In this document: piece after piece, positions 1-35,814 of the stretch
How the letters are laid out: every line of letters begins with the position of its first letter
How positions within the stretch are numbered: the stretch's first letter is position 1
Source of the DNA: Bacillota bacterium
Lineage (GTDB): Bacteria; Bacillota; Sulfobacillia; Sulfobacillales; JAIMBI01
DNA: 35,814 nucleotides
Assembly: GCA_021797815.1 (NCBI GenBank)
Contig: JAJZYZ010000026.1
Coordinates: 1-35,814 of the forward strand
Direction: 5' to 3'
Notes under the pieces: model-generated
The model's input: the letters and a program-made list of their open reading frames with translations, nothing else
What the model was told of the DNA's origin: nothing
Databases searched by the model: none
Program-made: the position numbers and the translations under genes

Positions 1-49
1 AGGCACGCCGCCAGCGTTCGTCCTGAGCCAGGATCAAACTCTCCAGGCT
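1..49 (-). rRNA. 16S ribosomal RNA, 5' end only (cut by window edge)
   Basis: Read on the minus strand, bases 42 to 31 give AGAGTTTGATCC, the near-universal 5' region of bacterial 16S rRNA (primer 27F site), followed by the conserved GGCTCAGGACGAACGCTGG stretch. The mature 5' end is placed about seven bases before AGAG, by analogy with E. coli numbering, so the boundary at 49 is approximate. Only the first ~49 nucleotides are present; the rest lies outside the window. Confidence 0.95.
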
Positions 50-153
50 GAGACGCGCGGCCTCGCGGCCGCCCGCCTCGGATGTTCGTTGGTGTGTGGT
101 ACACGCTGACCAGTTGTCAAGGACCGGGTGTCGCACACGCGACAGCATCAGCT

Positions 154-181
154 ATCTTAGCACAATGACCGGCCCGATCAA
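154..181 (-). promoter_or_regulatory. Candidate rRNA operon promoter
   Basis: On the minus strand TTGATC (181-176) is followed after 16 bases by TAAGAT (159-154), which is preceded by TGC, an extended -10. It points at the 16S gene about 100 bases downstream, a normal leader length. A TTGACA (120-115) lies closer to the gene and could be the -35 of a second tandem promoter, but no good -10 follows it. Bases 182-390 hold no gene I can support. Confidence 0.5.
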
Positions 182-390
182 ACGGGCGGACACGATTTCC
201 TTGCGACCTGGCGGCCGGCCGCCGCGCACGACAGCCGTGGACTGCTACAGGCCTCCGGGTGCCGTGGTTTCTGCCCCACGCGATGCGGTTGTCGGAAGTG
301 TCGTCTTTCTTGCGGCCGTTCAATTTCGATAATGCCGAACCCACCCCCGGAGATGCCTTACAACGGAAACGGCCGATGGGCCGGACGGCA

Positions 391-420
391 TTGATCCTCT
401 CCCCGCCGACGCCGTAAAAT
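391..420 (+). promoter_or_regulatory. Promoter of the ABC-F gene and its leader
   Basis: TTGATC (391-396) and TAAAAT (415-420) are separated by 18 bases. Transcription would start near 427, just before the leader ORF at 451, leaving an untranslated leader of about 140 bases before the ABC-F start codon. The good match and correct placement support it; the start site itself is inferred. Confidence 0.65.
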
Positions 421-450
421 GGAGTGCATAGCGTTTGAGGAGGGAGCACC

Positions 451-471
451 GTGATCCGAGAACTCGGTTAG
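451..471 (+). CDS. Putative six-codon leader peptide of the ABC-F gene
   Basis: A GTG codon at 451 follows a strong ribosome binding site, GAGGAGGG (437-444), at six bases spacing. The frame is GTG ATC CGA GAA CTC GGT TAG, giving MIRELG. It lies between the promoter and mutually exclusive hairpins, the usual arrangement for ribosome-mediated attenuation of antibiotic-resistance genes. Translation is inferred: the ORF is too short for coding statistics, and the case rests on the strength of the ribosome binding site and the position. The same ribosome binding site could in principle belong to an in-frame N-terminal extension of the ABC-F protein from a TTG at 435, but that TTG lies inside the site. 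Confidence 0.55.
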   Translation: MIRELG

Positions 472-478
472 GCCCAGC

Positions 479-565
479 AAAGGGCGTAGTCTGCCCTTTT
501 GGTGCCCGCCGGGTCTCGGGAAGGCGACTCCCGCCTTCCCTCCGCATCAAGCAGGAGGGTTTTTT
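479..565 (+). terminator. Attenuator: three hairpins ending in an intrinsic terminator that contains the ABC-F ribosome binding site
   Basis: Three stems can be drawn. Hairpin 1 pairs AAAGGGC (479-485) with GCCCTTT (493-499). Hairpin 2 pairs GGGAAGGCG (518-526) with CGCCTTCCC (532-540), nine perfect pairs with a five-base loop. Hairpin 3 pairs CCCTCCGC (538-545) with GC-A-GGAGGG (551-559) and is followed at once by six T residues (560-565), an intrinsic terminator. Hairpins 2 and 3 share bases 538-540, so they cannot both form completely. The 3' arm of hairpin 3 holds the AGGAGGG used to translate the ATG at 567, so it could block transcription and translation. A ribosome stalled on the leader ORF could shift the balance; that mechanism is inferred. 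Confidence 0.6.
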
Positions 566-566
566 C

Positions 567-2150
567 ATGTCTTGGATGCGCGTCAACGATCTCACCATTG
601 CGGTCTCCGACCGTGTGCTGCTGGCCCACGCCACCTTTCGCATCGATCCCGGAGATCGCATCGGAGTGCTGGGCCCCAACGGGATGGGGAAGACATCGCT
701 CTTCCGGGTCCTCACCGGTGACCTCCTTGCACACGACGGTTTTGTGGAGCGGTCGCCCGACTTGAGACTGGCCACGCTTGACCAGCTGGCCAGCCAGGAT
801 GATGAGCGCACCGTTTGGGATACTGCCTATGCGTCGAATCCCCGGATCCCCGAGCTTGAGACCTCCCTGCGAGCCTTGGAGCACACGATGGCCGATCCCG
901 CCGCGGACGACCTCGAGACCGCACTGGTCCAATACGCTAACTGTCAGGAGCTTTATCAGGAGCTCGGTGGATATGAGTGGGACGCCCGGGTAAATCAGGT
1001 GCTGCAAGGACTCGGGTTTCCCGCATCACGGTTCCAGGACTCTGTCCGCATCCTGTCTGGTGGTGAACGCCATCGCCTGGCTCTCGGGCGACTTGTCCTT
1101 TCCGGAGCTCAGCTCTGGATTATGGACGAACCCACCAACCACCTGGACGTGGCGGCCATGGAATGGCTTGAGCGCACTCTGAACCAATTTCCGGGCGGGG
1201 TCATCATGGCGTCGCACGATCGACGATTCCTGGAGCGCGCCGCGACGCGCATCATCAGTTGGGAAGACGGCTACTTTTTCACCGTATCCGGCAACTATCG
1301 TCAGTACCAGGCGGTGCGCCGCGAACGCCTCCAGCGGCTCCAAGAACAGTGGAAGCGATACCAAGAAGAGCGGCAGCGCCTCATGGCTTTCGTAGACCGA
1401 TTCCGGGCCGGCACCCGTTCGACGCAGGCAAAAAGCCGTCTGCACGCGATCGCGCGCCTCGATCGGGAGGCGCTGCCGCTTCCGGTAAGGGCACGCACCG
1501 CGGTTCGGACGCTTCGCCACGCTGGATCCGTACTGCCGGGGACGATTGCGGTCGACGTGGACGGACTGGTCCTCGAGGTGGGTTCCCGGGTCTGGGAGCC
1601 GATTTCCTTTCGCCTGCCCACCGTGGCCCGCATGGGGGTTGTCGGTCCGAACGGTTCGGGGAAGACGACACTTCTGTCGGCGCTGGTTCAGGGACTCGCC
1701 GGCGTCCGGTGGAACCCGGACGCGGTTCTGACGTGGTATGACCAGTATGCCGCCGACCGCCTTCCCACGGACCAGACTGGCATGGAGCTCGCGCACGCGG
1801 AGGGGATGGACCGTGAGACTTGCTATGCGCTGGGGGCGCGCTTCGGCCTGTCTCCCGACCTCTTGAATACCCTCACCGGGTTCTGGTCGGGAGGCGAGCG
1901 AGCGCGGCTTGCCCTCTTGTTCGCCCTCATGGCACGCGGAAACGTCTTGCTTCTCGACGAGCCGACCAACCACCTCGATCTGCCCATGCGGGAGGAGTTG
2001 GAGGCGCTGCTGGCCGGATATCCGGGACTTGTAATTCTCGTCAGTCACGACCGCGAGCTATTGGACAACCTGTCCACGCACACGCTTTGGTGGAAGGACG
2101 GAGCGTTCACATTTACGCCCCGTCCTTACTCCGAAGCGGTCGGAACCTAA
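567..2150 (+). CDS. ABC-F family ATP-binding protein (ribosome-associated; possible antibiotic resistance factor)
   Basis: The 527-residue protein has two ABC ATPase domains and no membrane segment, which defines the ABC-F class of ribosome-binding translation or ribosome-protection factors. Domain 1 has Walker A GPNGMGKTS (about residue 36), signature LSGGERHRLAL (about 162) and Walker B LWIMDEPTNHLD. Domain 2 has Walker A GPNGSGKTT (about 358), signature WSGGERARLAL and Walker B VLLLDEPTNHLD. The arginine/glutamine-rich linker between them is the region that reaches the P-site tRNA in this family. It ends soon after domain 2, without a long C-terminal extension. The ATG at 567 is chosen because it follows AGGAGGG (553-559) and starts the family-like N-terminus; a reading frame open from 435 adds residues without family character. 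The attenuator suggests inducible expression, as for resistance-type ABC-F genes, but the linker looks like housekeeping members, so the substrate is unknown. Its stop codon overlaps the convergent rocA stop. Confidence 0.93.
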   Translation: MSWMRVNDLTIAVSDRVLLAHATFRIDPGDRIGVLGPNGMGKTSLFRVLTGDLLAHDGFVERSPDLRLATLDQLASQDDERTVWDTAYASNPRIPELETSLRALEHTMADPAADDLETALVQYANCQELYQELGGYEWDARVNQVLQGLGFPASRFQDSVRILSGGERHRLALGRLVLSGAQLWIMDEPTNHLDVAAMEWLERTLNQFPGGVIMASHDRRFLERAATRIISWEDGYFFTVSGNYRQYQAVRRERLQRLQEQWKRYQEERQRLMAFVDRFRAGTRSTQAKSRLHAIARLDREALPLPVRARTAVRTLRHAGSVLPGTIAVDVDGLVLEVGSRVWEPISFRLPTVARMGVVGPNGSGKTTLLSALVQGLAGVRWNPDAVLTWYDQYAADRLPTDQTGMELAHAEGMDRETCYALGARFGLSPDLLNTLTGFWSGGERARLALLFALMARGNVLLLDEPTNHLDLPMREELEALLAGYPGLVILVSHDRELLDNLSTHTLWWKDGAFTFTPRPYSEAVGT

Positions 2151-3694
2151 AGCTGTTCGGCCACGGCCTTCATCTGCATGAAAAGGAGGAGGTAATCAGG
2201 CGACCCCGTCTTGGAGTCCGTGCCCGACATGTTGAAGCCGCCAAATGGGTGCGCGCCGACGACCGCGCCGGTGCACTTCCTATTTATATAGAGGTTGCCC
2301 ACTTCGAACTCACGTCGGGCCTGTTCGATACGTTCGCGACGGCTCGTGTATAGAGAGCCGGTCAAGCCGTAGTCGGTGTCGTTGGCGATCTCGAGCGCGT
2401 TATCAAAGTCTCGCGCCCGAATCACGGCCAGCACCGGTCCGAATATCTCTTCCTGTTCGATCCGAGAGCCCGGCTCCACATCACCGAATACCGTAGGGGC
2501 AATGAAGTAGCCCGGCTCTCGGGCCCGTTCTCCGCCCGCAAGGAGACGGGCGTTCGCCTTGCCCCACTCGATGTACTCCATGATCTTACGAAACGCCCGT
2601 TCTTCGATGACGGGCCCGACACTATATGCCGGATCTTCCGCCGGTCCGATTTTCAGGTTTCGGGTCAGCTCGACCACCCGCTCAGCCACCTGTTCGTACA
2701 CGGCATCGACAATAATGGCGCGGGAGCACGCCGAGCATTTCTGACCCTGGTAGCCGAAGGCCGACGCGACTATGCCCTGCGCAGCAGATTCCAGGTCGGC
2801 CGTCTCGTCCACCACGATGGCGTCCTTGCCTCCCATCTCCGCCACGACCCGTTTGATAAACCGACTGTCCGGCCTTGTGTCGGCCGCCAGGCGGTTGATG
2901 TGAAGACCTACCTCGCGCGAACCCGTGAACGACACGAACCGCGTCAGACGGTGGCCAACCAGATGGTCGCCAATCTCGCCGCCGTCGCCGGGGACGAAAT
3001 TGATCACGCCGGGCGGAATGCCGGCCGCCTCCATGACCTCCACGAACTTGGCCGCAATGACAGGTGTGGGGCTCGCCGGCTTCAAGACGACCGTGTTTCC
3101 TGCCACCACCGCCCCCACAGTCATCCCACTCAGGATCGCCAGGGGAAAGTTCCAAGGTGGGATGATAGCTCCCACCCCTAACGGAATGTAAAAGGCCTGG
3201 TCGTCCTCCCCATTGAGCGGAACCACGTCCACCGGCTTCGACAAACGCTCCGCCTGACGCGCGTAGTATTCGAGGAAGTCAATGGCCTCGGCGACGTCGG
3301 CGTCGGCTTCGGGCCAGGATTTCCCAGCCTCCACCACCTCCCAGGCCGACAACTCGAACTTCCGGCGGCGCATGATGGCCGCCCCACGATAGAGATATCG
3401 TGCGCGTTCTTGGGCGGTGAGCCGTCGAAAGGAGCGAAAGGCGTGGTCCGCTGCGTCCAGCGCTTGGTCGACCTCGGTTCGGCCCGCCTTGTACACGCGG
3501 CCAACAACCTCGTCGGGTTGACCCGGATTCAAAGACACGAGCATATTGGCGGTCGTCACGCGGCCCCCGCCGATGATAAGCGGATAGCTTTTGCCAAGCT
3601 CCTGCCGTACCTGCGCCAGCGCCCGCTCCATGGCCGACCGACTGACAGGGTCAGAAAAATTTGTCAATGGCTCCGGCCGATAAACACCAACCAT
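2147..3694 (-). CDS. rocA: L-glutamate gamma-semialdehyde (1-pyrroline-5-carboxylate) dehydrogenase
   Basis: This 515-residue NAD-dependent aldehyde dehydrogenase is expected to oxidise glutamate semialdehyde to glutamate, the second step of proline and ornithine breakdown, in the cytoplasm. Visible family features are IPPWNFPLAI (substrate/cofactor region), the general-base Glu in VVAEMGGKDA, the catalytic Cys in GYQGQKCSACSR, and the C-terminal AHPFGGFNMSGTDSKTG segment typical of the RocA/PruA group. The length matches stand-alone P5C dehydrogenases, so it is not the bifunctional PutA. It is the second gene of a two-gene operon, 14 bases after the thioesterase gene. No proline dehydrogenase gene is present in the window. 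Other aldehyde dehydrogenases are possible, but the C-terminal segment favours RocA. Confidence 0.92.
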   Translation of the reverse strand: MVGVYRPEPLTNFSDPVSRSAMERALAQVRQELGKSYPLIIGGGRVTTANMLVSLNPGQPDEVVGRVYKAGRTEVDQALDAADHAFRSFRRLTAQERARYLYRGAAIMRRRKFELSAWEVVEAGKSWPEADADVAEAIDFLEYYARQAERLSKPVDVVPLNGEDDQAFYIPLGVGAIIPPWNFPLAILSGMTVGAVVAGNTVVLKPASPTPVIAAKFVEVMEAAGIPPGVINFVPGDGGEIGDHLVGHRLTRFVSFTGSREVGLHINRLAADTRPDSRFIKRVVAEMGGKDAIVVDETADLESAAQGIVASAFGYQGQKCSACSRAIIVDAVYEQVAERVVELTRNLKIGPAEDPAYSVGPVIEERAFRKIMEYIEWGKANARLLAGGERAREPGYFIAPTVFGDVEPGSRIEQEEIFGPVLAVIRARDFDNALEIANDTDYGLTGSLYTSRRERIEQARREFEVGNLYINRKCTGAVVGAHPFGGFNMSGTDSKTGSPDYLLLFMQMKAVAEQL

Positions 3695-3708
3695 GTCCGA
3701 AGACCTCC

Positions 3709-4173
3709 CTAATATGCCGACGGGGATGGCACCGCCGTCATAGCCTCCTCTACCGCCTGGTCCAGGTCGGCCGCCACCCGCACGAGGTTAATGGCCCGTC
3801 CGTCCTTTACAAAGACATGCTCCGTAAACCCTTCCACCGTCACGTGACCCTGGTGCCGCACCGTGTATCGAAAACGAAGACGCGCGCCCTGGCGCCCGTC
3901 TACCCACACGACGAGCGACAGATCGTCTCCCGGCCGCATTGCGCGGTCAAAAGTCGCGTTCGCCTCACGCACCAGGAGATCGATGCCGCGAGCCCGCCAA
4001 TCGTCGTAATAGGCGTGCCCGATCCCCCGGAGCCACGCGAGACGTCCCTCGGAAAACCAGTCAAAAACGCGGGCATGGTAGAGAATTCCGGCCGCGTCAC
4101 ATTCGGCCCAGCGCACGGTTATAGGAAGAACGGCCCGATGACCGGTCGGGGCCGTCCGTGCTTCGCGCGTCAT
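3709..4173 (-). CDS. Acyl-CoA thioesterase, 4-hydroxybenzoyl-CoA thioesterase (YbgC-like) hotdog family
   Basis: A 154-residue single-domain hotdog protein, expected to hydrolyse acyl-CoA thioesters in the cytoplasm. The N-terminal VRWAECDAAGILYHARVFDW matches the family signature, with the catalytic Asp in ECDAAG and the following tyrosine/histidine; the length suits the 4HBT group. The start at 4173 is chosen because GGGAGGTGG lies just upstream; the frame stays open further upstream without family similarity. It is the first gene of an operon with rocA. The natural substrate cannot be told from sequence; a broad-range short- or medium-chain acyl-CoA thioesterase is most likely. Confidence 0.85.
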   Translation of the reverse strand: MTREARTAPTGHRAVLPITVRWAECDAAGILYHARVFDWFSEGRLAWLRGIGHAYYDDWRARGIDLLVREANATFDRAMRPGDDLSLVVWVDGRQGARLRFRYTVRHQGHVTVEGFTEHVFVKDGRAINLVRVAADLDQAVEEAMTAVPSPSAY

Positions 4174-4213
4174 TTCACCACCTCCCGGTTCCGGATCTCG
4201 CGTCCGCGCCTCC

Positions 4214-4241
4214 ACTATAGATCAACCCGTCTGCCGGCAGA
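4214..4241 (-). promoter_or_regulatory. Candidate promoter and palindrome upstream of the thioesterase-rocA operon
   Basis: On the minus strand a TATAGT (4219-4214) could be a -10 element about 40 bases before the start codon. A perfect 12-base palindrome, TCTGCCGGCAGA (4230-4241), covers the position where the -35 would lie. No consensus -35 is seen, so the palindrome may be a regulator site. Both assignments are tentative. Confidence 0.35.
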
Positions 4242-5148
4242 TTCGGCACGGTGCCCCGGCCGGGACCGAGGCTCACGGCCTGCCAGGAGGGGCCGCGACG
4301 ACCCGACCGTGTGTGAGAGACACTTCTCCGGCCCCCCCGGTGGCTCCGGCACGCGAAACCCAGGTCCTCGCCGCCACGGCGCTGATGGCGCCCCGGTCTC
4401 AACGACTCCTGCGATCTGGCCGCCAGACTCACCCTCCTCTTACACTCTGCTGAGCGAAACTTGGGAGCCTGGTTCCTGAGACTAAGCGGTCGCGTGGGAG
4501 TCCATGGTAGCCGGGCGGGCTTTGGGTGCCGTCTTCCTGTTGTTCAACCGGCCGTCCTCACCGCGTACCTGCACGAGGTATGTCCCGAGATTCCGACCCC
4601 AGCGAATGGGGCGGGCAGGCATGATCCAGGTCATCTGGGAGTTGAGGGTACGCGACTTCGATCAAAGGATCGGCGTCGGGTTGACTCAGGTTGTAACTGA
4701 GAGGTTAGGTCTTGCACGGTTCCTGGCAGGGGCGCTCCAATCATCAAGCGCCCCGTCTGCCATGCTCTCGTCGGCGTGGGCCCTCCGATTCAGCCGGCAG
4801 CCAACGCGGCTTCGTCTGTCCCGACCCGGTACAGCCTCGGGGGCATCCTGCCGATGCACAAGTCTTCGCCGCATCTGGACGAGCCGCTCCCGTGGAGTCG
4901 CCCGACGGGCCGAGGCCCATGATGCCGACCGCAACATCAAGGGCCGCCAATCAGAATGCGGTGCCGTATTCGCATGGACCCGGTCTCCCCACCCACCCAC
5001 GGCGCGTGGCCGAGAAGGCGAGACCTGACCCGTCAAAAGCCCGGCAATGACCGAAGGCCGCCGGGCGTTTCCCAAGACCTTGTGCCACCGCACCCGTCGG
5101 CGCAGGATAAGGGACACAGAAGCCGCCACCGCGTTGTGAGGGATGGAG
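4242..5148. other. Gap of about 900 bases with no gene that can be supported
   Basis: Open frames exist on both strands (for example 4504-5028 plus and 4686-5129 minus), but their products are rich in Arg, Ser and Pro, lack any recognisable motif and have no proper ribosome binding site, as expected of out-of-frame reading in high-GC DNA. The one notable piece is 4441-4477, which resembles 31168-31204. Part of the gap may be decayed coding sequence; I cannot identify a parent gene. Confidence 0.4.
4441..4477 (+). repeat. Copy A of a ~37-base sequence shared with 31168-31204
   Basis: About 30 of 37 bases match the sequence at 31168, including a TACACT/TATACT element, a GAAAC-TGGGAG core and TGGTTC. 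At the other copy this is the -10 and ribosome binding region of a small ORF. Here no ORF follows: the corresponding frame stops within a few codons. It may be a remnant of a duplicated promoter/start region, or a chance match. Confidence 0.35.
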
Positions 5149-5412
5149 ATGGGTGCACTTATCAGTGAGCCGGTTGCAGTCGAGGACTCGGCTGATGGCG
5201 TCCCGACCCGGTTTCGGTGGCGCGGCCACCCCCACCTGGTGGCCGAGGTGTTATCCGATGTGCGCCAGGTTGATTATCAGCGAGATTGGAAGCTCCGCCG
5301 GCACCGCCGACGGGTGACCGTCCGGACCGTCGACGGGCGGTTCTTCGACCTATATCTGGAGCACCGCGGCTCGTGGATTCTCTACCGGGAGCTCGACGAT
5401 CCCTTCCGGTGA
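5149..5412 (+). CDS. Small DUF6504-like protein
   Basis: An 87-residue soluble, charged protein with a pattern of short beta strands: RFRWRGHPHLVAEVL, then a WKLRRHRRRVTVRTVDGRFFDLYLE segment and WILYRELDD near the end. This resembles DUF6504, a domain of unknown function known mainly from Actinobacteria; the assignment is from memory of the family pattern and is moderate. The ATG at 5149 is preferred to one at 5143 because GAGGG (5138-5142) is six bases from 5149. It stands alone between the gene-poor stretch and the tRNA pair. No function can be given. Confidence 0.65.
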   Translation: MGALISEPVAVEDSADGVPTRFRWRGHPHLVAEVLSDVRQVDYQRDWKLRRHRRRVTVRTVDGRFFDLYLEHRGSWILYRELDDPFR

Positions 5413-5451
5413 GCTCTGAGGGGGCCCAAAAGCCGTACACAAGGCAAAGTC

Positions 5452-5470
5452 GCCCAGCCAGCGGCCAGGC
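5452..5470 (-). terminator. Weak hairpin downstream of the tRNA pair
   Basis: On the minus strand, ten bases past the tRNA-Glu 3' end, eight-base arms (with two G-U pairs) enclose a three-base loop, followed by a T-containing but not T-rich stretch. It could end the tRNA transcript; support is weak. Confidence 0.3.
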
Positions 5471-5479
5471 GAACTCAAA

Positions 5480-5555
5480 TGGCAGCCCTAAGCGGATTCG
5501 AACCGCTGTTTCCGGAATGAGGGTCCGGCGTCCTGGGCCTCTAGACGATAGGGCC
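5480..5555 (-). tRNA. tRNA-Glu (anticodon CTC)
   Basis: Read on the minus strand, the sequence folds as a 76-base cloverleaf: acceptor GGCCCTA against TAGGGCT, discriminator G, encoded CCA, and T loop GGTTCGAATCC. The anticodon arm is CCGGA / CCCTCAT / TCCGG, giving anticodon CTC, which reads GAG. It lies five bases after tRNA-Gln, so both are probably co-transcribed. Confidence 0.95.
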
Positions 5556-5560
5556 ATATT

Positions 5561-5634
5561 TGGCTGGGGGACCAGGATTCGAACCTGGGCGAGGTGATCC
5601 AGAGTCACCTATGCTACCGCTACATCATCCCCCA
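5561..5634 (-). tRNA. tRNA-Gln (anticodon CTG)
   Basis: The minus strand gives a 74-base cloverleaf: acceptor TGGGGGA against TCCCCCA, encoded CCA, T loop GGTTCGAATCC. The anticodon arm GGTGA / CTCTGGA / TCACC gives anticodon CTG, which reads CAG. It is the upstream member of a Gln-Glu pair. Confidence 0.95.
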
Positions 5635-5847
5635 AGAGCGCTCCTGCATTATAGACGCGGAACGTCGTCAGCACAAGCCGGGACCCGTTCTGGCCTCCCG
5701 CCAGACTCGCCGTCGCACGGCGGGCGTCATCGGCTCGGAGAGGCCGTTCTTGGGCTTCCCCTTCCCTCCTGTGGCCTCGCCACCTCTAGGCCCGACTCAC
5801 GGAGGATTGCGCCGGCGGCACACCCGAAACTGGCTCAAGACCGCCAA

Positions 5848-5876
5848 TTGATGCAGGCGCGGAGCGAGCGTAAACT
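5848..5876 (+). promoter_or_regulatory. Promoter of htpX-pspAB
   Basis: TTGATG (5848-5853) and TAAACT (5871-5876) are separated by exactly 17 bases, a good sigma-A-type match, about 53 bases before the htpX start codon. The same TAAACT -10 occurs in the gltX promoter. Confidence 0.65.
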
Positions 5877-5929
5877 ATAGCCGCCAGATGCAGGGACGGG
5901 CCTGTCGCCGTTCGCACGGAGGGATAACA

Positions 5930-6838
5930 ATGGCCAAGCAACGTTGGTATGGGCGAGATGCCGGGCTCACGTTCCGGATGGGGCTCGTGATGTTTCTTCT
6001 GGCCGCTCTCTATCTGGCGTTTATCGCCGTCCTCCTGGCCCTGCGAGTCCCCATGGCGTTTCTCATTCTGATCATCGGCGTCATGCTGGTCGCTCAATTT
6101 TTCTTCTCGGACAAGATGGTGCTGGCGGCGACCGGTGCCCGCGTGGTCACCCGCCAGCAGGCTCCTGACCTTCATGAGATTATCGACCGACTGTGCCAGA
6201 TGTCCGATATCCCGCGGCCACAGGTGGCCATCATGGACACAGACATGCCGAACGCCTTTGCTACGGGGCGAGATCCCCGCCACGCGGTGGTCACCGTGAC
6301 CCGGGGCCTCATGCGGCGGCTGGAACCGGACGAGCTGGAAGCGGTGCTGGGCCATGAACTGAGCCATGTAAAAAATCGCGACGTAGCCGTGATGACTGTG
6401 GCCAGCTTCTTTGCGACCGTGGCTTCGATTCTTGTCCAGCAATTCTTGTGGTTCGGTTTGTGGGGCGGCGGGATGGGCGGGCGCCGACGCGGCAACGGCG
6501 GAAACGCTGCCATACTGATCTGGCTTGTCGCGATTGTCGTTTGGGCGCTCAGCTACCTGCTCATCCGCGCCCTTTCACGGTACCGGGAGCTCGCCGCCGA
6601 CCGCGGTTCCGCCATCATTACCGGCCAGCCCTCCAAGCTTGCCTCAGCCCTGGTGAAAATCTCGCAGCAAGTGAGTCGGACCGCCGACCGCGACCTGCGG
6701 CAGACGGATGCGGCCGCCGCCTTCTTCATCGTGCCGGCCCTTCGGCGAGACTCCTTGGCGGCTCTCATCTCGACCCACCCTCCTCTCAACGTGCGTCTGG
6801 CACAGCTGGAACGGCTCAGCCGAGAGATGGAGCGATAG
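5930..6838 (+). CDS. htpX: HtpX-type membrane zinc metalloprotease (M48)
   Basis: A 302-residue integral membrane protease of the M48B family, expected to degrade damaged membrane proteins with its active site facing the cytoplasm. Two hydrophobic segments lie near residues 18-38 and 42-58. The zinc motif HEXXH is seen as LGHELSHVKNRD, and the third zinc ligand is the Glu in YRELAADRGS. Between them are two further hydrophobic segments separated by a glycine/arginine-rich loop (GGGMGGRRRGNGG). The ATG at 5930 follows GGAGGG at a good distance. It is followed after three bases by pspAB, and faces pspA-pspAA, so it probably belongs to an envelope-stress module. Confidence 0.93.
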   Translation: MAKQRWYGRDAGLTFRMGLVMFLLAALYLAFIAVLLALRVPMAFLILIIGVMLVAQFFFSDKMVLAATGARVVTRQQAPDLHEIIDRLCQMSDIPRPQVAIMDTDMPNAFATGRDPRHAVVTVTRGLMRRLEPDELEAVLGHELSHVKNRDVAVMTVASFFATVASILVQQFLWFGLWGGGMGGRRRGNGGNAAILIWLVAIVVWALSYLLIRALSRYRELAADRGSAIITGQPSKLASALVKISQQVSRTADRDLRQTDAAAAFFIVPALRRDSLAALISTHPPLNVRLAQLERLSREMER

Positions 6839-6841
6839 ATC

Positions 6842-7408
6842 ATGGGGTTTATGGATGCACTGTTCGGGCGCACCCGTACCCGGCCCGCCCGTGTTGATGC
6901 CATCTTCCGGCTTTCCACAGCCGAGCCGGACCTGGAAGAAAAACTTGCCGTCCGTTATGCGGGGCGGCTTGCCGTGGTGTTGCGTGACATGGAGGCGTCG
7001 CGGTTTGCGAAGGTCCTGCAAGAGGCGCGTGACATCCTGGCCCGCTCGTCCCAAGACCTGCCGGTCACGGTCGGCGACGCCACCGACAAACTGCATTTCC
7101 ACTGGCTCATCCTGAACGGGAAGGACTTGACGGCCGCACTTACCGGAGCCCGCCTCATCGAACAGCTCGCCGAAGAGGGCGGATTCAGCGACGCTCTCCT
7201 CGCAGCGATGGCGGATTTCAACCAATTCTGCCTCATCTACAGCTACCGGCATGGGCGCTTCTACCCGTTTTGCCAAACTGGCCCGAATCACCGCGACCAA
7301 AGCCGCGAGATCCGGGTCAGCGCCGTGCTGAATCCGCTTTTGCCCATGGAGCCAGATCCGGGCCAATGGTACCCTCTGTGGGATCCGCCCTGGGACGCAT
7401 CCGCTTGA
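6842..7408 (+). CDS. PspA-associated protein PspAB
   Basis: A 188-residue soluble protein whose start MGFMDALFGR, central DATDKLHFHW and NQFCLIYSYR-GRFYPFCQ segments resemble the PspAB family, defined by its linkage to htpX and pspA; no biochemical activity is established for it. The start lies three bases after the htpX stop with only a weak ribosome binding site, suggesting translational coupling. It ends 10 bases before the stop of convergent pspAA. The gene context supports the name; the sequence match is from memory of the family. Confidence 0.8.
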   Translation: MGFMDALFGRTRTRPARVDAIFRLSTAEPDLEEKLAVRYAGRLAVVLRDMEASRFAKVLQEARDILARSSQDLPVTVGDATDKLHFHWLILNGKDLTAALTGARLIEQLAEEGGFSDALLAAMADFNQFCLIYSYRHGRFYPFCQTGPNHRDQSREIRVSAVLNPLLPMEPDPGQWYPLWDPPWDASA

Positions 7409-7418
7409 AGGACGACTG

Positions 7419-7685
7419 CTACTCGGGATGCTCCTCGAGAATCCGTCGGGCATCCCGCAAGGTCATATCCGAACCCGGCACGATCAGGTCCGAACTCACC
7501 AGTTCGCCTATCGGAACCGAAACCCCCTGCCGAACGAGGTCCAACACTTCTCGCAGATGCATATGATAGGCCGCGTCATCTCCGCGATGGACCGCAGCCA
7601 GCAGATGCTGGTCCGTCTCCTCGAACCGGGAGACCAGCCCGCCGTCCACGCGGTACTGGCCCTCGCCCATCACCCTGACAATCAT
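7419..7685 (-). CDS. PspA-associated protein PspAA
   Basis: An 88-residue protein beginning MIVRVMGEGQYRV, followed by an acidic/helical middle and a C-terminal LVSSDLIVPGSDMTLRDARRIL, as in the PspAA family found next to pspA in Actinobacteria and some Firmicutes. Its ATG overlaps the pspA stop codon in an ATGA arrangement (7682-7685), so the two are translationally coupled. It probably modulates or assists PspA; no activity is known from sequence. Confidence 0.82.
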   Translation of the reverse strand: MIVRVMGEGQYRVDGGLVSRFEETDQHLLAAVHRGDDAAYHMHLREVLDLVRQGVSVPIGELVSSDLIVPGSDMTLRDARRILEEHPE

Positions 7686-8392
7686 GAGGCGTTCTGACCC
7701 GACTCGGCCTTGAGGCGAGCCAACTCGTCGTCCACGGACTTGCCGGTCTTCATCTTGTTGAGCTCGTCGCGGAGCGAATCCCCTGACGACACGGTTGGGT
7801 CGTTCAGAGCCCCGTTGTCCACCAGCTCGTCGATGGCTTGGGCACGCGCCTGCATGGACTCTGTCTTATCCTGGGCCCGCTGCATGGCGAGCCCGATGTC
7901 GGTCATTTCCTCCGACAGCCCGGTGGCGGCCTCGCCGATGTGAACGGTCGCCTCCGCTGCCGAGTATTTGGCCTTGATTACCTCTTTCTGGGTGCGAAAG
8001 GCGTCAACCTTGGACGACAGCTTGTGCTCCAGGTCCACCAACTTGGCCTCTTCCTTCTCCAGGTCGGCCAGCTGCGTGTGGAGTCCTTCAAGCTGATCGT
8101 TGGCGGCCTGCTTGCGCGACAGCGCCTCACGGGCCAGGTCATCGCGATTCTGGGAGACAGCAGCCTTGGCATCGTCGTCCCACTGATGAATCTGTTCCTC
8201 TAACTTGGCCGCCTGCAACTCGATACGCTTCTTGGAGGTCACCACGTCTGCCACGCCACGCCGCACCTGCTGCAGCTGCTCCAGCTGCCGCTGATACGAG
8301 TAGTCGAGGGTTTCGCGGGGGTCTTCCATGCCGTCCAGCGACTTCGAGACTTTAGCCTTGAAGATCGTGGACATGCGGCTCATCAATCCCAT
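7682..8392 (-). CDS. pspA: Phage shock protein A (PspA/IM30, ESCRT-III-like)
   Basis: A 236-residue, almost wholly alpha-helical, highly charged protein of the PspA/Vipp1 family, which binds the inner face of the cell membrane and forms rods or rings that protect it under stress. The N-terminal MGLMSRMSTIFKAKVSKSLD amphipathic helix and following DPRETLDYSYQRQLEQLQQ are characteristic; the centre (residues about 30-190) is long coiled coil. The start at 8392 is chosen because GGAGGG lies five bases upstream and the N-terminus then matches the family. It is first in an operon with pspAA. A TATACT -10-like element (8419-8414) sits just upstream. Confidence 0.93.
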   Translation of the reverse strand: MGLMSRMSTIFKAKVSKSLDGMEDPRETLDYSYQRQLEQLQQVRRGVADVVTSKKRIELQAAKLEEQIHQWDDDAKAAVSQNRDDLAREALSRKQAANDQLEGLHTQLADLEKEEAKLVDLEHKLSSKVDAFRTQKEVIKAKYSAAEATVHIGEAATGLSEEMTDIGLAMQRAQDKTESMQARAQAIDELVDNGALNDPTVSSGDSLRDELNKMKTGKSVDDELARLKAESGQNAS

Positions 8393-8725
8393 TGCATCCC
8401 TCCGTTCAGGCCCAGTATACATCCGCAGCCACTGGGTTCCCATTTGGGGGGTCGGTTCTCAGGGATCTCACAGACGACACTGGCAGAAGGAGACGCCGCC
8501 CGTTGCGATTGGCTGTCCCGCCGCCGCTCGCCGATAAAACCGCCGACCACGCGCGCCCTTAGGCGCATCAACGTGGGTCCGTGGCTGGTCCCGGGCGCCT
8601 GCCGTCCTCGGTGGGTGGTCTCCGGATGCGGCCGGCAGGTGCGCGTGGGTCGCGCCACCAAGTTCGAATGGGACACGGAGTTGGCCGGGCAGGAGACCCG
8701 GACCATGGCGGACGGCCCGGATGTC
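8393..8725. other. Intergenic region upstream of pspA, downstream of pyrG
   Basis: About 330 bases without a gene. On the minus strand a TATACT (8419-8414) placed about 22 bases before the pspA start is the likely -10; no clear -35 is present, and a GGAAC sequence at a distance suited to ECF sigma factors lies upstream, but the matching CGTC -10 is absent. Nothing else is recognised. Confidence 0.35.
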
Positions 8726-10441
<1,716 letters not shown>

Positions 10442-10533
10442 TTACGACTGGCTTACGGTCCGGCGAATTGAAGTCCTGGTTCTTTTTCGCAGCATCCGGC
10501 CCGACCCCGAACGGAGAAGGAGGAGGACGGGCT

Positions 10534-10827
10534 TTACCAGCCGTCCTCCTCCTCTAACTCCTCCCCGTCGTCATCAGCCTTATGCCTGTCGCGCGTGGAC
10601 CCGGTGCCCTTCGTCGGCGTCTTCGGGTTCCAGTCTCTGATTGCCCACTGCCCATGGCCCTTGTAAACAAACCGGACATCAAGATTCATATCCGAATAGA
10701 TCTGAGCCATCCGGCGCGGGTCGGGCTCTTGTTTGAGCACCTCCAGGACCTTGTCCATCAAGTCATGGACGAGGAGGGGCTGCCCCGACTCCTTCAACAC
10801 TTCGTAGGCAGCATCTACCGGTCTCAT
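10534..10827 (-). CDS. rpoE: DNA-directed RNA polymerase delta subunit
   Basis: A 97-residue protein of the Bacillota-specific RNA polymerase delta subunit family, which increases transcriptional specificity and recycling. Residues 1-68 form the HARE-HTH winged domain (MRPVDAAYEVLKESGQPLLV ... FVYKGHGQWAIRDW), and the C-terminus is the typical acidic tail DDDGEELEEED, shorter than in Bacillus. The ATG follows GAGGTGA. It lies upstream of pyrG as in Bacillus. The gene is a useful marker that this genome belongs to the Bacillota. Confidence 0.9.
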   Translation of the reverse strand: MRPVDAAYEVLKESGQPLLVHDLMDKVLEVLKQEPDPRRMAQIYSDMNLDVRFVYKGHGQWAIRDWNPKTPTKGTGSTRDRHKADDDGEELEEEDGW

Positions 10828-10858
10828 GCGTCACCTCGGTCCGTCCGAATTCTCACGT

Positions 10859-10867
10859 ATTATAGCA
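10859..10867 (-). promoter_or_regulatory. Extended -10 promoter of rpoE
   Basis: On the minus strand TGCTATAAT (10867-10859) is a perfect extended -10 (TGnTATAAT), 31 bases before the rpoE start codon. No good -35 is seen, as is common for extended -10 promoters. Confidence 0.65.
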
Positions 10868-10958
10868 TCGGCCGCCATGCCGGACCCCTCGCCTGGCGGC
10901 GGGGAAATCCGTCCTCCCCACAGCTTCGTGGAGCCCGGCCCTTTTCCTTCACAATTCC

Positions 10959-10985
10959 TTGACAGCCACGGCCCTCGATTATTAG
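10959..10985 (+). promoter_or_regulatory. Candidate promoter of the riboswitch-hydrolase transcript
   Basis: A perfect TTGACA (10959-10964) lies shortly upstream of the riboswitch. The best -10 is TATTAG (10980-10985) at 15 bases spacing, a weak element, so the exact -10 is uncertain. Confidence 0.45.
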
Positions 10986-11001
10986 GCTTGATTACATTCC
11001 A

Positions 11002-11128
11002 GGCGCCGAATCTCCGCTGTCGGAGTACGGGGGACATTTTTTGTCGGTGAATCCGGCTTCGAGCCGGAAGAGGGCACCTTCTCCCTCTAACCGCAGGCCA
11101 ACGCGGCCTCAACTAACCCCGGAGGCAA
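11002..11128 (+). promoter_or_regulatory. c-di-AMP riboswitch (ydaO-yuaA type)
   Basis: The region contains the landmarks of the ydaO-yuaA class in order: CGCCGAATC near the 5' end (11004), the GGAGTACGGGGGA block (11022-11034), GGTGAATCCGG (11046), AGAGGGCACC with CCCTCTAACC (11070-11092), and the highly conserved AACTAACCCCGGAGGC at the 3' end (11111-11126). These RNAs bind cyclic di-AMP and usually turn genes off, and they often precede cell-wall hydrolases, as here. I see no clear terminator between the aptamer and the start codon 25 bases later, so control may be through the ribosome binding site. Confidence 0.88.
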
Positions 11129-11152
11129 GAAAAGAAGGAAGGATGAACCAGT

Positions 11153-12382
11153 CTGAGCAAACGAATCCGGCTCCGTTGGGGTACGACGCTGACCGCCGGG
11201 TTGGTGGCGGTTGCGGTGCCCGCACTGAGTCAGGTTACTCAAGCGGCAAGTCCGACGGTTTATCCGGGTTCAACCGGCAGCGCCGTCCGCCAGGTAGAAA
11301 CGTCTCTAGCGTCTCTCGGCTACTATCACGGAGCGATCGACGGTATCTACGGGCCTCTGCTCGGCAATGCGGTGCGCTCCTTCCAGAGGGTTCATGATCT
11401 CGCAGTTGACGGCATCGTCGGGCCGGTAACCTGGGGTACGCTCGACAAGGTCACGACATCGACCCATCCCGTCACCGAAGCCGCGCCGAGTTCCTCGGGC
11501 GGTTATTTGCGTGAGGGCAGCACGGGTCCGGCTGTCGCTCATCTGCAGCACCTACTGGACGTGCACGGGTTCCATCTGGCGACAGACGGTAACTTCGGCC
11601 CATTGACGCTCCAGGCGGTCTTGCAGTTCCAACGCCAAGCCAGGATCCAGGTCGACGGCATCGTGGGTCCTCAGACGATGGGGGCGCTAAACCGCCCGGC
11701 CACGCTGGATTCAGCGACCGCGCCGTCTCCCGCCTCACACTACCTGCAGATGGGCTCACGCGGCGACGCGGTGCTCACCTTGCAGCGACAGCTCACATCT
11801 CTGGGCTTCAACACATATGGCGAAGACGGCATCTTCGGGCCGGACACGCGGGCCGCAGTCATCTCGTTCCAGCGCCACGCGGGGGTCTTGGCCGACGGTA
11901 TCGTGGGTCCCGTGACCGAAAGTGCGCTGCAGAGAGCCCTGTCGACAGCCGACCGGGGAACGTCGACGGCGTCCTCTTCCACGAGTTCGAGCGCGACGCA
12001 GAACACGAGTCTCGGCTATGCCATCAGCGGCTTTGCCCGCTCCCTGGTGGGAAGCCCCTACCGATACGGAGGCACGTCTCCGTCCACGGGGTTCGACTGT
12101 TCGGGGTTAGCGATGTACGTGTATGCCCACTTCGGCATTAGCCTGCCGCGCACGTCCTACGCTCAGTTCGACGTCGGGACCCACATCAGCTACAACGAAC
12201 TTGCTCCCGGCGATCTGGTGTTTTTCAGCACGACCAGCCCGGGTGCCAGTCACGTCGGCATCTACATAGGAGGCGGAGAGTTCGTGGCCGCGGACACGTA
12301 TGCGACCGGGGTCCAGATCGACTCCTTCTCCTCGTATTGGCTGTCTCACTTCGTCGGGGCCACCGTGCCCCCGGGTGTCTAG
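11153..12382 (+). CDS. Secreted peptidoglycan hydrolase: three peptidoglycan-binding domains plus NlpC/P60 peptidase
   Basis: The frame runs about 409 residues and is expected to cleave peptide cross-links of peptidoglycan outside the cell. A Sec signal peptide is seen: basic SKRIRLRW, hydrophobic core TAGLVAVAVPAL, cleavage near VTQA-ASP (about residue 31). Three PG_binding_1 repeats follow (about residues 37-98, 116-180, 195-260), each ending DGIVGP-T. A Ser/Thr linker leads to the NlpC/P60 domain with catalytic Cys in FDCSG and His in SHVGIYIG. The third triad position, usually His in a FIHA-like motif, reads FVAAD here. The start is odd: upstream of a TTG at 11201 that would remove most of the signal peptide, the only candidate is CTG at 11153, nine bases after GAAGGAAGGA. 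The ATG at 11143 is in another frame. Expression is under the c-di-AMP riboswitch. Confidence 0.85.
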   Translation: MSKRIRLRWGTTLTAGLVAVAVPALSQVTQAASPTVYPGSTGSAVRQVETSLASLGYYHGAIDGIYGPLLGNAVRSFQRVHDLAVDGIVGPVTWGTLDKVTTSTHPVTEAAPSSSGGYLREGSTGPAVAHLQHLLDVHGFHLATDGNFGPLTLQAVLQFQRQARIQVDGIVGPQTMGALNRPATLDSATAPSPASHYLQMGSRGDAVLTLQRQLTSLGFNTYGEDGIFGPDTRAAVISFQRHAGVLADGIVGPVTESALQRALSTADRGTSTASSSTSSSATQNTSLGYAISGFARSLVGSPYRYGGTSPSTGFDCSGLAMYVYAHFGISLPRTSYAQFDVGTHISYNELAPGDLVFFSTTSPGASHVGIYIGGGEFVAADTYATGVQIDSFSSYWLSHFVGATVPPGV

Positions 12383-12474
12383 GCATGCGGCCTGTAGAGG
12401 TCGTGTGCTCTCCGTGAAGGGAGGGTGAGGATGCCGCCTTCGGCACCCGCACCTGACAGGAAACCCGAAAGGCG

Positions 12475-12525
12475 CCGCCCTCGCGGTCACCCCAAACAGG
12501 ACCGCAGGGGCGGTGTCTCTCTGTG
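12475..12525 (+). terminator. Terminator of the hydrolase gene
   Basis: A long hairpin pairs CCGCCC-TC-GCGGTC (12475-12488) with GACCGC-AG-GGGCGG (12500-12513): twelve pairs around a two-base internal mismatch, an 11-base loop, then a T-containing tail TGTCTCTCTGTGTG. The tail is not a pure T tract, so termination strength is uncertain. Confidence 0.5.
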
Positions 12526-12575
12526 TGTCGGACAATGACGCGGATCTGCGGCGTGATTACCTCGGGAGGCGCAGC

Positions 12576-12917
12576 ATGCGAAAGCCCATGATCCGGTTGC
12601 TGGCGGTCGGTCTCATTCTGGCGACCAGTATTGCGTCAGGTGTATGGTTCTGGGTCGGGGTGCTGATGGCGGCACTGGTTATGGCCGGGATGGCCGGAGC
12701 CTCAAACCGCCCGGCGCTGCCCTGGCTCGGAGCCATGACGCTGCTTATGTGGATCCTCATACATGCAGGGGCTGTTAACGATGGCATCGGATGGACCATC
12801 CTGGGGATGTCTGGGGCGGGGTTCATCCTTCTGTGGATGCAGGGCCCCGGACGAATCCGCGTGAGCCTGAAGCGGCGCCGGCAGCCAGAGTCGCTTCGCC
12901 GCCGGGCTGCGGGCTAA
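12576..12917 (+). CDS. Small membrane protein of unknown function
   Basis: A 113-residue protein with about four hydrophobic segments (roughly residues 6-22, 26-42, 49-66 and 72-88) and a basic C-terminal tail (GRIRVSLKRRRQPESLRRRAAG), which should lie in the cytoplasm by the positive-inside rule. The ATG at 12576 follows GGGAGG at six bases; an upstream in-frame ATG at 12513 overlaps the preceding terminator and has no such site. It shows no family motif I recognise. It lies between the hydrolase terminator and a convergent beta-oxidation operon, separated from the latter by a strong hairpin. Confidence 0.7.
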   Translation: MRKPMIRLLAVGLILATSIASGVWFWVGVLMAALVMAGMAGASNRPALPWLGAMTLLMWILIHAGAVNDGIGWTILGMSGAGFILLWMQGPGRIRVSLKRRRQPESLRRRAAG

Positions 12918-12936
12918 GCCGCCCACGCAAGCCGGC

Positions 12937-12961
12937 CCCGGGAGCCTGTCGGGCTCCCGGG
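12937..12961. terminator. Strong hairpin between convergent genes (probable bidirectional terminator)
   Basis: Perfect ten-base arms at 12937-12946 and 12952-12961 enclose the loop TGTCG. It lies between the stop of the membrane protein gene and the stop of the convergent enoyl-CoA hydratase gene. There is no clear T tract on either side. Its inner sequence GGGAGCCTG...GGCTCCC recurs at 29388-29406. Confidence 0.55.
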
Positions 12962-12984
12962 CATGGGTTCTCTCGCTCCCTCTA

Positions 12985-13734
12985 TCAGTAGCGGGGCCGC
13001 CGCCGCTCCATGAATGCGGTCATCCCCTCCGCGGCCTCGGGCCCTTGCAGGAGGTCCAACAACGCCTCGCGTTCCCGAAGAGCCGCATCCGCCTGAAAGC
13101 TCTCACGCACGAGCGCTTTGGCCTTGCCGACGGCGGCGGGAGACTGGGCCATGGCCTCGCGGAGCAGGTTACTGGCGGCATCCCACACTTCCGATGCCGC
13201 GGCTAGCCGGTTCACGAGGCCCATTTCGTATGCCCGGCGCCCATCTATCGGTGATCCGGTCAGAATAATCTCGCTGGCCCACGACTGGCCGATGAGACGC
13301 GGAAGGCGCACGGTGCCGTTCCAACCGGGAATGATGCCTAGGTGGACTTCGGGCTGTCCAAAGCGAGCGTCGGGTCCCGCCACCCGCAGGTCGGCCGCCA
13401 ACGCCAGCTCCAGTCCCCCTCCCAGGCAGTGTCCCAGAACCGCGGCCACCGTAGGCTTTGGCAGCGTCTCAAGGGCTTTGTACACCTCCACACCCCGCCG
13501 ATTGGCCTCTGCGGGCGTAAGTCCCCCCGCGAGGAAGCTTCCGATGTCGGCGCCGGCGGCAAAGATCTGCTCGGTTCCGACGATGAGGACGCCGCGCACG
13601 CCAGCATCCTGGCGGGCTTCATCCAGTGCCGCCTCGAGTCCGTCCAGCACGGCGGCGGAAATGGCGTTGACGGGCGGGTTGTTGATGGCGATGGTCATCA
13701 TGCCCCCGTCACGCAGAACGTTGACACCGCTCAT
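12985..13734 (-). CDS. Enoyl-CoA hydratase/isomerase (crotonase family)
   Basis: A 249-residue crotonase-fold protein, expected to hydrate trans-2-enoyl-CoA to 3-hydroxyacyl-CoA in fatty acid beta-oxidation. The oxyanion-hole region is GAGVLIV-AAGADIGSF and HCLGGGLELALAADLRVA. Both catalytic glutamates of hydratases are present, one in GGGLELAL and the other in FGQPEVHLGIIPG, so hydratase activity is likely rather than only isomerisation. Its start overlaps the stop of the upstream 3-hydroxyacyl-CoA dehydrogenase gene in an ATGA (13731-13734), giving coupled translation of two successive pathway enzymes. A MarR regulator is encoded divergently upstream. Confidence 0.92.
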   Translation of the reverse strand: MSGVNVLRDGGMMTIAINNPPVNAISAAVLDGLEAALDEARQDAGVRGVLIVGTEQIFAAGADIGSFLAGGLTPAEANRRGVEVYKALETLPKPTVAAVLGHCLGGGLELALAADLRVAGPDARFGQPEVHLGIIPGWNGTVRLPRLIGQSWASEIILTGSPIDGRRAYEMGLVNRLAAASEVWDAASNLLREAMAQSPAAVGKAKALVRESFQADAALREREALLDLLQGPEAAEGMTAFMERRRPRY

Positions 13735-14918
13735 GATCCGACCCTCCTATAGACGTGGTAGCCGCGGCCGGAACCACTCCCGAGCGATCCCGATCCCACG
13801 AGTCGATCGAGCGACGATGGCACCGAAAAGCGTTCGCCATACCGGTCCTGGAGTACGTGGAGCTCTTCTTTGACGGTATCGAGGCCCTCTCCATCCGCCC
13901 ACGCGAGAGGGCCGAGCGGAAGGCCGGCTCCCGCCCGTAGAGCCAGGTCGATGTCGTGAGGGCTCGCGATTCCATCGTCCACCAGCCGTCCCGCTTCGGT
14001 AAACGCCGCCAGCTGCTGCAGGCGAACCAGATCGCGGGCGCGATCCACCTCGGCCGGATCGGGATCTGGCATCTGTCCTTCGTAAAAGCCGCTACCGGTT
14101 TTCTGGCCGAGCCGTCCTGCCTGCACTCGCTCCATGATGAGTGCGCCGGGACGAAAGCGTTCGCCGTAGGCGTGCTCGAGGGTTCGGCCCACATCGAGGG
14201 CCACGTCGAGACCCAGGGCGTCGCACAGCTGGAACGGTCCCATTGGCGCGGCCCGTGACTCCACGACCGCCCGATCGATGGCTGCGGGCGGGAGCCCGGT
14301 CGCCTCTTGAAAGCGGAACACTTCGGTCAGGGACCGCATCAGAACCCGGTTCACCACGAATCCCGGGCACTCCTTGACCCTCACCGGCAGCTTGTGAATT
14401 TCCTCCGCCACGCGTACGAGTGTCAGCGCCGTGTCCGGGGCGGTGTCCTCCCCGCTGACGATTTCGATGAGCCTCATCACGGTGGCGGGAAAGAAAAAGT
14501 GAAAGCCGGCCACGCGTGCCGGACGGTTAGTTGCTCGTCCCATTTCGGTGATGGACAGCGCCGAGGTGTTCGAGGCTATGAGTGAGAGGGGAGGAAGCGC
14601 CCGATCAAGCTCGGACAGCACGGCGCGCTTGAGGGACATGTTCTCCGGGACGGCCTCGATGGCCAGATCCACGTGCTGAAAGGGCTCCCAGCCGGTCGTG
14701 AGCTGCAGCACGGCCAGTCGCCGCTCGGCTTCAGGGGTCGAGAGGCGCCCGCGGCGCGTGCGCTCGCTGAAGCGCCCTTCAATATGCTGACGGACTTTCT
14801 CCAGCCGGTCGGCATCGACGTCGCGCACGACCGTCGGGATTCCGGCCAGCAGAAACACCGTGGCGATGTCCCCACCCATCGTGCCGCCGCCCACCACGCC
14901 GACTGATTCCACGTACAC
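13731..14918 (-). CDS. 3-hydroxyacyl-CoA dehydrogenase
   Basis: A 395-residue NAD-dependent enzyme that oxidises 3-hydroxyacyl-CoA to 3-ketoacyl-CoA. The N-terminal Rossmann domain has VGVVGGGTMGGDIA, and the catalytic His and Glu are in GFHFFFPATVMRLIEIV; the usual Asn of the HFFNP motif is replaced by Phe. The conserved PGFVVNR follows near residue 190. After the first C-terminal helical domain there is a second partial one ending with GRGYHVYRRV. The GTG start at 14918 follows GGAGGTGGAG. It is the first gene of the operon with the enoyl-CoA hydratase; the HFFNP substitution is unusual and could affect substrate range. Confidence 0.92.
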   Translation of the reverse strand: MYVESVGVVGGGTMGGDIATVFLLAGIPTVVRDVDADRLEKVRQHIEGRFSERTRRGRLSTPEAERRLAVLQLTTGWEPFQHVDLAIEAVPENMSLKRAVLSELDRALPPLSLIASNTSALSITEMGRATNRPARVAGFHFFFPATVMRLIEIVSGEDTAPDTALTLVRVAEEIHKLPVRVKECPGFVVNRVLMRSLTEVFRFQEATGLPPAAIDRAVVESRAAPMGPFQLCDALGLDVALDVGRTLEHAYGERFRPGALIMERVQAGRLGQKTGSGFYEGQMPDPDPAEVDRARDLVRLQQLAAFTEAGRLVDDGIASPHDIDLALRAGAGLPLGPLAWADGEGLDTVKEELHVLQDRYGERFSVPSSLDRLVGSGSLGSGSGRGYHVYRRVGS

Positions 14919-14947
14919 GTCTCCACCTCCACCCTTAGCATGGCGCC

Positions 14948-14996
14948 AATATTTGCGGCCTGCAACTACCGACCGGCAAATATTCTCTGCTACACT
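14948..14996. promoter_or_regulatory. Divergent promoter region with inverted repeat, probable MarR operator
   Basis: AATATTTGC (14948-14956) and its exact reverse complement GCAAATATT (14976-14984) are 28 bases apart, centre to centre, in the space between the divergent operon and the marR gene. On the plus strand TGCTACACT (14988-14996) forms an extended -10 for marR, with the second half-site just upstream of it. Control by the adjacent regulator is inferred from position. Confidence 0.6.
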
Positions 14997-15016
14997 TCAC
15001 CCAAAGGGGCGACACC

Positions 15017-15514
15017 GTGGCTGAGCCTGGGACCGAGGCGTTCGTCCACCGCCTGCAAAAGCTGTTCCCGCGCATCATGCGCCATCTGGAGCGCGCTCAG
15101 ACGCAAGAGCTTATCGGGCTGGAAGTGCGCCCGGCGCAGATGACGGCCTTGATTGCCCTCTTTGAGGGCGCGGTCCGCACCATGGGTGTCCTGGCAGCGG
15201 AACTCGACCTCACGGAGAGCGCGACCACCCGGCTTGTGGACCGTCTCGTGAACATGAATCTCGTGCGGCGTGAGCGCGACCGTCAAGATCGTCGTATCGT
15301 ACGGGTGCGGCTGTCCGCTTACGGGCGTCAACTGGTCGAGCTTGTCCTGCAGCGGCGTACGGAAAACTTCACGCGATTGGCCGAGCGCATGGCGCAGGTG
15401 GACCGCGCCGCCCTCTTATCCGGTTTGGAAGCGCTGAACGCCGTCTTTGAGGACATGGAGCGGGAAGGAACCGGCCGGCGTGAAACTTCACCCGACCTGG
15501 CGGAGCCTACATGA
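15017..15514 (+). CDS. MarR family transcriptional regulator
   Basis: A 165-residue winged helix-turn-helix regulator. The MarR core is visible: recognition region MGVLAAELDLTESATTRLVDRLVNMNLVRRERDRQDRRIVRVRL, with the helix-turn-helix followed by the DRQDRR wing and typical long dimerisation helices at both ends. The GTG start at 15017 follows an AAAGGGG site. It is divergent from the 3-hydroxyacyl-CoA dehydrogenase/enoyl-CoA hydratase operon with an inverted repeat between them, so it most likely represses that operon and itself, with a fatty acid or acyl-CoA as likely effector (inference). Confidence 0.9.
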   Translation: MAEPGTEAFVHRLQKLFPRIMRHLERAQTQELIGLEVRPAQMTALIALFEGAVRTMGVLAAELDLTESATTRLVDRLVNMNLVRRERDRQDRRIVRVRLSAYGRQLVELVLQRRTENFTRLAERMAQVDRAALLSGLEALNAVFEDMEREGTGRRETSPDLAEPT

Positions 15515-15567
15515 TATGATGGGTCCAATCGTGACCGCAGCTGAATGACCAAGGAGGTGATGGCGCC

Positions 15568-15918
15568 GTGATCAGTCTGACCGACGCCGCTGTCGGCAAG
15601 GTGAAGGAGTTTATCGACCAGCACGAGGGGCTGTCGCTTCGCATTTACGTATCCAAAGGGGGTTGCTCCGGCTACTCGTACGGCATGGCGCTGGACGAGG
15701 TGCACGAGGAGGACCAGGTATTCAGCCAGGAGGGCGTGGCGGTTATCGTTGACCCGAACAGCCTGCCGTACCTGGATGGGAGCCGGGTCGACTACGTCGA
15801 CTCGCTCATGGGCGCCGGGTTCTCACTGGAGAATCCGAACGCCGTCTCCGCCTGCGGCTGCGGACATTCGTTCCGTACCGAGGACAGCAAGGGCGCGCCC
15901 AACAGCTGCAGCCATTAA
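15568..15918 (+). CDS. Iron-sulfur cluster assembly/insertion protein, HesB/IscA/ErpA family
   Basis: A 116-residue A-type carrier protein that passes Fe-S clusters to apoproteins. The three conserved cysteines are in GGCSGYSYGM (one) and SACGCGHSF (two), with the usual spacing of about 64 residues, and the core VDYVDSLMGAGFSLENPNA is typical. A short Ser/Asn/Cys-containing tail follows. The GTG start at 15568 follows AAGGAGGTGAT. It appears to be monocistronic. Its stop codon overlaps the stop of the convergent LspA-like gene, so its terminator hairpin lies inside that gene. Confidence 0.92.
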   Translation: MISLTDAAVGKVKEFIDQHEGLSLRIYVSKGGCSGYSYGMALDEVHEEDQVFSQEGVAVIVDPNSLPYLDGSRVDYVDSLMGAGFSLENPNAVSACGCGHSFRTEDSKGAPNSCSH

Positions 15919-16439
15919 GCTTCGTCAGTGCCGCCCGGGGCCATCGACTCCCCGGGCGGCTTCTTGTTGGTGCGGGCGTCTGTGGGATGCCGACGGCCCG
16001 ACAGGGCCACGGCCCCGATGAACCACAAGACTCCCCCGCGAATCGCGAGGTCGGCCAGATTGAACGTGTAAGGGTAGCCGGCTATGTGCCAGTAGTCCAC
16101 GACGTGGCCCGTCAGGAGCCGGATCGTCAGGTTGGAGAACCCGCCTCCTACCACCAATGCTGCCGCGAGGCGTCCCGGCTCCACCAGCCTGGCCAGCACG
16201 GTCACGGCCACGAGGCCGCCGATTTCAAGACCTAGCGCCAGCCCGGGCGATCCCCGCAATAGTCCAAACCCGATACCGGGATTCAGCACCACCCCCGGCC
16301 AATGCCGGCGAAGTGCCACGAATGCAAGCGCGTCCGCCGCGACCGCGACCAGCACACCTGCCCCCACCGCCCACACGCCACTTTTGGCCGGAGCAGACAC
16401 GAATTCATCCCGGTCTTCCCGGCGTCGAAAAAGTTTCAT
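15915..16439 (-). CDS. LspA-like membrane protein lacking one catalytic aspartate
   Basis: A 174-residue membrane protein with four hydrophobic segments that resembles lipoprotein signal peptidase II. It has NPGIGFGLL (family NxGxxFG), GGGFSNLTIRLLTGHVVDYW and YTFNLADLAI. In signal peptidase II the catalytic pair is the Asp of GGxxGNxxDR and the Asp of FNxAD. Here the second is present, but the first position is Ile (codon ATC in SNLTIRL) and the Gly before Asn is Ser, while the reading frame is intact on both sides. It is therefore either a non-peptidase descendant or a divergent enzyme. The N-terminus is also unusual, basic MKLFRRREDRDE before the first hydrophobic segment. The ATG at 16439 follows AAGGAG. 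No lipoprotein gene is adjacent. Confidence 0.75.
   Translation of the reverse strand: MKLFRRREDRDEFVSAPAKSGVWAVGAGVLVAVAADALAFVALRRHWPGVVLNPGIGFGLLRGSPGLALGLEIGGLVAVTVLARLVEPGRLAAALVVGGGFSNLTIRLLTGHVVDYWHIAGYPYTFNLADLAIRGGVLWFIGAVALSGRRHPTDARTNKKPPGESMAPGGTDEA
15931..15968 (+). terminator. Intrinsic terminator of the IscA-like gene
   Basis: Ten-base perfect arms CCGCCCGGGG (15931-15940) and CCCCGGGCGG (15950-15959) with a nine-base loop are followed by CTTCTTGTT. It lies 13 bases after the IscA-like stop and inside the 3' end of the convergent LspA-like gene. Confidence 0.75.
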
Positions 16440-16569
16440 TATTTCCACACTCCTTGAGCGCACCGCCCGCTCCGGCGGCCACATTAACGGAATCTTAACC
16501 TCAGAGACACAGTCCGTTAACGCGGGAGCAATAGTCTCGTGTCGAACAGCTTAAATAGGGGGGCGCTAC

Positions 16570-17892
16570 GTGTCGAGTTGGTCCTCTGTCGATGATTCCA
16601 TGCGCCAAGGGCGCCACGCGCGGATGATACTGACGGCAGGACTCGGTTTCTTTACGGACGCGTACGACCTTTTCATCATTGGCACCGTCACCGCGCTGCT
16701 GACTCCGCTATGGTCGCTCACAACGGTCCAACTCATGTGGCTCAACAGCATGTCGCTTCTGGCCGCCGTTGTCGGGTCGCTGACCTTCGGGCGGCTTGCC
16801 GACCGAATTGGCCGCCGCAAGATGGCCATCGTGGAGTCGGTCGTGCTGATGGCCGCGGCCCTGGGCTCCGCGCTGGCTCCCAATTTCACGATTCTGCTGG
16901 CCATGCGCGTGGTGATGGGGATTGCCGTCGGCGGGGACTACTCGACCAGTTCCATCATCGCCTCGGAATTCTCCCATCGCGAGCGGCGGGGCCGCATGAT
17001 TGCGTCCGTGTTTGCGATGCAGGGCCTCGGACTCGTGCTCGGACCCCTGTATGCCACCGTGCTTCTCGTTACCGGGGTGCCGCATGATCTGGCCTGGCGG
17101 CTCATGCTGGGCTTCGGGATGCTGCCGGCCCTGGTGGTGGGCTATCTCCGCTACACCATGCCGGAGACGCCGCGCTTCGAACTGCGCCGTCAGGAAGCAC
17201 TTCGGAGTCCGGCGGCGCCGTCGCGGGTACTGGGTCAAAGACAGTACGTGCTACGGCTTGTGGGAACGGCCGGCGCGTGGTTCCTGCTGGATGTCGCGTT
17301 CTACGGCAACGGGGTCTCCTCTTCCCTCATCTTAAAGGCCCTCCGCCCCGGCGCCCCCCTGCTCGAGACCGTGGCGACGGCGGGAGCCGTCTTTCTTGTG
17401 GCGGCCCTGCCCGGATACTTTGTGGCCGCAGCCAAGATTGATCACCTGGGACGGCGGTACATCCAGGTTCTCGGCTTCCTGGTGATGGCCGCGGCCTATG
17501 GCAGCATCGCCCTGGTCCCGTCCATCCCGAAGACCCCGATCCTGTTCCTGGTCGTGTACGGGGTGAGCTACTTCTTTATCGAGTTCGGCCCTAACACGAC
17601 CACCTTCGTGTATCCGGCCGAGATTTTCCCGGTCGACGTGCGGGCGACCGCCAACGGCATCTCGGCCGCCGCCGGCAAGACGGGGGCCTTCCTCGGCGCC
17701 TTCCTGTTCCCCCTCATTCTGGTCCAGCTGCATCTTTCGGGACTCATGGGCATCCTGGCCGTGGCGGCCGTGTTAGGCGCCCTCCTTACGATGCTGGTGC
17801 TGCCGGAGCCGAAGGGACAGTCCCTTGAGGAGTCGGGAGGCGACCTGGCCCTTCGTTCAAGACCCGCTCATCTCCAGGATCAGGCACTTTAA
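16570..17892 (+). CDS. MFS transporter, phosphate:H+ symporter-like subfamily
   Basis: A 440-residue protein with about 12 membrane segments. LGFFTDAYDLFIIGTV at the start of segment 1 is the signature seen in the PHS (phosphate:proton symporter) branch of the major facilitator superfamily; the loop 2-3 motif GRLADRIGRRKM and the central PETPRFELR are sugar-porter/PHS-like. It should move a small anion, phosphate or perhaps a carboxylate, together with protons. The GTG start at 16570 follows AGGGGGG. No transport partner is adjacent. Its 3' end overlaps the convergent methyltransferase gene by 36 bases. Confidence 0.88.
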   Translation: MSSWSSVDDSMRQGRHARMILTAGLGFFTDAYDLFIIGTVTALLTPLWSLTTVQLMWLNSMSLLAAVVGSLTFGRLADRIGRRKMAIVESVVLMAAALGSALAPNFTILLAMRVVMGIAVGGDYSTSSIIASEFSHRERRGRMIASVFAMQGLGLVLGPLYATVLLVTGVPHDLAWRLMLGFGMLPALVVGYLRYTMPETPRFELRRQEALRSPAAPSRVLGQRQYVLRLVGTAGAWFLLDVAFYGNGVSSSLILKALRPGAPLLETVATAGAVFLVAALPGYFVAAAKIDHLGRRYIQVLGFLVMAAAYGSIALVPSIPKTPILFLVVYGVSYFFIEFGPNTTTFVYPAEIFPVDVRATANGISAAAGKTGAFLGAFLFPLILVQLHLSGLMGILAVAAVLGALLTMLVLPEPKGQSLEESGGDLALRSRPAHLQDQAL

Positions 17893-19032
17893 GTAGCGAG
17901 ATTCCGGCAACAGCGGATGGGAGCCGTGGTCGGCCGGCTGGCCGCGCACGTCCAGGAGACGCGCGTCCCGATGGGCGTCGTGCATCGCCGCCCCCACGAC
18001 GGCGGTAAAGGCGTCGAGATCCACGTGGTAGGAGCAGCTGCAGGTGACCAGGATGCCGCCCGGGGACAACATGCGGGCGGCTCGCAGATTGATCTCCTTG
18101 TACCCGCGCAGTGCCCCTTCCACGGCCGTGCGCGACTTCGTGAAAGCGGGCGGGTCCAGAATGACGACATCGTACGCGGGGGTCTCCCGGCTCTTCTCGC
18201 GAAGCCAGTCGAACGCGTTGGCCTCCTGTACCTCAAACCGGTCGGAGAGCTTATTTGTCGCGGCATTGGCGAGCGCCTGGCGAAGCGCCCCCGCCTCGCT
18301 GTCCACCGCGGTCACATGGGACGCGCCGGCGCGAAGGGCCTGGAGCCCGAAGCCTCCCGTGTGGGCAAACACGTCCAGTACCCGCCGACCGGGGGTGTAC
18401 GCCGCCACCGCCTGGCGGTTTTCAGCCTGGTCGAGGTAGTGGCCCGTCTTCTGTCCCTCCACCAGATCCACTTGAAACAAGAGCCCATACTCATCCACCG
18501 TGACCGGGTTTTCCAATTCGCCCCACACGAGCCGGTCTTCGAGCGGCAGAGCCTCATGCCGCCGCGCCGAGAGCTGCCCCCGTTCATAGATCCCGGCGAT
18601 GCCTGGCAGGGTTTTTAACTCCTCCACGACGACGGGGATGAGGTCCGCCATGGGACGAAAGGTTACTTCCATCACCAGCATGGGACCGTAACGGTCGACC
18701 ACCAGCCCCGGGAGGCCGTCAGCCTCTGCGTTCACCAGCCGGAGTCCGGTGCGGACGGTCTGAAGAGACTCCCGGGCCCGAACGGCCGCGCGCACCCGCC
18801 GCCGCACCAGGTCGTGCAACTGCAGCTCACCGCGGCCGAAAGCCATCATTCGGACCGCGATCGCGGACGTGGGGCTGTAAAGCCCACGTCCCAGCATCCG
18901 CCCGTCGGCGTCCAGGATCTCGACGTCCGCCGTCGGGGGCGGGTCATGGTGCAGGAGCTCCCCCCGGAACACCCAAGGACACCCCTGCAGGGCGCGATGC
19001 CGCCCGGGTTTTAATCTCAGACTCACACTCAT
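17857..19032 (-). CDS. RlmI-like SAM-dependent rRNA (cytosine) methyltransferase
   Basis: A 391-residue class I methyltransferase of the RlmI/RlmK group, which methylates cytosine in 23S rRNA. It starts with a PUA-like RNA-binding domain (SLRLKPGRHRALQGCPWVFRGEL), a middle domain, and a Rossmann-type SAM domain with VLDVFAHTGGFGLQAL (SAM loop) and ILDPPAFTKS, the catalytic/base-binding motif. A CSCS segment follows (GGILVTCSCSYHV). The ATG at 19032 is chosen because GGAGGCG lies upstream and the protein then begins at the PUA domain; the frame is open to 19206. The exact target nucleotide is not certain. Confidence 0.88.
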   Translation of the reverse strand: MSVSLRLKPGRHRALQGCPWVFRGELLHHDPPPTADVEILDADGRMLGRGLYSPTSAIAVRMMAFGRGELQLHDLVRRRVRAAVRARESLQTVRTGLRLVNAEADGLPGLVVDRYGPMLVMEVTFRPMADLIPVVVEELKTLPGIAGIYERGQLSARRHEALPLEDRLVWGELENPVTVDEYGLLFQVDLVEGQKTGHYLDQAENRQAVAAYTPGRRVLDVFAHTGGFGLQALRAGASHVTAVDSEAGALRQALANAATNKLSDRFEVQEANAFDWLREKSRETPAYDVVILDPPAFTKSRTAVEGALRGYKEINLRAARMLSPGGILVTCSCSYHVDLDAFTAVVGAAMHDAHRDARLLDVRGQPADHGSHPLLPESRYLKCLILEMSGS

Positions 19033-19150
19033 CCACAACGCCTCCGATTCCCTCTTCGCCCTGTGCCCTTCAACGAGAGGGTGCATTAGGCCTGTCTTCC
19101 AGGCTCCTATGGTACCCTGAGGCCGACAGCCGAGGAAAGGCAGTGACAAC

Positions 19151-20194
19151 ATGGCCCACCCAGTGCGTCTGACCACCCTGACCGGCAAGTCCGGCTGAGG
19201 CTGCAAGCTAGGTCCGGGTGACCTAGAGGCGGCGCTTGCGGGATTGGGTCCGGCCCGCCCGGACCCTCATGTCCTGGTGGGCATGGAAACTCACGACGAT
19301 GCGGGCGTGTATCTCCTGAATGAGGACACGGCCCTGGTCCAGACGGTCGACTACTTTACGCCGATCGTGGATGACCCCTACGAATTCGGCGCCATCGCTG
19401 CGGTGAACGCGCTTTCTGACGTCTATGCCATGGGAGCCCGTCCGCTGACGGCGTTGAACCTCGCAGGCTTCCCCTCCGGGACCCTGCCCCCGGAGATTCT
19501 TGGCCGCATCATGAAAGGCGGTCGGGATGTGCTGGATGACGCCGGCGTCTCCCTCATCGGCGGCCACTCCGTCGACGACTCCGAGCCGAAAATGGGCTAC
19601 GCCCTGACCGGAGTGGTGCACCCGGACCGTATCTGGCGCAACTCCACCGCGCGGGCGGGCGACATCCTCTACCTCACGAAGCCGATTGGCGCGGGCGTGA
19701 TGGTCAAGGCCATCAAGGATGAACGGGCCTCGGCCGAAGAGATGCGGGCGGTCGTCGCCTCGATGCGGGAGAGCAACCGGCGGGCGGCTGATTGCCTTAT
19801 CGCCGCCGGCCCGCCAACCGCCTGCACAGACGTGACCGGTTTCGGCCTGCTCGGCCATGTGTACGAGATGGCGGCCGGGGCTTCAATTCGCCTGCACGTC
19901 GAGGCGGACCGGGTGCCGGTGCTGCCGGGAGCGCTTGAGTCGGCGCGACGCGATCTTTTCCCGGGGGGCAGCCGCAACAACCGGCACTACTTTGGGCGAT
20001 TCGTGACGGTGGAGGGCCCCGTTGCGGGGGAACGGGTGGCCCTGTTCTACGACGCGGTGACCAGTGGGGGGCTCCTCTTCACGGCGAGTCCGCAAAAGGC
20101 GGAAGCCGTGGAGGCGGAGTTCCTAAGGGCAGGCGCTCCTCTTTTTCGCATCGGAATGGCGGCGGACGGGCCTCCCGGCGTTACGGTGCGCTAG
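19151..20194 (+). CDS. selD: Selenide, water dikinase SelD, containing selenocysteine encoded by TGA
   Basis: SelD makes selenophosphate, the selenium donor for selenocysteine and selenouridine. From ATG 19151, 10 bases after GAGGAAAGG, the frame reads MAHPVRLTTLTGKSG, then TGA (19196-19198), then GCKLGPGDLEAAL. The TGA is codon 16, exactly where the family has the catalytic Cys or Sec followed by GCK; the frame continues with full SelD similarity to 20194. Total length is 347 residues, the usual size. Further family blocks include GIHDDAG-like METHDDAGVY, the ISLIGGHSVDDSEPKMGYALTG region and AACTDVTGFGLLGH. A stem-loop right after the TGA fits a bacterial SECIS. A normal gene finder would start it at 19244 or call it broken. 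Its stop region overlaps convergent gltX by 14 bases. Confidence 0.93.
19196..19239 (+). promoter_or_regulatory. SECIS element for selenocysteine insertion in selD
   Basis: Directly after the TGA, CTAGGTC (19208-19214) and GACCTAG (19220-19226) form a perfect seven-base stem with loop CGGGT; GCAAG (19203-19207) can pair with CTTGC (19235-19239) as an outer stem. The apical loop starts 16 bases after the TGA, the distance known for bacterial SECIS elements, and has G residues as required for SelB binding. Confidence 0.8.
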
Positions 20195-21653
20195 CAGCGG
20201 CCGAAAGGGCCTCGGCATCCGAGGCCGCACGGCGGAGTCGTGCCACAGAAGCCGTGCGCCCGAGTGCCGCCATGAGCTCGAACAGACCCGGGCCCACCGT
20301 CCGGCCGGTAAGGGCAAGCCGGGTCGGATGGATCAGGACGGCGCGACCGATCCCGAGGTCGTCGGCGATGGTCTGGTACAAGGCGTTCAGCGTGTCGGGA
20401 CTGAAGTCCGCTACACGCTCGAGCGCCTCAGCCAGCGTCGCGAGGTGCTCGCCGGTGCCGGGGCCAAAGTGTTTTTTTACCCCGGCCGGGTCGTATGATG
20501 TGACTGGCCGGTACAAAAAGGCCATCTGGTCGGCCATGTCGACCAGCGTGCGGCTCCGCTCACGCACAAGCTCCACGGCCCCGTCCAGGTCCACCACCGG
20601 ACGCTCTGGCGGCCGGTCAGGGTCGATCCCAAGATCGGCGAGGAAGGGCCGCACCCGCACGGCCACGTCGGCGGGCGGCAGCTCCCGCAGATAGCGGGCA
20701 TTCATCCACTCCAGCTTCTTCTGGTCGTATACGGCGGCCGTGTGTTGTATCCGCTCAAGCGTGAAGCCCTCGGCCGCGTGGGTTAGCGGGAAGAACTCCT
20801 CCTGGTCGGGCGGCGACCACCCGAGTAGGGTCAGATAGTTCACGAGCGCCTCCGGCAGGATGCCGAGCGCCCGGTATTCGGCCACCGAGGTCGCGCCGTG
20901 GCGCTTGGACAGCTTCGATCGATCCGGGGCCAGGATCATGGGAACGTGGGCGAAGGCTGGGAGATCGAATCCCAGTGCCTGAAACAGCAGTATCTGCTTC
21001 GGGGTATTGGACAGGTGCTCTTCCCCGCGAATGACGTGGGTGATGGCCATTTCGTGATCGTCGACTACCACCGCGAAATTGTAGACGGGCATGCCATCGG
21101 ACTTGCGCACCACGAAATCGTCCAGTACGGCATGCTCGAAGCGCACCGGTCCCCGAATGAGGTCGTCCACCACGGTGGCGCCCTGCTCGGGCAGACGAAA
21201 GCGGAGCACGAACGGCCGGCCCTCGCGAGTCTTGATGTCCCCGGCCGATAGATGCCGGCACGTTCCCGGGTAGCGCGGGGGCCTTCCCGCGTGCTGCTGC
21301 GCCTTGCGGATGGTCTGCAGCTCGTCCGGCGTGCAGAAGCACGGGTAAACCAGATCGCGGGCACGAAGCTCGTCAAGCGCCTCCTGATAACGGGTTTGGC
21401 GCAGCGATTGCCGATACGGACCGTAAGGCCCCCCGACGTCGGGTCCCTCATCCCACTGGAGGCCCAGGGATCGGAGCCCCTCCATCATAGCGTCAGCCGA
21501 GCCTTCGACCTCGCGGGCCTGGTCGGTGTCTTCGATCCGGAGTACGAATGTGCCAGCCTCATGGCGGGCGTACAGGTAGTTGAAGAGGGCCGTTCGCGCC
21601 CCGCCGATGTGGAGAGTGCCGGTGGGACTCGGCGCATAGCGTACCCGGACCAT
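20181..21653 (-). CDS. gltX: Glutamyl-tRNA synthetase
   Basis: A 490-residue class I aminoacyl-tRNA synthetase that charges tRNA-Glu with glutamate (in many Bacillota also tRNA-Gln, later amidated). The HIGH motif is seen at the start as PSPTGTLHIGGARTALFNYL, and the KMSKS motif as KLSKRHGATS. The N-terminal catalytic domain is followed by the all-helical anticodon-binding region. No zinc-binding Cys cluster beyond CFCTPDEL is obvious. The ATG at 21653 follows GGAAGGGG. It has its own promoter and is apparently monocistronic, and one of its tRNA substrates is encoded at 5480-5555. Confidence 0.96.
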   Translation of the reverse strand: MVRVRYAPSPTGTLHIGGARTALFNYLYARHEAGTFVLRIEDTDQAREVEGSADAMMEGLRSLGLQWDEGPDVGGPYGPYRQSLRQTRYQEALDELRARDLVYPCFCTPDELQTIRKAQQHAGRPPRYPGTCRHLSAGDIKTREGRPFVLRFRLPEQGATVVDDLIRGPVRFEHAVLDDFVVRKSDGMPVYNFAVVVDDHEMAITHVIRGEEHLSNTPKQILLFQALGFDLPAFAHVPMILAPDRSKLSKRHGATSVAEYRALGILPEALVNYLTLLGWSPPDQEEFFPLTHAAEGFTLERIQHTAAVYDQKKLEWMNARYLRELPPADVAVRVRPFLADLGIDPDRPPERPVVDLDGAVELVRERSRTLVDMADQMAFLYRPVTSYDPAGVKKHFGPGTGEHLATLAEALERVADFSPDTLNALYQTIADDLGIGRAVLIHPTRLALTGRTVGPGLFELMAALGRTASVARLRRAASDAEALSAAASAP

Positions 21654-21685
21654 AAGAACATGCCCCTTCCTTCGTGAACCCTTCC

Positions 21686-21714
21686 AGTTTAAGAGGGGCC
21701 CCGGGGCGAGTCAA
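21686..21714 (-). promoter_or_regulatory. Promoter of gltX
   Basis: On the minus strand TTGACT (21714-21709) and TAAACT (21691-21686) are separated by 17 bases, a good sigma-A-type promoter about 33 bases before the gltX start codon. I looked for a T-box between here and recR and found no antiterminator core. Confidence 0.7.
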
Positions 21715-21873
21715 AGCCCGGGGACCCAGGTGTCGGGGCTCAGATGTCGGCGGGGTGAGAGACGCGCTATGTCGTCCGGCGGCCATCCGGGCTGGAAACG
21801 TCTTCGCGGGGTTCTACGCAGCACGACTCGAAGCGGATGTGCGGCACCCACCCGCACGGTTCCCTTATGACAC

Positions 21874-21906
21874 TCAAAACTGCTGCCGGGGCCAGTGACT
21901 CCCCGG
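21874..21906 (-). terminator. Terminator of the dnaX-ybaB-recR operon
   Basis: On the minus strand, just past the recR stop, CCGGGG (21906-21901) pairs with CCCCGG (21891-21886) across a nine-base loop, followed six bases later by TTTT (21879-21876). The T run is short and slightly displaced, so efficiency is uncertain. Confidence 0.5.
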
Positions 21907-21907
21907 T

Positions 21908-22504
21908 CTAGAGTTCGCGGCGGCCCTCGAGCGCCTTTAGGAGCGTCACCTCGTCCGTGTAGTCGAGGTCCCCTCCCATCGGGATCCCGCGCGCGATGCG
22001 GGTCACCTGAATGCCGGTCGGCTTCAGGAGGCGCGACAGGTATAGGGCGGTGGCTTCTCCCTCCAGGCTCGAACTGGTGGCCAGGATGACCTCGTTCACA
22101 GCCTGGTCGGCGAGTCGCTTTAAGAGTTCTCGTACTTTCAGATCCTCAGGTCCGATGCCGTCCATCGGGGAAATGGCCCCGTGGAGCACATGGTACCGGC
22201 CCCGATATTCGCGGGTTTTCTCCATCGCCACGACGTCCTTCGGCTGCTCGACGACCAGGATGACATGGTCGTCGCGCTGGCCGGAACGGCAGAGCGCACA
22301 GGGATCGACGTCAGTAAAATTGAAGCAGACCGAGCAGTAGCGGATAGTGCGCCGTGCCGTAGTGATGGCCGTAGCCAGACGCTCCGCCTCGCCCGGCGGC
22401 AGGTTCAGGAGGAAGAAGGCCAGACGCTGCGCGGTCTTCGGCCCCACGCCGGGCAGGCGGCTCAGCTGATCCACCAACTCCTGGATGGGCGCGGGGTACT
22501 GCAT
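21908..22504 (-). CDS. recR: Recombination mediator protein RecR
   Basis: A 198-residue DNA repair protein that works with RecF and RecO to load RecA on gapped DNA. It has the N-terminal helix-hairpin-helix ([20 protein letters not shown]), the four-Cys zinc finger [16 protein letters not shown], the Toprim domain beginning [16 protein letters not shown], and the C-terminal Walker-B-like region [18 protein letters not shown]. Length is standard. It is the last gene of the dnaX-ybaB-recR operon, three bases after ybaB. Confidence 0.96.
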
Positions 22505-22507
22505 GGA

Positions 22508-22831
22508 CTAAAGGCCGCCCGGCAGGTTCAGGCCCCCGGTCACCGCCGACATCTTCTCCTGGGCGACCGTCTGGGCCTTCCTCTGACCTTCTTTGAGAGC
22601 GGCCAGCACCATGTCCTGCAGCATCTCCACGTCCTGCGGATCCACCGCCTCGGGGGCGATGTCGAGATCCACGATCTCGCCGTGTCCGTTGAACACGGCC
22701 CGCACCATGCCGCCACCGGCCGTCGCCTCAATCTCCATCAGGCCCAATTCTTCTTGCACGCGCGCCATATCGCGCTGCATCTTCTGGACCTGCTTCATCA
22801 TCTTGTTCATGTTGCCGGGATTAAAGCTCAT
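22508..22831 (-). CDS. ybaB: YbaB/EbfC family nucleoid-associated protein
   Basis: A 107-residue DNA-binding protein forming a tweezer-like dimer. It has the N-terminal coiled helix MNKMMKQVQKMQRDMARVQEELG, the beta-rich centre GMVRAVFNGHGEIVDLDIAPEAV and the C-terminal helix DMVLAALKEGQRKAQ, all typical. It lies between dnaX and recR with almost no spacing, the order conserved across Bacillota. Its exact role in the operon is unknown. Confidence 0.94.
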   Translation of the reverse strand: MSFNPGNMNKMMKQVQKMQRDMARVQEELGLMEIEATAGGGMVRAVFNGHGEIVDLDIAPEAVDPQDVEMLQDMVLAALKEGQRKAQTVAQEKMSAVTGGLNLPGGL

Positions 22832-24364
22832 CTACCGTCCCTCCCCTTGCTCCGGACGTACCTCCACCGTCACCCTCGGTCCGAACACTTCGCGCACCTT
22901 GGCCACCCGCGGGTCAACGGCCGTCTCCTCCGCGGGCCCGGCCACGTGAAAGAGTACACGGCGGTCTTGGTATACTTCGCGAAACGCCTCCATAAATGCC
23001 TTCCGGTGCCCCGACTTCTCGTCCTCCAGCACCCGGTGGTGAGTCGGATACTGGAACCCGACCCGCACCGGATCTCCGCTGTCGTCCACGTCCACCGACC
23101 GGAAGAGCGCGGCTGTGAGCTGACTCTTCTTCTTGAGCCGGCTCACGACATCTTCGAATCGGGCCGGCACGGCCGCGGATCCGCCGTGACGCACTGCCGG
23201 CGGGGACGGCGTCGGTTCCGGCGGCGCGTCCGGCGCGGACACAGCGCGAGGCACGGCCGCCGGACGGATCTCCTCACGCGAGGGCGCGCCGGACAGCGCC
23301 AGCATGGCCTTCATGAGGCCCAACTCAATGATGAGGCGCGGCGAAAAGGCGGAACGGAGCCGCGTCTCCGCCTCCGCCAGTTCTTCTAAGGCCCCGAAGA
23401 AGCGATCGGCGTCCGCTGCACCGTCAAGACGATGTCCTTTCAAACGCGCGGCGCGAAACTCGCCCAGAGCCTGCTCACCGAGGCTCTCCCGTACCCACAG
23501 GTCCCGCAGGCGCTCGGCCGTGTCCCGAAGAAGGTAGCGGGGGTCGCCTCCCGCCGCGTAAGCCTGATCGACCGCCTCCAGGACCCGGCTGGCATCGTGC
23601 GCCAGGAGCGCGTCGGTGAGGGCCGTGAGGTGCCCCTCGTCAAGCGCCCCCAGCATCTCGGCCACACTGGCCTCGGTCACCGGTCCCGCCGAGAGACACT
23701 GGTCGAGCATCGACTGCGCGTCCCTGAGACCTCCTTCGCTTGCCTCGGCAATCCGCATGAGGGCCGCGCCGTCTGCCTCAACCCCCTCCCGCTCCGTAAT
23801 GGCGCGCAGGTTGTCACGGATGACGGGCGTGGGGATACGGCCGAACTCGTACCGCTGACAGCGCGACAGGACGGTGATGGGAATGCGGTGCGGTTCGGTC
23901 GTGGCAAAAATGAAGAGAACATGCGGCGGCGGCTCCTCCAGCGTCTTCAAGAACGCGTTGAAGGCCGCATCGGTCAGCATGTGAACCTCATCCACAATGT
24001 AAACTTTCATACGGCCCTGCGCCGGCAGGTGCCACACACGCTCCCGCAGCTGGCGCACCTCATCGATGCCGCGATTCGAAGCGCCGTCAATCTCGAGAAT
24101 GTCCAGATGCGTGCCCTGCTCGGCCGCGATGCAGGACCGGCACACGCCGCAGGGTTCGCCGTCTTGCGGGCTCTCGCACGTCGCGGCCCGCGCCAGCAGG
24201 CGGGCGACCGACGTCTTGCCGGTTCCCCGCGGTCCCGAAAACAGATAGGCATGCGTCAGGGCGCCCTGACGCACGGCCTCTTTCAAAATCCGTACGGGCA
24301 CATCCTGACCGACAACGTCAGCAAACCGCTGCGGCCGGTAGGTCCGGTACAGTGCCTGGCGCAT
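22832..24364 (-). CDS. dnaX: DNA polymerase III gamma/tau subunit
   Basis: The 510-residue clamp-loader ATPase couples the sliding-clamp loader to the replication fork. The AAA+ domain has Walker A GPRGTGKTS (about residue 43), the four-Cys zinc module (CESPQDGEPCGVCRSC), Walker B region IVDEVHMLT and sensor/arginine-finger region SRCQRYEF. After residue 360 the sequence turns Pro/Ala-rich, then has a C-terminal tau-like domain. No slippery A-run frameshift site for a shorter gamma form was noticed, so probably only one form is made. It heads the dnaX-ybaB-recR operon and lies about 80 bases downstream of the SRP RNA gene. Confidence 0.95.
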   Translation of the reverse strand: MRQALYRTYRPQRFADVVGQDVPVRILKEAVRQGALTHAYLFSGPRGTGKTSVARLLARAATCESPQDGEPCGVCRSCIAAEQGTHLDILEIDGASNRGIDEVRQLRERVWHLPAQGRMKVYIVDEVHMLTDAAFNAFLKTLEEPPPHVLFIFATTEPHRIPITVLSRCQRYEFGRIPTPVIRDNLRAITEREGVEADGAALMRIAEASEGGLRDAQSMLDQCLSAGPVTEASVAEMLGALDEGHLTALTDALLAHDASRVLEAVDQAYAAGGDPRYLLRDTAERLRDLWVRESLGEQALGEFRAARLKGHRLDGAADADRFFGALEELAEAETRLRSAFSPRLIIELGLMKAMLALSGAPSREEIRPAAVPRAVSAPDAPPEPTPSPPAVRHGGSAAVPARFEDVVSRLKKKSQLTAALFRSVDVDDSGDPVRVGFQYPTHHRVLEDEKSGHRKAFMEAFREVYQDRRVLFHVAGPAEETAVDPRVAKVREVFGPRVTVEVRPEQGEGR

Positions 24365-24445
24365 GGCGCCCCCATTCTGCGCGGCGGTGCGGCTCGGCTC
24401 GCAATTGCCCTCATGATACCGACCGTGCGCGTGGCCTGTCGAGCA

Positions 24446-24574
24446 GGCTCAGAGCCGCACCGACCAGGATTATCCGCGGCACTACAACAGCTCCGCTTAC
24501 CGCTGCTCCCTTCCGGGCCTGACGGGGTTCACGGGTGTCGCACGCACGGGTCCCGATCGATGCGGCTCTGAGCC
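24446..24574 (-). ncRNA. ffs: Signal recognition particle RNA, small bacterial (4.5S-like) type
   Basis: On the minus strand the centre contains the universal SRP domain IV: GTCAGGCCCGGAAGGGAGCAGC (the GGAA tetraloop and asymmetric loop that bind Ffh). The ends pair over 15 bases (24560-24574 against 24446-24460), closing one long hairpin of about 129 bases with no Alu domain. The position between tRNA-Ser and dnaX is the classic one in Bacillota. End positions are set by the closing stem and may be off by a few bases. Confidence 0.93.
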
Positions 24575-24581
24575 CAAACAG

Positions 24582-24671
24582 TGGCGGAGGGAGAGGGATT
24601 CGAACCCTCGAGACAGTTGCCCGTCAACACGCTTTCCAGGCGTGCGCCTTAGTCCTCTCGGCCATCCCTCC
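24582..24671 (-). tRNA. tRNA-Ser (anticodon GGA)
   Basis: The minus strand gives a 90-base class II cloverleaf with a long variable arm: acceptor GGAGGGA against TCCCTCC, discriminator G, encoded CCA. The anticodon arm CACGC / CTGGAAA / GCGTG gives GGA, which reads TCC and TCT. It lies eight bases upstream of the SRP RNA gene. Confidence 0.94.
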
Positions 24672-24677
24672 GAAAAC

Positions 24678-24770
24678 TGGCGGAGAGAGAGGGATTCGAA
24701 CCCTCGAGGCGAGTATGACCCGCCTACCCGATTTCGAGTCGGGCTCCTTCGTCCGCTCGGACATCTCTCC
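24678..24770 (-). tRNA. tRNA-Ser (anticodon CGA)
   Basis: The minus strand gives a 93-base class II tRNA with a long variable arm: acceptor GGAGAGA against TCTCTCC, encoded CCA. The anticodon arm CCCGA / CTCGAAA / TCGGG gives CGA, which reads TCG. It lies six bases from the other tRNA-Ser gene. Confidence 0.94.
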
Positions 24771-24792
24771 ACCCAGTAATATACACCGGCAG

Positions 24793-25230
24793 TCAACCGC
24801 GATGGGCTTGAAAAAACTGCCGCAAGAGGGCGCGAGACGCCTCTGCCTCCACGCCTCCCGACACGTGCACACGGTGGTTGAGACGGGGGTCGTCCGCCAC
24901 GCGAAAGGCGCTGACGACAGCTCCCACCCGGTCGTCGGCCACCGCAAACACAAGCCGGTCAACGCGCGCCAGCGTTAGCGCGCCGGCACACATGGCGCAG
25001 GGTTCCAGCGTGACGTAGAGCGTGGTGCCGAAAAGCCGCCAGCGGCCAAGCGCATGGGCCGCCGCTTGCAGCACCAGCATCTCCGCGTGCGCGGTCGGGT
25101 CTTGCCGGCTCTCCCGCTGGTTGTGCGCGCGCGCCACGATCTCGCCGTCGGTATTGGCCAGCACCGCGCCTACCGGCACCTCTCCCGCTCTCAGCGCCGC
25201 CTCCGCTTCCTCCAGCGCCGCCTCCATCAT
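24793..25230 (-). CDS. tadA: tRNA-specific adenosine deaminase TadA
   Basis: TadA converts the wobble adenosine of tRNA-Arg(ACG) to inosine. The zinc/catalytic motifs of the deaminase family are present: TAHAEMLVL (His ligand and catalytic Glu) and LEPCAMCAGAL (two Cys ligands), followed by VSGGVEAEASRALLRQFF. The start is uncertain: the ATG at 25230 gives the family N-terminus MMEAALEEAEAALRAGEVPVGAV, but has no ribosome binding site close by, while a GGAGAGGAG lies about 30 bases upstream with no ordinary start codon following it in frame. The frame is open to 25401, overlapping the Nudix gene end. The protein is about 145 residues or slightly longer. It sits next to tRNA-Ser genes as in other Bacillota. 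Confidence 0.92.
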   Translation of the reverse strand: MMEAALEEAEAALRAGEVPVGAVLANTDGEIVARAHNQRESRQDPTAHAEMLVLQAAAHALGRWRLFGTTLYVTLEPCAMCAGALTLARVDRLVFAVADDRVGAVVSAFRVADDPRLNHRVHVSGGVEAEASRALLRQFFQAHRG

Positions 25231-25369
25231 GCGGACGTCGTCACGCGCGATGACGGTGTCTCCTCTCCTGTTTCTGCCTGATCTCCTTTTGTCACCTTCC
25301 AGTACCCCGGCTCGCCGAGGCTCATCGCGATGTGAGAACCGGGCCAAAGGCGTAGACGCCCGACGAAAA

Positions 25370-25921
25370 TCAGGGGGTACCGTGTTCGGAGAGATGCTCA
25401 CACGCCCGATAATAGGCGAGGACCGAAAACATGTGTCTGATGCGGCCTTCTTTCACGAGGGCTCCGTAGGCGTCGAAGTCCATCAGCACCTGTTCCAGCT
25501 CCTCCGTCCTATCCGGCCGCGGGGCCCCGGCTGCCGCCTGCACGAAAAGAAAACTGGACACCTGATTCGTCTCTGCGGCCGGGTTGGGCCAGAACCGCCC
25601 GAGGAAAATTGGTTCCAAAACAGATGTGTAGCCCGTTTCCTCCGCCACTTCCCGGGTGGCGGCAGCGACCGGTGTCTCCCCGCCTTCAATCATTCCGCCG
25701 GGAATTTCCAGCACGAAGTCGCCGATGGCGTGCCGGTACTGACGCACCAGTACGATCTGGCGCTCGGTGGTCAGCACCACAGCGTTCACCCAGTCCGAGT
25801 ACTCCTGCACGAAGAACGAAAACTCGTCCCCGTTCGGAAGCCGCACCAGATCACGCCGAGTCCGTGTGTAGGGCCAGTTGTCGACCACCACCTGGCTTTG
25901 AAGCACCTGCCACCTATGCAC
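25370..25921 (-). CDS. Nudix hydrolase, ADP-ribose pyrophosphatase-like
   Basis: A 183-residue Nudix protein. The Nudix box is complete, from GGMIEGGE through [10 protein letters not shown] (GX5EX7REUXEEXGU), and binds the divalent metal used to hydrolyse a nucleoside diphosphate linked to another group. The preceding VLEIPGG and the Pro-containing [14 protein letters not shown] are like ADP-ribose pyrophosphatases, though here FWPNPA replaces the more usual YPSPG. The ATG at 25921 follows AGAGGAGG. It lies 43 bases after the dehydratase gene in the same direction and may be co-transcribed. The substrate is inferred only. Confidence 0.85.
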
Positions 25922-25964
25922 CCGAACCTCCTCTGGCCGTTTACCGTCTCGGATCCTGCGTGCG

Positions 25965-27284
25965 TTACGTCAAATGGCCGCTGGGATTGTCTCGAGCCCA
26001 CGCCTCCCCGTCCGGAAAGCGATAGTGTTCGAGACTGGCCCGCCGCAGCTCGGCGCTGTATCCGGGTGCGGCCGGCACCTGATAGCGACCACCCCGCACA
26101 TGGACCGGGTGCACGAAGTGTTCGTGCAGGTGCTCGACATATTCCAGCGCACGGTCTTTCAACGAGGCGCTGACGGCAATGTAATCGATGAACGCAAGGT
26201 GCTGAACATACTCCGGCAACCCCACTCCCCCGGCATGCGGGCAAACGGGAATGCCTGCTTTGGCCGCCATGAGCTGGACCGCCAGGACCTCTCCGGGACC
26301 GGCCAGCCGGCAGGCATCCACCTGGCAGAACCCAATCGACCGGTCCTGCAGGAGCTGTTTGAACACGATGCGATTCTGGGTGTGCTCGCCCGCGGCGAGC
26401 TTGACCGGAGCGACTGCCGCGGCGATGGCGGCGTACCCGCGGACGTCATCGGGGCTGGTCGGCTCTTCCACCCAGTAAAGATCGTAGGGAGCCAGTGTCT
26501 GGATGCGATCGATCGCTTCCGGCACTTCCCATATCTGATTCGCGTCCACCATAAGGTACCGTCCGGCTCCTATGGCGTCGCGGACCAGCGCGACCCGCCT
26601 GACATCCTGCTCGACGTTTCGGCCCACCTTCAATTTGAAGTGGGTCCAGCCTTCCGCGACCGCCACGTCCACACGGCGTCGGATCTCATCGTCGGGGTAT
26701 CCATACCACCCCACAGACGTGGTGTAGGCCGGATATCCCTGGTCAAGCATCTCTCGCTCGCGGTCCGCTCGCGAGCGCCAGTTACGGTCCAACATCTCGA
26801 GGGCCTCGTCGGGGGTTAGAAAGTCGAGCAGGTAACGGAAGTCCACGAGCCGCACCATGTCCTGCGGCCGCATGTCCGTAAAGAGCTTCCACAGGGGCTT
26901 CTTTTCCGACCGCGCCCAAAGGTCATAGACGGCATTCAAAATCGCGGCGGCCGCCAGGTGGATGACGCCTTTCTCCGGACCGAGCCAGCGCATCTGACTC
27001 TCGTTGGTGAGGCGCCTCGACGTCTCCGCCATATCGTGGGTCAGCTCAGAAAGGCGCGAGCCCACCACACGTTCGGCCAGCGAGCGGATGGCGGCGGCAC
27101 ACACCTCGTTCCCGCGACCGATGGTGAACGTGAAGCCGTGACCGGTGTAACCCAGCGGGTCGTCTGTCTCGAGCACGACATAAGCCAGAGAGTAATCGGG
27201 GTCAACGTTCACGGCGTCAGATCCCGCCCCCGAGCGCGAGGTGGGAAAACGGACGTCTTCGACGTGAAATCCTGTGATGCGCAT
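25965..27284 (-). CDS. Enolase-superfamily sugar acid dehydratase, probably L-fuconate dehydratase
   Basis: A 439-residue member of the mandelate racemase/muconate lactonising group. The N-terminal capping domain begins [16 protein letters not shown] and has [27 protein letters not shown], very like L-fuconate dehydratases. The catalytic barrel shows HFKLKVG (Lys acid/base), [20 protein letters not shown] and AAGEHTQNR (the three metal ligands Asp, Glu and Glu), and [10 protein letters not shown] with the catalytic His. Length equals that of characterised L-fuconate dehydratases (about 440). It would make 2-keto-3-deoxy-L-fuconate. The ATG at 27284 follows GGGAGGCGGG; the frame is open to 27473 without similarity. 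Nearby genes do not form an obvious fucose pathway, so another sugar acid is possible. Confidence 0.88.
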
Positions 27285-27636
27285 GCCGCCATCCCGCCTC
27301 CCGGAAGTAAGAGGAGTCACGATCGACTGTCTTCCACGTTTTCTGCGCAGGGACCCTGGACGCCTTCTCGAGACCCCGGCCGTACCCGCGGAATGGCACG
27401 ACCGGTCGTCCGCCAGGCTGTTCGTCGGAACGGAGAAGCCGAAGCGCGGGATGACGAAACCGATGTCAGCCACGAGAGAGGCAGCAGGTATCGTGCCTGA
27501 CGGATAAACATCTGTCGGGGTTGCGGCCCAGGGTTCGCCTAGGCTGTCGCCATGGAGTGGGATGCTCCCGGGCCGCGCTCTATCGTCACGAAGGCGAGGG
27601 CCGCCCGAAAAGCGACCCGCGCCCCCAAGCGCTTAT
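27285..27636. other. Intergenic region without a supported gene
   Basis: About 350 bases between the dehydratase start and the stop of the TPP enzyme gene, both minus. It should hold the dehydratase promoter, but no clear -35/-10 pair was found. Open frames here have no family character. Confidence 0.35.
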
Positions 27637-29334
27637 CTAATAAACCGGACGTCCGGCCTGTCCGGCCAGGACTTTGGCCCAGGGCGATACCGGCGGCAGG
27701 TGCGAGAACTCTTCGGGCACCTCGATGTCGATGAAGAGGGGCAGATCCCCGTCCCGTGCGCGCATCAGGGCAAGCCGCAGCTGATTCACGTCGTGGACCC
27801 GCGCCGCCGGGAGCCCGAATCCCTCCGCCACCCGCACCGCGTCCACGGGACCCAAATCGACCCCGAAGTAGCGGCGGTCGAGATAGAAGTGCTGGAGGGC
27901 TTTTATCCACCCGAGCGATCCGTTTGACAGGTGCAAGATGACGAGGGGCACGTGGAGCCGGGCCACGCTGTCAAGCTCACCGCAGGCCATCCCGAAGCTG
28001 CCATCGGTGGTCATCGCGACTGTCGTCCACTTCGGGTCCGCCATGTAAGCGCCCACCGCTGCCGGGATGGCAAACCCCATGGCACCATGGCCTCGCGGCA
28101 GGACCACATCCCGCACGCCTCCCGGGCTCTGCCAGTAGGCGGATAGATACGGTGTGGGGGTGCCCGGTTCACCGAAGACCCGGGTGTTCGGACCCAGCAC
28201 GTCCTGAAGGACCTCTACGAGTTCCCTCGGATCAAAACCCTGGGTCGGAGGAGGTTCGCGATGCGCCTCGTACGCGGCGCGGCGGGCGCGGATAAACGCC
28301 TCCGCGCGCACGCGCCTCTCAGCCGCCGTGTGGCCCACACGACGACGGAGTTCCGGCAGGATGTGGCGCAGATCTCCGACCAGCGCCACGGAGCCCGGAT
28401 AGTTGCGACCCGCCCGCCGGGGATCGATATCGGCGTGGATTACACGGGCGGTCCGGGGCGGGCTCGTAAATCCATCGGTATCGGTGGAATTGGCGCGCGT
28501 GCCCAGCATCAGCACAACGTCGGCGGCGGCCAGGTACTCGTTGGCGTAGTCGCGCGCGCCGTTGGCCCCCGCGACCCCGAGGCTGAGCGGATGACGCTCG
28601 GGAAAGCTGCCCTTGCCGTGAATGCTGGTGGCGACGGCCGCACCGCACTGTTCGGCCAGACTCTTAAGCTCCGCCCACGTCTCACTCAGATGCACGCCCG
28701 AACCGACGTATATCACCGGCTGGTAGGCCTGACCGAGGAGGCTCACCGCCTCTCGCCAAAGCGCTTCGGACACAGCAGGGCCAGGCGTGGCCGTTCTTGG
28801 CACGGCGGCGAACGGGACGGCGCTCTCGTCCAGGACATCCTCGGGGATGATGAGACTCACGGGGCCGGGGCGCCCGGAGACCGCGGTTACCAGCGCCTCC
28901 TCCACCGCCGCCCCGAGTCCGGCCGCGTCTTCGACCAGCCGCTGCGCTTTCGTAACCGCCGAAAAGAGCTTCACCTGGTCAATCTCGGTGATGGCGCCGG
29001 ACCCTCTGCTGGACCGATGAATATCCGACGTGATGACCAGGAGCGGGACCGAGGCCGCGTAAGGCTCGCCGAGACCTCCCACCAAAAATGTCGCGCCGCC
29101 GCCGCTTGACGCCTCCACAACGCCGACTCTGTTCGTCACGCGAGCATATCCGTCCGCCATGCTGGCTGCTGCCCGCTCGTCGCGGGCGAGCACATGGCGG
29201 ATGCGTTCACGCCGGCGAAACAGGGCGTCGTAGAGGGCCACTCCGGTGTCGCCAGGAAAACCGAATACATGACTTACACCCGACGCGATGAGCGCCTCGG
29301 CCAGAACGTCCGCGCCGGTGTTGGATTCCGCCAT
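27637..29334 (-). CDS. Acetolactate synthase-like thiamine diphosphate-dependent enzyme
   Basis: A 565-residue three-domain TPP enzyme. The N-terminal PYR domain has FGFPGDTGVALYDAL and RDERAAASMADGYARV, where the Glu activates thiamine diphosphate. The central domain is followed by the PP domain with TTDGSFGMACGELDSVARL, in which the usual GDG start of the cofactor motif is TDG, and SNGSLGW. The overall pattern resembles large subunits of acetolactate synthase and related 2-keto acid decarboxylases or ligases, but no small regulatory subunit gene is adjacent, so a catabolic or biosynthetic decarboxylase is more likely than branched-chain amino acid synthesis. The ATG at 29334 follows GAGAGGGG. 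It is divergent from the FAD oxidoreductase gene. The substrate is unknown. Confidence 0.85.
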   Translation of the reverse strand: MAESNTGADVLAEALIASGVSHVFGFPGDTGVALYDALFRRRERIRHVLARDERAAASMADGYARVTNRVGVVEASSGGGATFLVGGLGEPYAASVPLLVITSDIHRSSRGSGAITEIDQVKLFSAVTKAQRLVEDAAGLGAAVEEALVTAVSGRPGPVSLIIPEDVLDESAVPFAAVPRTATPGPAVSEALWREAVSLLGQAYQPVIYVGSGVHLSETWAELKSLAEQCGAAVATSIHGKGSFPERHPLSLGVAGANGARDYANEYLAAADVVLMLGTRANSTDTDGFTSPPRTARVIHADIDPRRAGRNYPGSVALVGDLRHILPELRRRVGHTAAERRVRAEAFIRARRAAYEAHREPPPTQGFDPRELVEVLQDVLGPNTRVFGEPGTPTPYLSAYWQSPGGVRDVVLPRGHGAMGFAIPAAVGAYMADPKWTTVAMTTDGSFGMACGELDSVARLHVPLVILHLSNGSLGWIKALQHFYLDRRYFGVDLGPVDAVRVAEGFGLPAARVHDVNQLRLALMRARDGDLPLFIDIEVPEEFSHLPPVSPWAKVLAGQAGRPVY

Positions 29335-29363
29335 GGGCACCCCTCTCTCCATCAGACGCTTCT

Positions 29364-29406
29364 ATTTTAGCGTCGCGCCCGCTTCCTGGGAGCCTGCTGG
29401 GCTCCC
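29364..29406. promoter_or_regulatory. Divergent intergenic region: -10-like element and hairpin
   Basis: On the minus strand TAAAAT (29369-29364) is a good -10 for the TPP enzyme gene, flanked by a short inverted repeat GACGC (29355-29359) / GCGTC (29370-29374). Next to it a perfect seven-base hairpin, arms GGGAGCC (29388-29394) and GGCTCCC (29400-29406), lies where the -35 would be. Its sequence resembles the terminator at 12937-12961. Confidence 0.35.
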
Positions 29407-29517
29407 GGCCCCCTCACGCCGTTTACACATGGCGTCGTGCGACCGTTTCGCCACGGCCGGAAGCATGCGAGACTGGGAGCAAGCTGGCAAGATGTAGGCT
29501 GCAAGAAGAGGTGCAAC

Positions 29518-30654
29518 GTGTACGATCTGGTCGTGATTGGCGGCGGTGTCTGGGGAGTCTCGGCCGCCCGGGCCGCCGTGGAAGAGAATGCCTCCGTCAT
29601 TTTGTTGGAAAACCGGGATGGCGTGGGGTCTGAGGCCAGCGCCAAGGCGGGCGGCATCGTGACGGATCTTCTCTGGCACCCTGAGGACCAGGCTTGGGTC
29701 GAGGAGAGTCGAAAGCTCTATGAGGCCGCAAGCGAGCGGTCACGGGACGTGACAATGCTGCAGCGGCTAGGCATGGTGACCCTCGCCGACCCGTCGCGCC
29801 ATCATTTGTTGGAGGCACGGGCAAAAGTCCTCGAGGCGCGCGGCATTCCGGCGCGTCTCTTCTCGCAGGCGGACCTTGCCCGTCAGTTTCCCGACCTGTC
29901 GGTCACGCCAGCGGATATCCTGGCGCTCTGGCTCCCGAACGACTGGCACGTGAACCCAACCCAATACTGTCAGGTGGCGGCAGACGCGGCCCGCGAGCAG
30001 GGGCTTGAGGTCCGTACCGGCCACCGCGTCAGCGCCCTTCGGATCGAGGACGCCCGAGTGGTCGTGGAGGGTCCGGGCGAGGACATTGTCGCCCGCCGTG
30101 CTCTGGTGGCCGCGGGCGCCTGGACGCGCCGGCTGGTGGCTACCGCCGGCTATGATCTCCCCCTCCGCCCCTACCGGGTGCAGCTGGCTTCGCTCGCCAT
30201 CGAGCCTGGCCATCACTTTCCGATGGTGTGGGATCTGGCGACTGACATCTATATCGTCCCGGACGGGCCCCGAGCGATGCTGGCTGGCGACGGCACGCGG
30301 CTTTGGGAGCACGACCCTGACACCTACGACCAGAACGGTGATCCGGACTTTCATGATGGACTCGCCGAGCACGTGCCCACCCTGGTGGCGGCCGGCGAGA
30401 GCGCCCACATCGTGAATTCGTGGGCGGGAGCCGTTGGGGCGACACCGGATCGACGGCCCCTCGTCGGTTTCCTGGACGAGCGTCTGGCCGTCGCCTGCGG
30501 CGACAACGGGTTTGGGGTCATGCGCGGCCCCGCCATCGGACGCCTGTCGGGCCTGACGGCGCTCGGCGTGGCCGGCGTCCGCCCTCATCTGGACCCGAAG
30601 CGGCTACCTCCCGATGACTTTGAGATCCGCCCCGGCTTCACGCTCGAGGACTGA
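29518..30654 (+). CDS. FAD-dependent oxidoreductase, DAO family
   Basis: A 378-residue flavoprotein of the D-amino acid oxidase/sarcosine oxidase/glycine oxidase family. The N-terminal dinucleotide-binding motif is YDLVVIGGGVWGVSAARAA with the acidic end of strand 2 in VILLENRDGVGSEASAKAGG. The central substrate domain includes LPLRPYRVQLASL and the C-terminal FAD contact is VACGDNGFGVMRGPAIGR. It should oxidise an amine or amino acid (for example a D-amino acid, sarcosine or proline-like compound). GTG at 29518 follows AGAGGTG; the frame is open from 29437. It diverges from the TPP enzyme gene, and the two may share a pathway, but the substrate is not evident. Confidence 0.87.
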   Translation: MYDLVVIGGGVWGVSAARAAVEENASVILLENRDGVGSEASAKAGGIVTDLLWHPEDQAWVEESRKLYEAASERSRDVTMLQRLGMVTLADPSRHHLLEARAKVLEARGIPARLFSQADLARQFPDLSVTPADILALWLPNDWHVNPTQYCQVAADAAREQGLEVRTGHRVSALRIEDARVVVEGPGEDIVARRALVAAGAWTRRLVATAGYDLPLRPYRVQLASLAIEPGHHFPMVWDLATDIYIVPDGPRAMLAGDGTRLWEHDPDTYDQNGDPDFHDGLAEHVPTLVAAGESAHIVNSWAGAVGATPDRRPLVGFLDERLAVACGDNGFGVMRGPAIGRLSGLTALGVAGVRPHLDPKRLPPDDFEIRPGFTLED

Positions 30655-31201
30655 GCCCTGCGGGCCGCTTCTGCGGCGGCGCACGGGCAGAGGCTGAAGC
30701 CGGCGGAGTCGGCCGACAAAGGAACGGCGCGCGCATCGTACCAACAGCCCGTGAGCAAACCGGCTGCCCGCCGTCGTGGGCAGCGCCGTCTTGCGTTGTC
30801 TATATGTGCGCCTTCATCATGGTGCCGCCGGCAGCGATGGAGAACCAGGCGCGGCGTCCGGTGCCTAGAACGGTCAGTGGGCAAGAACCGGCAGCCCCGC
30901 TGGCGGCGTGTCTTTACGCTTCCCGTCCCGGTGATCTAAGACTCTTGGCATTTCATCGTATCCAGGTCGACACAACCCTACCGTGACATTTTGGTCCCGC
31001 AAACGGCGCGACCGGCCTCGGCGCCGTGTTGGGAGCGGCGGCTGGCGGCGGGGCCCCACCCCCTGCGATCTCTCGAGAACCTGTCGGGAGAGCGCGCGCC
31101 GCATGGGTCCCAACGGCCCTGCAATCTTCAGCCATTGCCACCTCGTTGCACCGACAGCCGTTGCTTATACTGTCCTGAATGAAACCTGGGAGGTTGGTTC
31201 A
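30655..31201 (+). other. Gap of about 550 bases; promoter-like element at its end
   Basis: No gene is supported; the open frames on both strands have no recognisable motif. Near its right end TATACT (31166-31171) precedes the small ORF at 31202, with a TTGCAC (31146-31151) upstream at only 14 bases, too short for an ideal promoter. The left part is GC-rich with small hairpins and no T tract. Confidence 0.35.
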
Positions 31202-31204
31202 TTG
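31168..31204 (+). repeat. Copy B of a ~37-base sequence shared with 4441-4477
   Basis: This copy carries TATACT-like, GAAACCTGGGAGG and TTGGTTC segments, about 30 of 37 bases matching the copy at 4441. It covers the ribosome binding site and start codon of the 71-residue ORF. Confidence 0.35.
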
Positions 31205-31417
31205 CATCTTCATCGGCGCTACGAAGGCCGCGAAGTGCGCGCATTTGGCCAGATGTGTCCTCCTCAAGGCCCCGGGATCCTGCTCAACGATATGGAAAAC
31301 GGTGATTGCCTGGAGGAATGGCGGCCCGATGCTCACGATGTTGGACGGGAAGTCATCTGGCGACTGATGCGGGCCGGGGTAGCCGTCCAGGTGATCCGGG
31401 TGCCGGACGAAACCTAA
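31202..31417 (+). CDS. Orphan 71-residue protein of unknown function
   Basis: A TTG start at 31202 lies eight bases after GGGAGG (31188-31193). The product begins MHLHRRYEGREVRAFGQMCP and continues PQGPGILLNDMENGDCLEEWRPDAHDVGREVIWRLMRAGVAVQVIRVPDET. It is acidic and evenly mixed in composition, unlike typical out-of-frame products, and the C-terminal half looks like an alternating beta/alpha fold. Two cysteines are present. I do not recognise a family. An overlapping frame with ATG at 31179 is less protein-like. It stands alone between the FAD oxidoreductase and a convergent YCII-like gene. Confidence 0.5.
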   Translation: MHLHRRYEGREVRAFGQMCPPQGPGILLNDMENGDCLEEWRPDAHDVGREVIWRLMRAGVAVQVIRVPDET

Positions 31418-31528
31418 GGTGTGGCCTGCCGCCAGACTCTGGCCGATAGGAGCGCGGGCGCCTCGATGTTGAGACCGCCGCTTCATCCACCGGCACTTCC
31501 CGCAATTAGCACGTACCCGGGTGCCGGG

Positions 31529-31912
31529 TTAGCGGTTATCCGAGCCAAGCCGTCGCCCGTCGGCTTGAGAAAGCATCGCGGCCAGCTCAGGGTCATGCCC
31601 GAACTCCCATACCTCTTGCGCGCACCGGCAGGCTGCCGCGATTTTACCGGCCCATTCCAGCGCCTCCTTGCGAGAGGAAACCTCCATAAGCATGACTCCC
31701 CCAACGGCTTCCGGGTAAGGGCCCTCCGAAACCGTCCCATCGCTGGCCACAATACTCGCCCTCTTGTTCTCCAGCCCCCCGGCAAACACGTACACGCCGG
31801 CATTCAGGGCCTCCTGGACCACCGCATGGGCGGCCTTGGCGACCGCAACCATGTCTGCATCAGAAATGTGGTCCATCGCGTGGGCGTCGAACATAACAAG
31901 ATACTGCGCCAC
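31529..31912 (-). CDS. YCII-like (DGPF-type) small protein
   Basis: A 127-residue protein starting MAQYLVMFDAHAMDHISDADM, with a ferredoxin-like alpha/beta pattern and the stretch ENKRASIVASDGTVSEGPYPEAVGGVMLMEVSSRKEALEWAGKIAAAC, which matches YCII-related proteins: the beta hairpin DGTVSEGPYPE followed by the GG-[IV]-x-hydrophobic strand and EAxxWA helix. Activity is unknown; relatives are often linked with ECF sigma factors. The GTG at 31912 follows GAGGGGG; the frame is open to 32071. No partner lies next to it, though an ECF41 gene is 2.7 kb away. Confidence 0.8.
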   Translation of the reverse strand: MAQYLVMFDAHAMDHISDADMVAVAKAAHAVVQEALNAGVYVFAGGLENKRASIVASDGTVSEGPYPEAVGGVMLMEVSSRKEALEWAGKIAAACRCAQEVWEFGHDPELAAMLSQADGRRLGSDNR

Positions 31913-32211
31913 TTTGTTACCCCCTCGGTTAGCGTGATGCGTGCCGACAACATCGTCCCCCGGCGGGTACAGATGCGGATTACGGAGAAGAGTTAGTCCC
32001 CTGGCCCTTGATACGTTCCGACTCCTTAAGACACCGACCAGACGGGGGCTGAGACAACGGCTGACAGTCACGTCACCCGCGACGGAGCGGTCCCCAGGAG
32101 CGCCTTCGGGACGACGACGGGGTGACGCGCTGTCCGAGTCGGTGTGTCACGGGGGCTCGCTCCGTTTTCGCACAAGCCCCTTCAGTCAGTCAGGCCGCTT
32201 AATCCTGCCGT

Positions 32212-33123
32212 CTAATCGCGGCGTCGAGCGGGTGCGCCGGGTATCTCGCGGGGACTCCATGTTCCGTCGCGGTGGCGGCGGTATCCGTGCGCGTAATGCG
32301 CGCCGATCTCGCGACCGCTGCTTAGAGCCTCGTCCGGCACCATGCCTTTCCCCCAGCCCATTCCGCGAAACAGCAGTTCCTGAAAGTCGGGGAAATGTAC
32401 GACATCCTTGTCGCCCATGCGGGAATCCGACCAGACCTCGATGTCGAGCACCCGTACAGGCTCACCCTGGTCCGCCAGAATCTGCGAGGACAGATCCGGA
32501 CCCGACGGCTTGCCGATGAAGCTCCCGGCCTCCACCACGACGGAATGCGCGCCCATACGCAAGGTTCCCCTGCCGCTCACAATCAGGTAGTACTCGTCCA
32601 CATCCGAATGCGCGTGCAGTCGAGCCGACGCATGCCCCGGTTCAACCGTTTCCACCAACGCGTGGAGCCGCCCGAGGCCCAGTTGTGGGTAGAAATATTG
32701 AACGGCCCCGTCGTCTTCTGTCAGCCGCGAACCCAAAGCGCCGCTCGGTCCGCCCGTCACGTTGACAAGAGGAGGGCACCACAGGTTGTCTCCCTGAGCT
32801 GTACCATCGTCGGCGGCCCAATACACGTCATCATCCCAGAACGAGGCCAGTCGGACGACATATTCCGCCGCGGCCGGCGTCAAAGGCGGGACCCGGCACC
32901 ATACAGCCGGCGGCCGTTCCTGGTTCAACCGTCCCGCAACTTTCCCCAATTCGTTCCACGCCCACTGAGTCAGGTCCCCAATGTCCTCCCGCGGGAAAAC
33001 GTCCGTAGGGATATCCCCGACATGCGCTGGCAAAAACAGGGCCCAGGCAAGGTCCCACCGCAATACCGCCCGGGCCGTGCCTGCCAGCGGCGCAGATCCC
33101 GCCATCTGAAGGTAGATCGCCAT
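32212..33123 (-). CDS. Cupin-domain protein
   Basis: A 303-residue protein. The N-terminal 130 residues are not assigned to a family and have several Trp and Pro residues. The C-terminal half holds a cupin: ASARLHAHSDVDEYYLIVSGRGTLRMG (motif 1 with two His and one Glu as metal ligands) and, after a spacer, GSFIGKPSGPDLSSQIL. It should be a cytoplasmic metal-binding protein, perhaps an isomerase, oxygenase or sensor. The ATG at 33123 follows AAGGAGGC. Upstream lie a 23-codon ORF with strong ribosome binding site and a nine-unit tetranucleotide repeat next to a perfect -10, which suggest unusual regulation. Its function is unknown. Confidence 0.8.
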   Translation of the reverse strand: MAIYLQMAGSAPLAGTARAVLRWDLAWALFLPAHVGDIPTDVFPREDIGDLTQWAWNELGKVAGRLNQERPPAVWCRVPPLTPAAAEYVVRLASFWDDDVYWAADDGTAQGDNLWCPPLVNVTGGPSGALGSRLTEDDGAVQYFYPQLGLGRLHALVETVEPGHASARLHAHSDVDEYYLIVSGRGTLRMGAHSVVVEAGSFIGKPSGPDLSSQILADQGEPVRVLDIEVWSDSRMGDKDVVHFPDFQELLFRGMGWGKGMVPDEALSSGREIGAHYAHGYRRHRDGTWSPREIPGAPARRRD

Positions 33124-33269
33124 CGGATATTGCCTCCTTCGCTAATTCACGCCGCAAGCCACGAGCCATCACGGAGCGATGGCGCAAACGAGCCGGGCGA
33201 ATCCGCAAGGAGCATATTGACAAGTTGGCCGGCCAGCGGCCGGACCCCCGGGTGAGGGCCAGGCCTCGC

Positions 33270-33341
33270 CTAGCCGTGCAGCGTGAGGCTTGGTGTCGGC
33301 CAGGGTGACAATTTGCTCGTCGGATGCCGCCGAGTGGTCAT
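33270..33341 (-). CDS. Putative 23-residue leader or small ORF upstream of the cupin gene
   Basis: ATG at 33341 follows GAAGGAGGTG, one of the best ribosome binding sites in the window, nine bases upstream. The frame encodes MTTRRHPTSKLSPWPTPS then LTLHG and stops at 33270. It lies between the TATAAT at 33381 and the cupin start at 33123. It could be a leader peptide; a strong hairpin (arms CCGGCC and GGCCGG) follows it. The long frame extending upstream through the AAGG repeat is probably not used. Confidence 0.4.
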   Translation of the reverse strand: MTTRRHPTSKLSPWPTPSLTLHG

Positions 33342-33375
33342 CGTACCGACACCTCCTTCGCAGTGGAGTGGGGCC

Positions 33376-33381
33376 ATTATA
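33376..33381 (-). promoter_or_regulatory. Perfect -10 element of the cupin gene transcript
   Basis: On the minus strand TATAAT (33381-33376) follows TG directly and lies just downstream of the repeat. A -35 at 17 bases would fall inside the repeat (AAGGAA), which is not a consensus, so other factors may help. Confidence 0.45.
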
Positions 33382-33388
33382 CATCCAT

Positions 33389-33424
33389 CCTTCCTTCCTT
33401 CCTTCCTTCCTTCCTTCCTTCCTT
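33389..33424. repeat. Tetranucleotide repeat (CCTT)9 / (AAGG)9
   Basis: Nine exact tandem CCTT units, 36 bases, in a stretch otherwise without repeats; the flanking ATCCATCC is a decayed continuation. Such a long perfect tetranucleotide tract is unusual in bacterial DNA and prone to slippage. It ends seven bases before a perfect TATAAT on the minus strand. Confidence 0.97.
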
Positions 33425-33711
33425 CACAATGACTCCGGGTGCCGCACCTTCCATCCCATCGACTTCGAAGATCCGCGCGACCATAACGGGGGCGCATTTC
33501 CATGCGGTACGGTTCACGTTGCCTGCGGGTTGTTGAAGTTCGCAAGCTTGGGGGCCCGGTCCGGGCTAATGTCTCTCTGGAGTCCTACCCGCACAGACCG
33601 GTCCCGTAACGTTTTGGCGAGGGCCTGCTGCTTCTCGCAGCTGTCGTGTGGCGGGTGAGTCGCCGCGGGGGTAGGGCTGAGCCGTTTCTGCCGGGCGGTC
33701 GGTCCTGCCAG
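33425..33711. other. Non-coding stretch between the repeat and the epimerase gene
   Basis: About 290 bases between the repeat and the epimerase stop. A few frames are open but none shows a motif or good ribosome binding site. Nothing else is recognised. Confidence 0.35.
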
Positions 33712-34623
33712 TCAACGCAGCGCGGCAAAGACAGCGGGCCAGCCGTCCTGACGGGAGGAGACGCGCGGCCGCCATCCCGTGGCCTCCCGAAAACGCTGAT
33801 TGCTGATCCGGTGGGAGCGCGCCTGGACGCGGCCGGCTGCGCCCGCCAGCGGCACCATCAGCCCCGGCGGGCGGTGAAGCCGGCGCCGCCCGGCCGACTT
33901 GGCCAACAGGGCCACGAGCTCGCAGCGGCGCAGGGGCTCGTCGTCCACTACGTTGTACACACCCGGCGGCACCTCCAGGGCGGCCAGGACCGCCGTGCCC
34001 ACGTCGCTCGTGTGGAGCGCCGAGTGCCATGCCGCGTCCGACCCCAGCAGGAGTGCAGCACCACGGCGTGCGAGGCGCACCGTCTCCACACTCATCCGAT
34101 CGTCCGGGCCGTAGAACAACCCGCACCGCAGCACCACCCCCTCGCCCCCTGCGGCCGTGAGGCGGGATACATGGGCCTCGGCGAGGAGGTTGGCGGCCAT
34201 GGCTCCGCGGGCGGACGCCGGCGACGCCTCGTCGAGCCACGCGTCGCCGCCGTCCTCGTACACGAAGGTCACCAGATCCCGCACCAGCCGGGGCACCCCC
34301 GCCTCGATCATGGTGTCGACCAGGAGACCGAGTGCAGGGCCCCGCAGGTGCTGGAACGATCGCCAGCCACCCGGAAGGATGCTGCGCGACGTCGGCGGCA
34401 GGGCGACCCGGTGATCAATCACCGCATCCTGGCCGCGCAGCACCGAACGCAGGGCCTCCGGGTCTTCGGCATCGAAGCGAATGGCCGCCACACCCAGGGG
34501 TTGGAGCCGCGCTGCGGCTAGATCTGACCGGACATGGACGCTGACGGTGTGACCGGCAGCCAGCAGCACCGGTAAGGTGGAGCGGCCTGCGGTGCCGGTT
34601 CCGCCCAGGAGGAGAATGTTCAT
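33712..34623 (-). CDS. NAD(P)-dependent epimerase/dehydratase-like oxidoreductase (ECF41 partner)
   Basis: A 303-residue extended short-chain dehydrogenase-like protein. The N-terminal Rossmann motif is MNILLLGGTGTAGRSTLPVL, with a GxxGxxG-type NAD(P) site. The rest resembles NAD-dependent epimerases and atypical NmrA-like proteins, with ANLLAEAHV and GVVLRCGLFYGPDDR typical of the fold, but the usual YxxxK catalytic pair is not evident, so catalysis is doubtful. The ATG at 34623 has no ribosome binding site. ECF41 sigma genes are known to be adjacent to a carboxymuconolactone decarboxylase, oxidoreductase or epimerase gene, which fits this pair. It is 20 bases after the sigma stop, and a promoter-like sequence covers that stop. 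Confidence 0.82.
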   Translation of the reverse strand: MNILLLGGTGTAGRSTLPVLLAAGHTVSVHVRSDLAAARLQPLGVAAIRFDAEDPEALRSVLRGQDAVIDHRVALPPTSRSILPGGWRSFQHLRGPALGLLVDTMIEAGVPRLVRDLVTFVYEDGGDAWLDEASPASARGAMAANLLAEAHVSRLTAAGGEGVVLRCGLFYGPDDRMSVETVRLARRGAALLLGSDAAWHSALHTSDVGTAVLAALEVPPGVYNVVDDEPLRRCELVALLAKSAGRRRLHRPPGLMVPLAGAAGRVQARSHRISNQRFREATGWRPRVSSRQDGWPAVFAALR

Positions 34624-34631
34624 GCTGTAGA

Positions 34632-34657
34632 GACGGAATCGTCTCAGCGATTGTGAC
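34632..34657 (-). promoter_or_regulatory. Candidate ECF41 target promoter at the end of the sigma gene
   Basis: On the minus strand GTCACA (34657-34652) is followed after exactly 16 bases by CGTC (34635-34632). ECF41 sigma factors are reported to recognise TGTCACA and CGTC with 16 bases between; only the first T differs (C here). The site overlaps the stop codon of the sigma gene. Transcription would start about at 34625, almost on the ATG of the epimerase gene at 34623, implying a leaderless mRNA. Confidence 0.6.
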
Positions 34658-35561
34658 GGGCGCGGGCGACCGAGGCGAGTTTGGCCGGGTTTCGCACGAT
34701 GGCGACGTGCTGGATCTGCGCCTGGCCGGCGATGCTCAAGACGTGGGAGACGGTCTTGTCGATCTCGACCACCAGTGCCGGCCATCCGTTGATGTCCGCC
34801 ACCTCCACGCGGACCCCCGAAGGCGCCTGACGGAGGAGCCCGGACAGGAACTGGGTGACCGCTTGTGGTCCCAGCAGCGGCCGTCGTGCCGCGGGTACCT
34901 TGCCCCCGCCGTCCGCCACGAGTACGATCTCGGCCGCGAGGAGCTGCTCGAGACCCTGGAGGTCGCCCGACGAAAACGCGGCCAGGAGTTCGCGCAGGAG
35001 TCGCTCGTGGTCGCCAATCCCGCCCATGGCCGGGCGGTCCGATCCGAGATGGGCCTTCGCTCTCCGATGAGCCTGGCGGCAGGCCGCAGAAGAGCTGCCG
35101 AGGACGCGGGCGATCTCGTCGTACGGATACGCAAAGGCTTCGCGCAGCACGATCACCGCGCGCTGCAGGGGTGTGAGACGCTCATACAGGGCGACGACCG
35201 CCAGCGCGAGCTGTTCCCGCTGTTCCACAGTTTCGAGGGGACCGAGCCAGGTCTCCGCATTCAGCACCGGCTCCGGGAGCCACGGCCCGACGTACTGCTC
35301 GCGCTGCGCCCGCGCCGAGCGAAAGTGATCCATCGCGAGTCGGGTAACCACCGTCACCAGGTACGCACGCGGGTCAAGCACCGTGGCCTGGGGCGCGGCG
35401 CGCCACCGGAGCCACGCATCCTGGACCAGGTCTTCGGCGTCATGCCGGCTGCCGGACATGCGGTACGCGACCGACAGCAGGAGCGGTCGCAACTCGAGAA
35501 ACGCGGCCTCCCTGTCGTCGCCATGATTCGGCGAGTCCGATGCGCACGGCCGATCCGCCAT
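34644..35561 (-). CDS. ECF sigma factor of the ECF41 family (SigJ-like, with SnoaL-like C-terminal domain)
   Basis: A 305-residue RNA polymerase sigma factor. Region 2 has SVAYRMSGSRHDAEDLVQDAWLRW, and region 4 has AFAYPYDEIARVLGSSSAACRQ. The extra C-terminal domain of about 110 residues has a SnoaL-like fold and carries the motifs that define ECF41: WLPEP in the linker between regions 2 and 4, DGGGK and NPAKL (usual NPDKL) in the extension. This extension controls the sigma activity in place of a separate anti-sigma factor. The ATG at 35561 follows GGGGGGTAA. It is upstream of the epimerase-like gene, the expected partner. The signal is not known. Confidence 0.92.
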   Translation of the reverse strand: MADRPCASDSPNHGDDREAAFLELRPLLLSVAYRMSGSRHDAEDLVQDAWLRWRAAPQATVLDPRAYLVTVVTRLAMDHFRSARAQREQYVGPWLPEPVLNAETWLGPLETVEQREQLALAVVALYERLTPLQRAVIVLREAFAYPYDEIARVLGSSSAACRQAHRRAKAHLGSDRPAMGGIGDHERLLRELLAAFSSGDLQGLEQLLAAEIVLVADGGGKVPAARRPLLGPQAVTQFLSGLLRQAPSGVRVEVADINGWPALVVEIDKTVSHVLSIAGQAQIQHVAIVRNPAKLASVARARHNR

Positions 35562-35814
35562 ACCGCGTTACCCCCCGGAAAAGACCGGGCGGCCGGATCC
35601 ACTGCCGCAAAGATCCTGGTACCGCCCGCGCAGACGTACCCGCGACCGAGATTCATCGAGTCAGACCCTTCGCCGGTCCGCTGCCCCGCTCCTTCAAGCG
35701 GCCCGGTAACGGCCGCTCACGAGACGGTCTGGCCCCGGATGCCAGACGATCACGACAGCGGTGCCGCGCCGACAGGCTTGACACCCGTCCATGTTCACAT
35801 GCAGGGAGATGAAC
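35562..35814. other. Right end, upstream of the ECF41 gene, no gene supported
   Basis: About 250 bases to the window end. No TGTCACA/CGTC pair or sigma-A-type promoter was recognised upstream of the sigma gene, so I cannot say how it is transcribed. Open frames here are not convincing. Confidence 0.35.

Follow-up and report, generated by a model that had tools for sequence, protein, structure and literature searches.

The ABC-F genes cplR, vmlR and msrD are each preceded by a very short upstream open reading frame (uORF). The uORF of cplR encodes the peptide MRI, and the terminator of this leader itself encloses the Shine-Dalgarno (SD) sequence of the gene (PMC10201436). The leader of vmlR, with the uORF MIN, contains an anti-antiterminator, an antiterminator, a terminator and a structure hiding the SD (PMC9226507), and the leader of msrD encodes the hexapeptide MYLIFM (PMC10314930). 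These systems are compared here with the leader of an ABC-F gene found in a window of 35,814 nucleotides (contig C15), which belongs to the 2.9 Mb genome of an uncultured Sulfobacillus relative. The members of the order Sulfobacillales used for comparison include Sulfobacillus.

The ABC-F gene of the window points away from the 16S rRNA gene, whose start motif is located 544 nt upstream. The section between the two genes, spanning 391-566, contains a promoter-like site, an SD, a six-codon ORF, hairpins and a terminator. The coordinates are collected in Table 1. The original prediction had placed the promoter at 391-420, the ORF MIRELG, preceded by an SD, at 451-471, a hairpin at 518-540 and a terminator at 538-559 followed by six T residues, and all of these elements were recovered at those positions. 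It had overlooked P1, the pairing of ORF codons 2-6 with 509-519, which overlaps P3.

Table 1. Features of the ABC-F leader and its surroundings in the window
Feature	Position	Strand	Basis
16S rRNA gene, 5' end	~1-50	-	read from sequence
Promoter-like TTGATC-18-TAAAAT	391-420	+	motif; kept as TTGATC-18-TACAAT in the closest relative, L002
Leader-ORF Shine-Dalgarno, SD1, GAGGAGGG	437-444	+	sequence; kept in leader homologues
Leader ORF MIRELG, GTG start, stop TAG, six codons	451-471	+	sequence; homologous ORFs in relatives
P1, putative anti-antiterminator: ORF 456-461 with 514-519, 463-467 with 509-513	456-519	+	MFE and compensatory change
P2, hairpin AAAGGGC/GCCCUUU within P1 loop	479-499	+	relatives have a differing hairpin at this position
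P3, putative antiterminator, nine-pair hairpin GGGAAGGCG/CGCCUUCCC	518-540	+	folding; seven-pair core invariant in six species
P4, predicted intrinsic terminator CCCUCCGC/GCAGGAGGG and U6, enclosing the ABC-F SD	538-565	+	folding; shuffles
ABC-F Shine-Dalgarno, SD2, GGAGGG	554-559	+	7 nt from ATG 567
ABC-F ATPase, 527 aa, two ABC domains and ABC_tran_Xtn linker	567-2150	+	start ATG 567

The promoter-like site is the sole sigma-70-type match in positions 1-3000, where 0.5 matches are expected. The P3 hairpin has a folding energy of -16.9 kcal/mol. The P4 stem, CCCTCC-GC/GC-A-GGAGGG, contains one bulge (A553) and has an energy of -12.9 kcal/mol; T560-565 comes directly after it. A simple terminator scan did not list P4, probably because of the bulge; RNA folding does find it. 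The ABC-F start codon has its SD in the 3' arm of P4. The proposal that the terminator arm doubles as the ribosome binding site is confirmed at the sequence level by the folding, and in 5000 dinucleotide-preserving shuffles of 421-566 no terminator with an SD as part of its 3' arm was produced. The same shuffles gave a short ORF led by an SD 49 times (about 1%). The leader as a whole folds with z = -3.65 and is more stable than all of 200 shuffles. No second U-run site with this form of terminator was found on either strand of the whole window. A search with Rfam gave no leader family at the gathering score over the window, and none at E <= 1 over 300-700.

These arrangements allow us to propose that the leader is probably a ribosome-mediated attenuator acting in cis on the ABC-F gene, with a predicted circuit of anti-antiterminator, antiterminator and terminator. 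We infer use of the promoter, translation of the ORF and termination at 560-565. Without stalling, the leader ORF would fold into P1 and occupy the start of the P3 5' arm. P3 would then be disfavoured, P4 would form and transcription would end in the U-run; in any read-through RNA the ABC-F SD would be locked inside P4. A ribosome stalled on the six-codon ORF would block P1 and allow P3 to form while the 3' arm of P4 is still to be transcribed. Since P3 would take the base of the P4 5' arm, read-through would follow, and the ABC-F SD would be at least partly freed. The signal may be an antibiotic that targets the ribosome, or stalling of some other cause that the ABC-F protein relieves. Lincosamides, macrolides or pleuromutilins, the inducers named in the original prediction, would be purely conjectural candidates.

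The family of the window comprises six leaders, representing only about four independent sequences. In its RNAalifold consensus, which excludes P3 and includes P1, P2 and P4 together with a helix between SD1 and the U-run that closes the structure, 95.5% of the cells are paired, compared with 41-62% in slid controls. Eight pairs are changed on both sides, and the covariation score was reached by none of 500 shuffles. A compensatory change from A-U to C-G is found at the P1 pair 461:514, and the hairpins of different sequence at the position of P2 in the relatives also have compensatory changes. The upper part of P1 as drawn contains a mismatch in L004-L006. The equivalents of P4 in L003-L006 have eight or nine pairs of the form GCCUUCCC(U)/(A)GGGGAGG(C/U). 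The core of P3 is invariant, and therefore covariation neither supports nor refutes this hairpin.

The competition between the hairpin at 518-540 and the terminator at 538-559, which the original prediction had described, holds in part. In L003-L006 the two structures have the entire CCUUCCC arm in common and are mutually exclusive. In the window, however, they overlap only in three nucleotides (538-540) and can coexist once a few pairs are lost; the overlap of P1 and P3 there is 518-519. The switching was modelled on the assumption that a ribosome covers positions -14 to +15 relative to the P-site, and the values given are model energies and the probabilities derived from them. With the ribosome at codon 1, the probability of P3 is about 0.9-1.0 in all six leaders before the 3' arm of P4 exists. 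In the free RNA it starts at 0.1-0.4 and is low in most leaders, and with the lengthening transcript it reaches about 0.95 in L004 and 0.6 in L006. The probability of P4 in the window is 1.00 in the free RNA, about 0.5 with the ribosome at codon 1 and 0.2-0.3 at codon 4. In the nearest relative, L002, the same treatment has a weaker effect than in the window, and P3 is not favoured when the ribosome sits at codon 4. In L003-L006, P4 beats P3 at equilibrium despite the covered ORF, and the switch in these leaders must therefore be kinetic. Kinetic switching is usual among attenuators. In the window, opening the ABC-F SD is modelled to cost 6.8 kcal/mol, and this drops only to about 5.3 kcal/mol.

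The conservation of the leader ORF was assessed within 200 nt upstream of the ABC-F genes, accepting ORFs of 2-30 codons with AGGAGG, GGAGG or AGGAG located 4-11 nt from the start. By this rule all 12 loci from two Sulfobacillales clades have an SD-led short ORF, which is missing from all 16 other members of the order that were scanned and also from the closest other ABC-F clade. All 12 leaders have AGGAGG or AGGAG at a spacing of 7-8 nt. The peptides of the window's family are MIRELG, MVRELG, MVVRALA (three loci) and MVRALA, and those of the second clade are MVVRQLP (two loci), MAVRQLP, MVVLQLQQ, MMVRCQPR and MMVHCQPR. Between the clades, in 80 codon comparisons that are not independent, the residue is the same in 44 and the codon in only one, and the differences are mostly at the third position. 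Of 180 orders of the residues in MVVRALA, a single one agrees with MVVRQLP at four positions, for a pair that was picked post hoc. A candidate leader peptide (M)VVRxL, conserved in its residues and not in its codons, is suggested by these sequences. The macrolide arrest motif +x+ was considered and is not present in MIRELG or MVVRALA. Further copies of the leader were found neither in the genome of the window nor across the order, and thus no regulon is seen.

Aligned across the relatives, the leader has a conserved peptide and stems with compensatory changes. The reading as a leader-peptide attenuator is well supported by this comparison, in which the ORF with its SD is kept, pairs are compensated and the competing hairpins are conserved. 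In the ABC-F tree the proteins of the order form one group, and the members with a leader fall into two separate clades, which demands at least two changes. The tree thus does not establish one origin of the leader, which may be ancestral and lost in places, may have been gained twice, or may have been transferred. The leaderless locus L010 has, upstream of 1501, the sequence AGGAGGCCCTCCGATG, whose SD could pair with CCTCC right before the start codon; this is possibly another kind of SD hiding.

The RNA of the second clade is arranged differently. An anti-SD (UCCUUC) that follows the leader SD and precedes the leader start codon pairs directly with the ABC-F SD, while the leader ORF pairs with the sequence just 5' of that SD. 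This consensus structure is 87.9% paired, compared with 44-58% in slid controls. In L013, opening the ABC-F SD is modelled to cost 13.6 kcal/mol before and 2.2-2.6 kcal/mol after codons 1-3 are covered. For L014 the corresponding values are 10.7 and about 2.4 kcal/mol, and in both leaders the cost returns once the ribosome is at the last codon. The same cost changes from 6.9 to 3.8 in L012, falls by about 2.5-3.5 in L027 and L031, and changes from 6.8 to 6.3 in L011. The covariance model of either clade gave only background-level scores against the other clade, and therefore the RNA structures of the two are not recognisably homologous. Scores were likewise at background level for the second-clade model against the leaderless loci. 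The link between the leaders of the two clades would thus lie in the gene, its position and the peptide, and the peptide appears to have been preserved while the RNA wiring changed, using a terminator in one clade and SD/anti-SD pairing in the other.

The position beside the 16S rRNA gene is also found in other members of the order. In addition to the window, the ABC-F gene is divergent from an adjoining 16S rRNA 5' end in L011, L012, L014-L018, L021, L023, L025, L026 and L031. In these members, with or without a leader, the 16S start is located 258-959 nt upstream of the ABC-F gene, and several further ABC-F contigs stop at roughly the same distance. Genome G027 has two diverged ABC-F copies (L011 and L031), each with a leader and an adjoining 16S rRNA start. 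Elsewhere in the window, a small SRP RNA (24459-24770, minus strand) adjoins two tRNA genes.

The ABC-F protein of the window fits no named resistance family. It reaches 323.5 bits against the general ribosomal-protection ABC-F model NF000355, below the cut-off of 380, and is far below the cut-offs of Vga, Msr, Sal, OptrA, Lsa and the other named resistance models. In a phmmer search of the PDB, the top match is EttA with 241 bits, and the ExpZ/VmlR entry 6ha8 reaches 184 bits. The linker between the H-motif and the second Walker A has 144 residues, while EttA has 140, OptrA 142 and MsrE 176; the extended interdomain linker of the MsrE type is thus not found in this protein. A long linker is not obligatory for a resistance ABC-F, as the 142 residues of OptrA demonstrate. 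One protein with the ABC_tran_Xtn domain is found in the genome of the window and in five of six relatives checked, and G008 has two. Placement of the protein among resistance and housekeeping types is not reliable because of long branches. The term resistance-type, which the original prediction used of vmlR, msr and others, is therefore not established for this gene: the scores are below the named-model cut-offs, the linker is close in length to those of EttA and OptrA and much shorter than that of MsrE, and this is the sole ABC-F found in its genome.

These features bear on a different reading, in which the ABC-F is a general translation factor whose scarcity would cause pausing on the leader, so that its level would be set by itself without any drug. 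It agrees with the single ABC-F of this linker type in the window's genome and most relatives checked, with EttA chains as best matches and an EttA-like linker and arm spacing, and with the finding that MsrD represses its own expression through its leader (PMC10314930). However, related ABC-Fs of the same order have no such leader, the known short leaders of similar design, vmlR and cplR, are drug-responsive (PMC9226507, PMC10201436), and no recognised arrest motif occurs in MIRELG or MVVRALA. We consider this reading unlikely. A fuller form of it, in which a VRxL arrest peptide would allow the sole ABC-F of the lineage to control its own amount, the sensor being kept and the output rewired from a terminator to SD/anti-SD pairing, is quite doubtful.

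Control could also be mainly translational, with P4 hiding the SD, the U-run a mere spacer and termination minor. In the second clade the same peptide occurs with an ABC-F SD hidden by anti-SD pairing, L012 and L013 have no clean U-run, and cplR stays repressed by SD hiding even with its poly-U mutated (PMC10201436). This explanation nevertheless does not seem likely, as T6 directly follows a -12.9 kcal/mol hairpin in the window, T4-T6 is located one base past the terminator stem in four g3 relatives, and the shuffles never gave such a terminator. Since an SD-led short ORF occurs in about 1% of shuffles, the window alone might represent a chance ORF before an ordinary gene, expressed constitutively and having a stable 5' leader. 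Twelve loci, however, retain the ORF while differing in synonymous codons; together with the compensatory helices and the specific absence of the leader elsewhere, this makes a chance ORF very improbable.

The attenuator proposed here would extend the uORF-controlled ABC-F genes to the acidophilic Sulfobacillales. Conservation of residues without codons would be unusual for leaders that merely catch initiating ribosomes. The two clades would form a natural pair, in which the same gene and a similar sensor peptide are connected to two RNA outputs, useful for studying the evolution of attenuators. If the ABC-F is a housekeeping protein and not a resistance protein, this would be an unusual case of leader control over such a factor. 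A search of the open-licence literature gave nothing joining Sulfobacillus with ABC-F and nothing on ABC-F uORFs with MVVR, which is weak evidence of novelty.

Among the described systems, Clostridioides difficile cplR is similar in several respects. A 5' hairpin sequesters a very short uORF, an antiterminator is present, and the terminator stem encloses the SD of the gene and is followed by poly-U at the start codon (PMC10201436). The enclosure of the SD in the terminator, which the original prediction gave as one reason why the system is worth testing, is thus not new. Transcriptional and translational attenuation act jointly in cplR (PMC10201436), and the same is predicted here. However, the cplR uORF has three codons (MRI), while the leaders of the window's type have 6-7 codons, the VRxL pattern and an extra hairpin in P1, and CplR is a characterised resistance ABC-F, while the window protein belongs to none of the named resistance families. 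Bacillus subtilis vmlR also has its uORF inside the anti-antiterminator, with an antiterminator, an intrinsic terminator and SD hiding, but its terminator and SD-hiding hairpin are separate (SL-3 and SL-4) (PMC9226507), while here they are merged in one stem. Streptococcal msrD shares a hexapeptide leader, MsrDL, an ABC-F gene and an intrinsic terminator; in MsrDL, however, it is the peptide sequence that makes ribosomes stall at the stop codon when cladinose macrolides are present (PMC10314930), and that peptide is unrelated to MIRELG. Compared with these systems, the new features appear to be the peptide, the lineage, the change of wiring under a preserved peptide, and an ABC-F gene that is often located beside a 16S rRNA gene, belongs to no named resistance family and is the sole ABC-F found in its genome.
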